The translations under genes and the position numbers were made by a program. From contig JAKIWL010000003.1 in assembly GCA_022750055.1 (NCBI GenBank), forward strand, positions 305,300 to 369,299: a stretch of 64,000 nt of DNA, in the 5' to 3' direction. Under the pieces are notes generated by a model. The model had not been told where the DNA came from. It made no database searches and saw only the letters and a program-made list of their open reading frames with translations. Position 1 is the stretch's first letter. Every line of letters starts with the position of its first letter. This stretch comes from Thermoplasmata archaeon. GTDB taxonomy: Archaea > Thermoplasmatota > Thermoplasmata > Lutacidiplasmatales > UBA184. Shown here in pieces: positions 1 to 64,000 of this stretch.

Positions 1-1
1 T

Positions 2-379
2 TTCGTCGACATCCACATCCTCGACCACTCCGGCAATCTGATCGACGCGGCGTCCCTCGCGGCGCTCGGCGCCCTCACCCACGCGACGGTCCCGAACGTG
101 CGGTTCGGGATCGGCCCCGCCGACCTCCCGCTCGAGGTCAACCACTTCCCGGTGGAGGTGACGTTCTGCCGCCTCGGCGAGACCCTCGTCGTCGACCCGA
201 CGGTCGAGGAGGAGAGCGCGGCCCATGGACGCCTCACGATCGCTACCGACGAGCGGGGGGAGGTCGTTGCGATGCAGAAGGGATTGATCGGGGCGTTCTC
301 GCCCGATGACGTTAAATCGCTCGTGGACCGGGCGATAACCCACGGCGACCGCCTCCGTCGGATCGCCCGAGGGTCGTAG
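2..379 (+). CDS. rrp42: Exosome complex protein Rrp42, C-terminal part (5' end outside window)
   Basis: This is the C-terminal 125 residues of the archaeal exosome subunit Rrp42, the catalytically inactive RNase PH-fold partner of Rrp41 in the 3'-5' RNA-degrading ring. The reading frame is open from base 2, so an internal ATG at 98 is not the start. Visible family features are the VDIHILDHSGNLIDAA strand region, the PLEVNHFPVEVTF strand and the VVDPTVEEE segment, which match the RNase PH fold C-terminal half. Its TAG stop abuts the ATG of the L37Ae gene, matching the common archaeal order rrp42-rpl37Ae-rpoP. The N-terminal half and the rest of the exosome operon would lie upstream. Confidence 0.93.
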   Translation, partial: FVDIHILDHSGNLIDAASLAALGALTHATVPNVRFGIGPADLPLEVNHFPVEVTFCRLGETLVVDPTVEEESAAHGRLTIATDERGEVVAMQKGLIGAFSPDDVKSLVDRAITHGDRLRRIARGS

Positions 380-661
380 ATGAGCAAGCGGACGAAGAAA
401 GTAGGCAACACCGGCTGGATGGGTCCGCGATACGGGATCCGGATCCGCCGGAGGGTCCTCGAGCTCGACCGGGCCCGCGAGCTCGACTCGGCCTGCCCGA
501 AGTGCTCCACAGTAACGGTCTCGCGGATCGCGAGCGGCGTCTTCGAATGCAGTCGCTGCCACGTGAAGTTCGCGTCGGGCGCGTACCTGTTCACGCCGGC
601 ACCCCCGATCACCCGCTCCGAGAAGGACGCGGCGGCCCTGGCCGCATCCGAGAGCGCCTGA
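380..661 (+). CDS. rpl37ae: 50S ribosomal protein L37Ae
   Basis: A 93-residue zinc-ribbon ribosomal protein of the large subunit. The N-terminal basic stretch MSKRTKKVG with the GPRYGIRIRRRV motif and the ribbon CPKC (residues 40-43) plus CSRC (57-60) are diagnostic of L37Ae. The ATG follows the rrp42 stop with no spacer, so the two are translationally coupled. The C-terminal tail is slightly longer and more alanine-rich than usual. Confidence 0.95.
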   Translation: MSKRTKKVGNTGWMGPRYGIRIRRRVLELDRARELDSACPKCSTVTVSRIASGVFECSRCHVKFASGAYLFTPAPPITRSEKDAAALAASESA

Positions 662-693
662 TCGGGTCGGTCGATAGGGGGGATCGGGTCGGC

Positions 694-828
694 ATGTTCC
701 GTTGCATACGTTGTGGGGAGGCGCTCCCGAGCGATGCGAACCTCTTCGGGGTGCGATGCGACAACTGCGGTGGGAAGATCTTCACGAAGGAGCATCCCAA
801 CGTCAAGAAGGTCCTGAAGGCCCGCTAG
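694..828 (+). CDS. rpoP: DNA-directed RNA polymerase subunit P (Rpo12)
   Basis: A 44-residue protein beginning MFRCIRCGEAL, with paired CxxC motifs (C4/C7 and C22/C25) that bind zinc, and the RCDNCGGKIF segment typical of archaeal Rpo12, the homologue of eukaryotic Rpb12. The length is normal for the family. A longer frame starting at 502 overlaps L37Ae, but only the portion from the ATG at 694 matches the family, so that start was chosen. It is 32 nt downstream of L37Ae in the same presumed operon. Confidence 0.95.
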   Translation: MFRCIRCGEALPSDANLFGVRCDNCGGKIFTKEHPNVKKVLKAR

Positions 829-859
829 GCCGCCCTGCGCGGTCCGGAGAGGGCGCGTC

Positions 860-2521
860 TCACCAGGTGATAGGCCGGCCCGCGACGGGGGAGATCACGC
901 GCACGGCGGCGCCTCGCGCGCGCAGCAGCTCCTCGTAGCGCTGCGGCTTCTGGATCGTGTGGACCGGGACGATCGATCGGGGACCGGCACGGACGATCAA
1001 CTCGACGAGCTCGGCCTCGGTCGCATGGCCGCTCGCATGGTGGCCTACGTCCTCGGGATGACCGAAGGAAAGCTGCGCTTCGCCGGAGGGGCCCGTTACG
1101 TACCGAAACCCGACCTGACGCATACCGGCCCATCGGATCCAGTTTTGCAATCGAAGGAAGTCGAACTCCTGTTCCTCTCCATGGGCCTCACTCGATGAAT
1201 ACAGCCACAGTCCTCCCTCGGTGGCGCCCTCCTTCTTCAGGTCGACGAGATCGTTGCAGTCAAAGAAGCTGAAACACAGGATGTACCGTCCCCGGCCCGC
1301 GGCGATGTCGCGGGGGTTGAGGAAGGCGTCTGGGTGGCGTCGGAGGACCCCTTGGAGCCACCCCCGCTCGGGTCCAACGGACGGCTCCTCGAGGATCCGC
1401 ATCCCCCCGGCCCCGACATCGACCTCAACGGAGGGGTCGGCGCTGTGGAGCACGTGGAGCAGGAAGGCATCTTTCGGGGTGAGCACGAGGGAACGGCCGG
1501 TTCCCGCGGCGATCCGACGGAACCGACGGAGCCGTTCGACGTTCCGCGGCCCGAAGTCGGCCACGACCAGGCGTCCTTCCGCTCGCTCGACCTCGCCGCG
1601 GCAGGTTCGCTCGACGTCGTCCTCCGTCAGTATCGGTTGCTCGCGCTCCTCCCCGGGCCCTCGTAGACGGGTGCCCTCCACGACGAGGACCTCCGGATGG
1701 CGCGCCTCGAGCATCCGGACGAACGCCTCGGTCCGCGCCCCCCGCTCCCCGTGGAAGCGAAGGTCCCCCGAGTAGGCGACCGCGCCCCCGTCCGTCTCCA
1801 GGAGAAAGCCCGCGGCGCCGTAGACCGAATGGTCGACTTCCTGAGTATGGAATGCGACATCACCGAGGCGCGGACCGGCGGGGGTCGGCTCCGAAGGCTC
1901 GTATTCGATGCGGCCGCCGAACGGCGAACGGACGATCTCGGACCGAAGGGCTCCGGGGAACTCCCCGACCAGCTGGAACGGCCGACCTCGCTTGGGCGCT
2001 TCCCGGTCGGACTCGAGACGCCGACCGGAGAGCGAATCGCCCGGTCGGGGACCGGCGTCGGCGGGAGCGCGCATGCCGTAGTAGGTGATCTCCGTCGTCA
2101 GGTCGGCGTGCCCCGATTCCTGCCAGGCGCGCAGGAGCGCGAGGGTCATCGGGGTGGCGACGACCGGGATCGATGGTTCCAGGAAGGCGATCGCCCCGCA
2201 ATGGTCGAGGTGACCGTGGGTGAGCAGGACCGCCGTCGGCCGGTCCCCTTCCCAGCCCTCATCGAGGTTCGGATAGTCGTACGGCGGGAACAGGTCGCGT
2301 CGGTACCACCCCCGTTGGCGAGGGAGCAAGCCCACCTCGAGGAAATCCGCAAGCCCCCGCGACGGTCGGGGCTTGAGGTACTCTTCGTAGAGCTCGCCCA
2401 TCCGCTGGTAGTTGGTCCCGAAGTCGAGCAGGAGGCGCGTATCCGCCTGTTCGACGAGTAGCTTCGTCCCCCCGACGGAGCTCGCCCCGTCGAAGACCGT
2501 CAACCTCGCCCCGTTCGTCAA
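860..2521 (-). CDS. Metallo-beta-lactamase/beta-CASP hydrolase, RNase J-like
   Basis: A 553-residue metallo-beta-lactamase-fold protein. The metal site motif THGHLDHCG lies near residues 100-108; a TDGGAVAYSGDLRFHG segment supplies the later metal-binding Asp, and the C-terminal part has HASGHA and IVPVHT, as in RNase J and other beta-CASP nucleases that process or degrade RNA. The middle region (about 265-420) would be the beta-CASP insert. The start is a TTG, and no better in-frame start is visible. Its 3' end lies 31 bp from the convergent rpoP gene, and it diverges from radB. Nuclease versus other hydrolase cannot be decided from sequence alone. Confidence 0.75.
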   Translation of the reverse strand: MTNGARLTVFDGASSVGGTKLLVEQADTRLLLDFGTNYQRMGELYEEYLKPRPSRGLADFLEVGLLPRQRGWYRRDLFPPYDYPNLDEGWEGDRPTAVLLTHGHLDHCGAIAFLEPSIPVVATPMTLALLRAWQESGHADLTTEITYYGMRAPADAGPRPGDSLSGRRLESDREAPKRGRPFQLVGEFPGALRSEIVRSPFGGRIEYEPSEPTPAGPRLGDVAFHTQEVDHSVYGAAGFLLETDGGAVAYSGDLRFHGERGARTEAFVRMLEARHPEVLVVEGTRLRGPGEEREQPILTEDDVERTCRGEVERAEGRLVVADFGPRNVERLRRFRRIAAGTGRSLVLTPKDAFLLHVLHSADPSVEVDVGAGGMRILEEPSVGPERGWLQGVLRRHPDAFLNPRDIAAGRGRYILCFSFFDCNDLVDLKKEGATEGGLWLYSSSEAHGEEQEFDFLRLQNWIRWAGMRQVGFRYVTGPSGEAQLSFGHPEDVGHHASGHATEAELVELIVRAGPRSIVPVHTIQKPQRYEELLRARGAAVRVISPVAGRPITW

Positions 2522-2643
2522 CTCGCCCAGGGGGTGGTCGCCCTTCCTCCCGGAGTTCGGGGAGGCCCGAGCCTACTTCGCGTTTGGGTCGAGGATCAGG
2601 TTCGAGGGCCGGCCCATCGCTCGCGGCCGGGCCGCCGCCGCCC

Positions 2644-2656
2644 GCCTTTTTCTACT
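2644..2656 (+). promoter_or_regulatory. TATA-like box of radB
   Basis: A T-rich stretch (CTTTTTCTACTC) lies about 28 nt upstream of the RadB ATG, as expected for a leaderless archaeal transcript. It is a poor consensus TATA box, and the call rests on spacing. Confidence 0.5.
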
Positions 2657-2678
2657 CGAGGGCGCGTGGGACCCCTCC

Positions 2679-3404
2679 ATGCCGGTCGATCGCTGCCCGA
2701 CCGGGGTCCCCTCGGTCGACGCGCTGCTCGGAGGCGGCCTCGAGTCGGATTGCCTGACGGAGCTCTACGGGGAGGGCGGGAGCGGCAAGACCCTCCTCTG
2801 CCTCGAGGTGGCGGTCCGCCTGGCCCTCGCCGACCGGTGGGTCTTCTACATCGATACCGAGGGGGTCAGCGTCGACCGCCTCGAGGCGATCGCGGGCGGG
2901 CGGGTCGACCAGGTCCTCAAGAGGCTCCTGCTCGCCACCCCGAAGAACCTCGAGGAGCAGACGAAAGCGGTGGGGACCGCGGCAGCCCTGGCCCGGGAAG
3001 CGCGTCGCCCGGTCGGTCTCATCGTCCTCGATTCGGCGACCTTCTACTACCGGCTATCGCTGTCGGGTCCCGATGAGGACGAGGGGCGGCTCGCCCTCGT
3101 CGAGGAGCTCGCTGAGCTGATGGCGACGGCCCTCGGCGCGCAGGTACCAGTCCTCTTCACGAACCAGGTCTGGACCCGCCAGACCGACGGATCCCTCGAA
3201 CCCCTCGGCGGGACGTTCGTCAACCACGCGGCGAAGACGATCCTGCGCCTCGACCGACTTACGGGCGCCCGCCGCCGCGCGGTCCTCGTCAAGCATCGAT
3301 CCCTTGGGGAGGCCTCGGCCGAGTTCCGGATCACCAACCACGGTTTGTCGGGTCCCCTCGAGCGAGCACCCTCCTCCTCCTCATCTAAGGGTGGGTCTAG
3401 CTAG
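2679..3404 (+). CDS. radB: DNA repair and recombination protein RadB
   Basis: A 241-residue RecA/RadA-superfamily ATPase lacking the N-terminal DNA-binding domain of RadA, which is the definition of RadB, a recombination mediator. Walker A is GEGGSGKT and Walker B is LIVLDSATF; the segment VPVLFTNQVW is the typical RadB/RadA loop region. The reading frame is open from 2412, but the ATG at 2679 gives the usual RadB start MPVDRCPTGVPSVDALLGGG and sits at leaderless distance from a T-rich promoter. A DNA alkylation repair gene follows, so the neighbourhood is repair-related. Confidence 0.93.
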   Translation: MPVDRCPTGVPSVDALLGGGLESDCLTELYGEGGSGKTLLCLEVAVRLALADRWVFYIDTEGVSVDRLEAIAGGRVDQVLKRLLLATPKNLEEQTKAVGTAAALAREARRPVGLIVLDSATFYYRLSLSGPDEDEGRLALVEELAELMATALGAQVPVLFTNQVWTRQTDGSLEPLGGTFVNHAAKTILRLDRLTGARRRAVLVKHRSLGEASAEFRITNHGLSGPLERAPSSSSSKGGSS

Positions 3405-3502
3405 CCCAGGGGCGGCGGACGGGATGACGCGGTGCGCTTGATGGGGGCAATGGGATTTATCCGCCGGCTCGGAATCCGGTCCTTCCCATTGGGGGGGTTT
3501 CG

Positions 3503-4168
3503 ATGACGTCCACGAAGGCCGCGGTTCCCGATTCCGGCGCCCCCTGGGTGTATGCCGACGTCCCAACCCCGATCGGGTCGTTCCGAGTACTGTATCGAGG
3601 GTCGACCGTGCGGCTCGTGGACCTTCTCGAGCGGGGGATGGAGGCCACCTCCCTGCCCGAGGGAGCGGTCCGGCGCCGGCCCCCCTTCGAAAAGACGAGC
3701 CCTCCCGGCCAGCTCGCGGAGTACTTCCGGGGGAATCTACACCAGTTCACCCTCGAAGTGGACCTCGTGGCGGGCACGCCGTTCGACCGAGGAGTATGGA
3801 CCACGTTGCAGGGCGTCTCGTCCGGTACGACGATCACCTACTCGGCCCTCGCCCGGAGGTCCGGCCACGCCGGCGCGGCGCGGGCCGTGGGCGGGGCGAT
3901 GCGCCGGAACCCGATCCCGATCGTAATCCCGTGTCATCGGGTCGTCGGGGCCGAAGGGTCGCTGACCGGCTTCGGACTTGGCCTGTGGAGGAAGCGCTGG
4001 CTTCTCGATCGCGAGGGGGCCTGGCCGATCCGCTCCAAGAGTGCCGAAGGCCCCAAGGGCTCGGCCCACCAACGGACCCTCGACGCCACGCTCGACTCCG
4101 GGACGCCCGGCGGACGCCCTTCCCGGTCTAGCCGGAGTAATAGCTCGCGTCGTAGGGCTCCGGCTTGA
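3503..4168 (+). CDS. ogt: Methylated-DNA--[protein]-cysteine S-methyltransferase (O6-alkylguanine-DNA alkyltransferase)
   Basis: A suicide repair enzyme that moves the alkyl group from O6-alkylguanine to its own cysteine. The active-site motif PCHRV is present with the acceptor Cys at residue 144, preceded by the helix-turn-helix segment TTITYSALARRSG and by AVGGAMRRNP. The enzyme core ends near residue 173; the last 45 residues are basic, low-complexity and lie partly over the 3' end of the convergent EF-2 gene (41 bp overlap), so they may not be functionally constrained. A purine-rich stretch precedes the ATG. Confidence 0.93.
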   Translation: MTSTKAAVPDSGAPWVYADVPTPIGSFRVLYRGSTVRLVDLLERGMEATSLPEGAVRRRPPFEKTSPPGQLAEYFRGNLHQFTLEVDLVAGTPFDRGVWTTLQGVSSGTTITYSALARRSGHAGAARAVGGAMRRNPIPIVIPCHRVVGAEGSLTGFGLGLWRKRWLLDREGAWPIRSKSAEGPKGSAHQRTLDATLDSGTPGGRPSRSSRSNSSRRRAPA

Positions 4169-6329
4169 GCCCGCGCCGCTGGCGTACCTCGGCGACGACG
4201 GTGCCCTGGAGCTCCGTCGGCATGATCACGAAACCCAACGACTCTGTCGCCCAGAGCACCTTGCCGGCCGTCGCGCTCCGAATGTCCGAGGCGAATCCGA
4301 ACATCTCCGCGACCGGGACCTTCGCGACGATCGTCTGGAGGTCGCCGACGCTCGTCATATCCAGGATCTCGCCCCGCCGCCGCTGCATCTCCCGCGTGGC
4401 CCCCGACAGGACCTCCTGCGGGACGTTCACCGTCACCTTCTGGAGCGGCTCGAGCAGCACGCGCCCAGCCAGGCACATGGCCCCGTAGATGCCCGAGCGG
4501 GCCGCCGGGATCGTCTGCGCCGGGCCGCGGTGGATCGAGTCTTCGTGGAGCTTCGCGTCCACGAGGCGCACCTTGAGACCGTAGACCTTCTCGTTCGCGA
4601 GGGGACCCCGGTTCATCGCCTCCTTGAACGCGTCGATGATGAGGTCCATGGTCTCGTTGAGGTTCTGGATCCCCTTTGTGACGTCGAACAGGACGTTGGT
4701 GCCCTCGACGGCCGTGAGCCCCCGGCCCTCGTCCCGCTCGATCCCCAACTCGGTCATCCGGGTCACGAGGGTCTTGATGTCCTTGAACGACTTTCCCTGG
4801 GCGATCTCGCCCTCCTTGATCGCGGTGACCATCGCCGCCGGCAGTGCCTCGACCTCGAAGTAGAACTTGTTGTGCTTGTTCGGCGACTTGCCCTCGAAGG
4901 GACCGCCCGGGCCGCCCACGGTCTCCCGGTACACGACGATCGGCTTCGACGCCGAGATCTCCACCTTGTAATCGTTGACGATCCTAAACTGGGTGATCTC
5001 GAGGTGGAGCTCCCCCATGCCCGAGAGCAGATGCTCGCCGGTCTCCGGGTTGATCTCGACCTTCAGGCTCGCGTCCTCCTTGCCGATCTTGCGCATCGTC
5101 TCGATGAGCTTCGGAAGGTCGCTCATGTGCTTCGGCTCGATCGCGACGGTGACGACCGGTTCCGAGACGTGACGGATCTCCTCGAACGGGACCATGTCGG
5201 GCACGTTGGTCATGGTCGTGCCGGCGAAGGCGTCGGTGAGCCCGATCACCGCCGCGATATTGCCCGCCGTCACCTCCTCGACCATGAGGCGCTCCGGTCC
5301 CATGAACAGGGAGACGTGCTGAACGCGGTTCTTCGACTTCGTCCCGGCGGCCTGGAGCTCCATCCCCTTTGCGAGCCGACCGGAGAAGAGCCGGCCGGTG
5401 GCGATCTCGCCCGCGTTCGGGTCCATCGTTATGTCGGTCACCATGAAGGTCGTCGGCCCCTCCCGATCGGTCTCCGACATCGCCCTGCCGACGACACTGC
5501 CCGGCTCGCCACGCCAGATGTTGGGGATCCGGTACCGCTGGGCGACCCGGGGCGAGGGAAGATGCTTGACGACCATGTCGAACACGACGTCGTTGATGCG
5601 GGCCCGCTGGGCGATCTCTTTGGAACGGCCCGTCGAGACGAAATCGAAGATGTCCGGGAATTTCACGCCGGTCTTGATCATGTACGGCACGCTGATCGCC
5701 CAGTTCTCGTAGCCCGAGCCGAACGCCACGGAGCCGTCGCGCGGGTCGACCGACCATTCGTCGACAAACTCCTCCGGGGCCATCTTGCGAATGAGTTCGT
5801 TGACCTCGGTGATGATCGTCGTGAAGCGCCGTTGCATCGAGTCGGAGGTGAGCTTGAGCTCCTTGATCGCCCGGTCGACCTTGTTGATGAACAGCACCGG
5901 CTTGACCTTCTCGCGGAGCGCCTGCCGCAGCACCGTCTCCGTCTGGGCCATGACCCCCTCCACCGCGCAGACGACCACGACCGCGCCGTCGACCGCCCGC
6001 ATGGCGCGGGTGACGTCGCCGCCGAAGTCCACGTGGCCCGGCGTGTCGATGAGATTGATCAGGTGCTGCTCGCCTTCGTACTCGTGGACGATCGTCACGT
6101 CGGCGTTGTTGATGGTCAGGAGCCGGGCCTGCTCCTGTTCGTCGAAGTTCAGGTAGAGCTGCTTGCCGGCGAGCTCGTTCGAGATCATCCCGGCCGCAGC
6201 GAGCAGGTTGTCGGAGAGGGTCGTCTTCCCGTGGTGGATGTGGGCGACGATCCCGATGTTGCGGATGCGGTCGAGGTTGTGCATCATGTCGGGGATGGCT
6301 TTCGCGAGCTCGGCCCGGATGTGCGTCAT
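4128..6329 (-). CDS. fusA: Translation elongation factor 2 (EF-2)
   Basis: A 733-residue GTPase that drives ribosomal translocation, of normal archaeal length. G1 lies in AHIHHGKTT (residues 29-37), G3 is DTPGH, G4 is NKVD, and the domain IV loop HEDSIHRGPAQ carries the His that would be modified to diphthamide. Two positions are odd. The residue before HGKTT is His32 where Asp is usual, and the switch I motif reads RLLTI (69-73) instead of RGITI, although the Mg-coordinating Thr72 is kept. The start is supported by a strong purine-rich site (GGGAGGGA) and 24-nt spacing from rps7. It is third in the S12-S7-EF-2 operon; no EF-1alpha or S10 gene follows. Confidence 0.96.
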   Translation of the reverse strand: MTHIRAELAKAIPDMMHNLDRIRNIGIVAHIHHGKTTLSDNLLAAAGMISNELAGKQLYLNFDEQEQARLLTINNADVTIVHEYEGEQHLINLIDTPGHVDFGGDVTRAMRAVDGAVVVVCAVEGVMAQTETVLRQALREKVKPVLFINKVDRAIKELKLTSDSMQRRFTTIITEVNELIRKMAPEEFVDEWSVDPRDGSVAFGSGYENWAISVPYMIKTGVKFPDIFDFVSTGRSKEIAQRARINDVVFDMVVKHLPSPRVAQRYRIPNIWRGEPGSVVGRAMSETDREGPTTFMVTDITMDPNAGEIATGRLFSGRLAKGMELQAAGTKSKNRVQHVSLFMGPERLMVEEVTAGNIAAVIGLTDAFAGTTMTNVPDMVPFEEIRHVSEPVVTVAIEPKHMSDLPKLIETMRKIGKEDASLKVEINPETGEHLLSGMGELHLEITQFRIVNDYKVEISASKPIVVYRETVGGPGGPFEGKSPNKHNKFYFEVEALPAAMVTAIKEGEIAQGKSFKDIKTLVTRMTELGIERDEGRGLTAVEGTNVLFDVTKGIQNLNETMDLIIDAFKEAMNRGPLANEKVYGLKVRLVDAKLHEDSIHRGPAQTIPAARSGIYGAMCLAGRVLLEPLQKVTVNVPQEVLSGATREMQRRRGEILDMTSVGDLQTIVAKVPVAEMFGFASDIRSATAGKVLWATESLGFVIMPTELQGTVVAEVRQRRGLKPEPYDASYYSG

Positions 6330-6353
6330 CGGCTCCCTCCCTCTCTGGCGGTC

Positions 6354-7022
6354 CTACCGAGCCGATTGGGCCACGCGCTCGACCTCTTCCTTCCGCCCGA
6401 CGGCATAGCTCGTCAGGTCGCCCTTCGCGGCGAGCGCGATCTCCTTCGCAAGGCAGGAATGGATCGGGGTCGTGGACTTGCGGGAGGAGGTGATCGCTCC
6501 CTGTGCGAGGTTCCGGATCGCGACGCTGACCCGCCGGGCGGGGGAGGCATCCACGGCGCGCGGGACGGAGATCCCTCCGAACTGCAGCCGGGTCACCTCC
6601 TCGCGGGGCGCGGCATTCTCGACCGCGTTCACGAGGAGCTGAAGGGGATTCTGTTTCTCGGTCTGGGCGAGCTCGTCGAACGCCTTGCGCACCGTGGCGA
6701 GGGCCTTCGACTTCTTCCCCGTGAACTTGCCGCCCTTCATCAAGTGGTTCGCGAGGCGCTCCACGAGGTGCATGTGGGTCTTCATGAACGGGCGACCCGA
6801 GAGCTTCCCCTCGGAGTGCGGAGCGTAGATCGGATGGAGGTAAAGGTACGGCTGGATCCCCGGGTCGTGCACCTCGATCCCCTCGAACGGGTACTTCCCG
6901 AAGAGCGGCGGGAGAGGGAACGGCGGGGGCGGCGGGGGCACCGGCCGCACGATGGTGATCGTCTCGCCCTCGTCCGGGTTCTCCGGAGGGGGACGGAACG
7001 AGGAGTCCGGATTCCCGCTCAT
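6354..7022 (-). CDS. rps7: 30S ribosomal protein S7
   Basis: A 222-residue S7, the 16S rRNA head-assembly protein. The conserved core runs from about residue 70 ([23 protein letters not shown]) through [18 protein letters not shown] to [14 protein letters not shown] and the C-terminal [12 protein letters not shown]. The first 45 residues are an extra Pro/Glu-rich extension containing a run of six prolines followed by FPLPP, which standard archaeal S7 lacks. The ATG overlaps the stop of rps12 (ATGA), indicating translational coupling. Confidence 0.95.
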
Positions 7023-7456
7023 CGCTGCGGCTTCTCCTTCCGTCCGCGCACGAGCTCGTCGAGCGAAACCCCGTTTACTTGTATCACCTTGTACCGGACC
7101 CCGGGGATGTCCCCATAGGACCGCCCCATCCGGCCCCCGATCCCCTCGACGAGTACCTCATCGTGCTCGTCGATGAAATTGATCGCGCCATCCCCGACGG
7201 CGAAGGCGGTGATCTGTCGACCGTTCTTGATCAACTGGACCTTGATGCACTTGCGGATCGCCGAGTTCGGTTGCTTCGCCTCGACGCCGACCTTTTCGAT
7301 GACGATCCCCCGGCCTTGGGGCGCGCCCTCGAGCGGGTCGGAGCGTTCCTTCAGATGAAGGGTCCGACGCTTGTAATACCGGTCCGACCAGCGTCTCCGC
7401 TGCCGGAGGGCTTGGAGCTTCCCTGCAGTGTTGATTCCGGACGGCGGCGGTGGCAT
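7019..7456 (-). CDS. rps12: 30S ribosomal protein S12
   Basis: A 145-residue decoding-centre protein. The [31 protein letters not shown] and [10 protein letters not shown] segments are S12 signatures. The longest frame begins at 7489, but that codon lies on the TATA box itself; the ATG at 7456 gives the normal S12 length, so it was chosen. It is the first gene of the S12-S7-EF-2 operon. Confidence 0.95.
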
Positions 7457-7490
7457 GTCTACTACCGAGAGGGCGAGCCACCGAGCCACC

Positions 7491-7500
7491 CTATTTAAGT
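7491..7500 (-). promoter_or_regulatory. TATA box of the rps12-rps7-fusA operon
   Basis: ACTTAAATAG on the minus strand is a good archaeal TATA box about 40 nt upstream of the rps12 ATG, giving a short leader of roughly 10-15 nt. Its position excludes the longer in-frame start at 7489. Confidence 0.65.
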
Positions 7501-7669
7501 CTCGCGCCGAGAGGGCGGTCGTCGTCGAGAAAATCCAGGCGGAGGCCGCAGGGAAACGACCGGATCGGTCCCAGACAGGCCGGGTCGGGGAACGGGAGGG
7601 AGAGTTCCCGCTTGGGGCCTGCGAGGTTGCCCCAAGCTACATGGCTTCCGAGCCGTTGCCGGGGTCCGC

Positions 7670-8305
7670 ATGGACGGGAGGGCAACGCATCCCGGTCCCC
7701 TACGCTCCGGCGGGGCTTCCTCCCCTTCTTCGTCGGACCCGTTCACGGCGGCCTGGGTCTCGCTCCGTCGAGAGATCGAATCCTGCCGGCGGTGCCCGCT
7801 GCACCGGACGCGTCGACACGTGGTGGTCTACCGGGGGGGCCCGAGACCGCGGGTCCTGTTCATCGGGGAGGCACCCGGGGAGGCGGAAGATCGGTCCGGA
7901 CTCCCGTTCGTGGGTCGGTCCGGGCGTCGCCTCGACCAGGCGATCACCGAGGTGGGGCTCCGGGACGGAGAGTTTGGGATCCTCAACGTGGTCAAGTGTC
8001 GGCCGCCCGGAAACCGGTTCCTCTCGGAGGCCGCCCGGAAGTGCCGACCGTTCCTTGAGCGACAACTGGTACTGCTCGAACCGAAGGTGATCGTGACGCT
8101 CGGCGCGCACGCCCTCGCCGCGCTCGACCCGACGGCCCCGACGGTCACAGTCGCCGCGGGCCGGGAGCGACGGTGGGGGACGACCCCGTTGTTCCCACTC
8201 CTCCACCCGGCAGCGGCGCTCCATGCTCCGAAGTATCGAGTCCGTTGGGAGACCGACCTGAGGGCTTTGTCCGAGTTCCTCTCCGGGCCCCCCGGCGGAG
8301 GCTAA
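7670..8305 (+). CDS. Uracil-DNA glycosylase, family 4/5 iron-sulfur type
   Basis: A 211-residue enzyme that removes uracil from DNA to start base excision repair. Motif I is GEAPGEAED (residues 67-75), with Glu-Asp as in family 4, and motif II is LLHPAA. Four cysteines, C39, C42, C110 and C125, are spaced to hold the [4Fe-4S] cluster of thermophilic-type UDGs. The first 23 residues are a low-complexity extension. The gene ends 24 bp before DNA polymerase B; archaeal PolB stalls at template uracil, so the pairing makes functional sense. Confidence 0.92.
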   Translation: MDGRATHPGPLRSGGASSPSSSDPFTAAWVSLRREIESCRRCPLHRTRRHVVVYRGGPRPRVLFIGEAPGEAEDRSGLPFVGRSGRRLDQAITEVGLRDGEFGILNVVKCRPPGNRFLSEAARKCRPFLERQLVLLEPKVIVTLGAHALAALDPTAPTVTVAAGRERRWGTTPLFPLLHPAAALHAPKYRVRWETDLRALSEFLSGPPGGG

Positions 8306-8309
8306 TACG
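8301..8309 (+). promoter_or_regulatory. TATA-like box of polB
   Basis: GCTAATACG is centred about 25 nt upstream of the GTG start of polB and overlaps the stop codon of the glycosylase gene. The spacing indicates a leaderless transcript. Confidence 0.5.
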
Positions 8310-8329
8310 AGACGGGGAGTCCTCCCGTC

Positions 8330-10777
8330 GTGGACTCGTTCGAACTCTTCCTCCTAGGCGGTTCCTACCAAACCGTCGAGGACGGGGTCGTCCTGGAGCT
8401 GTTCGGCCGGAGCCGAACCGGGGAGGCGGTGGTCGCGCGGTACTACGGGTTCCGACCGTACTTCGACCTCGTCGAGCCGAAGGCGTCGGATCTCGAGCGC
8501 CTGAACGCAGACCCCGAAGTGCTCGGTGTCGAGCCCGGAACCACGTGGATCGACGGGAAGGAACGCGCCCGGATCCGAGTGACGATCCGCTTTCCGTTCC
8601 GGGTTCCGGAGTACCGAGACCGCTACCGGCGGCCGGGGGAGGAACACAGCGTGCTCGCCTGCGACATCCCGTTCTTCCACCGATTCCTCTACGACAAGGG
8701 TCTGGGGTTGACCGTCCAGTTCGATGCCGAGTCCGAACCGCCGGAAGTCGCCTCGAGGTATGGGGCCGCGAGGGTGGTCCGGGTTTCGGTCACGCCGGGC
8801 CGGGACATCCGGCCCTCCGAGCCGTTCCGGCCGCCGCTCACCGTCCTGGCCTTCGACATCGAGAATGCGATCAAGGGCCGCACGATCTTCACCATCTGCG
8901 GGGTGACGCACCGCTCGGATGGCCAGCGGTCCACCTTCCGACTCCGGGGCCCGGACGAGGCCGCGATGCTCCGATCGTTCGCCGAGGCGGTCCGGTCGGA
9001 GGACGCGGACGTCGTCACCGGATACAACATCGGCGGATACGACATCCCTCTCGTGCTCGAGCGGGCGAAGGCGTTGGGGGTGGAGGAACTCCCGTTCGGT
9101 CGCGACAACGGACCGTTCCGGGAGGCGGGGGAACGTTTGTGGAGGCTGTCGGGCCGGGTCGTCGCGGACGCCTGGTGGGCGGTCCGCCGCGACCTCCGAC
9201 CGAAGCAGGAGTCCCTGCAGTTCGTCTCGCGCACCTTCCTCGGGGACCAGAAACTCGACGTCGACCAGCGGAACATCGAGGCGGAGTGGGCGAAGGACCC
9301 CGACCGGGTCGTCGAATACTGCGAGCACGACGCGGACCTCGCGCTGCGCATCCTGGAGAAGCTTCGGACCGTCGACAAGGCCGCGGACTTGGCCACGGTC
9401 GCTCACTTGCCGCTCGAGGAGGGGCTGAACGGCCGCACCTCCCAATTCATCGACGCCATGCTCATCCCTCGGGCGGACCGCCTCGGGATCGGCGTCCCGA
9501 TGAATCACCATCTCCGTCGGGAGAATCCGATCGAGGGGGGGTACGTCCACACGATCAAGCCGGGGATCTACCGATGGGTCGTGGTCCTCGATTTCAAGTC
9601 GATGTATCCGTCGATCATCATCCAGAGGAATATCTGCTTCACCACCCTCTCCGACGAGGGCACCACCGTCAGCCCCTCGGGAGCGAAGTTCCTATCGAGC
9701 GACGTCCGCGCGGGGGTCGTACCGGCGATCCTCAGAGAGCTCCTCGCCGACCGGGACCGCCTCCGACGCAAGATGACCGAGGCGGCGACCGAGGCCGAAC
9801 GACAGTACTACGATGGGCTTCAGAACGCCGTGAAGATCCTGATGAATTCCTTCTACGGGGTCCTCGCCTCGAGCTTCTATCGGTTTACCGACAAGTCGAT
9901 CGGCGCGGCGATCACCTCCTTCGCTCGGGAGGCGATCACGTCGATCATCCGCAGCCTGGAAGCCGACGGCCACCAGGTGGTCTACTCCGACACGGACAGC
10001 GTGTTCGTGCTCTCTCCGGAGGGCTCCCTCTCGGGCGCCCGAGCGTTCGGGGAACAGGTCTCCAAGCGATTCACCGAGGCCGGGGTGCAGTTCGAGTTCC
10101 AAACGGTCTACGAGTCGCTGTTCAGCCACGGGGCGAAGAAGCGCTACGTGGGACGGACCGCGTGGCCGAAGGAAGAGCTCGTCGTCCGAGGCTACGAGAC
10201 GCGCCGTACCGACGCCTTCGATTACCAGTCGGAATCGCTCCTCGAGGTCTTCGAGCTCCTTCTCGGGAGCGACACTCCGGCGGCGGTCGAACGAGCCCGG
10301 GAGCTCGTGCGCCGGCTCAAGCGCGGGGACGTCCCGATGGAGAAGCTCGTCATCGCCCGTTCCGTCCGGGCCGAGGAGGAGTACAACGAGTCGACCCGGG
10401 ACGGGCTTCCGTTCCTGCGCGTCTTCAAGCGCCTCAAGGAGGAGGGATATGACGTGATCCCCGGGATGAAGGTGGCGTGGATCGTGACCGATGCGAACAA
10501 GAGCCCTCAAGCGGTCGAACCCTGGATCGAGGGGCGCCCCTTCCCCGACGGAAAGGGGCCGGATTACGCGTACTATGCCGACCGGTTGGCGCAAACCTTG
10601 GCCCGGGTCACGGAGGTCTTCGGTTGGGACGCCGACCGCCTCCTCGACGCCGGGCGGCAGCACACCCTTCCCGGCTCCTCGGCCGGTTCGGACTCCCCTC
10701 CCGATGCGGCGACCCTCGAGACGCCCGTGGCGTCCGTGGGAACGAGCCGCCGTCGCGGCACGCAGACCCAACTCTGA
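8330..10777 (+). CDS. polB: DNA polymerase family B (archaeal PolB)
   Basis: An 815-residue replicative/repair polymerase with proofreading exonuclease. Exo I is FDIEN (Asp176, Glu178), Exo II is YNIGGYD and Exo III is YCEHDADL, so all exonuclease acidic residues are present. Polymerase motifs are DFKSMYPSI (A, about 421), KILMNSFYG (B) and YSDTDS (C, about 551). The C-terminal thumb contains KRGDVPMEKLVI. No intein is visible. The GTG start at 8330 gives a normal PolB N-terminus and lies at leaderless distance from a TATA-like box. Confidence 0.96.
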   Translation: MDSFELFLLGGSYQTVEDGVVLELFGRSRTGEAVVARYYGFRPYFDLVEPKASDLERLNADPEVLGVEPGTTWIDGKERARIRVTIRFPFRVPEYRDRYRRPGEEHSVLACDIPFFHRFLYDKGLGLTVQFDAESEPPEVASRYGAARVVRVSVTPGRDIRPSEPFRPPLTVLAFDIENAIKGRTIFTICGVTHRSDGQRSTFRLRGPDEAAMLRSFAEAVRSEDADVVTGYNIGGYDIPLVLERAKALGVEELPFGRDNGPFREAGERLWRLSGRVVADAWWAVRRDLRPKQESLQFVSRTFLGDQKLDVDQRNIEAEWAKDPDRVVEYCEHDADLALRILEKLRTVDKAADLATVAHLPLEEGLNGRTSQFIDAMLIPRADRLGIGVPMNHHLRRENPIEGGYVHTIKPGIYRWVVVLDFKSMYPSIIIQRNICFTTLSDEGTTVSPSGAKFLSSDVRAGVVPAILRELLADRDRLRRKMTEAATEAERQYYDGLQNAVKILMNSFYGVLASSFYRFTDKSIGAAITSFAREAITSIIRSLEADGHQVVYSDTDSVFVLSPEGSLSGARAFGEQVSKRFTEAGVQFEFQTVYESLFSHGAKKRYVGRTAWPKEELVVRGYETRRTDAFDYQSESLLEVFELLLGSDTPAAVERARELVRRLKRGDVPMEKLVIARSVRAEEEYNESTRDGLPFLRVFKRLKEEGYDVIPGMKVAWIVTDANKSPQAVEPWIEGRPFPDGKGPDYAYYADRLAQTLARVTEVFGWDADRLLDAGRQHTLPGSSAGSDSPPDAATLETPVASVGTSRRRGTQTQL

Positions 10778-10817
10778 AGCGCGGGCCCTGCCGACCGCCG
10801 GGTGCCCGCTCTCGTCG

Positions 10818-11750
10818 TCAGCCGGTGGCGGCAGGGCTCCATGGGTCATGCTCCCCTTGGAGGGCGACGAACGCACCCACGACGGCGAGCGGGATCCCGA
10901 GGAGTCCGAGCCAGGGAGGGAAGGACCCGAGGAAGGCCCAAGCGAAGCCGAGGGTGAAGAGCGGGATCGTCGCCATGAGCACGGCGGGCAGAACGATCCC
11001 AGCGCGCTGCATGGCGAGGAAGTAGAGCGCCGGGCCCAGGTAGAAGGCGGTGATCCCGATCGCTCCCGCGGCGAGCGCTGCGGCGACCGTCGGAGGCGAA
11101 AGGCCGGCGGTCCCCCCGGGCAGGAACGGACTCAACGCGACCATGACCAGACCGGCTGCGAGCGTGGCCTGGCCGCCCACCGCGCTAGTGGGAGTCGTGC
11201 GACAGGCACGGGCCATGTACAGGAAGTACAGGGCGATGAGACCGGGTACGACGATCGCGATCGGCACGCCCCAGCCCCCGATCGGGTGGGCCGTGCCGCC
11301 CACCAGGATGGTGAGGCCGGCGCCCGCCGTGCAAAGGGTGATCCCGGCCAGGAAGCGAAGCGTGCGGACCCGCTCGGAGCCTTCCGCGAACAGCACGACG
11401 AGCAAGAGCGGCGTGACCACCACGTCTCCGAGGAGCGCCAAGAGCGCGGTATCGACCGCCCCCGTCAGATAGGTCGCGGCGAGGACGCTCGTCTGCATCG
11501 TGACGAGCAGGGCGACCCGACCCCACGCCATCGGGTCGGTCCACATTCGACGGAGCGACGCCCCTTCCCCCCGCACGAGGGCGTTCAGGCAGAACGCCGC
11601 CCCCCCGACGAGGAACGGGATGGCGAGCAGCCCGGAGGGGGCCGTCGATGGGTGGACCCCGAGTACGAACGGGTAGTAGGCCGCCCACAGCAGGGCCGCG
11701 GCGAGCGACAGGACGATCGCCACGAGGGTGGAACGGGGAAGAGCCCTCAT
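10818..11750 (-). CDS. EamA/DMT-superfamily transporter
   Basis: A 310-residue integral membrane protein with about ten predicted helices in two similar halves, as in EamA (drug/metabolite transporter) proteins. Helices are visible from residues 9-30 through to 285-300, and each half ends in a glycine-rich helix (for example LGDVVVTPLLLVVLF). The substrate cannot be inferred. It is a single-gene unit convergent with polB; a weak TATA-like sequence (GGCTACCTC) lies about 28 nt upstream of the ATG. Confidence 0.8.
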   Translation of the reverse strand: MRALPRSTLVAIVLSLAAALLWAAYYPFVLGVHPSTAPSGLLAIPFLVGGAAFCLNALVRGEGASLRRMWTDPMAWGRVALLVTMQTSVLAATYLTGAVDTALLALLGDVVVTPLLLVVLFAEGSERVRTLRFLAGITLCTAGAGLTILVGGTAHPIGGWGVPIAIVVPGLIALYFLYMARACRTTPTSAVGGQATLAAGLVMVALSPFLPGGTAGLSPPTVAAALAAGAIGITAFYLGPALYFLAMQRAGIVLPAVLMATIPLFTLGFAWAFLGSFPPWLGLLGIPLAVVGAFVALQGEHDPWSPAATG

Positions 11751-11807
11751 CGATCGGACCGCCCGAGTTCGAGGTAGCCGGCTTCCACCCGAGACCTCGG
11801 TCCCCCA

Positions 11808-12860
11808 CTAGTAGGCTGGATAGGCGAGGTCGTGGTCAGGGAGCCGGACGCCTCGACCGCGTTCGACGTGGCCGATCACGAGCGCGTCAGCTGCCCCTGC
11901 GCGAGCCAACCGTCGCAGCGTTTCAGATAGGCGGCGGGGACGGGAGACGATGGCGAACCCGATCCCCATGTTGAAGGTCTGGAACATTTCATTCGATGCG
12001 ACGGCCCCGAGCTCCTGGATCCAGCGGAACAGGGAAGGCACGACGGGCCAGTGGTCGAGGACGAAAGCGACCCGGCCGCTGAGGCGGGCGAGATTCCGGA
12101 CCCCCCCTCCAGAGATGTGGGCGAATCCCTGGACCTCGGGTCGGTCGGCCACTGCCTCGCTGACCGGGCTGTAGATCCGAGTGGGGTTCAAGAGTTCGAG
12201 TCCGACCGGTCCCGGACCCCCCGGCCGAGGGGCGGCAAGGTCGATGCGGTGTTCCCGAAGCAACCGCCGTACCAGCGTCAGTCCGTTCGCGTGAACTCCG
12301 CTGGACGGGACACCGAGCACTATGTCCCCCGGCCGGATCCCGCTGCCGGTGACCGGACGACGGCCCCTCGGGAAGAACCCGATCGCGGTCCCGCCGAGGT
12401 CGTATCCGTGGACGAGCTCCGGGACCACGGCGGTCTCCCCGCCGAGCAAGGTGATACCGGCGGTGCGGAGCCCGCGGTCGAGACCCCTCCCGATCTGCTC
12501 AAAGACCTCGGGAGACGGCTTTGCCACCGAGATAGTGTCGACGAGGGCGCTCGGACGCGCCCCTACGCTCGCGAGGTCGTTGACGTTCACCGCGACGATG
12601 TCCTCGCCGACCCCCTCCCACGCGCCCACCTCCTCCGCGAGCAGCCCCTTCGTCCCGATGGTGTCGGTCGTGATCGCGATCGTCTCGCGGCCGATCCGGA
12701 TCAGCCCAGCGTAGTGGCCCGGAAGGTGGACCGGGCGGCCATGGGAGGGAACGGAACTCCCGTGGACCTGCGCGAGAAGCCGGGCGAGCGAACCCGCGAC
12801 CGCACCTCGGTCCACCCCCGATCGAGAGTAGGTCCAACCCCCTTCGGTGGATGCGCCCAC
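11808..12860 (-). CDS. purM: Phosphoribosylformylglycinamidine cyclo-ligase (AIR synthetase)
   Basis: PurM closes the imidazole ring in de novo purine synthesis (FGAM to AIR, ATP-dependent). Family motifs include YSRSGVDRG, TTDTIGTKG, NVNDLASVGARP, LLGGETA and FNMGIGFAIV. The frame extends to 12962, but those extra 34 residues do not resemble PurM. The GTG at 12860 gives a 350-residue protein of normal size and lies 25 nt below a TATA-like box, so it was chosen. It is divergent from the pyrC gene, placing a purine and a pyrimidine gene back to back. Confidence 0.93.
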   Translation of the reverse strand: MGASTEGGWTYSRSGVDRGAVAGSLARLLAQVHGSSVPSHGRPVHLPGHYAGLIRIGRETIAITTDTIGTKGLLAEEVGAWEGVGEDIVAVNVNDLASVGARPSALVDTISVAKPSPEVFEQIGRGLDRGLRTAGITLLGGETAVVPELVHGYDLGGTAIGFFPRGRRPVTGSGIRPGDIVLGVPSSGVHANGLTLVRRLLREHRIDLAAPRPGGPGPVGLELLNPTRIYSPVSEAVADRPEVQGFAHISGGGVRNLARLSGRVAFVLDHWPVVPSLFRWIQELGAVASNEMFQTFNMGIGFAIVSRPRRLSETLRRLARAGAADALVIGHVERGRGVRLPDHDLAYPAY

Positions 12861-12877
12861 GCGCCTCGCACGTCCCG

Positions 12878-12890
12878 GATGCCAAAAGGG
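12878..12890 (-). promoter_or_regulatory. TATA-like box of purM
   Basis: On the minus strand CCCTTTTGGCATC is centred about 25 nt upstream of the GTG start of purM, fitting leaderless initiation. The match to a TATA box is weak. Confidence 0.45.
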
Positions 12891-12952
12891 CTGTGGTGGC
12901 CCGACGCGGAGCTCGGCCGGCGAACACGCCGGCACGGCCCGTCGCGGAAATC

Positions 12953-12962
12953 GGATTAACAC
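12953..12962 (+). promoter_or_regulatory. TATA-like box of pyrC
   Basis: GGATTAACAC lies 25 nt upstream of the ATG at 12982, consistent with a leaderless pyrC mRNA. The purM and pyrC promoters are only about 70 bp apart and point outward. Confidence 0.5.
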
Positions 12963-12981
12963 ACGATGGCTGGTCCGATGG

Positions 12982-14352
12982 ATGCCTGTTCACCGGAGCG
13001 TGGGTCCCCCGCCCCCCCACGACCCCATCTCACGGTCGGAACCCGAATTCGTCCTGGCCGGCCGGATGCTCGCGAACGGTACCCTTCGGTCGATGGAGAT
13101 CGGCATCGGACCGGATGGAGAGATCGTCCGCCTCGCCAAGAGCATCTCCGGAGCGCGAAGGCACGACGTGGGCGAGGCGGTGATCCTACCTTCCGCCACC
13201 GACCTTCACGTCCATTTCCGGGACCCGGGGGGACCGAAGGACCTCGAGAATTTCGAATCCGGAACCCTGCAGAGTGCGCTCGGCGGAGTGGGCCTCGTGG
13301 GGGATATGCCGAACACGGACCCACCCGTGACGGACCCGGACCGGTTGGAGTCGAAGGCCGCCCGGGCTCGGGGCCACCTCGCCGTGGGCGCCTTTCTCTA
13401 CGCTGCGGCGTCCACCCCGGAGGGGGTCCGACGTCTCTCACGACATGCCGCAGCGTTCAAGCTCTACCTCAGCCCGACGACAGGGATCCGGTGGGTCACC
13501 CCTGAGCCCGATCTTGGCACCCTGTTGGGCGCCGTGGCTGCGACCGGGCTCGCGCTCTCCGTCCACGCGGAGTCGCCCGGTCGGTTCGCGGCGGACCCGA
13601 CCCACGCCCCCGACAACCCAGCGGAATGGAATCGGGCGCGGCCCGATCGCAGCGAACTCGAAGCGATCGAACGGCTCCTATCGGTCGGCCCCCCGGGACT
13701 TCGCCTCCACGTCGCGCATGTGACCCTCCCCGGGTCGGTGGAGCGGGTCCGTGCCGCCGGCGTCTCGTCGGAGGCCACGCCCCAGCACCTTCTCCTGTCC
13801 GCGCGGTCGAACGGCGGAAGCCGGGAAAAGGTCAACCCGCCCTTGCGCCTCGAAGCCGAGCGCTCCGGACTCTGGGAGGCGTTTCGCTCCGGTTCGATTC
13901 CCATCCTTGCGAGCGACCATGCGCCGCACCTTCTCGAGGAAAAGGACAAGCCTTTCTACCTGGCTCCCAGCGGCATGCCCGGCGTCGAGACCATGCTCCC
14001 CCTGATGCTCGAGCAAGTCCACGCGGGCCAACTCGACCTCGGGACCTTGGTCCGGGCGGCCTGTGACCGGCCGGCCCGCTGGGTCGGGGTCCCGTGCGGG
14101 CGCATCGCCCCGGGGCATCGGGCGAACCTGGTCGTGGTCGATTTCCGGCGCCGTCAACGGGTGGAGGCGCGTCACCTTCACGCACCCTGCGGCTGGACCG
14201 CTTTCGAAGGTCGGCATGCGATCTTCCCCATCGAACACTACCGGGACGGGAACCCGATCGTTCAGGGCGGAGAGTTCGTGGGGGACTATCGCGCGTCGCT
14301 GCTCCGTCCCGAGTACGCTGAGGGCGGGCCCCCCTCCACCCGCTCGGCGTGA
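12982..14352 (+). CDS. pyrC: Dihydroorotase
   Basis: A 456-residue amidohydrolase-fold enzyme that cyclises carbamoyl-aspartate in pyrimidine synthesis. The zinc motif HVHFRDPG, the carbamylatable Lys in AAFKLYLSPT, metal-binding His in SVHAES and LHVAHVTLP, and the catalytic Asp in ASDHAPH are all present. GMPGVETMLPLML is also typical of the class. The frame is open from 12847, but the ATG at 12982 was chosen because it is 25 nt below a TATA-like box and the upstream residues are low-complexity. Confidence 0.92.
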   Translation: MPVHRSVGPPPPHDPISRSEPEFVLAGRMLANGTLRSMEIGIGPDGEIVRLAKSISGARRHDVGEAVILPSATDLHVHFRDPGGPKDLENFESGTLQSALGGVGLVGDMPNTDPPVTDPDRLESKAARARGHLAVGAFLYAAASTPEGVRRLSRHAAAFKLYLSPTTGIRWVTPEPDLGTLLGAVAATGLALSVHAESPGRFAADPTHAPDNPAEWNRARPDRSELEAIERLLSVGPPGLRLHVAHVTLPGSVERVRAAGVSSEATPQHLLLSARSNGGSREKVNPPLRLEAERSGLWEAFRSGSIPILASDHAPHLLEEKDKPFYLAPSGMPGVETMLPLMLEQVHAGQLDLGTLVRAACDRPARWVGVPCGRIAPGHRANLVVVDFRRRQRVEARHLHAPCGWTAFEGRHAIFPIEHYRDGNPIVQGGEFVGDYRASLLRPEYAEGGPPSTRSA

Positions 14353-14407
14353 TCCGGCCTCTCCCCAGCTGCCCTGTCCCTTCCTGCGTCGCATACTAGG
14401 GCAAGGC

Positions 14408-14416
14408 GTATCTATC
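14408..14416 (+). promoter_or_regulatory. TATA-like box of the ABC exporter genes
   Basis: GTATCTATC is centred 26 nt upstream of the GTG start at 14437, again leaderless spacing. Confidence 0.5.
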
Positions 14417-14436
14417 GGGTCGTCCCGGCTCGCGAC

Positions 14437-15123
14437 GTGGCCGCCCCGAGCGAGACCGTGGTCGAAGGCCGGGAGGTCTGGAAGGTCTACGGTTCGGGGG
14501 AGACGGAGGTTCCGGCGCTGCGCGGGGTCAACCTGTCGATCCGTCGGGGCGAGATGGTCGCGATCACGGGACCCTCCGGTTGTGGGAAGACGACGTTGTT
14601 GAACTGCTTCTCCGGCCTCGACGAGATCACTCGGGGGACCGTTACGCTGGAGGGGGTGGACGTGCACGCCATGACCGACAACCTACGCAGCGAGTACCGG
14701 GCTCGGCGGAGCGGGTTCGTATTCCAATCCTATAACCTGCTCCCGATCCTCAACGCGGTCGAGAACGTCGAGATGCCCCTCTTGGTCGCCGGGGTCGCCC
14801 CGAAGGAGGCCCGTCGAAGGTCCCGGGCGATCCTGGACGAACTGGGATTAGGGGATCGAGTCGATCACCGTCCGTCGGAGCTGTCGGGCGGTCAGCAGCA
14901 GCGCGTGTCCCTCGCTCGGGCCCTGGTGGCGCAGCCGGCGATCGTGTGGGCCGACGAGCCCACGGGCAACCTCGACGATGAGGGATCGCGCCTGGTAACC
15001 GGACTCCTTCGATCCTTGAACGAGCGCTATCGACAGACCTTCGTCGTAGTCACACACGATGCCGAGGTCGCCGGTCGATGCGACCGGGTTCTGCGAATGT
15101 CCGACGGCCAGTTCCTCGCGTGA
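14437..15123 (+). CDS. ABC transporter ATP-binding protein, LolD/MacB-type
   Basis: A 228-residue ABC ATPase. Walker A is GPSGCGKTT, the signature is [15 protein letters not shown], Walker B is IVWADEPTGNLD and the switch His is in VTHDAEV. The GNLD after Walker B and the FQSYNLLPILNAVENVEMPL segment place it in the LolD/MacB/FtsE group that powers FtsX-type permeases. The permease gene follows 10 nt downstream. Substrate unknown. Confidence 0.92.
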   Translation: MAAPSETVVEGREVWKVYGSGETEVPALRGVNLSIRRGEMVAITGPSGCGKTTLLNCFSGLDEITRGTVTLEGVDVHAMTDNLRSEYRARRSGFVFQSYNLLPILNAVENVEMPLLVAGVAPKEARRRSRAILDELGLGDRVDHRPSELSGGQQQRVSLARALVAQPAIVWADEPTGNLDDEGSRLVTGLLRSLNERYRQTFVVVTHDAEVAGRCDRVLRMSDGQFLA

Positions 15124-15133
15124 GGGGCCCGCG

Positions 15134-18049
15134 TTGACAGACGGAACCACCCTGCTTCTTGTCGCCGTCGTGGGGGGGATCGTTCTCGTCTCGGGCCTGT
15201 TGGCCGTGGCCAGCCGTCTGCCGTTCCGGATCGCGATGCGCAACGTCCGACGGGGCCGGGCCCGGACGGTGCTCCTGATCCTGGGCCTTCTGGTCGCGGC
15301 GATGATCATCTCCTCGAGCCTCGTGCTCGGCGACACGGTCGGGGCGGAGAACTCGCATTTCGTCTACCAGTCTGACGGATACACGGACGAAGCGATCTAC
15401 AACCTCTCCGCCTCCCTGGGGTACCATCCGATCCCGTTCGCGAGCTATCTCGCGATCGCGAACTCGAGCCGGTCCGTGGCACAGGTCGCGGGCGTCACCC
15501 CGGAGATCCTGGCGACCGTGACGGCCCTCGACCGCTCAAGCGGCGTTCCTCAGACCGGGCTCAATCTCGTCGGGGCGGACCCGAACCGCAGCGCCGCCCT
15601 CGGCTCCTTCACGGAGGATTCGGGGACCCCCCTCGCCGGTCCGGCCCCGGGCGAGGTACTCCTCGATGACCAGGCGGCCTCGGAGCTGAACGCCTCGGCC
15701 GGCGATCGGCTCGTCGTCTACGGGTCGCAGCCCGTGACCGTCCGAGTTCAGGCGGTGGTCCGGGACGACTCGCGCGGAGGCTTCGAGGGAGGAGGGTCGG
15801 TCTTCACCGACCTGCCGACCGCCCAGCTCGCCGAGAATCGGACCGGCGAGGTCAACTACCTCGCTGTGACGAACGTCGGTTCGCTCTCCGAAGGGGTGGC
15901 CCTGAGCGCTTCGGTCGCCGCGACGCTCAACGCGACCCTCGCCCGTCTCGGCCTTCTCGGGCCCCTCTCGGTGCATCAGGTGCTGAAGGACGACCTCGCG
16001 AGGGCGGCGACCTCCGGCCAGAACCTCGTGTCCCTGTTCCTCGTGCTCGGTCTGTTCTCCATCGTGGCGGGGGCCATGCTCATCGTCGGAATCTTCGTCA
16101 TGCTCGCCGAGGAGCGGAAGGGTGAGATGGGAATGCTTCGGGCGATCGGCCTGAAGCGCCGGCACTTGGTCCTCGCCTACTATTTCGAAGGACTCGTCTA
16201 CTCCGCCGGCAGCGCTCTCGCGGGAACCGCCCTGGGGGTGGTCGTGGCCCTCGGGCTCCTCGATGCCCTCGTCCAAATCGAGGGGGGCGGGGTGTCGAGC
16301 CAGGCGGTCCTGGCGTCGTTCACGATCGCCCCGGCCTCCCTCGCCGAGGCGTACGTCACGGGATTCGTCCTGACTCTCGCGACCGTCGTCGTCGCCAGCT
16401 ACCGGGCGAGCCGCCTCAACATCGTCCGGGCCATCCGCTCGGTCCCCGAGCCTCCTCCATCCCGGTCCGCGTACACGGGGCTTGCCTACCTCGGGGTCGC
16501 CATGTCCGCGGTCGGCAGCCTCGTGTTCGCGAGCTCCTACCGGGGGACCGGGGATATCTCGATACCAATCTCGGCCGGCGGGGTCCTCGCGGTAGGGGTC
16601 GGTTTGATCGCCTCCCGATTCGTCCGGAACTGGCTCGTCTTTTCCATCACGGGGGCGATCCTCGGCGTCTGGGGCGGGTACGAGCCGTTCCACCGCGCCC
16701 TCCTGGGGAGCGGGCATTCGGGAACGATCAGCGCGTTCTTCGTCGACGGTCTCCTGATGATCCTGGGGGCGGTCCTCCTCTACGTCTTCAACGGCCGTAC
16801 GGTGGTCGCCTGGATCACGCGCTTGTTCGGGAGCCGTGGGCGCCGCGTCGCGATCGCGCGCATCGGGCTCAGCTACCCGACCCGTCGCCCGTTCCGGACC
16901 GCGATCACCCTGACGATCTTCGCGCTCGTTCTGTTCACGATCGTCGGAGTCGCGACGATCGGCTCGAGCATCGGAGCCGACCTCTCCGGAGCGATCCGCT
17001 CGGAGTCGGGCGGCTACACCTTCTTCGCGTACTCCCAACGGCCGATCGCGGACCTCCCCGCGGACATCGCCAACAACTCCACCCTCTCGAGGATGTTCAC
17101 CGACGTCGTTCCGATGACCGCAGGCGCGATCTCTGAGCGCTTCTCGGGGCTATCGGTACCGTTCGGAGACTCGGTGTTCGCCCCGAACGCCTCCGCCCCC
17201 GGTTCCTCGAACTTCTTCACGACGAATCAGTTCAACTTCTCCGCGACCCTCGACGGGCGTTCGACCGGGCAGGTCTGGCGGACGCTCGAAACGAACGCGA
17301 GCGTTGCCATCGTCGACCATTCCTACGCCGCGGGAGGGTTCAACGTCGGAGTCTCCTCGCACCCGACGCTGCCGATCGGCACCACCCTGACCCTCACGAA
17401 CCCCGACAACGGCCACCGGGCGATGGTGACGGTGATCGGGATCATGAGCGAGGATCTGATCGGCGGAGTCTGGGTGAACCCCGCCGCGACGTCGGCCCTC
17501 GGCTTCTTCAACGCCTCGACCTACTTCCTGACGGCCTCTCCGGCCGTGTCGCCCGATGCGGCCGCCAACGCGGCCAAGGTCGCCTTCCTTCCCTACGGTC
17601 TCACTCTGCTCAACTTCGCCCAGATCCTGCGTTCCAGCGTCCAGGCGACAGAGGCGATCGTCCAGCTCCTGGAGGTGTTCGTCGCCCTCGGCCTCGCGGT
17701 CGGGGTGGCCGCCATCGGCATCGTTGCCCTGCGCGCTGTCGTCGAACGGAGGAGCGAGATCGGGATGCTGAGGGCCACCGGATTCACGCGTCGGATGGTG
17801 CTGAGCTCCTTTCTCACCGAGTACTCCTTCGTCGGGCTCCTCGGCATCGGGATCGGTGCGGCGTTGGGCATCGCCCTCGACTGGAACGCCTCGCTCGCCT
17901 ACCCAGGGCTTCTCACGTTTTCGGTACCGTGGCCGAACGTCCTGACGGCCGTCGGGGCGGCCTATGCGCTCACGATCGCGGCGATCGCGGGACCTTCGAT
18001 CAAGGCCGCGGGCCTTCCACCGGCGGAGGCGATCCGATACTCCGAATGA
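15134..18049 (+). CDS. ABC transporter permease with two FtsX domains
   Basis: A 971-residue membrane protein partnered with the preceding ATPase. An N-terminal helix, a MacB-like extracellular domain, an FtsX core (helices around residues 300-420), a central set of helices, a second extracellular domain (about 615-820) and a second FtsX core with the ERRSEIGMLRATGFTRRMV loop are visible; the first core carries ERKGEMGMLRAIGLKRRHL. The TTG at 15134 was chosen because GAGGGG lies just upstream and the residues encoded before it overlap the ATPase gene. The 3' end overlaps the convergent DedA gene by 50 bp. It probably exports a lipid-linked or hydrophobic substrate, but this is inference. Confidence 0.85.
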   Translation: MTDGTTLLLVAVVGGIVLVSGLLAVASRLPFRIAMRNVRRGRARTVLLILGLLVAAMIISSSLVLGDTVGAENSHFVYQSDGYTDEAIYNLSASLGYHPIPFASYLAIANSSRSVAQVAGVTPEILATVTALDRSSGVPQTGLNLVGADPNRSAALGSFTEDSGTPLAGPAPGEVLLDDQAASELNASAGDRLVVYGSQPVTVRVQAVVRDDSRGGFEGGGSVFTDLPTAQLAENRTGEVNYLAVTNVGSLSEGVALSASVAATLNATLARLGLLGPLSVHQVLKDDLARAATSGQNLVSLFLVLGLFSIVAGAMLIVGIFVMLAEERKGEMGMLRAIGLKRRHLVLAYYFEGLVYSAGSALAGTALGVVVALGLLDALVQIEGGGVSSQAVLASFTIAPASLAEAYVTGFVLTLATVVVASYRASRLNIVRAIRSVPEPPPSRSAYTGLAYLGVAMSAVGSLVFASSYRGTGDISIPISAGGVLAVGVGLIASRFVRNWLVFSITGAILGVWGGYEPFHRALLGSGHSGTISAFFVDGLLMILGAVLLYVFNGRTVVAWITRLFGSRGRRVAIARIGLSYPTRRPFRTAITLTIFALVLFTIVGVATIGSSIGADLSGAIRSESGGYTFFAYSQRPIADLPADIANNSTLSRMFTDVVPMTAGAISERFSGLSVPFGDSVFAPNASAPGSSNFFTTNQFNFSATLDGRSTGQVWRTLETNASVAIVDHSYAAGGFNVGVSSHPTLPIGTTLTLTNPDNGHRAMVTVIGIMSEDLIGGVWVNPAATSALGFFNASTYFLTASPAVSPDAAANAAKVAFLPYGLTLLNFAQILRSSVQATEAIVQLLEVFVALGLAVGVAAIGIVALRAVVERRSEIGMLRATGFTRRMVLSSFLTEYSFVGLLGIGIGAALGIALDWNASLAYPGLLTFSVPWPNVLTAVGAAYALTIAAIAGPSIKAAGLPPAEAIRYSE

Positions 18050-18689
18050 GCCGAGGAGGGAACCCCGAGGAGAGCACGTTCTTCCACACGAGGATGAGAT
18101 AGACGAGGGCCGCGGCGAGGACGACGAGCGCCGCGTCGTCAAGGAGGGAGAAATAAGGGACGACCGACGACCAGTTCGACCCCAACACGTATCCTCCGTA
18201 CAGGAGCACCAGGGTGAATGGCGTTGCGCCCAGGGCGGTGAAGACACCGAACTTCAGGGGGGACATTCGGGCGGCCCCCGCTGGATAGCTGACGTAGGAG
18301 CGGATGATAGGGACGAGGCGGGAGAAGGCGACCGTCCCCTCTCCATGGCGCTCGAACCAGCGATCCATTTGCTCGAGGTGGCGCGGGTCGAGCGGTACTC
18401 TCGGCGAGCGGCCCTGGGGGAACAGCCAGCCTCGGGCATCTCGGCCCACCCAGTACCCGAGGTAGGACCCTCCAACCCCCCCGGCCAGCGCGGCTAGGAA
18501 CGCCCCCGGCCATGAGAACGACCCAGTCGCGATCAAGAAGCCGGCGAACAGCAAGATGACCTCACTCGGGATCGGCGGGATGCCGAAGCTCTCGACGGCC
18601 ATCAGGGCCGCCAGCCCTGCGAGTCCCCCCGCGTTCAGGACGGCGATGATCACCGCGACGACGATCTCGACGATGGGCAGGTGGAACAT
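18000..18689 (-). CDS. DedA family membrane protein
   Basis: A 229-residue membrane protein with the DedA (VTT) features ESFGIPPIPSEVILLFAG near residues 33-50, GGVGGSYLGYWVGRDAR, and FSRLVPIIRSYVSYPAGAARM. DedA proteins act in lipid scrambling and envelope homeostasis. The gene lies 30 nt downstream of the small CxxC gene on the same strand, so they may be co-transcribed. Its C-terminus overlaps the convergent permease gene. Confidence 0.88.
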   Translation of the reverse strand: MFHLPIVEIVVAVIIAVLNAGGLAGLAALMAVESFGIPPIPSEVILLFAGFLIATGSFSWPGAFLAALAGGVGGSYLGYWVGRDARGWLFPQGRSPRVPLDPRHLEQMDRWFERHGEGTVAFSRLVPIIRSYVSYPAGAARMSPLKFGVFTALGATPFTLVLLYGGYVLGSNWSSVVPYFSLLDDAALVVLAAALVYLILVWKNVLSSGFPPRLIRSIGSPPPVEGPRP

Positions 18690-18719
18690 GCGTGCGCGCC
18701 GGGGGCGGTTGATCCCCGA

Positions 18720-18971
18720 CTACCGTCCCTGATCGGGGGTGTCCAGGACCAATCGGTACGGGGCCTTCAGGTTCCGATTCGTCCGCGCCGGGATCCCTTC
18801 GAACTCGAGCGGGTTGGAGCAACCCCCGCACGAAACGGTGGCTCGCCGCTTTCCGAGGGCGATCGAGAGACCCACCCCGACCTCGACCTCTCGGACGCGG
18901 CCCGGAGCGGCCTCGACCGCCCGACGTAGGGAGTTGAGGAGACGCTCCTCTTCCAGCGTGATCGCGGTCAT
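18720..18971 (-). CDS. Conserved-looking 83-aa protein with CGGC motif
   Basis: I do not recognise the family. The protein has an acidic N-terminal helix (about 5-30), then strands around VREVEVGVGLSIAL, a VSCGGCSN turn (a single CxxC) and a basic LKAPYRLVL end. A longer frame reaches 19259 but overlaps NikR; the ATG at 18971 lies 28 nt below a TATA-like box and excludes the overlap. It sits between nikR and dedA, 30 nt before the latter. One CxxC could bind metal in a dimer, but this is speculation. Confidence 0.65.
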   Translation of the reverse strand: MTAITLEEERLLNSLRRAVEAAPGRVREVEVGVGLSIALGKRRATVSCGGCSNPLEFEGIPARTNRNLKAPYRLVLDTPDQGR

Positions 18972-18993
18972 CACATCGAGTACGCGGTCTACC

Positions 18994-19003
18994 CTTCTTA
19001 AGC
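18994..19003 (-). promoter_or_regulatory. TATA box of the CxxC protein/DedA genes
   Basis: GCTTAAGAAG on the minus strand, centred 28 nt upstream of the ATG at 18971. It overlaps the stop codon of nikR. Confidence 0.55.
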
Positions 19004-19552
19004 TGCCCGCCCGGGCCGCGGGGGTCCTCGGCCGCGGCTCTGACGGGACCCACCCCAAGCACGAGCAGGGGTGGGGCGGGGAGATCGCCCGATGGATTCC
19101 CCGGCGCCGTGAGGATGCCGGTGGCCGGTCTTGCCCCCCGCCACGGTCGGGTTGCCCACAAGGTAGTCCCCCTGGATGATCCCCTTCACGCCCCGGAGGT
19201 CCTCGGCGGCCCTCTCCACCTCGGCCCGCTTTCCCTTGAGGACCATGACCTCGAGACACGCGTCCCCTCGCAGATGGAAATGGGTTGCCGCCTGGATGTG
19301 TTCGCCCCAGCGGTGCTGAGCCGAGGTCAGGCGACGCAGCACGCTGGGGGCGGTGTGGCGGTAAAGGACCATGACGGCCCCGACGGCGTCCGACTCGGGA
19401 TCGCCGAGTTCGCTTTCCGAGAGCTCCTTGCGGATAAGGAACCGAATCGCATCGGAGCGGCTCGGGGAGTTGCGGCGGACCACCCAGCGGTCTAACGAGG
19501 CGAGCAGCTCCGGTTCCAACGAGACTCCCAGACGGACGACACGCGAAGGCAT
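18998..19552 (-). CDS. nikR: Nickel-responsive regulator NikR, with C-terminal extension
   Basis: A ribbon-helix-helix repressor of nickel uptake. Residues 1-45 form the RHH DNA-binding domain (RVVRLGVSLEPELLASLDRW). The regulatory domain carries the nickel ligands: His in AQHRWGEH, the HFHL pair and the Cys in DACLEVMVLKG. The usual protein ends near GDYLVGN (about 135); here about 45 further Gly/Pro/Arg-rich residues follow. The ATG at 19552 is preferred over GTG 19558 because GAGGTG is placed correctly for it. The gene lies 158 bp downstream of the nickel permease, supporting the function. Confidence 0.9.
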   Translation of the reverse strand: MPSRVVRLGVSLEPELLASLDRWVVRRNSPSRSDAIRFLIRKELSESELGDPESDAVGAVMVLYRHTAPSVLRRLTSAQHRWGEHIQAATHFHLRGDACLEVMVLKGKRAEVERAAEDLRGVKGIIQGDYLVGNPTVAGGKTGHRHPHGAGESIGRSPRPTPARAWGGSRQSRGRGPPRPGRAA

Positions 19553-19710
19553 GGTCACCTCAGATTGGGATGCCTATCAACCTGAGCGGTCCGGATGGCG
19601 CGGTGCCGGCACCCGACCCCGGGAGGTCGCTAGAGACCCCGGTTCCTGCCGTACCGACGACACGGACCCCCGATGCCAGTCTCCGCCCCAGTCCGTTCGG
19701 ACGCTCTGGT

Positions 19711-20853
19711 TCAAGACGGGCTGACGGGGACGGGCGCCGTCGAAGGGCCGAACCCGATCTCCTCGTAGCGCTTCCACCGGTAGATGGCCATGGCGACCAA
19801 CCAACACCCGACGAACAGGGCCACGATACCGATCCCGACGTATCCCCAGACATCCAGGCTACCCGGCCCGACCCCGGCGTTGAGCCAGTTCATGTACTTC
19901 CAGAACCCGAAGGGCCCGCCCGAGAGCCCGAGCTCGCTCGCGACGACCCCGAGGATCTCGATCGTTCCGACGACGAAGGCGACCAAGACCGAGATCACGG
20001 TCATCGTGAGGTTGTAGTAGACCTTGCGGATCGGCTTGAGGAACGCCCACCCGTACGCGAACCGCATCCCGATCCCATCGGACGTGTCCGTCAGTACCAT
20101 CCCACAGGTGAACATGAACGGGAGGACGAGGATCATCCAGAGAGGGAAGGCGGTGGCCGCGGTGCCGACGGTGACCGTGATGGCGATCAGGGTCACTTCG
20201 GTCGCGGTGTCGAAGCCGAGCCCGAATAGAACGCCGATCGGATAGATCTGCCACGGTTCGTTGACCAATCGGAACAGGAAGTTGAAGTAGCGATTCATGA
20301 ACCCGCGCCGGTCGAGCTGTTCCTCGAGCGCCCGATGGTCGAGAGCGCCGGATCGGAGCCGCCGGAAGATCGAGTAGATCTCGAGGAAGATGAGGAGGTT
20401 GATGAAAGCGATCACATAGAGGAACCCTCCCGAGACCGCCGTTCCGACGATCTTCCCGCCGGATTCGAAGCTCGGGAAGTTGCTGATGACCCAGCGCGCC
20501 GCGACGACGAACGCCACGAGCATCGCCATGACGATCGTGGAGTGGCCGAGAGAAAACCATGTGCCGACTGTGTGGGGCCGCTTTCCCTGCTGGAGTAACT
20601 TGCGCGTGGTCGTATCGATCGCGCAGATGTGGTCGGCGTCGACCCCGTGGCGCAGGCCGAGGGTATAGGCGAGGACCCCGAGCCCGATGAGGATGCCGTA
20701 GGTCCGGCCCACGACGAAGATCGCCGCGAATCCGAGCAGGGTGGCAACGAGGATGCCGGCGTAGATGGAGGCCACCTCCCAGCGTTCCTTCCTTGTAAAC
20801 ACCGGGACGGACCCGGCCGGCGTGGGTCGGAGCGGCTCGACCTTCGCGGTCAT
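19711..20853 (-). CDS. Nickel/cobalt permease, NiCoT family (HoxN/NixA type)
   Basis: A 380-residue membrane permease for high-affinity Ni2+ or Co2+ uptake. The signature RHGVDADHICAIDTTTR occurs in the second helix, with FSLGHSTIV, LGFDTATEVTLI and the downstream CGMVLTDTSDG, all of which are NiCoT family motifs. About eight helices are visible. The adjacent NikR points to nickel as the substrate. A TATA box at leaderless distance overlaps a small inverted repeat. Confidence 0.93.
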   Translation of the reverse strand: MTAKVEPLRPTPAGSVPVFTRKERWEVASIYAGILVATLLGFAAIFVVGRTYGILIGLGVLAYTLGLRHGVDADHICAIDTTTRKLLQQGKRPHTVGTWFSLGHSTIVMAMLVAFVVAARWVISNFPSFESGGKIVGTAVSGGFLYVIAFINLLIFLEIYSIFRRLRSGALDHRALEEQLDRRGFMNRYFNFLFRLVNEPWQIYPIGVLFGLGFDTATEVTLIAITVTVGTAATAFPLWMILVLPFMFTCGMVLTDTSDGIGMRFAYGWAFLKPIRKVYYNLTMTVISVLVAFVVGTIEILGVVASELGLSGGPFGFWKYMNWLNAGVGPGSLDVWGYVGIGIVALFVGCWLVAMAIYRWKRYEEIGFGPSTAPVPVSPS

Positions 20854-20875
20854 CCTTCCGGCGACCGATTGGACC

Positions 20876-20911
20876 TGTATAACCGTTATGTCGGCTGTTG
20901 GAAACGTAACA
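20876..20911 (-). promoter_or_regulatory. Promoter of the nickel permease with candidate NikR operator
   Basis: ATAAC-C-GTTAT (20879-20889) is a perfect inverted repeat with a one-base centre; on the minus strand it contains the TATA-like sequence about 27 nt upstream of the permease ATG. A second imperfect repeat, TGTTG-N6-TAACA, lies just upstream. Overlap with the TATA box would suit a repressor. Assignment to NikR is inference from the neighbouring gene. Confidence 0.4.
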
Positions 20912-21122
20912 CTCCCGATCGGGGCCCGCCCTCCTCCTCACCGATTCGGTCCGGCGGCCGTCAACGGCTGGGCCGAGACGGCTCGCCTAACCCACGGAGC
21001 CCCTGGCAGCCGCGTCCGTCACCTACGGATTTCGTGGTCTACGTTCCCCGATCGCCCGGCCGGCCTCGACTTTCCCACCGTGGCCGGGCGCGGTTGGGCG
21101 ACTGCCGGTTAGGCCGACGGCG

Positions 21123-21614
21123 CTACCCGCCGCCGTTCCCGTTCCCGCTGATCTTGTCGAGCTCGTTCATGAGCGAATCGATGTCGTCGGAGCCCGGTGC
21201 AGAGGGCGCGCCGCCTTCGGGCGGGCTCGTGTCCGGCGTGCCTTCCTCGTAGCTCTCGCCCGCGGGTTCGGCCGGTGGGGCCGTCTCTGCCGCGGTGCCG
21301 CCGCTCTCGGTCCCTTCGCCGCCCTCTTCGGAGGCGGTCTTCGTGGGTCTCCACTCCTGGGCGGGGGGGCCCCCTCCGCCGGTCCGACGCAGGAGGAGGA
21401 ATGTGACGAGCGCCGCGGCGACGATGGCGAGCGCCGCGCCGACCCAGATCCATGGGAAGGGGGTCGATGACGACGTGCAGTTGTTGTACTGGCAACTCGA
21501 GGAGGCCGCCACGGCGCCTGTGTTGGGGGCAAGGGCGGCCGCGATGATGACCAGGAGCATCGCTGCCCCGAGCACGGTCGGTACGATGGACTTCTGAAGT
21601 GAACGACGAGGCAT
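21123..21614 (-). CDS. Small single-span membrane protein with acidic Pro/Gly-rich tail
   Basis: No recognisable family. The 163 residues show a signal-peptide-like helix (8-29), a short exposed loop with CQYNNC, a second helix (52-75, PWIWVGAALAIVAAALVTFLLL), an RR stop-transfer, then a 90-residue Glu/Gly/Pro/Ser-rich tail ending in a short helix and GNGNGGG. The tail is probably cytoplasmic. A strong TATA box lies about 38 nt upstream of the ATG. Neighbours are the nickel permease and a flippase, neither giving a function. Confidence 0.65.
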   Translation of the reverse strand: MPRRSLQKSIVPTVLGAAMLLVIIAAALAPNTGAVAASSSCQYNNCTSSSTPFPWIWVGAALAIVAAALVTFLLLRRTGGGGPPAQEWRPTKTASEEGGEGTESGGTAAETAPPAEPAGESYEEGTPDTSPPEGGAPSAPGSDDIDSLMNELDKISGNGNGGG

Positions 21615-21643
21615 AGTAGTGCAGGTAGCGCAAATATGAATCT

Positions 21644-21658
21644 CCTCCCTATATAAGG
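21644..21658 (-). promoter_or_regulatory. Palindromic TATA box (TCCCTATATAAGGGA)
   Basis: TCCCTATATAAGGGA is almost perfectly self-complementary and contains the best TATA sequence of this region. On the minus strand it precedes the gene starting at 21614 by about 38 nt. On the plus strand no convincing gene starts at the expected distance. Confidence 0.5.
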
Positions 21659-21894
21659 GATGGGCCGGCGAAACCGGGCCTCATGGGTCCGGTCGTCCTC
21701 CGGAACCCTGGCCATCGTCCGATCGCCTCCGACCAGAAATGGGGCGGACAGGGGGGACGTTCGCGGCGTCGTTGCGAGGCTTCGGCGAGGTGGGGACACG
21801 GGTTCGCGCCACCCCCTGGCAGGCGACGCGTGAGAGAATCGGACCGCGGGTTCGTCCTCGCCCGCCTTATCCGTGGAGGGACCTGTGCGAATTC

Positions 21895-22386
21895 GTGGCC
21901 CTACCTTATAATGAGGTCTTCCTCGCGTTGCTCGGGGTCTACTGGGTCTATTCGGTTTACGCCAAGCTCGATGGCCGCTATCCGATTGCCGGGGCCCTGG
22001 TCCTCCTCGTGGTTGCCGCGGTCCTAGAGGCCGCCGGAGACCTCTCCGCCGCGAATACGGTCGCGGTGTTCGTATTCTTCCTGTTGGCCGCGGGGGTCCT
22101 TCTCTTGCTGGTCGAACACGTTCGCGAGGAGCGAACTCGATCGAGATCCTCGTCCGTATCAGGGGGCGCGGGTGCCGAGACCGCGGTGGCGGAGCGCGAG
22201 ACGCCAACGGGCGACCCGCCGGATCCCGGGAAGGGGCCGGCCGATCATCCCCTCGATCACTTCGAGGACGAGTCGGTCGCCGCGGTCCACGCTCGCGGTC
22301 AGCAGCACCACGAGGACGAACACCGCGGCGATGCCGAGCACGATGACGGGAAGGGCCCAGAAGGGGGGCTGAGCGCGGACGAGTAG
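21895..22386 (+). CDS. Small three-helix membrane protein, 3' half antisense to the flippase gene
   Basis: No recognised family. From the GTG at 21895 there are three likely membrane helices within the first 85 residues (EVFLALLGVYWVYSVYA, ALVLLVVAAVLEAAG, VAVFVFFLLAAGVLLLLV), then a long hydrophilic His/Asp/Glu-rich tail. The start was chosen because GCCTTATCC (21864-21872) is 27 nt upstream; the frame itself is open from 21739. The last 228 bp lie antisense inside the flippase gene, so the tail composition may simply mirror that gene. The membrane portion is convincing; the tail is not. Confidence 0.5.
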   Translation: MALPYNEVFLALLGVYWVYSVYAKLDGRYPIAGALVLLVVAAVLEAAGDLSAANTVAVFVFFLLAAGVLLLLVEHVREERTRSRSSSVSGGAGAETAVAERETPTGDPPDPGKGPADHPLDHFEDESVAAVHARGQQHHEDEHRGDAEHDDGKGPEGGLSADE

Positions 22387-23739
22387 GAACAGGAGCACGG
22401 TCGGTACCGTCGTGCCCACCACCGGGATCACGTAGTGGGATCGCATCGGGTGAACCTCCGAGAGCACCGCGAGCTCGACCATCGATAGGATGGGGTTGAG
22501 GGCGTTCGCCGCGCTCCAGGCCAGCGCGGCACCCACCAATCCGAGTGGAGGGATCAGGACGAGGCTCAACACGAGGTTGACCACGCCGGTGGTGGCGTTG
22601 TTGTAGACGAGCAGCCGGGTCTGCCCTAGCGCGACCTGGGTCGCCGACGCCGGGCCGGCGAGCGTCGACACAAAGGCCCCGGTCGCGAGGATCTCGAGCG
22701 GCCGAGTATGGGTCTCGTACACGGCTCCGTAGACGAGGCCGAGTGAGGGACCGGGCAGGAACACGAAAACGATGAAGAGCGGGAGGGAGACGAGCACCAT
22801 CCATTTCGTCGCCGTCACATAGGTGAGCGTGATCGCCTCCCGATCGCCCTGGCGAAGGAACCGGGCCGCGACGGGCAGATAGATGTACGATAGCGCCCCG
22901 ACCCCGACGAGGACCAGGCGCGCGAGGGAAAGTCCCGCGGTGTAGTAGCCGACGTCGGTCTGATGGAAGACCCCTAGGATCAGGGTGTCGGTATTCCCCG
23001 TCAAGTACCCGAGCACCGAGACGAGGAACAGGGGGACGGCGAACAGGAAGAGCTTCCGAGCCGCCCCGGGGGCGCGGGGTCCCGAAGGAAGGCGTCGCGC
23101 CAACCGACGACGGGCATACACGGACAGCGCCGAGAAGGTGACGACCGCGGCCGCGAAGTACGCCGCCAGCGCCCCCGGAAACACGGTGGGCGCCGGAGCG
23201 GTCCGGATCGCCACGATCAGGAACACGATGAACAGGCCGGGGTTCGCGATGTTGACGAAGATCGCGTTCGGGACGACGTCCTCGTAGCCTTGGAAGATCG
23301 ACGCGATCAGGGAAGAGAGGATCGAAAAACCCACCGAGGCCGCGAAGAACTCGATCGTGAGGGACAGCGTGGGCGCCGCGTAGCTCCGACCCACGTAGAC
23401 CCCGAACAGGTACAGGGTCAGCGCGAGCACGAGGGACGCGACTAGGGTCACGAGGAAGGAACTGCGGACCATCGCCCGGCGTTCGGCGTCGTCCTGAGCG
23501 AAGGCCAAGCTCCGCGCGATCGCGTTCGTGAGGCCCAGCGTGCCGATCGACGAAAGCAGGCCGGCCAGGGCGATGCCGAGGGAGAACTGCCCCCATTCAA
23601 TCGGGGTGAGAGCGCGAGCGAGGATCACGCGGGAGACGAATCCCTGGCCGACGAACCCGAGGGTCCCGACCAGCATCAGGAGGGTGCCCCAAGTCACGGA
23701 GCTCATCCCGTCGCGAGCCGTTCCCTCCGCGCTGTCCAA
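22159..23739 (-). CDS. Oligosaccharide/polysaccharide flippase (Wzx-like, MOP superfamily)
   Basis: A 526-residue membrane protein with about 14 helices. Helix 1 contains GTLGFVGQGFVSRVILARALTP followed by EWGQFSLG, the typical start of polysaccharide transporters of the MATE/MOP superfamily; the middle carries FAVPLFLVSVLGYLTGNTDTLILG, as in Wzx-like flippases that move lipid-linked glycans across the membrane. The TTG start has GGAG at good spacing; an ATG at 23706 is an alternative. It is divergent from a large membrane protein and fits with the glycosyltransferases further downstream. Confidence 0.85.
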   Translation of the reverse strand: MDSAEGTARDGMSSVTWGTLLMLVGTLGFVGQGFVSRVILARALTPIEWGQFSLGIALAGLLSSIGTLGLTNAIARSLAFAQDDAERRAMVRSSFLVTLVASLVLALTLYLFGVYVGRSYAAPTLSLTIEFFAASVGFSILSSLIASIFQGYEDVVPNAIFVNIANPGLFIVFLIVAIRTAPAPTVFPGALAAYFAAAVVTFSALSVYARRRLARRLPSGPRAPGAARKLFLFAVPLFLVSVLGYLTGNTDTLILGVFHQTDVGYYTAGLSLARLVLVGVGALSYIYLPVAARFLRQGDREAITLTYVTATKWMVLVSLPLFIVFVFLPGPSLGLVYGAVYETHTRPLEILATGAFVSTLAGPASATQVALGQTRLLVYNNATTGVVNLVLSLVLIPPLGLVGAALAWSAANALNPILSMVELAVLSEVHPMRSHYVIPVVGTTVPTVLLFLLVRAQPPFWALPVIVLGIAAVFVLVVLLTASVDRGDRLVLEVIEGMIGRPLPGIRRVARWRLALRHRGLGTRAP

Positions 23740-23809
23740 CGTCGCTCCGAATCCGGCAGTCCCCCTCGAGCGGTTAACGCATGCGTTCGAACGGGGCGGA
23801 GGGGAGAAC

Positions 23810-23819
23810 GCGCTTTACC
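23810..23819 (+). promoter_or_regulatory. TATA-like box of the 685-aa membrane protein
   Basis: GCGCTTTACC is centred 25 nt upstream of the GTG at 23840. It decides that start among several in-frame choices. Confidence 0.45.
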
Positions 23820-23839
23820 TCGGCGCGTCTCCCCGGCGT

Positions 23840-25897
23840 GTGAGCCTCCCCGGCCCCGAACTCGGTCCGTGGGTCCTCGCCCTGGTCGCGTGGGCGCTCG
23901 GACTCGCGCTCGTCGGGGAGATCGTGAGACGGTGGGCCGCCCGGTACTCCCCCTGGGCTCGGTCGCTTCGGCCGATGGAACGCGTGCTGGTCGACGTGTA
24001 CATCGGCGGCGGAGCGCTGTTCGCGATCTCCGTGGTTCCCATGGGATTGTTCTATCCGCTGACCTCGGCCATTCTCATCCTTCTCGCGTCGGGCCTCCTG
24101 GCCGCAACCTACGTGCTCGACCGCCGGGCGCGTCGTCCCGGTTGGGATGTGCGGGCCTTTGTGGACGGGTTCCGACCTCCGGCCATCGGGATCGCCCTCG
24201 GCTCGGCCTTCGTGGTGCTGCTCGTGGAAGCCTGGTCCGCTGCCCAGGCCCCCACCGGGAACACCTTCGACTCGAGCGTGCTATCGTACTATGTCGCCCA
24301 TCTCGGCCTGCAGCATTCGATCCCGCTCAACTTCCTACCGGCGGCTCCCTTCGGCAACCCATACCCCCAGGGGACGACCGTTTGGCTGGCGTCGTACCAG
24401 GCGACGTTCGGCCTGCCCCCGGCCCGGACCTCGATCCTGGTGACCCCCTTGTTCCTCGCGTTGAGCCCGCTCGCGGCCTACTCGGTCGGGGATCGACTCC
24501 TTCGAAGTGCATCCGCCGGCACCACGTTCGCGGTCGTGTTCGCTTTCGTCGGATCCTGGACGCGAGTGCTCGTGGGCGGCAGCAACGATTTCGTATTCGC
24601 GTTCCCGCTCGTCCTCCTGCTGTTCGCGAGGATCGAACTTTGGACGCGGTCCTCGATACCGGCGTGGGGGGACGTCGCCGTCTTCGGCGGGCTACTCGGG
24701 GTCGCGGCGACGCTGAACCCGGCCGGCCCGATCTGGCTCGTCCTGACGACCCTCGTTCTCGGCGCACTCGGTCGTCCGGCCTGGGCGGGCCAAGCCGCCC
24801 GTTGGTTCGCACGCTGGGCCGCCTCCGTCGTTGTCGGTGTCACGTTCGCGCTACCGAGCCTGTACGAGGAGGTGGCCGGGGCGCACGGTCTGTTCCACGC
24901 AGGCCTCCCGCCGGGAGCGGTCGCTCCACCCGCCGTTCCCGCGGGGATCTCGCTCTCCCAATTCATCGGATTGAGCGACCCATTCCTGTTCCGAGGCACC
25001 GACGTATGGTTCTCTCCGTTCCCGCCGATCCGCGATGAGCTCGCGCTCCTGCTCGCCTTCGGCGTCCTCGTTCTTTGGATCGCGTCCCGGACTCCGGGAT
25101 GGTGGACACGGCTCGACCGGTTCGGGCGTGCCGTGATGTCCGGGATCAGCGTCGCCCTCGGGATCCTCCTCTCAGGGGTCGTCGTCCGGACCGCGTTTCC
25201 CGTCGTGGGCCCGATCCTCGGCCTGACGAGTTTCGCTGAGACCTCGATCCTTCTCTTCTCGGTCTATACGATGGTGGCGGCGCTGCCCATCGTCCTGCTC
25301 GTCCAGGACGCTGAAGGGCGGCTGCGCTCGCGCGCTGCCCCTGGCGGACCTACGGAGCGCGCCGGAATCGACGGGAAGGGACTACCGCCTCGCCCCAGTC
25401 GATCGGCAATCCGGCTGGCCCTCACATTGGGGGCGGCCTTCTTGCTCGTCGCCCCGGGGATGGCCGTCACCGTCGGTGAGTTGCCTTTGTACGAAGAGAC
25501 CCTCTATCATGCCTTCGGCAATGTGTCCGAAGGGGACCTGGACCTGCTGGATTGGGCCGGGAGCCATCTGGGGCCGGGGGCTCGGGTGCTCGTCGCACCC
25601 GGGAGCGCGGCCGGTTTCCTCCCCGGCTACGACCCGTCCGCCATCGAGCTGTACCCCATGATCGACGGGGTCTACGTCAACGGATCCTACGAGCTCCTCG
25701 TGCGCGAGCTCAGCAACGCCACCCTCGACCAAGCGGGGACCCGGGCCCTCGCGAACCTTGCGGTCGAGTACGTGGCGGTCACCGGCAACAATACAGAGCT
25801 CTTCCGGCCCTTCTCCCCGGCTCCGCTCGTGGGAAACCCAGCGTTCTCGATCCTGTTCCACGAGGACGACGCATACCTGTTCCGTTGGAATGGCTGA
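23840..25897 (+). CDS. Large polytopic membrane protein, possible GT-C-type glycosyltransferase
   Basis: A 685-residue protein with about 12-14 membrane helices in the first 560 residues and a soluble C-terminal domain of roughly 130 residues (GNVSEGDLDLLDWAGSHLGP onward). This layout, with a loop after the first helices containing NTFDSSVLSYYVAHLG and a later PYPQGTTVWL segment, resembles GT-C membrane glycosyltransferases or DUF6541-like proteins, but I see no decisive catalytic motif. The GTG start rests on a TATA-like box 25 nt upstream; the frame is open further, into the divergent flippase gene. Its position beside a flippase supports a role in surface glycan synthesis. Confidence 0.65.
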   Translation: MSLPGPELGPWVLALVAWALGLALVGEIVRRWAARYSPWARSLRPMERVLVDVYIGGGALFAISVVPMGLFYPLTSAILILLASGLLAATYVLDRRARRPGWDVRAFVDGFRPPAIGIALGSAFVVLLVEAWSAAQAPTGNTFDSSVLSYYVAHLGLQHSIPLNFLPAAPFGNPYPQGTTVWLASYQATFGLPPARTSILVTPLFLALSPLAAYSVGDRLLRSASAGTTFAVVFAFVGSWTRVLVGGSNDFVFAFPLVLLLFARIELWTRSSIPAWGDVAVFGGLLGVAATLNPAGPIWLVLTTLVLGALGRPAWAGQAARWFARWAASVVVGVTFALPSLYEEVAGAHGLFHAGLPPGAVAPPAVPAGISLSQFIGLSDPFLFRGTDVWFSPFPPIRDELALLLAFGVLVLWIASRTPGWWTRLDRFGRAVMSGISVALGILLSGVVVRTAFPVVGPILGLTSFAETSILLFSVYTMVAALPIVLLVQDAEGRLRSRAAPGGPTERAGIDGKGLPPRPSRSAIRLALTLGAAFLLVAPGMAVTVGELPLYEETLYHAFGNVSEGDLDLLDWAGSHLGPGARVLVAPGSAAGFLPGYDPSAIELYPMIDGVYVNGSYELLVRELSNATLDQAGTRALANLAVEYVAVTGNNTELFRPFSPAPLVGNPAFSILFHEDDAYLFRWNG

Positions 25898-25965
25898 TCG
25901 ATCGTCGGGGCCGCCACCCCGCGAGCCGAGCGAACCTCCTTCGCAGCGGAGGGGGGGTGGCCGGA

Positions 25966-26916
25966 TCACGTCGCCGGAGCGGCGGCCGAAAACGGCTGCG
26001 TCTGCTCCCAGCAGAGTTGGAACAACGCAAGGGCGAGGTCTCGGTCATGCGAGGCCCGGGACGAGCGGCGCTCCCCGGAACGGACGAAGTATCGACCGGA
26101 TACACCGTCGACCCGGGGTGAGGTGGCCAGGAATACGGTGGTCCGGGCGCCCCGTTCCGCCGAGATTCCGAAGAGGAACTCGGCGAGCGCGATCCCGCGC
26201 CCGAACAACCCGGGATTGGCGCGCCCGAATCGGGTCGAGACGAAACCCGGGTGCAGCGCGTTCGCGCACACCTTCGTTCCGGAAAGCCGTCGGGCCCACT
26301 CATAGGTAAGCAAGAGGAGTGCGAGCTTGGATTGGCCGTACGCCCCGAAACCCGAATACCGGTGGCGCCGCTCGGGGTCCCCGAGGTCGACCCGGGCCCC
26401 TCGGTGCGCCGCAGAAGATACGTTCACTACGCGGGCGTTGGGAGCGGCCCTCAGCCGGTCCTCGAGCAACCGGATCAGCAAGAAGGGGGCGAGGACGTTG
26501 AGGGACCAGGTCCGCTCGTGTCCTTCTGGGGTCTCCTGTCGGGTCGAATAGATCGCCCCAGCATTGTTGATGAGGACGTCGAGGCGAGGGAACCGGTCCC
26601 GAACCTCGCGCGCGAGGTGGGCCACTTCCGACTGGAGCGAGAGGTCGGCGGCGAAATCGAAGACCGAAGGGTTCCCGCTCTCGAGACGCAGGGCCTCGGC
26701 GACCGACCGGGTGCGGTCGGGGTACCGTCCCACGATGAGCACGCTCGCCCCAAAGCGCGCGATCTCTCTTGCGCTGACCCTTCCTATCCCCGACGTTCCG
26801 CCCGTCACGAGCACGACGCGGCCCGCCAGGCTCCCCGCAATCGCCTCCCTGGCCTCGGTGCCCCCCCGTCCCGCCGGGTCCCCATCCTGGCGTTCGACGC
26901 GCCGTCGAGCGGCCAC
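25966..26916 (-). CDS. Short-chain dehydrogenase/reductase
   Basis: A 316-residue SDR oxidoreductase. The nucleotide-binding TGGTSGIG (about 39-46), NNAG, the catalytic Ser in VVNVSSAAHRG and YGQSK (Tyr-x3-Lys) are all present. The overall pattern, with LNVLAPFLLIRLLEDRL and LHPGFVSTRFG, is closest to retinol-dehydrogenase-like SDRs. The substrate is unknown. It starts with GTG 16 nt after the stop of the oxidoreductase beta gene on the same strand, so it is probably the third gene of that operon. Confidence 0.88.
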   Translation of the reverse strand: MAARRRVERQDGDPAGRGGTEAREAIAGSLAGRVVLVTGGTSGIGRVSAREIARFGASVLIVGRYPDRTRSVAEALRLESGNPSVFDFAADLSLQSEVAHLAREVRDRFPRLDVLINNAGAIYSTRQETPEGHERTWSLNVLAPFLLIRLLEDRLRAAPNARVVNVSSAAHRGARVDLGDPERRHRYSGFGAYGQSKLALLLLTYEWARRLSGTKVCANALHPGFVSTRFGRANPGLFGRGIALAEFLFGISAERGARTTVFLATSPRVDGVSGRYFVRSGERRSSRASHDRDLALALFQLCWEQTQPFSAAAPAT

Positions 26917-26932
26917 GCCTCGACCCCTCGGG

Positions 26933-27832
26933 CTAGACGAACTCGTCGAGGAGGCTCTCGCGGCCCTTCAGGCCGGTGGGTTGCTTCGCGAGCGGCCCGG
27001 CGTTCAGGACCTGTTCGAGGTCCTCGTACGTCGGCCGCTCCGCGCGGTAGAACAATCCGATGGGGATCTTGTCGCCCCACTCCAAGGAACGCTCAAAGGC
27101 GAGGGCCCGGTTGGATGGGTCGTGGCCGGAGTTCTCGAGCTTGTAGACGCGCTGTCGGAAGAAGTCGAAGGTGTTGATCTTGTTATACGTCACGCACGGG
27201 GAGAGCGCATCGATGAACGCGAATCCCTTGTGGGATATCCCATTCTGGATCAGGTCGGCCATGTGCTTGACGTCTCCCGAGAATCCCCGGGCGACGTACG
27301 TAGCGCCGCTCGCGATCGCGAGCGCGATCGGGTCGATGGGACTCTCGATGACCCCCGAGGGGGTCGACTTCGTCTTCTGACCGAGCATGGACGTGGGACT
27401 CGCCTGGCCGGTCGTCAACCCGTAGATCTGGTTGTCCATCGTCACGTAGGTCATGTCGACATTTCGGCGCATGGTATGCACGAAATGGCCGCATCCGATC
27501 CCGAATCCGTCGCCATCGCCTCCGGTCGCGATCACCGTGAGCTCGTGATTGGCCCAACGAATACCCTCGGCGACGGGGAGGGAGCGACCGTGGATCGCGT
27601 GGAACCCGTAGCTCGACAAGAAGTGGGGCAGGTTCGATGAGCAGCCGATCCCGGAGACGAGGACCACGTTGTGGGACGGGATCTTGAGCCTCTTGACCGC
27701 CATCTCGATGGCGGCGACGACCCCGAAATCCCCACACCCCGGGCACCACGTCGCCTTCGTGTCGGACTTTCCCAACATCGGGAGCGCGGTCCCGACCGTG
27801 GGCGGGAGGCTGATCGCGCTACTGCCCGCCAC
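26933..27832 (-). CDS. 2-oxoacid:ferredoxin oxidoreductase, beta subunit
   Basis: The 299-residue thiamine-diphosphate-binding subunit of a 2-oxoacid:ferredoxin oxidoreductase, which oxidatively decarboxylates pyruvate or 2-oxoglutarate to the acyl-CoA with reduction of ferredoxin. Four Cys match the [4Fe-4S] ligands of archaeal enzymes: C30 and C33 in WCPGCGDFG, C64 in GIGCSSN and the Cys in LSPCVTYN. The TPP motif is GDGDGFGIGCGHF with DNQIYGLTTGQ. The GTG start overlaps the end of the alpha gene by 14 nt. Confidence 0.94.
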   Translation of the reverse strand: MAGSSAISLPPTVGTALPMLGKSDTKATWCPGCGDFGVVAAIEMAVKRLKIPSHNVVLVSGIGCSSNLPHFLSSYGFHAIHGRSLPVAEGIRWANHELTVIATGGDGDGFGIGCGHFVHTMRRNVDMTYVTMDNQIYGLTTGQASPTSMLGQKTKSTPSGVIESPIDPIALAIASGATYVARGFSGDVKHMADLIQNGISHKGFAFIDALSPCVTYNKINTFDFFRQRVYKLENSGHDPSNRALAFERSLEWGDKIPIGLFYRAERPTYEDLEQVLNAGPLAKQPTGLKGRESLLDEFV

Positions 27833-29573
27833 GACCCATCACCTCGATCCCCTTCTGGACGATCTCGTGCGGATAGAACGGTTCCCCGTCGTATTTCAGG
27901 AGGCGGTTTGGGATCTCGACGCCGGTCTCCGCGCGGATGAGTCGCCCCAACTGTCCGGAAAAGTTCGCCTCGACGAGAACCGGGCGCTTCGCTCGGGCGA
28001 GGTGGGCCGCGACGGCCGCACCGTGGAGCGGGTAGATTGTCGGAAGGAACAATAGGTTCGCCGCGACGCCCCGTTCTGCGAGGATCCGAAGCGCGTCGCG
28101 CACGGCTCCCGCGGTCGAGCCCCAGGCCACGAACGTGACCCCCGCGTCCGCGGGCCCCTCGAGGACGGGTCCCTCGGTCGAGGCCGCAAGCCCGGCGAGC
28201 TTGCTCATCCGCTTGTTCATCATCTTCGTCCGCTCGGCGACCCAGATTGGGATCCCCGACTTCACATCCGAGATCAAGTGACCCTTCTCGTCGTGCTCGT
28301 CCGAGCCGGCGATAAAGTTCAGTCCCGGCTGACCCGGGATCGCCCGGGGAGAGACCCCGGTCGGCGTGTAGAGGTAGCGCTTGTACTCGTGCCCGTTCGG
28401 TTCCACCGCGTACAGGGAAGGGATCTCGACGTCGAGGTCGAGCTCCTCCCGGTCGACGGTCGAAGTGCATTCGGACAGGTGAAAATCACTCGCCAAGAGG
28501 ACGGGCGTCTGCCAGGCTTCGGCGAGCTCGAACGCGCGGATCGTCATCCGGTAGGCTTCGGCCGGATTCGACGGGGCGAGGATCGCCCGGGGAAACTCCC
28601 CCTGGCCCGCGCCGAGCATCAGATTGAGGTCGCCTTGCTCGGTCTTCGTCGGCAGACCGGTCGACGGTCCGGACCGCTGGGACTCGACGACGACCACCGG
28701 AGTCTCCGTCATCCCCGCCATGCCGAGCGCCTCGACCATGAGGGAAAACCCCCCGCCGCTCGTGGCGGTCATCGCTCGGACTCCGCCGAAGGAGGCGCCG
28801 ATCGCCATGTTGATCGCGGCGAGCTCGTCCTCCGCCTGCTTGACGACGACGCCGATCTCCTGGGAATGCGCCGCCATCCAGTGCATGATCGTGGATGCCG
28901 GGGTCATCGGGTACTGGGCGAGAAACTTGCAACCGGCGGCGGCGGCGCCCAGCGCGATCGCCTGGTTCCCGGTGAGCAAGAGCTTCGGAGCCCCCGATGG
29001 CGCGACCGCATTCGGGTTGACGGCCGCGTGGGCCCGGGCATACGCGTACCCGTCCGCCGAGGCACCGAGGTTCCAATCCACCACCTCCCCCTTCTTCTTT
29101 CCGAACGAATCGGCGAGGGTCCGCTGCAGGATATCGAGCGGGATCCCCGAGAGGAAGGCCGTGGCCCCCAGCCCCGCAGCGTTCTGTAGGATCGATTGAC
29201 TCGTGTACTTGCGGGCGATCTCCAGCGTCGGGACGGCCAACGCTTGGGTGCCGACCGGCACCTCCTCGGGCGGGATCGCGAACTTCTCCGGATCGAACAC
29301 AACGGTCCCCCCGCTCGATAGGGAGGGAAGGTGGACCTCGGCCGTCTGATGGTCTAGGGCGTACAGGACATCGCACGCATCCCCCTGAGAATGAACCCGG
29401 TCCTTCGAGGCGCGGGCCTGGAACCAGACGTGGCCACCGCGAATCACGGACTGGTAGGCGTTGAGGCCAAAGACATGGAGCCCCATCCGGGAGAGGGAAC
29501 GGGTGACGGTCTCCCCGACGGAGGCGATCCCGTCGCCCGCCTGGCCGCCGGCGCGGACCGAGATTTCCTTCAT
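27819..29573 (-). CDS. 2-oxoacid:ferredoxin oxidoreductase, fused gamma-alpha subunit
   Basis: A 584-residue subunit in which the gamma domain (residues 1-190, with RAGGQAGDGI) is fused to the alpha domain (from about 205), as in two-subunit archaeal OFORs. The alpha domain carries the YPMTPAST motif, EDELAAINMAIGAS and TSGGGFSLM. Substrate range (pyruvate, 2-oxoglutarate or broad) cannot be assigned. The ATG at 29573 was chosen over a TTG nine bases upstream. A TATA box lies 35-40 nt upstream. The beta gene overlaps its 3' end. Confidence 0.93.
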   Translation of the reverse strand: MKEISVRAGGQAGDGIASVGETVTRSLSRMGLHVFGLNAYQSVIRGGHVWFQARASKDRVHSQGDACDVLYALDHQTAEVHLPSLSSGGTVVFDPEKFAIPPEEVPVGTQALAVPTLEIARKYTSQSILQNAAGLGATAFLSGIPLDILQRTLADSFGKKKGEVVDWNLGASADGYAYARAHAAVNPNAVAPSGAPKLLLTGNQAIALGAAAAGCKFLAQYPMTPASTIMHWMAAHSQEIGVVVKQAEDELAAINMAIGASFGGVRAMTATSGGGFSLMVEALGMAGMTETPVVVVESQRSGPSTGLPTKTEQGDLNLMLGAGQGEFPRAILAPSNPAEAYRMTIRAFELAEAWQTPVLLASDFHLSECTSTVDREELDLDVEIPSLYAVEPNGHEYKRYLYTPTGVSPRAIPGQPGLNFIAGSDEHDEKGHLISDVKSGIPIWVAERTKMMNKRMSKLAGLAASTEGPVLEGPADAGVTFVAWGSTAGAVRDALRILAERGVAANLLFLPTIYPLHGAAVAAHLARAKRPVLVEANFSGQLGRLIRAETGVEIPNRLLKYDGEPFYPHEIVQKGIEVMGRGGQ

Positions 29574-29606
29574 TCGGGACAACTCTGATTCCTTTCAGAA
29601 TCGGAG

Positions 29607-29616
29607 CGTATTAAGA
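29607..29616 (-). promoter_or_regulatory. TATA box of the 2-oxoacid:ferredoxin oxidoreductase operon
   Basis: TCTTAATACG on the minus strand, with transcription expected about 25 nt downstream, near 29583-29586. That gives a very short leader before the ATG at 29573, or leaderless start at the TTG at 29582. Confidence 0.6.
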
Positions 29617-29779
29617 AGTTGCTCCGTCGTTCCGTCGAAGCGCACGGGAAACCGGCCATCGGGGCCGGTCCGGCACCGGTTCGGGTCGAACGGAGAACGA
29701 GCTGCCTCGCCCGACAGCCCAAGGCCCGGTAAACCTTGAAGTATCGGACCCCCGTCCCTAGGCGGGGGCGTTCAGGTCC

Positions 29780-30169
29780 ATGGACAAGAAAACATCCCAT
29801 TCCGAGGACGAAGACGGGCCGGCGGTTCCCGACGGGGCCCAGCTGATCGACCGGATCGTGACCGAGCTCGATCTCCTCTCACGGAACGTGGACATCCTGC
29901 AACGGGTCTCGTCGGCGAACCCGCTCGGCATCATCCGGTTGAGCGAGATGATGCAGTTGCCGATCCACAAGGTTCGCTACTCGCTCCACCTCTTGGAACG
30001 CGAAGGGGTCATCCAGCCCTCCGCGAACGGAGCGGTCGTCACCGACCGGGCCAAGGACTTCTGGGAGGACCTCGACAAGGGTCTCGACCGGATGACCGAA
30101 TCGATCCAGGTCCTCAAGGAGCGCGCGGCCGAGCACCGGACGAGTCCGGCAAATCGGAAAGGCTATTAG
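29780..30169 (+). CDS. Winged-helix transcriptional regulator
   Basis: A 129-residue protein with an acidic N-terminus, a winged-helix domain (about 35-90: VDILQRVSSANPLGIIRLSEMMQLPIHKVRYSLHLLEREGVI, wing GAVVTD) and a C-terminal amphipathic helix (95-118) likely to dimerise. It resembles small archaeal predicted regulators with one wHTH; the target is unknown. It is divergent from the 2-oxoacid:ferredoxin oxidoreductase operon, which is the most obvious candidate target. Its last codons contain the promoter of the downstream tRNA. Confidence 0.75.
   Translation: MDKKTSHSEDEDGPAVPDGAQLIDRIVTELDLLSRNVDILQRVSSANPLGIIRLSEMMQLPIHKVRYSLHLLEREGVIQPSANGAVVTDRAKDFWEDLDKGLDRMTESIQVLKERAAEHRTSPANRKGY
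30158..30167 (+). promoter_or_regulatory. TATA box of the tRNA genes
   Basis: GGCTATTAGA overlaps the stop codon of the regulator gene and is centred about 33 nt upstream of the tRNA-Asn 5' end. No separate TATA box is seen between the two tRNAs, so they are probably co-transcribed. Confidence 0.5.
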
Positions 30170-30195
30170 AGGCGTCCTTGCTCGACGAGACCGGT

Positions 30196-30299
30196 GCCGC
30201 CGTAGCTCAGTGGCAGAGCGATCGGCTGTTAACCGAAAGGTCAGCGGTTCAAAGGTCCGGGACGCCATGCGTCCCGGGTTGAAACTCCGCTCGGCGGCG
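30196..30299 (+). tRNA. tRNA-Asn (GTT) with a 32-nt intron in the T-loop
   Basis: The acceptor stem GCCGCCG pairs perfectly with CGGCGGC (30292-30298) and the discriminator is G. The D arm is GCTC/GAGC and the anticodon loop is CTGTTAA, giving anticodon GTT. The T stem AGCGG (30243-30247) pairs with CCGCT (30287-30291), but the T-loop is interrupted. Removing 30254-30285 restores the standard loop TTCAAAT and yields a 72-nt tRNA. The only flaw is an A-A mismatch at pair 27-43 of the anticodon stem. The gene lacks an encoded CCA. Confidence 0.88.
30254..30285 (+). other. tRNA intron (position 59/60) with canonical bulge-helix-bulge
   Basis: A 9-bp hairpin CCGGGACGC/GCGTCCCGG with loop CAT is extended by two G-T wobble pairs. 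It is followed by a 3-nt bulge AAG, a 4-bp helix TTCA/TGAA, and a 3-nt bulge ACT next to the T stem. Cleavage between the second and third base of each bulge (after 30253 and after 30285) gives the exact intron and a seven-base T-loop. This is the hBHBh' motif recognised by archaeal tRNA splicing endonuclease. Confidence 0.8.
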
Positions 30300-30327
30300 C
30301 CCCCGCGACCCGTTCTGTAGCTCATGT

Positions 30328-30403
30328 GGGCCCGTAGCTTAGTCCGGCCAAGAGCGTCCGGCTCATAACCGGTTGATCGACGGTTCAAATCCGTCCGGGC
30401 CCA
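30328..30403 (+). tRNA. tRNA with CAT anticodon (elongator Met or Ile2)
   Basis: Acceptor GGGCCCG pairs with CGGGCCC, D arm GCTT...GAGC, anticodon arm TCCGG-CTCATAA-CCGGT, T arm GACGG-TTCAAAT-CCGTC, discriminator A; 76 nt with no intron. The anticodon is CAT. Absence of initiator features means it is elongator Met or the Ile2 tRNA whose C34 is converted to agmatidine; the GGGCCCG acceptor fits either. It is 28 nt after tRNA-Asn. Confidence 0.93.
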
Positions 30404-30539
30404 TCCGTTCCGTGCCCGCACTTCGGCGCGCCTCCAGTAGCGCGTCGGGGAGACGGCCTCGCCGCGGACCCTCAGCCGAGATCGCGGGGATGAGTTCCGA
30501 GCCGGAGTTAAGGCCCCTACCAGGTTGGGGCCGGGATCG

Positions 30540-31259
30540 ATGGTGGATCCGGTCGCTGGCCCGGAGCGGAGGATTCCCTCTCTTCGCGGAACGACGATTC
30601 GACGGACGATCGTCATCGGGAAGCTCTACCTCGCCATCGGGACCGGGATCTCCCTCCTGCTCTCGCTGATCCTTCTCGCCGGGCCCCATCGGGAGAGCAC
30701 GTTCCCCGTGACCTTTCCGTTGGAAATACCGCTCTTCGCGGTCCTCGGTTCGACCGGGGGCCTCATGACCTTCACTAGTGACCGGACCAAAGGGGTGTTC
30801 GAGTACCTCATCGCGTACGGGATCCGACCCCGCTCCCTGTTCATCGATGGACTCGTTTCGACCGCGGCGATGGTCGCCATCATCCTCGGTCTGGCGCTAC
30901 TCGTGGGAGTCGGGGCCGCGACCTCCCGAGGCATCGACCTGACTGGGGATTTCACCAAGACCGTCGCGCTGTACACGATACCGATGAGCTTCGCCGGTGC
31001 GTTGTTCACCTCCACCATCGGAATGATCTGGTCGTCTGTCTCGACCCCACGCACCGGGATCAACAGCCCGATCGGGATCGCTCCGATGGTGGGAATCGCG
31101 CCCACGATCTTGGTGTTGATCGTCGCCGAAACGGTCCCCTCCGGGGACTTCTACTACGTCACGGTCGGAGCCGCGCTCGCGATCATCGCCGCGGTCGTGG
31201 GTCTTCTCGCCATGTCGGCACGGCTGATGGGGCGCGAACGGTTCCTGTCGCCGCTATGA
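30540..31259 (+). CDS. ABC transporter permease (ABC-2-like)
   Basis: A 239-residue membrane protein with six likely helices (around residues 25-48, 59-75, 105-125, 145-168, 183-202 and 208-230). The loop FTSDRTKGVFEYLIAYGIRPRSLFIDGL matches ABC-2 exporter permeases. The ATG at 30540 follows a TATA-like GAGTTAAGG by about 31 nt. An ABC ATPase gene follows after 13 nt, completing the exporter. Substrate unknown. Confidence 0.8.
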   Translation: MVDPVAGPERRIPSLRGTTIRRTIVIGKLYLAIGTGISLLLSLILLAGPHRESTFPVTFPLEIPLFAVLGSTGGLMTFTSDRTKGVFEYLIAYGIRPRSLFIDGLVSTAAMVAIILGLALLVGVGAATSRGIDLTGDFTKTVALYTIPMSFAGALFTSTIGMIWSSVSTPRTGINSPIGIAPMVGIAPTILVLIVAETVPSGDFYYVTVGAALAIIAAVVGLLAMSARLMGRERFLSPL

Positions 31260-31272
31260 GGGGAAGACGAGC

Positions 31273-32175
31273 ATGACGACCGCGGATGCGCTTCCAGCCT
31301 CGTCGGGCCTCGATTCGAGCCGCCGGGGCCGCCATCGCATCGAGGCGCGGGGTGTCAGTTCTGGCTACCTCACCAAGCGGGTCCTTCAGGACGTCTCGTT
31401 CGTTATCGAAGAACCGGCGATCTATGTCGTCCTCGGCCCGAACGGAGCGGGGAAGACCACCCTGTTCCGGACGCTGGCCGGGATCCTGCGGCCGCATGAG
31501 GGAACCGTCGAGATCGACGGAATCGATGTCGGTCGACAGGCCGCGCAGACCCGCCTCCACTACCTGTCCCACATCGACGGGATACCCGACGCATTGCGCG
31601 TGGACGAGGCGCTCAAGTTCTACGCTCGGGTCGAAGGGGTGGGGGCTGCGGAGACCGAGAAGGTCGTCCGCCTCCTCGGGATCGAGGACCTGCGGGGTCG
31701 ATTCTTCTCTGAGCTGAGCCAGGGCCAGAAGAAACGGGTCTCGATCGCCCGGGTGTTCTTGCAGGAGCGGGCGATCTACCTGTTGGACGAGCCCACGAGC
31801 AACCTGGATCCCAAGCTGGCCCGCGAGATCCGCGACCTGGTACTCGCGTTGAGCAAGGACGACCTCGTCCTCTACTCTTCGCACAACCTGTTCGAAGCGA
31901 AGGAGATCGGGAAGTATGTGCTCGCCCTTCGAGCGGGCCGAGTCGGTTACTTCGGGCTCCTCAGCGAACTTCGACCGACGAAATACGTCATCGGGATACG
32001 CGCCGAAGGGGCCGAGGGAGTACTTCCCGCCTCGACCAAGCAGGGGGACTACTACCGGCACGAACTCTCCGGGCCCGAGGAGGTCCCCAAGTTCATCGCC
32101 GAGCTCGTGGCGAAAGGGGTCCAGATTCGCGAGGTAAAGGAGATGGAGAATCCGCTCGAGGATCTGTTCGCCTAG
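31273..32175 (+). CDS. ABC transporter ATP-binding protein
   Basis: A 300-residue ABC-2-type exporter ATPase. Walker A GPNGAGKTT (about 57-65), signature LSQGQKKRVSIARVF, Walker B IYLLDEPTSNLDP and switch His in YSSHNLFEAKEI are intact. The last 75 residues form a small regulatory domain ending LEDLF, as in multidrug/daunorubicin-type exporter ATPases. GAGGGGAAG lies upstream of the ATG. It pairs with the preceding permease. Confidence 0.92.
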   Translation: MTTADALPASSGLDSSRRGRHRIEARGVSSGYLTKRVLQDVSFVIEEPAIYVVLGPNGAGKTTLFRTLAGILRPHEGTVEIDGIDVGRQAAQTRLHYLSHIDGIPDALRVDEALKFYARVEGVGAAETEKVVRLLGIEDLRGRFFSELSQGQKKRVSIARVFLQERAIYLLDEPTSNLDPKLAREIRDLVLALSKDDLVLYSSHNLFEAKEIGKYVLALRAGRVGYFGLLSELRPTKYVIGIRAEGAEGVLPASTKQGDYYRHELSGPEEVPKFIAELVAKGVQIREVKEMENPLEDLFA

Positions 32176-32284
32176 GGCGGGAGTCGGGGCCTGAAGGTTT
32201 TCGTGTCGCCGCGGTGGGTCGCTGGGTGTAACTAGGGTGTATCTCTTGCACGAGTTTATGACCCACGACTCCTCCTTGGCAGCA

Positions 32285-33436
32285 ATGCACGCGCCCAAGG
32301 ATTCTTCGACGGCCCGCCCTCGGAACATGCCCAACCGTGAACTCGCCTCTCGGCGCTCCCAGCGGGCGCGGATGGGGGCCCTCCCCGTGCTCCTGCTGGT
32401 CGCCCTGGTGGGCATCGGGGTGGCCACCGGAATCACGATCCGGTCGGCCCACAGCGCCAATCTACTCCAACCTCTGTCTGCAGGGCACAGCCACCTGACA
32501 GCGCCTGTGGCCGCTGCCGCGCACTCGGCGAGCGACGGCGACAACGGGTCCGGAGATGGAAACGACTCCGACAACGACTCGCAGGGCGGCAACGACTCAG
32601 GAGACCATGATGGGGACTCGGGCTCCGGGAACGATTCCGGAAACGAATCCCAGGGTGACAACGAGTCCGGAGACCATGATGGGGATTCGGGCAACGGGTC
32701 CGGGAACGACTCCGGGGACCACAACGACTCCGATAACGATTCCCAGGGAGGCAATGAGTCGGGCGATCATGACGGAGATTCCGGCAACGGGTCCAACAAC
32801 GACTCCCAGGGTGACAACGAGTCGGGCGACCATGACGGGGACTCCGGCAACCAGTCGGGAAATGACTCCGGTGACCAGAACGGTTCCGACAACGACTCCG
32901 AGGCCGGTAACGATTCGGGAGACCACGACGGGGACTCGGGCTCCGGGAACGATTCCGGTAACGACTCTCAGGGTGACAACGAATCCGGGGAGCACAACGA
33001 CTCCCAAGGAGGCAACGAGTCGGGCGACCATGATGGGGATTCCGGCAACCAGTCGGGAAATGACTCCGGTGACCAGAACGGTTCCGACAACGACTCCGAG
33101 GCCGGTAACGATTCGGGAGACCACGATGGGGCCTCGGGATCGGGCAACGATTCCGGTAACGACTCCCAGGGTGGCAACCAATCGGGAGACCACGATGGGG
33201 ATTCGGGATCGGGCAACGATTCCGGAAACGACTCCCAGAGTGGTAACGAATCAGGGAACGAATCCGGGGGCGAGAGCGGATGGACGGACGAGAACCCCGT
33301 CGGATTCGGGACGGTTGCGACGACCGGAGGCGACGCGGCTCGCCCCGGCGTATTCAGCGGGACCGGGGGATCCTTGGATGGGATCTCCGGGTCGGTCGGC
33401 GACCTGGCCCAATCCCTGACGTCGGGGAGCGGATAG
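32285..33436 (+). CDS. Surface protein with Asp/Asn/Ser/Gly repeat region
   Basis: A 383-residue protein with one N-terminal membrane helix (GALPVLLLVALVGIGVATGITI, about 31-52), then a 250-residue low-complexity region built from degenerate units starting N(D/E/Q)SGDHDGDSG, and a non-repetitive Gly/Ser-rich end. The repeat is strongly acidic with dozens of N-x-S sequons (NDS, NES, NGS, NQS), so it could be heavily N-glycosylated or bind divalent cations; both are inferences. The ATG at 32285 is 22 nt below GTTTATGAC; in-frame ATGs at 32237 and 32258 are alternatives. No family recognised. Confidence 0.75.
   Translation: MHAPKDSSTARPRNMPNRELASRRSQRARMGALPVLLLVALVGIGVATGITIRSAHSANLLQPLSAGHSHLTAPVAAAAHSASDGDNGSGDGNDSDNDSQGGNDSGDHDGDSGSGNDSGNESQGDNESGDHDGDSGNGSGNDSGDHNDSDNDSQGGNESGDHDGDSGNGSNNDSQGDNESGDHDGDSGNQSGNDSGDQNGSDNDSEAGNDSGDHDGDSGSGNDSGNDSQGDNESGEHNDSQGGNESGDHDGDSGNQSGNDSGDQNGSDNDSEAGNDSGDHDGASGSGNDSGNDSQGGNQSGDHDGDSGSGNDSGNDSQSGNESGNESGGESGWTDENPVGFGTVATTGGDAARPGVFSGTGGSLDGISGSVGDLAQSLTSGSG
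32530..33279 (+). repeat. Degenerate in-frame tandem repeat region coding for (N-x-S-G-D-H-D-G)n
   Basis: Units of 12-31 codons begin with AACGA(G/T)TCGGG(A/C)GACCATGA-type sequence and recur ten times. Two stretches, 32843-32928 and 33041-33126, are identical over 86 bp at an offset of 198 bp (66 codons), showing a recent in-frame duplication. Confidence 0.85.
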
Positions 33437-33513
33437 GCGCCCTCGACCCACCGGGGACTTGTCGAAACCAACCGATTCAAGCTCGCCAGCGCTGGTTGGC
33501 TGGAGCTAGTTCG

Positions 33514-35022
33514 GTGCCCCGCAACGAAAGTGTCGAACGGAGGGACAGGCGGGGCCGCGTGTCAAGGGAGGGCAACTCGGTATCGGGCATCATCCCCGAA
33601 CGAGCGAACCGGGCGGTCGTCTTCCTGGCGTGCGTGGTCGTCCTACTCGGCTCGTTCGTTGCTGCCGCAACCGTGCGCCACGAGACACCCCCTGCCGTGC
33701 ACCGGTCTGGTCCAGTCGTCTTCGCTCCCCTGGTCCAATGGCATACCGCGTGCAGTGGCCCGCTCCTCGCGCATCTCCTCGCATCCACGACGAACGGTTC
33801 GAGCCCATTGACCGTGACCTTCTCCCTGCACCTTAGCGGGGGATGCGGACCGTTCCGAGCGGAGTGGCAGTTCGGCGACGGCGCCGATGGTCACGGCTTG
33901 AACGTCTCCCACACCTACAACGGTACGGGAACCTACGAGGTTTTGGCGGACGCGACAGATTCCATCGATAACGAGGCTTCGGCGAACGCGAGCATCATCG
34001 TGACCGGTGGGGGCGGACCGCTCGCGGTCCACGTCGAAGCCTCTCCAACGACCGGTCCCGCCCCCCTGTCGACCACACTGTGGGCCAACGTCTCCGGGGA
34101 CAATCTCACGGACGACCTGTCGGTCAGCTGGTCGTTCGGCGACGGCGGGCACGGCAGCGGCAGTCCCGTGCGCCATCTGTATTCCGACCCCGGGAATTTC
34201 ACAGCGATCGCCGAGATCCGAGGGCACGGCGGCGTGTCCGGGACCGGCCAGACGACGATCGCCGTTCAGCCCGCCGGGACCGCGAGCCCCCCCAACCTGA
34301 CCGTTCGGGCGAGCCCCCGGGTGGGCACGGCGCCGTTGAACGTAACCGTGCAGGCGACGTCGAACGCCGCGGCCGCCGGCGCCACCCTCGAGATCTGCTT
34401 CGGAGACGGGAGCGCGTGTCAATTCCCTGCCCACCACGGGTCCGGAGAGTCCACCGTCTCATGGACCCATACGTTCGTGAACAGCGGTTCCTTTACGATC
34501 ATCGGGACCCTGCTCGCGCCGAATCAAACGGTCCTCGTCGGGGCGACCACATCGGTCCTGGTCGAGCTTGCTTCCCCCCTGGAAGTGGTGGCATCGGGCG
34601 CGCCAACGACTGGCTCGGCCCCGTTGATGGTGTCATTCAATGCGGCGGTATCGGGTGGGAACGCTCCGTATTCCTTGCAGTGGGAGTTCGGTGACGGCGC
34701 GGTGGGGTCGGCCGTCCCGGGGGTCGGCGACACCCACACCTACGACCGGGCCGGCACGTTCACCCCGCACCTGGAGGTGACCGACGGAGCGGGCCTCCGC
34801 TGGTCGGAGTCGATCACGCCGGTGACCGTGGCCGCTCCCGTACTCACCGGCTGGATGCTCACGGTCGTCGGCCTGCCTGCGTTCGACCTAGTCGTCGTCG
34901 TCATGGCCGGAGTTTTCGCGTCAGTGGCCATCCTCGGAGGGACCGCCTGGATGGCCCGCAAGCGCCGCGCCATGCAGAGAGAGGGCGAGGAGCTGCTCCG
35001 GGAGATGGAACAGGACAAGTAG
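33514..35022 (+). CDS. Membrane-anchored surface protein with four PKD domains
   Basis: A 502-residue protein: cytoplasmic N-terminus, a signal/anchor helix (about 33-53), four PKD-type beta-sandwich domains and a C-terminal helix (about 440-472) with a charged tail KRRAMQREGEELLREME. Each PKD domain has the WxFGDG motif (WQFGDGADG, WSFGDGGHG, ICFGDGSAC, WEFGDGAVG) and ends in a HTYxxxGTF-like strand. PKD domains are extracellular adhesion or ligand-binding modules. The GTG at 33514 is the best guess; GTG 33559 is possible. The gene for the PKD-winged-helix protein starts 22 nt downstream. Confidence 0.8.
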   Translation: MPRNESVERRDRRGRVSREGNSVSGIIPERANRAVVFLACVVVLLGSFVAAATVRHETPPAVHRSGPVVFAPLVQWHTACSGPLLAHLLASTTNGSSPLTVTFSLHLSGGCGPFRAEWQFGDGADGHGLNVSHTYNGTGTYEVLADATDSIDNEASANASIIVTGGGGPLAVHVEASPTTGPAPLSTTLWANVSGDNLTDDLSVSWSFGDGGHGSGSPVRHLYSDPGNFTAIAEIRGHGGVSGTGQTTIAVQPAGTASPPNLTVRASPRVGTAPLNVTVQATSNAAAAGATLEICFGDGSACQFPAHHGSGESTVSWTHTFVNSGSFTIIGTLLAPNQTVLVGATTSVLVELASPLEVVASGAPTTGSAPLMVSFNAAVSGGNAPYSLQWEFGDGAVGSAVPGVGDTHTYDRAGTFTPHLEVTDGAGLRWSESITPVTVAAPVLTGWMLTVVGLPAFDLVVVVMAGVFASVAILGGTAWMARKRRAMQREGEELLREMEQDK

Positions 35023-35044
35023 GCACTGGAGGTCGACCCCGACC

Positions 35045-36376
35045 GTGACGTCCGAGGGGCCGATCGATTGGCTCAATGGACCCGGCGGGGCCGGGTCCTG
35101 TCGCGGACCTTGGACGGATCGTTTCGCGCGATCGCGGCTCGCATCCGTCCTGTCCGCCGTCCTGGTTTCCATCGGCGCCCTCGCACTCCCCCCGGTCACG
35201 ACCGCCGCCACGCCCTTCTCCGTGTCCCTATCCGACACACCATCGGCCTCGGACCCCCTCCTGGTCGCCTTCACCGCGACCGTGGTGCCCGGGAGCCCGA
35301 CCATGTTCAATTGGAGTTTCGGCGACGGCAGCTATTGGAACGGATCGGGAGCGGCGTTCTTCTCCCCCTGGCACCTCTTCGCGAGCGCCTCGACCTACAA
35401 CGTGAGCGTCCAGGTGCACGAGGGAAGCGCCCTCGGGACCCAATGGCTGCTCGTCACGCTCCCGACGCCCATCCTCTCCGTGCGAATTCAATCCCAGAAC
35501 ACCTCTGGGAGCGTCCCGTTGACGGTCTCGTTCGAGGCGACCGTGCTCGGGGGGAGTGGAACCTACCGGTCGTTCTCGTGGACCTTCGGGGACGGCAGTG
35601 CCGGTAGCGGCCTGATCGTTTCGTACACCTACGTCCACCCGGGGCGGTTCACCGCGGTCCTGAACGTGACCGATTCGAAGGGGGTCTCGTCGCTCGCGAC
35701 GGTTCAGGTCAACGCCACCGATGGCGGGGGCGCGAGCCGTGTACCAGGTTCGAGCCCGGCCTCGATCGCCCTCTGGGGGGGAAGTGGGGCCGCGGCAGGG
35801 GCGCTCGCAACCGCACTCGTGACGAGCCGGTTCCTGCGCCGCTCTTCTCTGGCGTCGCGATCCGCAGGGCACCGAGTCGAGGCGCAGCCGTCGGCATCGC
35901 GCGCTGAGTCCCCGCCACCCTCCCCACTCGGCTACCCCCCAGCGCCTCCGGCGGGTAGTTCGGTCGCTGCGACGGAGACCGTGATCGCGGCACCGAACCC
36001 ACCTACCCGCCCCTCCTCCCCGGAAGCCCTCCGGATCTCGGAACGAGTCGTGGTCCACCTGGTTCGGCTCGGAACGCTACCGCAACACGAAGTGGCCCCC
36101 CTGGGCTTCTCGCAGCTCGGGATGGCCACGGACCTACAGATCGCTCAGAACCGCCTCACCAATGTGCTCCGGAGATTGGTGGCCGGCGGGATCCTTACCG
36201 AAGAACTCCGTCACGTACGAGGTCGACCGAGGCGACTGAAGGTCTACCGACTGACGCCGCGAGGGGAAGGGTTGGGTCGAGAGCTCAGACGGCGCGCACG
36301 AGCGAACTGGACACCCGTCTCTGGTCCGAACGCCACGCGCGGGACGAACGAGCCCGCTCGGGCGGACCCGCCGTGA
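35045..36376 (+). CDS. PKD-ectodomain, transmembrane, winged-helix fusion protein
   Basis: A 443-residue protein. Signal/anchor helix at about 32-50, PKD domain 1 (WSFGDGSYW) and PKD domain 2 (WTFGDGSAG) to about residue 225, a Gly/Ala-rich membrane helix (about 240-262, stop-transfer SRFLRR), a 65-residue Pro/Ser-rich linker, then a winged-helix domain (about 330-415: ERVVVHLVRLGTL, a recognition-like segment IAQNRLTNVLRRLVAGGIL and a basic RGRPRRLKVYRLTPRGEGL wing). This layout suggests a membrane-bound one-component regulator with an outside sensor and an inside DNA-binding domain. It starts with GTG 22 nt after the four-PKD gene. Confidence 0.8.
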   Translation: MTSEGPIDWLNGPGGAGSCRGPWTDRFARSRLASVLSAVLVSIGALALPPVTTAATPFSVSLSDTPSASDPLLVAFTATVVPGSPTMFNWSFGDGSYWNGSGAAFFSPWHLFASASTYNVSVQVHEGSALGTQWLLVTLPTPILSVRIQSQNTSGSVPLTVSFEATVLGGSGTYRSFSWTFGDGSAGSGLIVSYTYVHPGRFTAVLNVTDSKGVSSLATVQVNATDGGGASRVPGSSPASIALWGGSGAAAGALATALVTSRFLRRSSLASRSAGHRVEAQPSASRAESPPPSPLGYPPAPPAGSSVAATETVIAAPNPPTRPSSPEALRISERVVVHLVRLGTLPQHEVAPLGFSQLGMATDLQIAQNRLTNVLRRLVAGGILTEELRHVRGRPRRLKVYRLTPRGEGLGRELRRRARANWTPVSGPNATRGTNEPARADPP

Positions 36377-36632
36377 CCGCGCGGCTAAGGGGGGATTTCC
36401 CGTGGGATCGTTGAGCCGCCCCGGTTCGGCCCGTCCGAGCGTCGGTTCCCGCTCGCCCGTAGCTACTAGCCGCGCGGCCCCGGGCCAGTCCAGCGAGCGC
36501 CCCCGCGACCGGTTCGTGAGGCCCGAGGGAGGGGTCCCTCTTCAGGGGCCAGGAGTGCCGGGCACTCACGGGCAGGGGTCCCCGCGTCTGCTATCTCCCT
36601 CCCTCAGCCTGACCCGGTTCGAGGAGGAGGCC

Positions 36633-37850
36633 GTGCCCGAATTTCCCGGCGCGCGTCGCGCCCGCGGGCCGCCGGGTCTGCCCGCCCTCGTCGTTGGGAT
36701 CGCCGCGATCCTCGTCGTTGCCGCGTTCACCGTTCCCGACAAGGTAGGTCCGCCGTGCGGGACCTCGGGAACCCGGGACACGAGCACACCGATCCGGCAT
36801 GTGTTCATCCTGGTCCAGGAGAACCACGCCTTCGAGAACTACTTCGGGGATTTTCCCGGGGTCATCGGGTACCCCCCGAACGGATCGTTCCCCCTGTCGT
36901 TCACGGGCGCGCAGACCGTCTCCCCGTTTCCCCTCGGGTCGAACTCGACACCCGACTACGAGCACGACCGGGCGGCCGAGCTGGTCGATTGGAACCAGGG
37001 CAGAAACAACCTGTTCGTCGCGGAGGCGGCTCACGCGGCCCTGGCCTACCCGCAGGGTACTCTTGGGTACTACACCCGGGCGCAGCTCGCCGGGTATTAC
37101 TCGCTCGCCGAGAGCTACGGCCTCGGGGACCGCTTCTTCTCCGGGGTTCTGGGCCCCACCGCGCCCAACCGAGTGTTCGACATCACCGGATACTCCGGGA
37201 ACGGCTGGTACACCGACAGTCCGCCCCCTCCGAACCTAACCGCGCGCCCGACCATTCTCACCCAACTATCCGAATACGGGGTCCCTTGGGCGTACGATTA
37301 CGCCGGGGCTCCCCAGAACCTGGCCCCGGACTACTTCTCGTCGATCACCGGGGATCGTTGCTCGACCTCGCGGATCGTCTCGGCGTCCAACCTGTCGAGC
37401 CAGTTGGCCCTCCCCACGGTTCCTTCGGTGGTCTACCTCGACTCCTCGAACAGCCCGACGGTGAGCGAGCACCCGGCGCAGAATATCTCCGTCGGGGAGG
37501 CGTGGACGCTCGGCAACATCGATGCCATCTTGAAGAGCCGCGTCGCCAGTTCATCCCTGATCCTTCTGTTCTACGACGAAGCGGGTGGGTTCTGGGACCC
37601 GGTCCCGCCCCCAATGACCTCGACCGGACTGGACGGCTTCCGCGTCCCGTTCCTCGTCATCTCGCCCTGGACGCCGGCCCACACCGTCTGCGCGACCGTG
37701 CTCGACCCGGCTTCGGTCCTCCACTTTATCGATATGAATTGGATGCTGCCGGACCTCAACCCCCGGATCGCCAGTGCGGCGAGCCTCGGATGTTTCCTGC
37801 ACTTCGAATCCGCCCCGAGGACGCTCGGCCCCGCTCCCTCGATCGAATGA
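36633..37850 (+). CDS. Membrane-anchored phosphoesterase (phospholipase C/acid phosphatase family)
   Basis: A 405-residue protein of the phosphoesterase family that includes bacterial phospholipase C and AcpA. An N-terminal membrane anchor (about 15-37) is followed by the family motif QENHAFENYFGDFPG, then NRVFDITGYSGNG, an EHP motif, and LLFYDEAGGFWDPVPPP with the metal-binding Asp-Glu. The enzyme would act outside the cell on phospholipids or phosphate monoesters. A longer frame starts at 36402, but the GTG at 36633 has a strong GAGGAGGAGG site and starts right before the anchor. The 256 bp upstream show no other gene. Phosphate scavenging would fit the pst genes at the end of the window. 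Confidence 0.85.
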   Translation: MPEFPGARRARGPPGLPALVVGIAAILVVAAFTVPDKVGPPCGTSGTRDTSTPIRHVFILVQENHAFENYFGDFPGVIGYPPNGSFPLSFTGAQTVSPFPLGSNSTPDYEHDRAAELVDWNQGRNNLFVAEAAHAALAYPQGTLGYYTRAQLAGYYSLAESYGLGDRFFSGVLGPTAPNRVFDITGYSGNGWYTDSPPPPNLTARPTILTQLSEYGVPWAYDYAGAPQNLAPDYFSSITGDRCSTSRIVSASNLSSQLALPTVPSVVYLDSSNSPTVSEHPAQNISVGEAWTLGNIDAILKSRVASSSLILLFYDEAGGFWDPVPPPMTSTGLDGFRVPFLVISPWTPAHTVCATVLDPASVLHFIDMNWMLPDLNPRIASAASLGCFLHFESAPRTLGPAPSIE

Positions 37851-37974
37851 ACCGTCCGGTTAGGTCGATCCGACCCACCTCGGGTCCGAGGCCTTCCTTG
37901 GAAGCATGATGGGGGCAGTCGGATCCCTCCCTGCGTCACCCCTCAGTCCCAGGCGTTGGGACGCACCGCGAACC

Positions 37975-37983
37975 ATCTATACC
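37975..37983 (+). promoter_or_regulatory. TATA box of the split-barrel/methyltransferase gene
   Basis: ATCTATACC is centred about 30 nt upstream of the ATG at 38009. Confidence 0.55.
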
Positions 37984-38008
37984 GGCCGCTCGGTCCACTG
38001 CCGAGCCC

Positions 38009-39178
38009 ATGTCTCTCGGTAGCCCCTCAGACCAGGCGCTTCGGATCCTGACTCCTCAGGGCCCGGTACCGTTGGGATTTGCGCGCGAGGGGAACCTATT
38101 GTACCTAGTAGCCCGGGAACGGTCCGCCCGCTGGCCGGTCACGGTCCTGCGCGAAGGTCGAGCCCAGGTCGAGCTGCCGGAAGGGGCGGCGGTCGGAGCT
38201 CCCGAGCTCATCGTCGACCCCAACGAACGTAGTCGCGTGCTCGCTCTCTTTCGGACGAAGTACGGCCCTGACCAGTACGCTCGGTGGTACGACCACCCGG
38301 CCCGAATCCTGCGGGTCCGGTTCGACCCGACGGGGGCCATGCGAGCCGGTCCAACCCCGGGCCGCGAGCGCTACTACGACTGGCTAAGCGCCGAGTTCGA
38401 CAACGTCGCCGACGAGTACGACGGGCACATCCTGGGGAACCGGATGAACCGATGGCTCCGGGACCGCTCCCTGGCCTGGCTCGTACCGCGATTTCGGGGG
38501 CGGACCCGGGTCCTCGAGATTGGCTGCGGGTCGGGCATGGAGACCTTGCCGTTGCTCCGCGCCGGGCATCGCATGACCTGCGTCGACATCTCCGAGCGAA
38601 TGCTCGCCGTGGTGCGAGCGAAAGCCGTCCGGGAAGGGCTCGGGGACCAGCTGGAGACTCGCCTTCTTCGAGCCGGCGATCTCGCCGACCTACTCCACGA
38701 GGTCGGGCCAAGCGCATTCGACGCCGCCTACTCGACCTATGGCGCCCTCAACTGCGAACCCGACCTCGCCAGCCTCCCCCAGACTCTCCACGAACTCCTC
38801 GTGCCGGGCGGTCCGTTCGTCGCTGGGGTCTACAACCGCTGGTGCCTGTTTGAACTCGCCGGATACACCTTCACGATGCAGGGCGATCGAGCCCTCGGCC
38901 GTCGGCGAAATCCGATCCTGGTCGGTGCGTCTCGATTCTGCGTCGACGTGTATGCCTATTCACCGACCGACTTCCGCCGGCTGTTCCGGCCGCGGTTCAC
39001 GATGGAACGACTCGAGGGAGTGCCCGTGTTGCTGCCCCCCTCGGACCTGACCGGATACGCCGAACGGTTTGCCCGCCACTTCGATCAGCTAGGCGCGGCG
39101 GATGCTTGGCTCGGCCGACGATGGCCCTGGTACGCGTTTGGCGATCACTTCTTGATGACCTTGGTGCGATCTTCGTGA
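38009..39178 (+). CDS. Fusion of a split-barrel (FMN/F420-binding-like) domain and a SAM-dependent methyltransferase
   Basis: Residues 1-112 resemble the split beta-barrel of pyridoxamine-phosphate-oxidase/deazaflavin-dependent nitroreductase proteins (LRILTPQGPVPLGF, LLYLVARERSARWPVTVLREGRAQVELP, YDHPARILRVRFDP). Residues 125-389 form a class I methyltransferase with motif I VLEIGCGSGMETL, motif II VDISERML and FDAAYSTYGALNC. Substrates are unknown. The ATG is at leaderless distance from a good TATA box. The N-terminal assignment rests on pattern only and is less certain than the methyltransferase. Confidence 0.78.
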   Translation: MSLGSPSDQALRILTPQGPVPLGFAREGNLLYLVARERSARWPVTVLREGRAQVELPEGAAVGAPELIVDPNERSRVLALFRTKYGPDQYARWYDHPARILRVRFDPTGAMRAGPTPGRERYYDWLSAEFDNVADEYDGHILGNRMNRWLRDRSLAWLVPRFRGRTRVLEIGCGSGMETLPLLRAGHRMTCVDISERMLAVVRAKAVREGLGDQLETRLLRAGDLADLLHEVGPSAFDAAYSTYGALNCEPDLASLPQTLHELLVPGGPFVAGVYNRWCLFELAGYTFTMQGDRALGRRRNPILVGASRFCVDVYAYSPTDFRRLFRPRFTMERLEGVPVLLPPSDLTGYAERFARHFDQLGAADAWLGRRWPWYAFGDHFLMTLVRSS

Positions 39179-39286
39179 CCGACAGTCTCGGGGAGGAGAG
39201 AAGTTCCCACCGAGTCCGGACCCGCCGATCGACCTCGCTATGTCTTTCCGCCTCGCCCATGGCGGCCGATCAGGAGTGCTGACCCG

Positions 39287-39505
39287 TTGAAGATCTTCTC
39301 TGAGTTTTGGCCGTTGAAGTACCTCCTCTCGGAACACGGGGTCTGTCTGGGCCTCGATACGAAACGACGATCCTACCTGTTCCTCCTGCATCCGGGGGGT
39401 ATCCTCTTTCGGAGGCGCCCGGTGGGCGATACGATCGTGGAAGACCTGCAGTACGAGATCCCGGCGATCGTACGGGCACTGAACGGTGCGGTGGAGCGCT
39501 CGTGA
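39287..39505 (+). CDS. Hypothetical 72-aa protein
   Basis: No family recognised. A compact protein beginning (M)KIFSEFWPLKYLLSEHG with alternating strands (YLFLLHPGGILFRRRPV) and a terminal helix. The start is TTG. Third codon positions are mostly G/C, as in neighbouring genes, which favours real coding; no clear promoter or ribosome site is seen. It may be co-transcribed with the methyltransferase 108 bp upstream. Confidence 0.45.
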   Translation: MKIFSEFWPLKYLLSEHGVCLGLDTKRRSYLFLLHPGGILFRRRPVGDTIVEDLQYEIPAIVRALNGAVERS

Positions 39506-39816
39506 CGGTGGGAATCCCGACGGGCATGGCCCCAGCGATCCGACCGGTCGACCGGGGCTCCCATCCCCCCGGCCCCGAGAGGTCACGCCCGCTCGGTTTC
39601 GCGCATTGGGTTCCCGGGCTGAGGCTGATCCTAAATTGCCGAGCGGGACAGATCCGATCCGGCGGTTGGTTCGTGGGACCGCCGTTTCCGCGGTTATAAG
39701 CCGGCGGTCGTTCGCGAGATCGGAGTTCTCGACGAGACGAGGGGGGGAAGGTCACGAGGGGGCCCGCGAACCCAGTTCGAGCATCCGGTCAGTTCGAGCC
39801 GCGCCTCGAGCTCCTG
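39506..39816. other. Intergenic stretch with a TATA box and no convincing gene
   Basis: About 310 bp without a supported coding region. GGTTATAAGCC (39692-39702) is one of the best TATA boxes in the window and points to transcription near 39722-39728, but the next gene's only in-frame ATG is at 39817. The transcript would therefore have an unusually long leader of about 90 nt, or the gene starts at a non-standard codon. Confidence 0.5.
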
Positions 39817-40803
39817 ATGCGGATCGCCAGGGAGGTGAAGACCGGGGTCCCGATCCCGGACCTGATGTCCCTTCTTCCCGAGGCCGTCTCCCGATCGGAG
39901 GTGGAGGCATGGCTCGCCGGGCGCCCGGACATGGTCCGGGTCGAGGGGGAGGTCGCGCTTCCGACGGGAGTGGCGCCCTCCGACCGCTCCCACAGAAGAC
40001 TTCGTGGGCAGGAGTACGTCCGGGCGGCGCGTTCCTTCGTGGAAGGCCCACTCGGGCTGTCCCGGAGTTGGTTGCGATGTGTCGGGATCACGGGGTCCAC
40101 CGCCTACGGCGAGCCCGAAGAGGGCGACGATATCGATTTCATTGCGGTCACCCGCTCGGGCGCGGTCTGGTTGTTCCTGGCGTACTGCTACTTGGCGCTG
40201 CGGATCGGAACACCTCGAACCGTCGGGGGGGAGCGGCCGGAGTGGTGTTTCAATTTCGTCCTGGATGATTCGAGTGCGGTCCGCGAATTCGGACGACCCC
40301 AGGGCTTTCTGATCGCCCGGGAGGCCCTCTCAGTCCAGATTCTCTGGGGAGAAGAGTACTACCGGTCCCTCCTCGGGGCGGCGTCCTGGTTGCAGGGAAT
40401 GATCCCGCGGCTGTTCGGGCAGCGGGCCGCGCCGACCGTTCCCCCACCCCCCTGCCCGGCGCCGCGGCTCGCGCAGCTGGCGAACCTCGCGATCTTCCCA
40501 TTCCTCGCGACCTATCTCCAACTCGTCGCGCTCGTGCGGAATGATCGATATCGACGGGGGGGTCTGCTCGAACGGGTTTTCACCGCGAGGACCCGGTTGA
40601 CGGGGATCTCCTACGAATCGGTCCGGTTCGACCGTCTCATGGCCTGGTCCGACCAGGCCGGGGGTCCAATACCCCAGACGGCCTCAGAGACGCTTCGCTC
40701 CGACCCGGGTCAGCCGGCGGGGGGTGGGTCGGCGACCCCGTCGCCGGTGCCCCGGATTCCAAGCGGACCGGCCCTCGAACGGTCGACGCCGGACTCTCCA
40801 TAG
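39817..40803 (+). CDS. Nucleotidyltransferase-like protein
   Basis: A 328-residue protein. An N-terminal 60-residue helical segment (helix-turn-helix-like: EAVSRSEVEAWLAGRPDMVRVEGEVAL) precedes a nucleotidyltransferase core with GITGSTAYGEPEEGDDIDFIAV, matching the GS-x-DxD pattern of the pol-beta superfamily, and a possible third acidic residue in FNFVLDDS. Helices follow (AQLANLAIFPFLATYLQLVALV), and the last 70 residues are Pro/Ser-rich and disordered. The substrate is unknown. The frame is open upstream to 39700 but holds no ATG, GTG or TTG, so ATG 39817 is used. Confidence 0.65.
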   Translation: MRIAREVKTGVPIPDLMSLLPEAVSRSEVEAWLAGRPDMVRVEGEVALPTGVAPSDRSHRRLRGQEYVRAARSFVEGPLGLSRSWLRCVGITGSTAYGEPEEGDDIDFIAVTRSGAVWLFLAYCYLALRIGTPRTVGGERPEWCFNFVLDDSSAVREFGRPQGFLIAREALSVQILWGEEYYRSLLGAASWLQGMIPRLFGQRAAPTVPPPPCPAPRLAQLANLAIFPFLATYLQLVALVRNDRYRRGGLLERVFTARTRLTGISYESVRFDRLMAWSDQAGGPIPQTASETLRSDPGQPAGGGSATPSPVPRIPSGPALERSTPDSP

Positions 40804-40967
40804 TCTCCCCCTTCTCGAGTACGCCCACCCGCTCTATCGATAGCAACCACCCCCCTATCCCGGCGGACCGCGAGTGGTGAACCCGATAGGGAGGGTTCGA
40901 TCGTGGGAACCATCGGACCTTCGATCGGAGAGTGACGAGGAGCGGGCTACGCCGGGTCGTCGCTTCG

Positions 40968-42062
40968 TCACCGATCCGGCCGGTGGCTCCGAAACGCGGG
41001 TGGGGCAACGAGACCCCGGTGCCGCTCCCAAGCGCGACATCCGAGGTCTACCGAGAGGAGGAAGAGGAGGGCATCGCAGAAGACGACGCGTTCGGCGGCC
41101 AACGCTCCCCAGGGCCGATCCCTGACTATCCGCCAGAGCGCCCCCGCGACCTCCCGCTTGGATCCGACGTGAGTCTCGAGGGCGCGAAGGATGGATGCCT
41201 GCGCGATCGCGGCTCGCAGGGGTGCCTCGAGCTCAGGCTGGCTCAGGGGTGCGATAAGCTCCCGGAGAACTCGGGCATCGGTACCCCGGGAGCCCGCGAG
41301 GGCCGACAGCCGAAGGGCGGACCGCGGGTTCGGGGCGCCGTCGCGGCGGAACCCTTCCTCCCGCCGGTAGCTCGTCAGGGGACGATCCTCCAGGAGTACG
41401 GTTCCTTCGGCGGCGAGGGCAGCATAGAAGAGGAATGCCGATAGGCTGACCTCGATGCGAACGAGCTGCTCCGGAAAGCGTGCGAGCAAGGCACGTCGGA
41501 CCACGATTGAGCTCAGATTGAACGCGGCGCCCGCTCGCCACAGGGTGCGGAAAGTTCGTCGCCACTCGGGCGGGCTGACCGCGCGCAGGGGGGCCGCAGG
41601 AGCGGTCGGGTCGTGACCGGGCGCCGTTCGGTCCGGTCTGGGACCGGGCCAGGGACGGGTACCGTGGTGGTAGTACAGTCCATGCTCCATCGACCGGAAG
41701 ACCTCGACCGCTCGCGCCAACTTGTCAGGCGCGAAGGTGTCGTCATCGTCCAGGAAGGCGACGAGCTCCCCACGCAGTCGATGGCGTACGCGGTCGATCC
41801 ACGCCCCCAAAGGTCCGGGGTCGAGGTCGACCACTTCCGCCCTCACGCGCTCGAAATCAGGGGCGAGCTCCGGCGAATCGAAATCCTTGACTACGATCAC
41901 CTCGAACTGGTCCTTGGGCAGGGTTTGGTCCTCGAGCGAGCGGAGGGCATCGGCGAGGAACTCCCTCCGCCCATGGGCCACGACCACCGCCGACACTCTC
42001 AGAGGAGACGCGTCAGACACCCGGCCCGGGGTGGGGGCGGCGTCCGACGACGCATCGTCCAC
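40968..42062 (-). CDS. Family 2 glycosyltransferase
   Basis: A 364-residue GT-A fold glycosyltransferase. The N-terminal strand VSAVVVAHGRREFLADALRSLEDQT, the metal-binding FLDDDDTFAPDKL and the acceptor-side region after it are typical GT2. There is no obvious membrane span apart from one hydrophobic stretch near the C-terminus (VVFCDALLFLLSVDLG). The frame extends to 42206 inside the upstream gene; the GTG at 42062, four bases past that gene's stop, was chosen. It is in an operon with the Trp-rich repeat exoprotein. Confidence 0.85.
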   Translation of the reverse strand: MDDASSDAAPTPGRVSDASPLRVSAVVVAHGRREFLADALRSLEDQTLPKDQFEVIVVKDFDSPELAPDFERVRAEVVDLDPGPLGAWIDRVRHRLRGELVAFLDDDDTFAPDKLARAVEVFRSMEHGLYYHHGTRPWPGPRPDRTAPGHDPTAPAAPLRAVSPPEWRRTFRTLWRAGAAFNLSSIVVRRALLARFPEQLVRIEVSLSAFLFYAALAAEGTVLLEDRPLTSYRREEGFRRDGAPNPRSALRLSALAGSRGTDARVLRELIAPLSQPELEAPLRAAIAQASILRALETHVGSKREVAGALWRIVRDRPWGALAAERVVFCDALLFLLSVDLGCRAWERHRGLVAPPAFRSHRPDR

Positions 42063-42066
42063 GCGG

Positions 42067-43257
42067 CTAGTCTCCGACCGTGATCGCGACCGCGGCCGAG
42101 TGGCTGGAGAAGGACATGGGATCCGCCCCTCCCTCGCCCACGAGCAGGACCGTGCGAGCTCCGTACGCCGGGGCCCATCCCCCGAACTGGACCCAGCCCC
42201 CGTCAAAGGCGGCCGGCAGACAGGCGGATTCGTCCCGGACCACGGGATGGGTCGGGACGGTGGTGAGAGCGGACAGGAACGGTGAGTACCGAGTGGTCAG
42301 GTAGCTACCCCCGGAGACCAGCCAGCCTCCCGACGGGAGGGCAACGATGGAGTTCACCCAGCCGACAGAGCGGTTGGTAGGGGCGGGCGCCGCGATCACG
42401 CGGTCGCCCTGCACGTACGCAAGTTGCAAGGGCGACCCTCCGGCGAGCCAATCGGTTCCGTTCCAATCCATGGCGAAGACCGCTCCGGAAGCGAACGGAC
42501 TTTGGGGAAGGAGATCGGTGAATCGCCCGTTCGAATAGCTGCCGAAGATCCCCTGGCCCCCGACCAGCCAACCGGTACCGTTCCAGCCCACCATCTGGAC
42601 CCAGTCACCGGGATGGTTGTTCGGCAGCCGGTCGGTGAGGTTCATGACCGAGTTCCCGTTGAGGTAGACGAGGACCGCGCCACGGCTATCGTTGCCTCCG
42701 AGCAGCCAGCCCTTCCCATCCCAACCGGCGATCCAGATCCCCTGTCCCTGAAAGTATCGTCCGAGGGAAGGGGTCAAGTTCGTAATGTGCCCGCCTTGGA
42801 GAAAGATTGCGGACCCCTCGGTACTCTCCCCGACCGTTGTCTGCCCGGCGATCAGCCAGCCCGAGCCGTTCCATCCGACTGGAAAGACGCCGCCCCGGTC
42901 GAAGAACGGCCTCGCCTGTCCCGTTAGGTCTCGCCCGGTTGAGGAAGCGGGAGAGTACGAGCCGAGGGCCGGCAGGCTATCGTACGGCTGGTGATTCCGA
43001 TCGTAAAAGGCGATCCCGCCGAACATCACGCTGGATTCGTTCGAGCCGAACGCCTGGACCGACCCGTTCGCGAACGAGACCGGGAGGTCGGCCGTGGCGT
43101 TTCGAGAGGAGAGCCACGGTCCCGATGCGACGCCGCAACTGGTCCGGAACGTGATCGACGGGTACGGCCGGCCCGGCTCGATCAGCCAAGACGAGAGGAG
43201 GATCGAGATCGCGACGCCCACCACGATGCCAAGCTCGGGGCCCCTCCAACGGCGCAT
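42067..43257 (-). CDS. Secreted Trp-rich repeat protein, paralog A (propeller-like)
   Basis: A 396-residue protein with an N-terminal signal/anchor helix (9-27) and an extracellular domain of about 370 residues containing repeats centred on GWNGSGWLIAGQ, GWDGKGWLLGGND, GWNGTGWLVGGQG, DWNGTDWLAGGSP and PSGGWLVSGG, spaced about 45-55 residues. This suggests a beta-propeller. It has about ten N-x-S/T sequons and a likely disulfide pair (C41 and the Cys in ESACLPAAF). It has a paralog at 44230-45459. Function unknown. A GT2 gene follows four bases downstream. Confidence 0.75.
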   Translation of the reverse strand: MRRWRGPELGIVVGVAISILLSSWLIEPGRPYPSITFRTSCGVASGPWLSSRNATADLPVSFANGSVQAFGSNESSVMFGGIAFYDRNHQPYDSLPALGSYSPASSTGRDLTGQARPFFDRGGVFPVGWNGSGWLIAGQTTVGESTEGSAIFLQGGHITNLTPSLGRYFQGQGIWIAGWDGKGWLLGGNDSRGAVLVYLNGNSVMNLTDRLPNNHPGDWVQMVGWNGTGWLVGGQGIFGSYSNGRFTDLLPQSPFASGAVFAMDWNGTDWLAGGSPLQLAYVQGDRVIAAPAPTNRSVGWVNSIVALPSGGWLVSGGSYLTTRYSPFLSALTTVPTHPVVRDESACLPAAFDGGWVQFGGWAPAYGARTVLLVGEGGADPMSFSSHSAAVAITVGD

Positions 43258-43281
43258 GCCGACTCTCCCACCGGGAGTGCG

Positions 43282-43291
43282 CTCTTATCCC
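43282..43291 (-). promoter_or_regulatory. TATA box of Trp-rich repeat protein A
   Basis: GGGATAAGAG on the minus strand, centred about 29 nt upstream of the ATG at 43257, fits leaderless transcription. The sequence also reads CTCTTATCCC toward the methyltransferase gene starting about 30 nt to the right. Confidence 0.5.
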
Positions 43292-43313
43292 TTCTGCGCG
43301 CCGTCGCGACCGG

Positions 43314-44264
43314 ATGGGTCCCGGTCGAGCAGGGCCGGTGTCTGGCGAAATGACGAGAGCGACCCGGAAACCGGACGCGAGCGGCCCGGTCGACCCAGGT
43401 CGGCTGACCTATCCCAAGGGCCTCGTAGCCGCATCGGGGTCCAGCCGGATCCCGCCTGCCGGACCGCCACCCCCCCGCGGGAGCGAGCGAACTCCCGATT
43501 TCTCTCGGATTGATTTCGCACGTCTCTGGGAGGGACGGGAACGCGTGACCCAGGTGGAAGGGGCGCTCCTCATCGAAGGGCTTCGGCGAGCGGCCGCCGG
43601 CCGCGGTTTGGAGATCGGCTCCGGGAGCGGGCGGCTCACTCCCTTCTTCCTCCCCTGGTCGGCCGAGGTCGTGGCCACCGATGCCACCCTCAGCCTGTTG
43701 CGCGCGTTATCGCTCCCGCAACACCCGACGTTCCCACGCGTCGCAGCGAACGTCTATCACCTCCCGTTCTCCGACGGGTCCTTTTCGGCGGTGACCATGT
43801 TCCGAGTCTTCGCATTCCTATCGGACCCCGGCGCGGCGCTTCGAGAGATTGGTCGAGTGCTGGGACCGGACGGCGTGGTCGTACTTTCCGTGGAACCCCA
43901 CCCATCGCTCGGGAGCCTCTTGGATGACCTCAAGGTTGGATTCGCTCGGACCCGGAGCGAAGGGCCGCCGACAATGACGTTCACACGGGAGCCGGTCGTG
44001 CCCGTCCGTCCGAGCGCCTATCCCGCATGGTCCTCCACGAGAGCGCACGTTCGGGCTCTCGTGGAGGGTGCGGGGTTCTCGGTCGTGGACGAGTTCCCGT
44101 GCGGGCTGGAAGACCTCGTGGGGTTCCGGAGGCTCCCCGCCCCGGTCTTCGTAGGATTGGCGAAAACGATGTCGAGACTCGGAGGCTTCCCGACCCGTAT
44201 CTTGGTACTCCGAAAGCGGATTGCCAGGATCACGGGGGCGATGCGAGACGGAATCCGAGACTAG
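43314..44264 (+). CDS. SAM-dependent methyltransferase (methyltransferase 11 type)
   Basis: A 316-residue class I methyltransferase. Motif I is GLEIGSGSGRLTPFF (about 97-111), motif II VVATDATLSLL, then LPFSDGSFSAVTMFRVFAFLSDP and EIGRVLGPDGVVVLSVEP, the usual UbiE/methyltransferase-11 pattern. The first 60 residues are Pro/Gly-rich. ATG 43350 is a plausible shorter start. The substrate is unknown. It lies between the two Trp-rich repeat paralogs and overlaps the 3' end of paralog B by 35 bp. Confidence 0.8.
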   Translation: MGPGRAGPVSGEMTRATRKPDASGPVDPGRLTYPKGLVAASGSSRIPPAGPPPPRGSERTPDFSRIDFARLWEGRERVTQVEGALLIEGLRRAAAGRGLEIGSGSGRLTPFFLPWSAEVVATDATLSLLRALSLPQHPTFPRVAANVYHLPFSDGSFSAVTMFRVFAFLSDPGAALREIGRVLGPDGVVVLSVEPHPSLGSLLDDLKVGFARTRSEGPPTMTFTREPVVPVRPSAYPAWSSTRAHVRALVEGAGFSVVDEFPCGLEDLVGFRRLPAPVFVGLAKTMSRLGGFPTRILVLRKRIARITGAMRDGIRD

Positions 44265-45459
44265 CGCACGACCAGGTAACGCCCGCCAGGGCACCGTACC
44301 CTGGGCCCTTTACGGGATCGCTCCCCCCCACCCCTCCGAGCAGTACCAGCTCGACGGCAGACGATCGCACCGCGGCGCCGAATTGGATCCAGCCGCCGTT
44401 GAAGGACGAGGGAAGGCGGTAGGAGAGGTCCGATACGGGAAGCGAAGCGAGTCCGGGCACGAAATCCAGCTGAGGGCGAACTTGGTCGGGCCCGAGGACG
44501 ATCCCTCCCCCGGCGAGCCAGCCCCCCGGCACCACGACGACGGCGTTGACCCATCCGCTGGAGGGTCCTGGAAGCGAAGGCCCTTCGTGGACCACGTTTC
44601 CGTCGACGTAGGCGAGGGAATCTGGCTGTCCACCGACGAGCCAGCGAGTACCGTTCCAGGCACCACCATACACTCCTCCGTTCACGAATGGAGACCCCGG
44701 GAGCAGGTCCGTCATCGCTCCGGCGCGAAAAGATGCGAACATCCCGCCCCCTCCCAAGAGCCAGCTCGAACCGTTCCAGCCGACCCACTGGATCCAGTCG
44801 CCAGGATGGTCATGGGGTAACAACGGCGTGAGGTCCGTAACGCGGCCTCCCGCCAGATAGACCGCGGCGGCTCCGGAGGTGGCATTCCCCGCCACGAGCC
44901 ATCCTTGACCGTCCCAGCCCGCCGTCCAGATCCATCCCAGATGGAAGTAGGAAGCGACCGTGGAAGTCCTATCGACCACGCGATTGCCGTGCAGGAATAC
45001 GAGGGCAGGGCCCGTGTTGCTCGACGCGTTCACCTGCCCAGCAATCAGCCAGGCGGTCCCGTTCCAAACCACGGGATAGAGGCCCCCCCGTGGGAAGTAC
45101 GGAGCGATGAGGGCGGTCAGGTTGACCGCACTCGCTCCATCCAGGGGCCAGGCCGCTAGGGCGGGAACCGTCGCGTAGCTCGGTCCCTGGCGCTCGTAGA
45201 ATCCGACCCCGCCGAGGAGGGCGGTCGACCCATTGGCGCCGAGGGTTTGAATGCCGCCCGGGCTGAAGCTGGACCGGATGACCCCCGTTTCATTGAGGAC
45301 ATCCAGCGTCGCCAGCCCGCCGCCGGCGCAACTCGGTTGAAGAAGGGTCGAACTCGTAAAGTGAAAGGACAGCCCGGCTCCGATCAGGGCGAGGACGATC
45401 GACACCACTGCCACCCCGAATAGGACGTTGCTCCGGGAAGAGCGCTTCGGACCGTTCAT
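44230..45459 (-). CDS. Secreted Trp-rich repeat protein, paralog B (propeller-like)
   Basis: A 409-residue paralog of the protein at 42067-43257: an anchor helix (12-33), then repeats VWNGTAWLIAGQV, GWDGQGWLVAGNA, GWNGSSWLLGGGG, AWNGTRWLVGGQP and VPGGWLAGGG, with shared blocks FYERQGPSYATVPAL versus FYDRNHQPYDSLPAL and the HPGDWIQWVGWNG segment. Cys43 and a C-terminal Cys may form a disulfide. Many N-x-S/T sequons are present. The TATA-like AAAGAATATCC lies about 34 nt upstream. Function unknown. Confidence 0.75.
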   Translation of the reverse strand: MNGPKRSSRSNVLFGVAVVSIVLALIGAGLSFHFTSSTLLQPSCAGGGLATLDVLNETGVIRSSFSPGGIQTLGANGSTALLGGVGFYERQGPSYATVPALAAWPLDGASAVNLTALIAPYFPRGGLYPVVWNGTAWLIAGQVNASSNTGPALVFLHGNRVVDRTSTVASYFHLGWIWTAGWDGQGWLVAGNATSGAAAVYLAGGRVTDLTPLLPHDHPGDWIQWVGWNGSSWLLGGGGMFASFRAGAMTDLLPGSPFVNGGVYGGAWNGTRWLVGGQPDSLAYVDGNVVHEGPSLPGPSSGWVNAVVVVPGGWLAGGGIVLGPDQVRPQLDFVPGLASLPVSDLSYRLPSSFNGGWIQFGAAVRSSAVELVLLGGVGGSDPVKGPGYGALAGVTWSCASLGFRLASPP

Positions 45460-45597
45460 CCCTGTCGGGGATGGGACGGATCCGGTCGGATATTCTTTGG
45501 GGGGCGATCCCAGTAGCTAGGTACACGGCGTCGCCAGGGCGAGATTCGTCGGACCCCCCGAGGAGCTTCTGGACCAGGCCCCGGTCCGCCCGGAGGA

Positions 45598-45607
45598 GGG
45601 TTATCTC
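45598..45607 (+). promoter_or_regulatory. TATA-like box of the 670-aa exoprotein
   Basis: GGGTTATCTC is centred about 28 nt upstream of the ATG at 45631. Confidence 0.5.
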
Positions 45608-45630
45608 GGGTAGGTGTCTGACCGCCCTAC

Positions 45631-47643
45631 ATGCGGACTTCGCGGCCCGCCCCGGTCATGGACATCGGGGGGAAGGGAGGGGATCCCACCGACTTCGCCC
45701 CTCGGGGTCCGCGGAACCGCTCCCATCCAGAGTGCCTCCGAACGATCCTGTCTGTCTCGGTGTGCGCCCTGCTCCTGGCCCTGTTTCTTGGGACTGGGCC
45801 CTTCCCGTCTGCCGCTGCGGCGGCCGTACCCGTTCGGGATTCGCTGGAATCCTCCAGAACGCTCGAGGCTCCCGCCGCATCCCAAACGAGCGGCGGAACC
45901 GTCGTCGTATTCACCGACGATACTCACAGCCTGCACAACACCGCCCTCCGTTCCTCCTTCGTTCTCCCATCGACCTCTTCCCTCGGCACCGGGACCATCG
46001 ACGTCTGGCTGCTCGAACCCCTCACGGACGCTCAGGAGGTGGGTGTCGGTGTCGAGTTCAACAGCTCCATGGGTTCGGTACGGGCCAACGCGGAGTGGGG
46101 GGAGTGGAACACCACCGGCTCGAGATTCCTCGATTTGAACCGGTCCCTGACCCTTCCGGTCGGGGTCCCCACGGTGCTCTCGATCGCCTGGGAGGGGGGG
46201 GTGGGTTGGGGATTGACCGCGAACGGCCTGACGATACCTTCGACCCCCGGTGGCGAAGTGAGGCTTGGTGTGGGTTCCGCCGAGGGACTCGCCTCGCTGA
46301 GCTCCTCGGGCCTGCCTTACATGGCCCCGAGCATCGTCGTGAATTCGAGCGGGCCGCTCGCCCTTCCCCAGTTCGATTGGTTGCAGGCGTTCGCCATCGG
46401 ACCTACAACGACACCCCTTCTCCCCGGAGATGGGATCATCCAACATTCGGGCAATGCCTGGGGGGTGCAGGGACAGAACCAGCATCTCGGGGTCGGGCCA
46501 GACACGTTCATCGAGAGTACCTCTCTGCCTAAAGTTCCGAACGGAACCTACGCCTGGGGGATCGGGAACGTTGACTTCCCCCCGTTGGCCGCCTGGACGA
46601 GCGAGGATCCACAGGCATTCTCGACGACGGGAACCGCCCTGAACATCACCGTCCCCGGCGGGGTTGGTGCGTCCGGGTCACCGGTAGGAATCTGCCAGGA
46701 GCTGCTCGAGCCACTGGCGAACGGCCCCTGGATCACGGTGGGCGCATGCTGGGTCGGCGGGGTCGGAATTCGCGCGTACATGGCCGTCACGCAAGCGGAC
46801 GGCGCGGTCTATCAGAAGCTGATGTTCGCCCCGTTGCCGAGTGCAGGGGCGAGGGCCCTGTTCGTCGTACGCGATCAGGGAAACGGCACGTGGATGGCCT
46901 CGATCAACGGGCATCCCCTCGCGGATGCCCAAGGTAACCGCTCGATCGACGGCGGTTCCGACCGGTCCAATGGTACCCTTGGACCGTACGGGGCGTTGCG
47001 CGGAGACGCCGCCGCTGACCTCCCCACGGTCGTGAACGTGCCGCAGGCCGTGCTGGTGTTTCCGACCGGGTCAATCGGGACCTCGATCCTCCCGCCGGGG
47101 GGACGAATCGCACCCTCGGATGGGCGGCCGCCGGCGCTCGTGACGGGGCATCTTCAGAACGCGTCCCTGCCCCCCGGCTCGATCCAGGTTTTCGCCGGGC
47201 GCTCCCCCCTTCCGTTCGAAACGCCACTCTGGAACGAGGCGCGACTCCCCGACCTCCAGGTCACCTCCCCGGCGAAACTGCGCGCGACCCATCCCTGGGA
47301 GCCACAGGGATTCCCGGTGTCGGTCAGGACGAGCAGCGGGGAACCCGTCGCGGAGGCCCGTATCGAATTCTCGATGCCGCCGGGCGCTGGGTCGGTCGAG
47401 CCCACGGTTCCCATGACCGGACTCGACGGAACGGTCTGGGTGGTCTGGTACCCGCCTGCGGATGCGGGAACGTGGTCGGTCACGATCACCGCAGCCCAAG
47501 AGAACTTCACTCGAAACGGCGCGACGGTAACGCTCGTGCTCGATGCATCGTCGTCCGCGGCATGGGCCGAAGTGGTCCTTCCCGTCGCTTCCCTCGGAGT
47601 CGCCCTGCTTGGCGCACTCCTCATCAGCCGACGAAGGGAGTGA
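45631..47643 (+). CDS. Large membrane-anchored exoprotein with C-terminal Ig-like domain
   Basis: A 670-residue protein with a signal helix (about 38-63), two related beta-rich regions (from FTDDTHSLHNTALRSSFVLP and from PNGTYAWGIGNVDFPP, each with a WGxxANGL or MASINGHPL-like strand), an Ig-like domain (about 545-640: FPVSVRTSSGEPVAEARIEFSMPPGAGS, TGLDGTVWVVWYPPADAGTWSVTI) and a C-terminal membrane helix ending SRRRE. The domain order suggests a surface-anchored binding protein. No enzymatic motif is visible and the family is not recognised. Confidence 0.75.
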   Translation: MRTSRPAPVMDIGGKGGDPTDFAPRGPRNRSHPECLRTILSVSVCALLLALFLGTGPFPSAAAAAVPVRDSLESSRTLEAPAASQTSGGTVVVFTDDTHSLHNTALRSSFVLPSTSSLGTGTIDVWLLEPLTDAQEVGVGVEFNSSMGSVRANAEWGEWNTTGSRFLDLNRSLTLPVGVPTVLSIAWEGGVGWGLTANGLTIPSTPGGEVRLGVGSAEGLASLSSSGLPYMAPSIVVNSSGPLALPQFDWLQAFAIGPTTTPLLPGDGIIQHSGNAWGVQGQNQHLGVGPDTFIESTSLPKVPNGTYAWGIGNVDFPPLAAWTSEDPQAFSTTGTALNITVPGGVGASGSPVGICQELLEPLANGPWITVGACWVGGVGIRAYMAVTQADGAVYQKLMFAPLPSAGARALFVVRDQGNGTWMASINGHPLADAQGNRSIDGGSDRSNGTLGPYGALRGDAAADLPTVVNVPQAVLVFPTGSIGTSILPPGGRIAPSDGRPPALVTGHLQNASLPPGSIQVFAGRSPLPFETPLWNEARLPDLQVTSPAKLRATHPWEPQGFPVSVRTSSGEPVAEARIEFSMPPGAGSVEPTVPMTGLDGTVWVVWYPPADAGTWSVTITAAQENFTRNGATVTLVLDASSSAAWAEVVLPVASLGVALLGALLISRRRE

Positions 47644-47771
47644 CCATCGACTGGGGCGCTCCCCTCATCCACTCTGGGGCGAGGGGCGATTCGTGCCAGT
47701 CGGGGGGGCTCACTCATCCTTGCGAATTTAGCCAAAGTTCTTACCCTAGACTGCGCGTGGCCCCTCACCGC

Positions 47772-48323
47772 ATGCCCAAAGTCGGAGCACGTCACCTCGC
47801 CGGCGCCCTCGTTGCCGGCATCGCCGGGGGAATCTGCGTACTGATCCTCTCCTCGTGGTACTCCGTCTACGGAGGGTACACCATTCTGGGCCCGTATCAG
47901 GGGATCGGGAGCGTCCTCGGTTTCTCAGGCGACATGGCGACCAATATCGGTCTCTTGGTCGACATGGTCATACCGATCGTCATCGCGTACCTCATGGTCG
48001 GCACCCTGGCCGTGCTTTCCCGGACCCACCTACGGTTCCTTGAGTTCCGTAGCCCGGTCCGCGCCGGCACGGAGGGAGGCGTCGTGGGCGTGATCGTGTT
48101 CGGCGTGTTCTACGTTCCCGTCATTGAACACCTGACCCATTACCCTGTGCTCTCGGCGATCGCGAAGACCCTCGAATTCGGACTGGCCGAGCACCTCATC
48201 TTCGGGGCCGTCATCGGAGTGGTCCTCTACTTCGTCGGGGGGCCGGTCACATTCCGAACGGGAACTGGAAGCGACGATGCCCCTGGCTCCATGGACTCGG
48301 ATTCGGGGTCGAAGGGGCCGTGA
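47772..48323 (+). CDS. Four-helix membrane protein of unknown function
   Basis: A 183-residue protein with four likely membrane helices (about 8-28, 58-83, 102-120 and 138-160) and a short hydrophilic C-terminus. Helices are Gly-rich (ALVAGIAGGICVLILSSW). I do not recognise the family. The frame is open from 47472, but that part overlaps the previous gene. The ATG at 47772 is used; the GTG at 47757 is possible. It is 13 bp upstream of the YVTN propeller gene. Confidence 0.65.
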   Translation: MPKVGARHLAGALVAGIAGGICVLILSSWYSVYGGYTILGPYQGIGSVLGFSGDMATNIGLLVDMVIPIVIAYLMVGTLAVLSRTHLRFLEFRSPVRAGTEGGVVGVIVFGVFYVPVIEHLTHYPVLSAIAKTLEFGLAEHLIFGAVIGVVLYFVGGPVTFRTGTGSDDAPGSMDSDSGSKGP

Positions 48324-48336
48324 AGGATCTCCCTCC

Positions 48337-49935
48337 ATGCGAGGGATCGCCCGGCCCGAAGGCGTAGGGGCGGCCCTCGCCAGTCCCCGAGCACGCGACC
48401 TTGATCTCGACCGACCCAAGTTGGGGCCGCCCCGCCATCGACTGAGTTCCGCCTTCCGAGGAGCGCGCCATGCGCAGGTTCCGGCCGGACGGTCACGTCG
48501 ACGCCAGGCGGCGTGGACCGCGACCCTTGCGGTGCTTGCCTTTGGTAGCCTCCTTAGCCCGAACGCGTGGGAACCCGCCCTGGGAACCCCGGGAGATGCG
48601 ACTCTCGCTGACCTCTCCGCACCGGGGCATGCCGATGCCGCGAGGATGGGAGTCAGGTCGGGCTCCGACGGTGGGGAGTTCCTGGCTTCAGACGTTGTGT
48701 CGAGCGGTTCCGATCGACTCACGGCGACGATCGCGGTGGGAACGGATCCGTATCCGGCGACCTTCGACCCGGCGAATCAGGAGATCTACGTCCCCAATTA
48801 CTCGTCGAATTCGGTCAGCATCATCAACACAACCTCGAACGACGTCGTGGCGTCCGTGACCACGACGTCGGGGCCGGACGGGGCCCTGTTCGACCCGCTC
48901 AATGGCAACCTCTACATTCCGGGTTGGACATCGAACGCCCTCACGGTCGTATCGGGCCGGACGAACGCCATCCTCGGCACGATCCCCATCGGCGACCTTC
49001 CGTATGCCGAGACGTTCGACCCTGGGAACGGAGAGTTGTATGTGGCCAATTTCGGGTCGAATACCGTCACGGTCCTCTCCGGCTCGAACGGTTCGGTCCT
49101 CGCGACCGTTCCGGTCGGCTCGGGTCCGGACGAGCTTCTCTACGATGGCGCGAACGGACGGATTTACGCCGCCAACCAGAACTCAGGCGACGTGACCGTC
49201 CTCTCGACGGGCGCGAACTCCGTGATCGGATCCATCCGCGCCGGGGCGCTTCCGGAATCGATCGAGCTGAACGGGGCCAATGGTGACCTCTACGTCGCCG
49301 ACCAGAACTCCAACGAGGTCACGATCATATCCGGAGCGGACGACGCGGTCCTCGCCCAGGTGCCGGTGGGAACGGCCCCGGTCGCCCTCGCGTACGATCC
49401 CCAGAACGGCGACCTCTACGTCGCGAACCAGAACTCGAGCAGCGTCTCGGTGTTCGCGGGCCGGTCGAACACCTTGATCGCGAGCATCCCCGTGGGCGGA
49501 TCTCCCTTCGCCCTGTTCGTTAGTCCGGACAACGGCAGAGTGTACGTCGCGAACTCCGGGTCGAATTCGGTTTCCGTGATCTCGGGCGCGACCAACACGG
49601 TGATCGACACGGTCGCGGTCGGAGGGGGCCCGGTGTCACTCACCTATGACCCGAGCCTTCGGTCCCTCTTCGTTTCTGACTCTCGTTCCGGTAGCGTGAG
49701 CGTCATCACGACGGCCTCCCCTCCTTCGAATGGGTCGGGCGGCCCTCCGACGCTCTCTCTATGGGTCGAGATTCTCTTCGCTGGAGCGGGAATGGCCGGT
49801 GCCCTGATGGCGATCAGGTGGATTGGCGTGCGGTCGAAAGGGGGGAATCGGCCGGTGCCAGCCCCGCGGTCGCCACCCGTCGAGATTCCCGAGGATGGGA
49901 ACCGGCCTCCATCCTATACTTCGCCAGGCCGGTAG
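48337..49935 (+). CDS. YVTN-type beta-propeller surface protein
   Basis: A 532-residue protein with a signal/anchor helix around residues 58-75, eight tandem repeats of about 42 residues (from about 125 to 455) and a C-terminal membrane helix (about 478-498). Each repeat follows the pattern (I/V)PVGxxPxxxxYDPxNGxLYVANxxSxxVxVISG, typical of the 40-residue YVTN/YncE propeller family. Eight repeats may make a seven- or eight-bladed propeller. Such proteins are usually surface-exposed binding modules in archaea. The ATG at 48337 follows the previous stop by 13 bp. Confidence 0.85.
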   Translation: MRGIARPEGVGAALASPRARDLDLDRPKLGPPRHRLSSAFRGARHAQVPAGRSRRRQAAWTATLAVLAFGSLLSPNAWEPALGTPGDATLADLSAPGHADAARMGVRSGSDGGEFLASDVVSSGSDRLTATIAVGTDPYPATFDPANQEIYVPNYSSNSVSIINTTSNDVVASVTTTSGPDGALFDPLNGNLYIPGWTSNALTVVSGRTNAILGTIPIGDLPYAETFDPGNGELYVANFGSNTVTVLSGSNGSVLATVPVGSGPDELLYDGANGRIYAANQNSGDVTVLSTGANSVIGSIRAGALPESIELNGANGDLYVADQNSNEVTIISGADDAVLAQVPVGTAPVALAYDPQNGDLYVANQNSSSVSVFAGRSNTLIASIPVGGSPFALFVSPDNGRVYVANSGSNSVSVISGATNTVIDTVAVGGGPVSLTYDPSLRSLFVSDSRSGSVSVITTASPPSNGSGGPPTLSLWVEILFAGAGMAGALMAIRWIGVRSKGGNRPVPAPRSPPVEIPEDGNRPPSYTSPGR

Positions 49936-49943
49936 CGGGTCCG

Positions 49944-50954
49944 ATGGCTACGTCAACTTCCTGGGTCTCGGGGGGTATCCCGGCGTACAACACCGGTCCG
50001 CGTCTTCGCGAATCGGTGCGATCGTTGCTCGATCAGACACTCCCGGACGGATTCCAATGGTCGAAGGTGCTGGTCGTTGTGAGCGGATGCACTGACGACA
50101 CCCCCCAGGTCGCCGAGGCTCTGGCTCGGGAGGACCCGCGGGTCACGGTGGTTCGTCAGGAGAGTCGAGAAGGCAAGGCCTCGGCGTTGCGGGCGATCTT
50201 CGAGCGGGCCGAGGGCGATTGTCTCGTCCTGCTCAACGGCGACGCGACGGCCGAGCCCGGTTCGGTGGCGAAATTGTTGGAAGTGGGGGAGGGCACCCCT
50301 CGGCCCTATGCGATCATGGGCCGACCTTGCCTGCCATCGGGAGGCTCCCGAGGGCTTCGCCGAGGGATCGAGGTCCTCTGGGATCTCCATCACCGGGTGC
50401 ACCAGGCGACGCTGAGCCGCGAGGAGGGCAACCATCTTTCCGACGAACTCTGGCTTCTCCCGCTCCCTGTGGCGGCCCCCCTTCCAGTGGGCGTGGTCAA
50501 TGACGGGGCGTATATCGGTGCCTGGCTCCGAGAGAATGGCGGGCAGCTCCGGTATGCCTCGGAGGCCTGCGTGACGATCGAGATCCCCCGGACCCCGGCC
50601 GAACACCTGAGGCAGCGGCGGCGTATCTCGTGGGGAAATCGGCAGGTGCGGGAACTGCTCGGCGTCACCCCCGTGAGTTGGATCGAGTTCACGAAGAGCG
50701 ACCCCGCCGGCGCGGTACGGGTGCTCGCCGCCACCCTTCGAGACCACCCCGCGGGCATCCCGTGGACCCTGCTGCTCATCGCGATGGAGGCCCAGGCGAT
50801 GATCCTCGCCGCGTGGGACCGGTACGTTCTCCGACGAAATCACGTCCTCTGGGAGATCGTTTCCCCCGCCCGGGGACACCCTAGCCCCGGGTCGAGCGGT
50901 ACCGGCACCCGGAGGGGCGAACCCGAACTCGGGGTGCCCCGGGCGATGGCGTGA
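49944..50954 (+). CDS. Family 2 glycosyltransferase
   Basis: A 336-residue GT2-type enzyme. The core contains SGGIPAYNTGPRLRESVRSLLDQT, VVVSGCTDDTPQVAEAL, SREGKASALRAIFERAEGDCLVLLNGDA (the metal-binding DxD position reads NGDA) and a later DGAYIGAWLRENGGQL. The region ILLIAMEAQAMILAAW near residue 285 may be a membrane-associated helix. The gene starts 8 bp after the YVTN propeller stop, so the two are probably co-transcribed and the sugar may decorate surface proteins. Confidence 0.85.
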   Translation: MATSTSWVSGGIPAYNTGPRLRESVRSLLDQTLPDGFQWSKVLVVVSGCTDDTPQVAEALAREDPRVTVVRQESREGKASALRAIFERAEGDCLVLLNGDATAEPGSVAKLLEVGEGTPRPYAIMGRPCLPSGGSRGLRRGIEVLWDLHHRVHQATLSREEGNHLSDELWLLPLPVAAPLPVGVVNDGAYIGAWLRENGGQLRYASEACVTIEIPRTPAEHLRQRRRISWGNRQVRELLGVTPVSWIEFTKSDPAGAVRVLAATLRDHPAGIPWTLLLIAMEAQAMILAAWDRYVLRRNHVLWEIVSPARGHPSPGSSGTGTRRGEPELGVPRAMA

Positions 50955-51044
50955 GGTCCGGACCGTGAAGAAGGGCCTCGAAACGATGGTTCCCTGCCGA
51001 GTCGCAAAGGTATTTCCGTACGGGCCGATGGATTCCGCCGGGCC

Positions 51045-51446
51045 GTGGGAGAAGCAGGGGACGCCGGGCCGGACCCTCCACCGGGTCGTAAGCTCAGTCT
51101 CCAAGAGGCGATCCTTCAGGCCCTGGGAGATCCACTTTCCCGGCAGATCCTCCTGCTCCTCGCAGACGCCCCCAAGGCCGCTCGGGAACTGCTTCACGTC
51201 GTGTCGGTCCCCCAGAGCACGCTCTACCGACGGTTGGGGGAGCTGAAGGACATGGGACTCCTCGACGTCCAACGATCGATCATCACCGAGGATGGGAAGA
51301 AGATGGAACTCTACCGCAGTCTCCTCGAGGAGGTCGTGATCCACCTACGCGGTCAGACCCTCGAGGTCCGCCCCCGGCGTCGGGACCTGGCCGCCGCCCG
51401 GCTGGCCGACCTTTGGGGCGAGGTCCGACAGGGCAAGTCCCCATGA
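51045..51446 (+). CDS. Winged-helix regulator (ArsR-like)
   Basis: A 133-residue protein with an ArsR-type winged helix (about 20-80: EAILQALGDPLSRQILLLLADAPKAARELLHVVSVPQSTLYRRLGELKDMGLLDVQ) and a C-terminal helical part. The GTG start is assigned from the frame. The stop codon overlaps the ATG of the following three-helix membrane protein (ATGA), so the two proteins are probably made together. The target is unknown. Confidence 0.8.
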   Translation: MGEAGDAGPDPPPGRKLSLQEAILQALGDPLSRQILLLLADAPKAARELLHVVSVPQSTLYRRLGELKDMGLLDVQRSIITEDGKKMELYRSLLEEVVIHLRGQTLEVRPRRRDLAAARLADLWGEVRQGKSP

Positions 51447-51739
51447 GCTGGTCCCATTCGACCACCCTGCTTTGGGTACTCTGGGGGCTTCTCGCCGGCG
51501 TGGTATCGATCGGGGGTGTGGTCGCCTATCGAGCTTGGGCCGCCTTCCGAGCGCATCCGTCGACCCCCCTTCTGTTCCTCGGGTCGGGGCTATTTGTGAT
51601 CGCCGTTGGGATGCCCTCCCTGTGGGTAGTCATGTACTTCGCCACGGAGAACCTACTGTGGTGCAGTCTGTTCACCGCCGGCGGGACCTTGGTCGGATTT
51701 CTCCTCGTCCTGTTCTCGGTCCAGACCCGAAGGGCATGA
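51443..51739 (+). CDS. Small three-helix membrane protein coupled to a winged-helix regulator
   Basis: A 98-residue protein with helices at about 7-30, 40-62 and 66-88 (TTLLWVLWGLLAGVVSIGGVVAY, PLLFLGSGLFVIAVGMPSLWVVMYF, SLFTAGGTLVGFLLVLFSV). Its size and its position after a winged-helix gene with ATGA overlap recall the small membrane partners of HTH regulators in haloarchaea (DUF7521-like), but this is from memory of the arrangement, not an alignment. Confidence 0.65.
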   Translation: MSWSHSTTLLWVLWGLLAGVVSIGGVVAYRAWAAFRAHPSTPLLFLGSGLFVIAVGMPSLWVVMYFATENLLWCSLFTAGGTLVGFLLVLFSVQTRRA

Positions 51740-51823
51740 ACTGAAGGCCGGCCGGCTCAAGCCGGCCTGGGTCGAGATCGGGAGCCCGTCGGGGGTCGAA
51801 ACACGTCGCCAAGAGAACCGTTA

Positions 51824-53206
51824 ATGGACCTCCCCGACTCCGACCGATCCGTGGAGCGAGTCGAGGTCTCCCCACGCCGGCCGCGTTGGGCACTTTCGAA
51901 ACTCGGCCAGGTCCTGCTGGACGGCCTCCTCGTACGGGAGGCGCTTTCGTTCTGGACCGGGCATCCCTATGACTTTGAGGTCTGGCTTCGGACCGGTCAC
52001 GCGATCGCCCTCGGGGCGAACCCCTACTCGGTCCCTTGGCCTTCCATCCCCGGGGTCAGCATCGGGTACCTGGGCCAGTCGCTCCCGTCCGCGGCCTACC
52101 TGCCGTTCTGGCCTCTCCTGGTCGGTGGACTCTATCGCGTATGGGAGGCCGTCGGCTTTGGGAATCGTTTCGTCCTTTACCTGCTCGTCAAACAACCCGG
52201 GATCTGGGCCGACCTCCTGACCGCCTATCTGATCTACCGACTCGTACAGCGCGCGACCGGGGACGCGACCCGGGCCCTGGCTGCCGCGACGTTTTGGTCG
52301 CTCTTCCCCTACGCGATCGTTATCACCGCGGTTTGGGGCCAATTTGACTCGATCGTCGTCGCACTGGTCCTGGGGGCCTGGTTCGTCCGCGGCCCGGTCG
52401 AACGCAACCTGTTCTGGGGAGTCGGAGTTCTCACCAAGTGGGTCACCGCGATCTTCCTCCCTCTCGAGATCTTTCGAGAGCGGGGGATTCGGCGGTTCGG
52501 GTTCCTCTTGGCGGTCCTTACGCCCATCGGCGCCACCCTGCTGGTCTTCCGGTTGGCCGGCTGGTCCCTGACTCAGATCACGGCGGGGAGCATCTCGCAG
52601 ACCAGCGGCGGGGGCTATGGGATGAACCTGGCGCTCCTCTTCACGGAGCCTCCGCTGAGCGGGGTGTTCACCGTCGTTCCCGCGCTCTACTACGTCGCGG
52701 GCTGGATGTACGTCCCGGGCGTCTTCCTCGCTGGTTGGGTGGGCGCCCGATGGCTCCGTTCGAAATCGTGGGACCAGGAGCTGCGCGCCGTGATGCTCGT
52801 GGTCGCCGTCTTCCTTCTCCTTCGATGGGGGTTGTACGAACAATACCTGCTCTACCTGTTCAGTCTGATGGCCCTCGACGTCGCCATCGCCCATCCCCAA
52901 CGACGAGCGTTCCTGAACGTACTCATCGGGCTCGTGTCCATCGACCTACTCGTCAACAACGACCTCGGACTCCGATTCTTGAGCCCCTTGAATCCGGGCA
53001 TCTGGGACTACGTGTCGAGCATCGACAATTCCGGGGCGTATGGGGCGGCCCGAACCCTGCTTCTATTCGCACTCGCCATCGCGGTGACGATGTCCCTCGT
53101 CCAATGGATCCGGGCGGTCGCGCGCGACGAATCGGCGCCGTATCCCTGGGTCCTGGCCTGGGTCCCGTTCCTCCGCCGGCATCTCCGCCCACCAGGACCT
53201 CCGTGA
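51824..53206 (+). CDS. GT-C-type membrane glycosyltransferase, copy 1
   Basis: A 460-residue protein with about ten helices. The motif TGHPYDFEVWLRTGHAIALGANPY in the first luminal loop, WGQFDS around residue 172 and a conserved LLRWGLYEQYLLYLF near the C-terminal helices resemble dolichol-phosphate-sugar-using mannosyltransferases (PIG-M/DUF2029 group). A near paralog lies at 54372-55829. The ATG start follows the previous gene by 84 bp. The next gene overlaps its stop (GTGA). Confidence 0.8.
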   Translation: MDLPDSDRSVERVEVSPRRPRWALSKLGQVLLDGLLVREALSFWTGHPYDFEVWLRTGHAIALGANPYSVPWPSIPGVSIGYLGQSLPSAAYLPFWPLLVGGLYRVWEAVGFGNRFVLYLLVKQPGIWADLLTAYLIYRLVQRATGDATRALAAATFWSLFPYAIVITAVWGQFDSIVVALVLGAWFVRGPVERNLFWGVGVLTKWVTAIFLPLEIFRERGIRRFGFLLAVLTPIGATLLVFRLAGWSLTQITAGSISQTSGGGYGMNLALLFTEPPLSGVFTVVPALYYVAGWMYVPGVFLAGWVGARWLRSKSWDQELRAVMLVVAVFLLLRWGLYEQYLLYLFSLMALDVAIAHPQRRAFLNVLIGLVSIDLLVNNDLGLRFLSPLNPGIWDYVSSIDNSGAYGAARTLLLFALAIAVTMSLVQWIRAVARDESAPYPWVLAWVPFLRRHLRPPGPP

Positions 53207-54375
53207 CCCTTCGAATCGTCGAGCTGACCCAGCGCTTCTCCCCCGCCCTGGGTGGCGTGGAACAGCACGTGGCCCACCTCGCGACCGAACTCGGCCGGGC
53301 CGGCCATTCCGTCGAGATCGTGACGAGCGATCTCTCCCGGGACCGTCCGTTCACACGGATCGGCATCGCCCCGCCTCCCGCACCCTTTCCGGTCCGACGC
53401 CATCGCGCCTACCGACTCCTACCGGCCCCCCACGGCTTGGGAATCCTGTCCCCGGGCATGCTGATCGATGCGTTGACGGGCCGGGCCGATGTGATCCACG
53501 CCCATGCGTTCGGATACTTTCCTACCTGGGTCGGGGCCCTGGCCGGTCGACTCGGGCGTTCCAAACTCGTCATTACGGCCCATTCGGACGAGGGAAGTGG
53601 AACTCCGGGGTCCCTCCGATACGCTCGTTGGGTGACGCGAGGCACGCTTCGGCAGGCCGACCGAACCGTCGCCCAAACGGAGATGGAAGCGACCCGTCTT
53701 CGGACCCTCGGGGTGGACCCGCAGCGCATCGAGGTGATCCCCACTCCGATCGATCTCGAGGAGTTTCACGATCTCGCCCCGAGCCGCTCCCCCAAGGCTC
53801 GGCCCGTGGTCCTGTTCGTCGGCCGACTGTACCTCGAGCAGAAGGGCCTCGATCTGCTCCTTCGGGCGCTGGCGAAGTTGCCGAGGGACAGGCAGCCCGA
53901 CCTGCGGCTCGTCGGGGAGGATTGGGGGAGCCGCCCGGAGTTGGAGCGACTCGCGAGCCACCTGGGGGTCCAGGATCGAGTGACGATAACCGGCCGGCTC
54001 AGCCGGCCCGAGGTCCTTCGGGAATACGCCTCGGCGGACCTGTTCGTCCTTCCCTCCCGGTTCGATTCGTTTCCGGTCGTCCTCTTGGAGGCGATGGCGG
54101 CGGGTCTCCCGATCATCGCGACCCGGGTCGGGGGAATCCCAGAGGTGGTCGCGGAAGGCTCCACGGGGCTCCTGGTCCCACCGGGCGATGTCGACCGTCT
54201 CAAGGAGGCGATGGAAACGGCTCTTCGCGACGATTCACTCCGTCGCAGCCTGGGCCAGGCGGGGCTGAGAGCGGTCGATGCGTACTCCTGGAAGCGACTC
54301 GCCCCGCGGTACATCGCGATGTTCTCCGAGCTTGCACGGGGGGGAGTGACCGCACGGACGGCGCCCCGAATTTGA
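53203..54375 (+). CDS. Family 4 glycosyltransferase
   Basis: A 390-residue GT-B enzyme. The N-terminal half has TQRFSPALGGVEQHVAHLATELGRAGH and VIHAHAFG; the C-terminal nucleotide-sugar-binding half has FVGRLYLEQKGLDLLLRAL, LRLVGEDWG, LPSRFDSFPVVLLEAMAAGLPIIATRVGGIPE and GLLVPPGD, with the EX7E motif. The start is the GTG at 53203, overlapping the stop of the preceding GT-C gene. Its stop overlaps the TTG of the next GT-C gene. Confidence 0.93.
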   Translation: MTLRIVELTQRFSPALGGVEQHVAHLATELGRAGHSVEIVTSDLSRDRPFTRIGIAPPPAPFPVRRHRAYRLLPAPHGLGILSPGMLIDALTGRADVIHAHAFGYFPTWVGALAGRLGRSKLVITAHSDEGSGTPGSLRYARWVTRGTLRQADRTVAQTEMEATRLRTLGVDPQRIEVIPTPIDLEEFHDLAPSRSPKARPVVLFVGRLYLEQKGLDLLLRALAKLPRDRQPDLRLVGEDWGSRPELERLASHLGVQDRVTITGRLSRPEVLREYASADLFVLPSRFDSFPVVLLEAMAAGLPIIATRVGGIPEVVAEGSTGLLVPPGDVDRLKEAMETALRDDSLRRSLGQAGLRAVDAYSWKRLAPRYIAMFSELARGGVTARTAPRI

Positions 54376-55829
54376 CCCGAGTTGGAATCCAGGAGAAGAC
54401 CGGTCCGGGGGGCGTCGAACCTGAAACCGAGGGTCCCTCCAACGGCAGTCAGGAGGGGTTCGCGCAGGCACCGACCCATCCGAGCGTCAAGGGGGTTGCC
54501 TGGGGGCTCCGGCCAATCGACTTGGGTTGGATTCTCCTCCTCGGCTTCCTGATCCGGGAGTCCCTGTCCTTTTGGACCGGGCATCCGTACGATTTCGAGA
54601 TCTGGATTCGGACCGGCCACGTCGTGGCCCTCGGTTCGAACCCGTACGGGTCCCTCGCGCCGCCGATCCCTGGGGTGAGCTTCTCCTACACGACCCGGCC
54701 TCTCCCGCTTGCGGCGTATCCGCCGGTCTGGTCCACGCTCCTCGGGCTACTGTATCGAACCTGGGAAGGGGTCGGTGGCGACAATCGGTTCATCCTCTAT
54801 TTCCTGTTGAAGCAGCCGCCCATCTTGGGCGATGTCGGGTCGACCTACCTCCTCTACCGCTTGGCGTTGCGATGGACGGGAGCCCAGTCGACGGCACGCT
54901 CGGTCGCCGCGTTCTGGGCCTTCTCCCCCTACGCGATCCTCGTTTCCGCGGTCTGGGGGCAGTTTGATTCGCTGATCGTCCTCACCGTCCTGACCATCCT
55001 GTGGGTGAGGACGGCTGCCTCCCAGAACCTGCTCATCGCGCTCGGCATCGTCGTGAAGTGGTTCACGGTGGTCTTGCTCCCTTTCGAGCTGCTGCGGAGG
55101 CGTCGGTGGGGACGCCTCTGGCCCGCCTCGGTGGTGTTCGGCCTGGCGGGCCTCGCGGCTGCGTTCTTCTGGGCGACGGGCTGGGGCCTCGCGAACCTCG
55201 TCTCGGTCATGCTCGCCGAACTCCAGGGCACCGGAGGGGGAATGAACTTCGCCCATCTGCTCACCTTTGGGCCCGTTCGGACGGTCGCCGGTGACAGCCC
55301 GGCTATCTATGGCACGCTACCGTACTTGTGGGTCCCGGCCGTCGTTGGCGCAGGGGCCCTCGCGAGCCGATGGGTGCAGCGCTCTACTCCGAGTTCGGAG
55401 GTGCGGGCGGTCGCGTTCATCACCGCGGCATTCCTGCTTACGCGCTGGGGCCTGAACGAACAGTACATGGTCTACCTGTTCGCCCTGCTGGCCTTGGACG
55501 TGGCCGCCTTCCACCCCCAACGACGGGCCCTGTTCCGAGTCGCGTACTCCCTCTCGCTCGCGTACTTGATCGTTCACGACGACCTCGGTGCAATCTTCCT
55601 TGGACCGATCCGCCCCGACCTCGTCTCGACTGCGGTCGGGATCACGGCCTCCGGTCCAGTCGGCGACCTGCAGGTGGGCTTACTGCTGGCACTGGCCGTC
55701 CTGCTGACCGCCGTGCTGGTTCAAGTGGTCTATGCGCTCTGGTCCGACGAAGAATCCCCACGAGTTTGGCTGACCCTCCTCCTCCCTTCCGGGGTTCGAG
55801 CCGGGCGCCCGCCCGGCCGAGAATCGTAA
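54372..55829 (+). CDS. GT-C-type membrane glycosyltransferase, copy 2
   Basis: A 485-residue paralog of the protein at 51824-53206, sharing ESLSFWTGHPYDFE, RTGHVVALGSNPY, SPYAILVSAVWGQFDS, KWFTVVLLPFELLR and FLLTRWGLNEQYMVYLF. The N-terminal 40 residues are hydrophilic and not shared. The start is a TTG whose last two bases belong to the preceding TGA stop; no other in-frame start precedes the first helix. The three overlapping genes read as one cassette for assembling a lipid-linked glycan. Confidence 0.8.
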   Translation: MTRVGIQEKTGPGGVEPETEGPSNGSQEGFAQAPTHPSVKGVAWGLRPIDLGWILLLGFLIRESLSFWTGHPYDFEIWIRTGHVVALGSNPYGSLAPPIPGVSFSYTTRPLPLAAYPPVWSTLLGLLYRTWEGVGGDNRFILYFLLKQPPILGDVGSTYLLYRLALRWTGAQSTARSVAAFWAFSPYAILVSAVWGQFDSLIVLTVLTILWVRTAASQNLLIALGIVVKWFTVVLLPFELLRRRRWGRLWPASVVFGLAGLAAAFFWATGWGLANLVSVMLAELQGTGGGMNFAHLLTFGPVRTVAGDSPAIYGTLPYLWVPAVVGAGALASRWVQRSTPSSEVRAVAFITAAFLLTRWGLNEQYMVYLFALLALDVAAFHPQRRALFRVAYSLSLAYLIVHDDLGAIFLGPIRPDLVSTAVGITASGPVGDLQVGLLLALAVLLTAVLVQVVYALWSDEESPRVWLTLLLPSGVRAGRPPGRES

Positions 55830-55987
55830 TACCCCCGCCTCGGTCTGAGGGCGCGGGACCGGTGAGGCAAGGCCGGCAGACCTCGCGGAACCCGCGAGCT
55901 CTGTGAGAGGCGGCCGACTCCGAAACGGACCCCGGGGTTACTACGACGAACGAGGATTCTCGATACGTCCGTGTCCCCGTCCCCGAG

Positions 55988-57376
55988 GTGACGGGGCCGG
56001 AGAGGCTCACCACCTTCGAGATGATCTATCGCCCCTACTCCCTCGAGGACGCCGTCCTCGAAGGTCAACGCTGTCTGCAATGCGCCCTTCCGTTCTGCGT
56101 CGAGGCCTGCCCGATCTCCCAGGATTGTCGTGGATACAACATCCTGATCTCGCAGAGACGGTTCGATGACGCCGCGAAGGTCGTCCTTCGCGAGAACCCG
56201 CTCGGGTCCACCCTCTGCAAGGTCTGCTACCATTACTGCGAGGAGGCATGCATCATGGCGGACCGGGGGATCCCGATCGCGATCCGTCAACTGAAGCGCG
56301 CCGCGCTAGATATCGGCAAATCCGACCTCGCCTACGTTCCGAGCGCCCCGAGGAACCAGCGCATCGCGGTCGTGGGGGCCGGTCCGGCGGGCCTCATGGC
56401 GGCGTGGGAGCTCGGCCTGCGGGGTTACACGGTCACGGTCTTTGAGGAAGAACCGTACTTGGGTGGGCAGGTCGGCACGATCCCGAAGTACCACATGGAC
56501 GGGCGGGAGATCCTCGACGACGTGGCCCGATTCCGAAACCTGGACGTGACCTTCGCGTTCGGGAAGAAGGCGGGCGTCGATTTCACACCGGAGGGACTCC
56601 TCCAAGCCGGGTATCGGGCGGTCTATTTGGCTCTCGGGACCTCCTTCCACAATACTCTCGGAATCCCGGGGGAAAAACTTCCGGGGGTGTTCTACGCGAT
56701 CGATCTCCTGCGCGCCCTCAACCAGGGACCCGCCGTGCGCCTGGGAAGCCAAATCGTCGTGATCGGAGGGGGCGATGTGGCGATGGACGCGGTCCGATCG
56801 GCCCTACGGCTCGCCCCGAGGGGCACCGTCCGATTGGCCTACCGGAAGACCCGGGACGCTATGCCTGCCGGATCCGAGGAGCTGCAGGAAGGGGACGAGG
56901 AACGGGTGACGTACGTCTACGAGCGAAGCCCGAAGGCGATCCTGGGAACGGACCGGGTCGAAGGGGTCGTGTTCCAGCGCACACAACTGAGCCCGGCGGG
57001 TCCCGGTGGGGTCCGTTCGATCGTGCCGGTGGCGGGCTCGGAAGAGACCGTGCCCTGTGATACGGTCATCGCCGCCGTCGGCGAAAAGGCGGACCTGACC
57101 GGACTTTCCCCTTCCCTCGAGCTCAAGGCACGTGCTCACGCCTGGCCGGAAGGCCAGCGCCCGGACACGATGACCGGCATCGAGGGGATCTTCGCCTCGG
57201 GAGGGAAATCGGTCGTCTATGCGATGGCGTCCGGCACCCGCTCGGCGGAGGCCATCGAAGCCTACCTGGCTCGCAAGGATGGGAGGACCCCTATCCCCAG
57301 GCCGGACCCGTTTGCCGAGGGAAAACCCCCGCAGCTCCCGAAAGGGTACAGCGGCCCGACCTGGCGCCTGGATTGA
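55988..57376 (+). CDS. GltD-like FAD/NAD(P) oxidoreductase with iron-sulfur N-terminal domain
   Basis: A 462-residue flavoprotein of the glutamate synthase small-subunit family. The N-terminal domain has RCLQCALPFCVEACPI and CKVCYHYCEEACI, which bind two [4Fe-4S] clusters; then a FAD motif VGAGPAGLMAAWELGLRGY, an NADPH motif VIGGGDVAMDAVRSALR and the GIFASGG end. No large glutamate-synthase subunit is nearby, so it could serve as an NADPH:ferredoxin-type reductase or a stand-alone synthase; unresolved. The frame is open upstream to 55907 and the extra residues look family-like, but the first usable codon is the GTG at 55988. Confidence 0.88.
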   Translation: MTGPERLTTFEMIYRPYSLEDAVLEGQRCLQCALPFCVEACPISQDCRGYNILISQRRFDDAAKVVLRENPLGSTLCKVCYHYCEEACIMADRGIPIAIRQLKRAALDIGKSDLAYVPSAPRNQRIAVVGAGPAGLMAAWELGLRGYTVTVFEEEPYLGGQVGTIPKYHMDGREILDDVARFRNLDVTFAFGKKAGVDFTPEGLLQAGYRAVYLALGTSFHNTLGIPGEKLPGVFYAIDLLRALNQGPAVRLGSQIVVIGGGDVAMDAVRSALRLAPRGTVRLAYRKTRDAMPAGSEELQEGDEERVTYVYERSPKAILGTDRVEGVVFQRTQLSPAGPGGVRSIVPVAGSEETVPCDTVIAAVGEKADLTGLSPSLELKARAHAWPEGQRPDTMTGIEGIFASGGKSVVYAMASGTRSAEAIEAYLARKDGRTPIPRPDPFAEGKPPQLPKGYSGPTWRLD

Positions 57377-57436
57377 TTGAGCACACGGACGCTACAGGAA
57401 GACGGGAACCCAGTGCGGCCCGATCGGACCCCCCTA

Positions 57437-57448
57437 CCCATTTATTCC
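57437..57448 (+). promoter_or_regulatory. TATA box of the VOC protein gene
   Basis: CCCATTTATTCC is centred about 25 nt upstream of the GTG at 57468, indicating a leaderless transcript. Confidence 0.6.
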
Positions 57449-57467
57449 ACCCGCCCTTCCCGCCGAC

Positions 57468-57884
57468 GTGGCAAGGCCCCCGATCACCTTCCTGTACACT
57501 GGTGTGCGAGTCCGCAATCTCGCCCGGTCAATCGCGTTCTATGAGGGGCTCGGTTTCCGGATCCGCCGTCGGGGGACCATGGAGCACGGGGGAGAGTGGG
57601 TCCATCTAGCGTTCCCCCGCCAAGTGCCTCGCTTGGAGCTCAACTACTATCCGAAGGGCAACCGGTTCTATGAGGAGTTCCGGTCCGGAACCGAGCTCGA
57701 CCACATCGGATTCCGAGTCCGGGACGTGGACCTGTGGGTCCGCCGCGCCCGTCGGCTCAAGGCGCGCTTCCTGTTCCGCATCAACGAGACCCACGAGAAC
57801 ATCGCGTATTTCCTCGACCCCGACGGGATCTGCCTAGAGTTTTTCGGACCTCCCCGAAGGCGGACGAAGAGCCGAGCAGGGTGA
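57468..57884 (+). CDS. VOC/glyoxalase-fold protein
   Basis: A 138-residue vicinal-oxygen-chelate protein. It starts with the strand ITFLYTGVRVRNLARSIAFYEGLGFRI, has the metal-binding Glu in RLELNYYP, LDHIGFRVRDVD in the middle and FLDPDGICLEFFGPP at the end; the His-Glu-His-Glu-type positions are consistent with glyoxalase I or a related lyase/dioxygenase. Substrate not assignable. A leaderless GTG start is set by the TATA box. Confidence 0.85.
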   Translation: MARPPITFLYTGVRVRNLARSIAFYEGLGFRIRRRGTMEHGGEWVHLAFPRQVPRLELNYYPKGNRFYEEFRSGTELDHIGFRVRDVDLWVRRARRLKARFLFRINETHENIAYFLDPDGICLEFFGPPRRRTKSRAG

Positions 57885-57930
57885 AGGCAAGTAGAGCGGG
57901 TCCAATCGATCGGCGGGCGGATCCCGTTGG

Positions 57931-57990
57931 ATGCATACTACTATGCATAAGTGTATATAAATATATATTCTAACTGAACAAGACATATAT
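57931..57990 (+). promoter_or_regulatory. AT-rich promoter region with a perfect inverted repeat, upstream of the AbrB-PhoU gene
   Basis: ATGCATA-CTAC-TATGCAT (57931-57948) is a perfect 7+7 bp inverted repeat. It is followed by two TATA boxes: GTATATAAATATATATTC around 57953-57970 and CATATAT at 57984-57990, the latter 28 nt before the ATG at 58015. The low GC stands out from the rest of the window. The repeat is a candidate operator, possibly for the AbrB-like domain of the gene itself. Confidence 0.6.
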
Positions 57991-58014
57991 CGCGCGGGTC
58001 CGGTATGGACCCCG

Positions 58015-59193
58015 ATGAGCGCACAGACTCGCGGCCCGTGGTCGATCCGAAGCGTATCCCCGACGGGCACACGACCCAGCGGCGAACCTCTCTCCTCCAC
58101 CCCCCGACGGCTCCAGCGAATGGGGGCCGTGACCGTAGGCGTCTCACTTCCTCGCGAGTGGGTCGGGCAGCGAGGTCTGACCCCCGGACATTCCGTCTTC
58201 CTTCGCACCCTTCCGGACGGCTCGCTCATCGTACGGGATTCCGAACGGCTTCGGGGGGCGTCGAGCGCGATCCTGGAAGTCGGGTCGGCAGAGCCGGGAG
58301 AGCATCTCTTCCGTCGATTGATCGGGGCGTACCTCGCGGGAGCCACGGAATTCGTGATTCGTCGACCGGAGGGACTGACCGCGGAGATGCGCGCGATCGC
58401 GCGTTCGTTCGCCCGGAGAACGGGTCACACGGAGAGCGTCTCCGAAGAAGGAACGAAGCTCATCCTGCGGGACGTTTCGATGGGTTCCGGGATTCCAATC
58501 CCCCAGCTCCTACGAAGGATGTTCCAGTTGGTCTACGACCTTCAGGTCGATTCCGGCACCTCCTGGCAACCTCAATCCAAATTCACGGCGGCTAGCTTGA
58601 CCATGCGCGATGATGACGTCGATCGATTTGCCTGGCAGATCGAGCGCGGGTTGCGCCTGAGCGGGTGGGAATCCTCCCCCAACGGGGACAGCGAGCCCGC
58701 CGACCCGTTCCGGTACCTGTTGTGGGCACGCGATCTCGAGCGGATCGGCGACCACGCGATCCTCATAGCCGAGCACGGCGGGCGCCTTGCGGATTCTGGT
58801 CCTCCCGACGCGATCCGTCGGATGCTCACCTCCTACCATCGTCAGGCCCTCGAGCATCTGAAGGCCGCCCAAGCCGTCGCCCTGGAACCGGATTGCGCCC
58901 GTGCCAACGAACTGCTGGACGTGGGGGAAGCGTTGCACGAGACCCAGGCTGCCTTGGCGGACCGCATTCTGATGCGGGATTCCGTGGACCGCCTTCCGCC
59001 GGCGGCGATTCGCTCCCTAGGGCTGGTACTTCAGTCGATCGACCGTACCACAGGGTACGCGCAGAATCTCGACGAGATCGGGTTGGACCGAGACCTAGAT
59101 CGGGGGACCCGCCCCGGCATCCAGGCTCGACTCCCCGTCATCGAAACGGCAGGGCCGACTCCCGTCCCGCTTCTGAAGGATTTCCGCCGTTAG
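58015..59193 (+). CDS. Phosphate uptake regulator, AbrB/SpoVT-PhoU fusion
   Basis: A 392-residue archaeal regulator. Residues 34-80 form an AbrB/SpoVT-like DNA-binding domain (RRLQRMGAVTVGVSLPREWVGQRGL, then DGSLIVRD); residues 85-180 are a linker domain and residues 185-360 are helical PhoU-type repeats (WARDLERIGDHAILIAEHGG, QSIDRTTGYAQNLDEIGL). The ATG at 58015 is 28 nt below a TATA box; ATG 58005 is in another frame. It is upstream of, and probably controls, the pst genes. Confidence 0.88.
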   Translation: MSAQTRGPWSIRSVSPTGTRPSGEPLSSTPRRLQRMGAVTVGVSLPREWVGQRGLTPGHSVFLRTLPDGSLIVRDSERLRGASSAILEVGSAEPGEHLFRRLIGAYLAGATEFVIRRPEGLTAEMRAIARSFARRTGHTESVSEEGTKLILRDVSMGSGIPIPQLLRRMFQLVYDLQVDSGTSWQPQSKFTAASLTMRDDDVDRFAWQIERGLRLSGWESSPNGDSEPADPFRYLLWARDLERIGDHAILIAEHGGRLADSGPPDAIRRMLTSYHRQALEHLKAAQAVALEPDCARANELLDVGEALHETQAALADRILMRDSVDRLPPAAIRSLGLVLQSIDRTTGYAQNLDEIGLDRDLDRGTRPGIQARLPVIETAGPTPVPLLKDFRR

Positions 59194-59521
59194 GAGATGG
59201 GACGCGTTCCTGCTGGAGTCGTGCGTCCTGACGCGAATGCTCTTGTCTCGATCGAGCCTTCATGGAGAGGGCTCGTTCAATTCGCAGCGGATACCCGATC
59301 CGATACCGCCGAGCGGGCGACCGGGGATCCGAGTTCATTCCACCTTACGGAAACTCGGTAGGCCTAACCACAACTACGAGTGTCACTATAGTCTATGCTC
59401 GCAGAATATATACCCCGGGGGCCGGGTCGGGCCTCGATGACCGGTCCCCAACCAGGGTCCATCCTGACCGCTCACCACCAAGCTCCTTAAAGAAAAACTG
59501 AGAGGGGAGGAACTCGAAAGA
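59194..59521. other. Intergenic promoter region of the pst operon
   Basis: 327 bp without a supported gene. AATATATACC (59405-59414) is a good TATA box with the 8-bp palindrome ACTATAGT (59385-59392) just upstream; a second TATA-like CTTAAAGAA (59487-59495) is closer to pstS. GAGGGGAGG (59502-59510) is the ribosome site of pstS. Two promoters or one long leader are possible. Confidence 0.55.
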
Positions 59522-60799
59522 ATGAGCGGAACAACGCAGGGCCCACCTACGACGAACTCGCCGCCCACCGGGTCGACCACCGACGACGCCTACGTCCGCA
59601 AATCCGGCCAGGGGAAGAGTCGGACCACGACCATCGCGGCGGTTGCGGTCATCATCGTGATCGCGCTCGCCCTGGGCGGGGCCTACGCGGGGGGCCTGAT
59701 TCTTAAGCCGAAAGCGAGCACCCCCGGGTACAAGATCCCCTGCGGGTCCTTGACCGCCGCCGGGTCGACGTTCGTTTACCCGTTGATGGCCGTCTGGGCT
59801 GCTTCGGTAGCGAGCGCGCCGTGTGACACGACCAACGCCGGCGGAGCCACGGCGGCTCAGGTCAATTACCAGGCCGTTGGGAGCGGGAGCGGAGTCACGG
59901 AACTGACCCAGCGCCTCATCAACATCGGTGCTTCCGACGCCCCGTTGACCACCACCCAGACGAACGCGCTCCCCGACCCGGTCGTCACCATGCCGGATTC
60001 GGCGGGAGCGGTCGCGGTGATCTACAACTTGAAGGTCACGAACGCCACGGGCGCCACGGTTCCATTGGACCTTACCGGGCCCGTCATCGCGCAGATCTTC
60101 GCCGGGAACATCACGACCTGGAACAACACGGCGATCACGGCCCTGAACCCCGGGGACAAGATCCCGGGAACGGCCATCGTCATCGAGCACCGGTCGGATG
60201 GGAGTGGTACGACGTTCGCCTTCACGAGCTACCTGTCGAGCGAGAGCTCGTATTGGAAGGGAAAGTACGGCGCCGCGACCTCGATCAACTGGCCCGCCGG
60301 ATCGTTCGGCCAGAAGGGAAGCGAAGGGGTCGCCGGCGCGGTCGCGACGACTACCGGAGCCATCGGCTACGACGAACTCAACTATGCCCAGGAGGAAGGC
60401 GCGAACCTGGAGACCGCGGCGGTCCAGAACCCGAATGGGGGCTATGTCATCCCCTCGGTGTCGGACACGGCGCTCGCGATCGGATCCGCAAGTTCGTTGC
60501 CGAGCCCCACGGGGAGCTGGCAGAACTTCACTGTCTTGAACGCCGCGGTGGCCGGAGCTTACCCGATCGCCACGTTCACCTATCTGATGATCTATCAGGA
60601 TGTCGGAAAGGCATACGGCAGTTCGTTCACGATGGTCCAGGCGCAGGAGCTCGTCAGCTTCCTGTGGTGGATCACCCACACGGGGCAGAACGACTCGGCT
60701 GGGCTGTTCTACGTGCCGCTACCCGCCACGGTCATCGCGGTCGATGTGACCGCGATCGCCGACATCACCTACAACGGAGCCCATCTCACGTCCCATTGA
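59522..60799 (+). CDS. pstS: Phosphate ABC transporter substrate-binding protein PstS
   Basis: A 425-residue phosphate-binding protein. A 36-residue hydrophilic N-terminus precedes a membrane anchor (about 37-60) with no lipobox Cys, so it is held by the helix. The phosphate site is seen in LTAAGSTFVYPLM, INIGASDAPLT and EHRSDGSGTTFAFTSYL; ITTWNN and GAIGYDELNYA are also PstS-typical. The purine-rich site GAGGGGAGG lies 11 nt before the ATG. It is first in pstSCAB-phoU. Confidence 0.95.
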   Translation: MSGTTQGPPTTNSPPTGSTTDDAYVRKSGQGKSRTTTIAAVAVIIVIALALGGAYAGGLILKPKASTPGYKIPCGSLTAAGSTFVYPLMAVWAASVASAPCDTTNAGGATAAQVNYQAVGSGSGVTELTQRLINIGASDAPLTTTQTNALPDPVVTMPDSAGAVAVIYNLKVTNATGATVPLDLTGPVIAQIFAGNITTWNNTAITALNPGDKIPGTAIVIEHRSDGSGTTFAFTSYLSSESSYWKGKYGAATSINWPAGSFGQKGSEGVAGAVATTTGAIGYDELNYAQEEGANLETAAVQNPNGGYVIPSVSDTALAIGSASSLPSPTGSWQNFTVLNAAVAGAYPIATFTYLMIYQDVGKAYGSSFTMVQAQELVSFLWWITHTGQNDSAGLFYVPLPATVIAVDVTAIADITYNGAHLTSH

Positions 60800-60827
60800 G
60801 GGCAGAACGAACTACCGGGAACACTGG

Positions 60828-61829
60828 ATGAGCCATGGCCCGACGGTCGCCGGGGTCACCCCTCCTCCCCACCGGAGGAGAACCCACCCCGGCGACCTAA
60901 TCTTTCGTGGTCTTTCGGGCGGGAGTGCCGTTTCGGTCCTCGCCATCTTCGTCCTCTCGATCATCCTCCTCTTCGAAGCGAGCCGGGACAGCCTGTCCCG
61001 ATGGGGCCTCCCCTTCCTTTGGGGCCAGGTCTGGAATCCCAACGCGACCCCCCTGTCCCCGATCGTCTTCGGGGCACTCCCGGCGATCCTCGGTACCTTG
61101 GAAACGTCCTTCCTCGCCATGCTCATCGGCGTCCCGCTCAGCATCGGGATCGCGATCTTCCTGACCGAACTTTCCCCCGGGTGGCTTCGAGGTCCGTTCT
61201 CCTTTGTTATCGAGCTGCTCGCGGCGATCCCTTCCGTCGTCTTCGGGATCTGGGGGGCGCTGTTCCTTGTCCCGTACATGGGGACTCAGGTCGACCCATC
61301 CCTGGCCGCGACGATCGGGCGGGTCCCGCTCCTCGGCGCCCCGTTCGCGCCGAGCCCGGTGGGCTATACCGGCGACGGAAGCCTGACCGCCGGTATCATC
61401 CTGGCGATCATGGTCATCCCTACGATCTCCTCCGTCAGTAGGGAGGCGTTCAAGGCCGTCCCCAACGACCTACGGGAAGCGGCGCTCAGCCTGGGCGCCA
61501 CCCGTTGGGAGACGACCCGCCTTGCGGTCTTCCCCTACGCGAAGCGTGGCGTGCTGGGAGCGATCACGTTGGGTTTGGGCCGAGCGGTCGGAGAGACGAT
61601 TGCTGTGGTCCTAGTGATCGGCAACTCCTACACGATCGCGAAGTCCCTGTACGCACCGGCCGTCTCGATCGCCTCCTGGATCGCCAACACGTTCGGTGAG
61701 TCGTCCGGCCTCGAACGGGAGGGCCTCCTCGAACTGGGCCTCGTGCTCCTCGGGATCTCGCTCATCATCAACGTCGTCGCCCGCCTCATCCTTCGGCGGT
61801 CGGTTTTCACCGAGGGGATGGGCACATGA
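60828..61829 (+). CDS. pstC: Phosphate ABC transporter permease PstC
   Basis: A 333-residue permease with six helices. ELLAAIPSVVFGIWGALFLVP, MVIPTISSVSREAFKAVP and the EAA loop EAALSLGATRWETTRLAVFP are PstC signatures. It begins 28 nt after pstS and overlaps pstA by 4 nt (ATGA). Confidence 0.95.
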   Translation: MSHGPTVAGVTPPPHRRRTHPGDLIFRGLSGGSAVSVLAIFVLSIILLFEASRDSLSRWGLPFLWGQVWNPNATPLSPIVFGALPAILGTLETSFLAMLIGVPLSIGIAIFLTELSPGWLRGPFSFVIELLAAIPSVVFGIWGALFLVPYMGTQVDPSLAATIGRVPLLGAPFAPSPVGYTGDGSLTAGIILAIMVIPTISSVSREAFKAVPNDLREAALSLGATRWETTRLAVFPYAKRGVLGAITLGLGRAVGETIAVVLVIGNSYTIAKSLYAPAVSIASWIANTFGESSGLEREGLLELGLVLLGISLIINVVARLILRRSVFTEGMGT

Positions 61830-62737
61830 AGTTCGACCGCGATACCCGCCGCAAGCTGTTCAGCCACGTGGTGTCGGTGGCGTGCCTGCTCTGTGTCGGG
61901 ATCGCGATCATCCCGCTCGGGAGCATTCTGTACGAATCGGTCCTGAAAGGGATCGTGGTCATCAACTGGTCGTTCTTCACCGAGAACCAACCGCTCCCGT
62001 GCAACCCTCAGTTCCAGTCGGGCTGCCAATTCGGAGGGATCTTCAACTCCATCGAGGGGACGCTGCTCCTCATCGGGATCTCGGCGGCCATCGCCCTCCC
62101 CCTCGGCATTCTCGGGGGGATCTACCTATCGGAGTTCGGCCGCCACCGATTCGGCGACTCCCTGCGATTCTTCGCCGATGTCCTGACCGGGGTGCCGTCG
62201 ATCGTCGTCGGGATCGTGGTCTTTTCGCTCTTCTTTCTTCTGGCCCAGCAGGGGCTCATCCCAACCAATTACACCCTGAGCGTCCTCTCGGCCGGGGTCG
62301 CGCTCTCGTTCATCATGATCCCGATCGTCGCTCGAACCTGTGAGGAGGCTCTCGCGCTCGTCCCGAATTCCACTCGCGAGGCGGCGCTCGCCTTGGGCGT
62401 TCCGAAGTGGAAGGCCGTGACCTCGATCGTCCTCTCCACAGGTCGATCCGCGGTTATGACCGGAGCGCTCCTCGCGATCGCCCGTGCCACCGGCGAAACT
62501 GCCCCCCTCATCATCCTCGACGCGGGGAGTCAGTTCTCGTTCCAGCCATCGGCCGGCCTCCACCAGCCGACCTCCTCCCTCCCCTTCTCCATCTACAACT
62601 GGGTGCAGAGCGCCTACCCCAATTGGATCGCGGACGCGTGGGGAGCGACGCTGGTCCTGGTCGTCCTCATGCTTGGGATCAGTGTGGCGGCCCGCCTCGC
62701 CCTTCGGAACAAGTATGGGGAAGGGGGGGTAGTCTAG
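61826..62737 (+). CDS. pstA: Phosphate ABC transporter permease PstA
   Basis: A 303-residue permease with six helices, including NSIEGTLLLIGISAAIALPLGILGGIYLSEFG, DVLTGVPSIVVGIVVFSLFF and the EAA loop EAALALGVPKWKAVTSIVLS. The ATG overlaps the stop of pstC. pstB starts 3 nt after its stop. Confidence 0.95.
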   Translation: MKFDRDTRRKLFSHVVSVACLLCVGIAIIPLGSILYESVLKGIVVINWSFFTENQPLPCNPQFQSGCQFGGIFNSIEGTLLLIGISAAIALPLGILGGIYLSEFGRHRFGDSLRFFADVLTGVPSIVVGIVVFSLFFLLAQQGLIPTNYTLSVLSAGVALSFIMIPIVARTCEEALALVPNSTREAALALGVPKWKAVTSIVLSTGRSAVMTGALLAIARATGETAPLIILDAGSQFSFQPSAGLHQPTSSLPFSIYNWVQSAYPNWIADAWGATLVLVVLMLGISVAARLALRNKYGEGGVV

Positions 62738-62740
62738 GCG

Positions 62741-63529
62741 ATGGATGAGTCGGGGACGTTGGTCGCGAGCCCCCCTCGAAGCGCGAAGCTCCAAGTGGAA
62801 GGACTCTCTGCCTACTACGGCTCGAAGCAGGTCATCCAGGACCTCTCGATCGATTTCGATGACAAGTCGGTCACCGCGATCATCGGTCCGTCCGGGTGCG
62901 GGAAGTCGACGTTCATCCGATGCCTGAACCGGATCCACGAGACCGTGCCGAGGGCCCGAGCGACCGGCCGGGTCCTGCTCGACGGGGAAGACGTTTACAC
63001 CATCGATCCCGTTCGCGTCCGCCGCCGCGTGGGCATGGTGTTCCAGAAGCCGAACCCGTTCCCGACGATGTCGATCTATGGAAACGTCGCTTCCGGCCTG
63101 AGGTTGAACGGGGTTCGAAAGCCTGCGCTCGTCCAGGAGCGGGTCATCCGCAGCCTGAAGCAGGCCGCCATGTGGGACGAGGTGAAGGAGCACCTCGATG
63201 CCCCGGGAGTCAGTCTGTCCGGCGGTCAGCAGCAGCGCCTGTGCATCGCGAGGGCCCTCGCCGTCGAGCCCGAGGTTCTGCTGATGGACGAGCCGTGTTC
63301 CGCGCTCGATCCGATCGCCACCTCAAAGATCGAGGACCTGATCTTCGACCTCAAGCGCGACTATGCCGTGATCATCGTCACGCACAACATGCAGCAGGCC
63401 GCGCGGGTCGCCGACAAGACCGCGTTCCTCTATCTCGGGAAGCTCATCGAGTATGGGGACACGAAGGAGATCTTCGAGCGGCCGAAGGTCAAGCTGACCG
63501 AGAGCTACATTACCGGGAGGTTCGGCTGA
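62741..63529 (+). CDS. pstB: Phosphate ABC transporter ATP-binding protein PstB
   Basis: A 262-residue ATPase. Walker [11 protein letters not shown]-loop [22 protein letters not shown] (the PstB-specific form), signature [15 protein letters not shown], Walker [14 protein letters not shown] and switch His in [11 protein letters not shown] are all present. Its stop overlaps the phoU ATG by one base (TGATG). Confidence 0.97.
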
Positions 63530-64000
63530 TGCCGGAACGGGTCGAACGCAAGGCCTTCGGGGAGGGACTCGTCCAGCTCAATCAGCATACGGTCGAGATG
63601 GCCGGCCTCGCACAGCGGGCGGTTCGGATGGCCGTCGATAGCCTCGTCCACCGCAACGACGATCGGGCAAAGGAGGTCTTCCTGCTCGACCGGGAGATCT
63701 ACCGGCTCCAGCGCGCCGTCGAAGGCGAGTGCACCGACCTCATCGCCCTGTTCGCGCCCGTGGCCCGGGACCTTCGGACGGTGATGACGGTGCTGAAGAT
63801 CTCCACCGACATCGATCGGATCGGGCGGGGGGCGCGGAACATTGCCGAGGTCTCTCTCGAGCTCTCTCAGGTCAAACAGAAGTCGCCCAAGCTCGACAAG
63901 ATCAGCCGCAACGCCGACCTCGCGATCCACATGGTCGACCAATCGGTCCGCGCTTTCGTCGAGGGGAACGACCGCACCGTTCGGGAGATGGGGCGGTTCG
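63529..64000 (+). CDS. phoU: Phosphate transport system protein PhoU, N-terminal part (3' end outside window)
   Basis: The first 157 codons of a PhoU-type helical-bundle protein. The segment EMAGLAQRAVRMAVDSLVHRNDDRAKEV and the metal-binding PhoU pattern LKISTDIDRIGRGARNIAEVSLEL are visible. It is translationally coupled to pstB. With the AbrB-PhoU gene at 58015 this makes two PhoU-domain proteins in one regulon. Confidence 0.93.
   Translation, partial: MPERVERKAFGEGLVQLNQHTVEMAGLAQRAVRMAVDSLVHRNDDRAKEVFLLDREIYRLQRAVEGECTDLIALFAPVARDLRTVMTVLKISTDIDRIGRGARNIAEVSLELSQVKQKSPKLDKISRNADLAIHMVDQSVRAFVEGNDRTVREMGRF

Follow-up and report, generated by a model that had tools for sequence, protein, structure and literature searches.

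Bulge–helix–bulge (BHB) introns outside the anticodon loop interrupt a large share of tRNA genes in Thermoproteota (Thermoproteales, Pyrobaculum), several per gene, and similar introns have been reported across different tRNAs of these organisms, whose splicing endonuclease is an (αβ)2 enzyme with a Crenarchaea-specific loop (CSL). ARMAN-2, which has introns at various positions, uses a homodimeric ε2 EndA whose three-unit protomer bears an ARMAN-specific loop. Korarchaeum cryptofilum has been named as the only archaeon with an α2 enzyme and non-canonical introns (PMC4033280), and its EndA has been proposed to carry a specific loop. Many non-canonical introns are also described from wetland-soil Asgard archaea, the Atabeyarchaeia and Freyarchaeia (passages of PMC11291895). 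In permuted tRNA genes of Thermofilum pendens, the gene halves are swapped at the 59/60 junction in the T-loop (passages of PMC3218864). Passages of PMC4090602 give Euryarchaeota with α4 or α2 enzymes one intron, at the canonical position, while passages of PMC3218864 name three thermophilic methanogens as euryarchaeal exceptions with non-canonical introns. α′2 enzymes are described as narrow and broad enzymes as carrying a Lys-bearing loop, although M. kandleri EndA is partly broad yet lacks the loop (PMC6379350).

Here we describe a tRNA gene in a 64,000-nucleotide stretch of a Thermoplasmata genome of the order Lutacidiplasmatales (hereafter, the window). It shares the 59/60 junction with T. 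pendens, but is a linear gene with an intron. As in Thermoproteota, many tRNA genes of this genome carry introns outside the anticodon loop; however, the predicted enzyme is of the α′2 type and lacks the CSL. The absence of a specific loop likewise sets it apart from the Korarchaeum enzyme, its two-unit chain distinguishes it from the three-unit ARMAN-2 EndA, with which it would share a homodimeric make-up and introns at various positions, and the organism belongs to a different phylum from the Asgard archaea.

The interrupted tRNA-Asn gene and its genome

Positions 30196–30299 of the window (+ strand) read as a tRNA-Asn(GTT) gene that is interrupted by a 32-nt intron between tRNA positions 59 and 60. 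The 5′ exon (30196–30253, +, 58 nt) covers positions 1–59, the intron occupies 30254–30285 (+), and the 3′ exon (30286–30299, +, 14 nt) supplies T60, the 3′ strands of the T-stem and acceptor stem, and G73. All 12 stem pairs form across the insert, comprising the T-stem AGCGG/CCGCT (5′ strand at 30243–30247, +, partner at 30287–30291) and the acceptor stem GCCGCCG/CGGCGGC. TTCA (positions 54–57; 30248–30251, +) pairs 4/4 with the intronic TGAA (30280–30283, +) to form the central helix of a BHB whose 3-nt bulges read AA^G and AC^T and whose apical stem is long. The identity of the tRNA, the position and length of the intron and the BHB with bulges AAG and ACT, all proposed in a preliminary description, were thereby upheld. 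That description had also allowed for a 5-bp central helix: the lowest-energy fold does use this TTCAA/TTGAA register, but a 7-nt T-loop is regained only if the 4-bp register is used and cut at the usual 2|1 positions. Compared with the same fold with shuffled intron bases, the fold of the gene is more stable (z = −4.0).

ARAGORN did not call the interrupted gene, and the Rfam tRNA match stops inside the T-loop at 30249. With 30254–30285 removed, ARAGORN calls a 72-nt tRNA-Asn(gtt). The T-loop intron is thus confirmed as an observation and, on the sequence evidence, we are highly confident that this is the organism’s tRNA-Asn gene, with a BHB-type intron predicted to be removed by an α′2 EndA and a ligase.

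A second tRNA gene, uninterrupted and with anticodon CAT, follows on the same strand at 30327–30406 according to ARAGORN (30328–30403 in Rfam), and several relatives also have a tRNA gene downstream of tRNA-Asn (for example, loci L218 and L221–L223). In the surrounding 26500–34500, with names assigned by eye from translations, 2-oxoacid:ferredoxin oxidoreductase-like genes and a small wHTH-like ORF (29780–30169) lie upstream of tRNA-Asn and ABC-transporter-like ORFs downstream. The ORF at 32237–33436 consists mostly of tandem repeats (units of 63–198 bp) in which Ser, Asn, Asp and Gly abound, and is followed by a long ORF that resembles repeated PKD-type domains (again named by eye).

We identified 41 tRNA genes in the genome, 38 of them with RF00005 (E ≤ 10) and 3 with R1, a covariance model of a tRNA with a T-loop intron (16 training sequences, 8 from this genome); anticodons were assigned by eye. 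A T-loop intron of 30–35 nt, with 12/12 stem pairs in each case, was present in 14 of the 41: Asn(GTT), Glu(CTC), Gly(TCC), Arg(TCT), Arg(TCG), Ser(GCT), Ser(GGA), Ser(CGA), Gln(CTG), Asp(GTC), Ala(GGC), Lys(TTT), His(GTG) and Leu(TAG). The genome therefore holds at least 14 such introns. ARAGORN called 5 of the 14 genes unspliced and 12 after removal of the T-loop intron, with Lys(TTT) and Leu(TAG) being called once a D-loop intron (30 and 27 nt, respectively) was also removed. Relative to shuffled introns, the T-arm fold reached z < −2 in 9 of the 14 genes and ranged from −0.2 to −1.8 for Gln, Ser(CGA), Gly, Ser(GGA) and Asp. The BHB has a strict 4/4 central helix in 5 genes and one central mismatch (3/4) in the other 9. 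The preliminary description called a T-loop intron unusual in a euryarchaeal-type genome, and reviews likewise place most known non-canonical introns outside Euryarchaeota, with exceptions; however, this one does not stand alone, being one of 14 found in its genome and part of a phylum-wide set.

Arg(GCG) and a Met(CAT) gene probably have D-loop inserts as well; for Arg(GCG), ARAGORN accepts 140 of 294 trial deletions, so several junctions fit. Inspection by eye showed anticodon-loop introns in the Tyr, Met and Leu(TAA) genes. Missing among the 41 genes found in this 94% complete genome were all Pro genes, Trp and Ala(TGC), which may reflect genome incompleteness or interruptions beyond the recognition of our searches. 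Near-identical introns were not found between different tRNA genes: 15 of 91 own-genome pairs reached z > 3, but only 1 of 91 did so without the last 6 nt. In contrast to Thermoproteota, likeness between introns is thus almost limited to these exon-complementary terminal nucleotides, and intron transposition between genes of the Thermoproteales type is unsupported once they are omitted.

Phyletic range in Thermoplasmatota

We surveyed other genomes using R1 because the RF00005 results for nine genomes comprised best matches only, with low scorers missing. R1 matches intact tRNAs down to approximately E = 4 × 10−13, so we applied a cut-off of 1 × 10−13, bearing in mind that its E-values are rough. 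Since only 9–10 candidates per genome were scored in the class and phylum scans (150 in the own genome, and no more than 123 in the comparison with intact tRNAs), per-genome counts are lower bounds. The model was built on class I tRNAs, and Ser and Leu genes consequently rank low: it placed 11 of the 14 interrupted own-genome genes first, with Ser(GGA), Ser(CGA) and Leu(TAG) falling lower, among intact tRNAs.

Among 400 genomes of the class, all 95 from the same family had a best R1 match of E = 1.5 × 10−15 or better. In the phylum, 85 of 389 genomes, representing 38 of 155 genera, had a match at E ≤ 1 × 10−13. Reading sequences that scored at or near this level bore the matches out: a T-loop intron was present in all 30 loci read beyond the family, which represent 18 families and include two loci of the same order. 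Of 20 further loci, from f37, f54 and f60 (families of other classes), family f8 and the congener G028, 19 were resolved by the parser and one by eye; L298 failed the strict parser, apparently through one T-stem mismatch, with its insert visible by eye. The parser misplaced the 5′ start of L263 and L305, leaving the T-arm unaffected. Including f1 and f3 (the latter represented by G062), T-loop introns were read in 23 Thermoplasmatota families, while five others (f15, f19, f26, f27 and f31) had R1 scores at the level of intact tRNAs only. The 28 best-scoring loci outside the order, which are not a full count of carriers, comprised 18 tRNA-Lys, 5 Arg(TCT) and 5 genes with anticodon CAT.

A strict 4/4 helix was found in 37 of 45 parsed loci outside the family (27/30 outside-family loci, 9/14 other-class loci and the f8 locus) versus 5 of 14 genes in the own genome. 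Intron spread goes with relaxation of the motif, which is a description only, of related sequences picked by score.

Several Thermoplasmata have a tRNA-Lys with a T-loop intron (L257, L279 (f29), L278, L282 (f22) and, in the own genome, L238), and in families f1, f22 and f29 tRNA-Lys(TTT) also has a D-loop insert. According to passages of PMC4153887, tRNA-Lys went undetected in Methanomassiliicoccus luminyensis, a candidate case in which an interrupted gene may explain the missing tRNA.

Separately from how the introns are spliced, their spread could reflect protection of tRNA genes, with T-loop introns destroying the target of integrating elements in the 3′ half. The 3′ half of a tRNA gene is a target of integrases, and the intron position does split this half of the gene. 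Passages of PMC3218864 describe elements that integrate at tRNA genes of archaea. However, the genome encodes a single PF00589 integrase, which sits on a contig other than that of the window, with the closest tRNA identified on its own contig approximately 7 kb away, and we consider such a selective origin doubtful.

The splicing endonuclease

The genome encodes one EndA, with two PF01974 domains in a single ORF. The same two-domain arrangement was found, at a loose cut-off, in 18 of 19 genomes, while G050 had no PF01974 match among the 19 checked. At the family cut-off, none of the 19 genomes had a second EndA, although G062 and G103 each gave one weak sub-threshold row. We used AlphaFold to model the protein (pLDDT 92.4) and Foldseek to compare the model with known structures, obtaining TM scores (by query) of 0.87 for 5x89, 0.80 for 2gjw (A. 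fulgidus), 0.79 for 3p1y and 0.61 for 4fz2 (ARMAN-2); the confident model is thus closest in shape to euryarchaeal EndA of the fused or dimeric kind. The domain content and the model identify an α′2-type enzyme, in which two EndA units are fused in one chain and the C-terminal unit is catalytic. All 20 of 20 aligned EndA sequences share Y283, H291 and K322, which align with residues that we take to be Tyr115, His125 and Lys156 of M. jannaschii. The open frames of 495–617 aa in many members of the genus had raised the idea of an unusually long EndA, which we rejected as these frames are merely open upstream; the aligned protein is ~345–355 aa, as in the class.

The specific-loop site lies just before the catalytic-unit helix starting LSLxEAxxL. 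At this site the own EndA aligns to the M. jannaschii (1a79) and A. fulgidus (1r0v) enzymes without an insert, and no insert at the CSL site was present in 21 aligned Thermoplasmata EndA sequences. Structure 3p1y, whose title describes a chimeric A. fulgidus enzyme of the broadest specificity, aligns to the own EndA only past the loop site, and we read its extra residues as the CSL.

The reported narrowness of α′2 enzymes, the missing loop and the many mismatched central helices would all be accounted for if α′2 EndA alone were insufficient and a second factor, such as an extra EndA subunit, an accessory RNA-binding protein or another nuclease, enabled removal of T-loop introns. The lack of a second EndA at the family cut-off and the single two-domain ORF in 18/19 genomes argue against this, as does the statement in passages of PMC8707768 that homodimeric EndA does cleave relaxed (BHL) motifs. 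We therefore regard a second factor as improbable and favour a single α′2 EndA as the enzyme that would remove these introns.

Conservation, proposed removal and meaning of the intron

We found a match to the tRNA-Asn gene in 48 of 60 same-genus genomes, in addition to the own genome. The best match covered only the first 58–66 bases in 10 of the 48, and in 9 of these 10 the R1 search gave 101–106 nt. Incompleteness partly accounts for the 12 genomes without an Asn match, among them G032 (91% complete). In G021 the gene matched twice at full length, and in G014 a further long but partial match lies at the end of a contig; these extra matches could be contamination or fragments. An exact Asn pattern, spanning the anticodon loop to the T-loop and blind to an Asn gene with an anticodon-loop intron, occurred once per genome in 10 of 10 (the own genome and nine congeners, 91–100% complete), and the own-genome tRNA matches read (RF00005 and R1) included no further Asn gene. 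The second, uninterrupted tRNA-Asn that, according to the preliminary description, would point to a pseudogene if combined with a lack of spliced reads was not found in any of these genomes. Among named GTDB genomes (80 listed of 119 stretches), at least 44 Thermoplasmata rows carry the pattern, one of them from Candidatus Lutacidiplasma silvani AcS3-62 (L141). Most of the remaining rows listed are bacterial, and among the remaining rows that could be parsed the T-loop is almost always uninterrupted.

Of the 106 distinct Asn-like sequences, 37 lacked an insert and a further 3 (L131, L133 and L198) were omitted, which left 66 distinct T-loop introns, own included. Two of the omitted sequences, L131 and L133, were listed rows from outside Thermoplasmata with chance-like inserts and were dropped; L198 is a tRNA-Asn with a 26-nt A-rich T-loop insert, unlike the Thermoplasmata set in composition. 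All 66 introns occupy one position and measure 28–35 nt, 37 being exactly 32 nt. Their central helix has a mean of 3.2 of 4 pairs versus 1.75 in shuffled introns, with 4/4 in 23, 3/4 in 34 and 2/4 in 9. In 8 of the 66, the T-stem AGCGG/CCGCT is replaced by CGCGG/CCGCG, a change matched on both sides of the intron.

In the 37 introns of equal length, 88.3% of cells pair versus 77.8% when shuffled, and sliding the partner strand along lowers pairing from 88% to 40–52%. Ten pairs have changes on both sides, 8 of them within the 9-bp apical stem, so that double compensatory changes occur at 8 of the 9 apical-stem pairs. Covariation was 0.267 versus 0.108 in shuffled alignments, with 0 of 500 shuffles as high, while the ‘further pair types’ statistic was matched by 8 of 500; these shuffle tests ignore relatedness among the sequences. 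The central helix is weaker, with 73.6% of cells paired and C56 unpaired in 24 of 37, and the RNAalifold consensus of the Asn introns lacks it. The insert sequence diverges while the exons are near identical; this divergence, together with the persisting fold and exon complementarity, fits a spliced intron as opposed to a decaying insert.

For the Asn intron, 20 further regions were read; L229 proved to be a tRNA-Lys and L234 held no Asn gene, and neither was counted. Outside the order, 14 of 14 tRNA-Asn T-loops were intact (12 genes wholly intact and 2 with an anticodon-loop intron), and the Asn intron thus appears confined to the order. The tRNA-Asn of G062 (L218, C20:22600–22950) has an anticodon-loop insert and a very short, 14-nt T-loop insert, whose BHB would be almost devoid of an apical stem.

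A hairpin so conserved in position and by covariation might instead stay in the mature RNA as an extended T-arm, without splicing. Yet the last intron bases keep their complementarity to the T-loop, a pairing that would compete with the usual T-loop/D-loop contact; the insert diverges between near-identical exons; and removal restores a standard tRNA in 14 of 14 genes, although in two the D-loop intron has to be taken out as well. Retention is therefore very unlikely. That the gene is a pseudogene or assembly artefact, as its being missed by ARAGORN might suggest, is barely credible given the different intron sequences in many separately assembled genomes, the sole Asn-pattern match in 10/10 genomes and the intact stems.

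Returning to excision by EndA, which we infer from sequence, the loop strand TTCR would pair with bases at the end of the intron (about −6 to −3), so that 3-nt bulges fall at both splice sites. The single EndA, as an α′2 homodimer of the two-domain chain, would cut both bulges, and the archaeal tRNA ligase would join 59 to 60. EndA most likely recognises the BHB wherever it is placed in the tRNA, in which case a canonical or near-canonical BHB in the T-loop would be cut like an anticodon-loop intron. Because TTCRAA at 54–59 is common to nearly every tRNA, one BHB design would fit many tRNAs, and the lineage appears to have used it in at least 14 genes, with mismatched central helices presumably tolerated without the specific loop. 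On this basis, Thermoplasmatota may represent a third, independent route to broad specificity, in which relaxed-BHB introns in T- and D-loops are removed by an α′2 EndA that has no crenarchaeal or ARMAN loop, so that about one-third of Lutacidiplasmatales tRNA genes could become interrupted; we judge the case for and against this proposal to be evenly balanced.

We found no description of T-loop introns in Thermoplasmatota among the matches listed for the open-access literature. Some instances may have been catalogued elsewhere, such as in the tRNAscan-SE 2.0 set, for whose intron model some introns from Euryarchaeota were used (passages of PMC8450103). The order Lutacidiplasmatales is described in PMC9287336 and, as far as its main text goes, the word ‘intron’ is absent.

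The surprise lies in the distribution and in the pairing of enzyme and substrate. As ARAGORN left 9 of the 14 interrupted genes uncalled, ‘missing’ tRNAs in such genomes may be artefacts. Reviews tie non-canonical introns to EndA with an extra RNA-binding loop and see euryarchaeal α′2 enzymes as canonical-only. With T-loop introns in many families and an α′2 EndA in 18 of the 19 genomes checked, either this rule is broken or it concerns the strictness of the motif and not its position. If the third route is real, the published rule linking non-canonical introns to the specific loop would be wrong.
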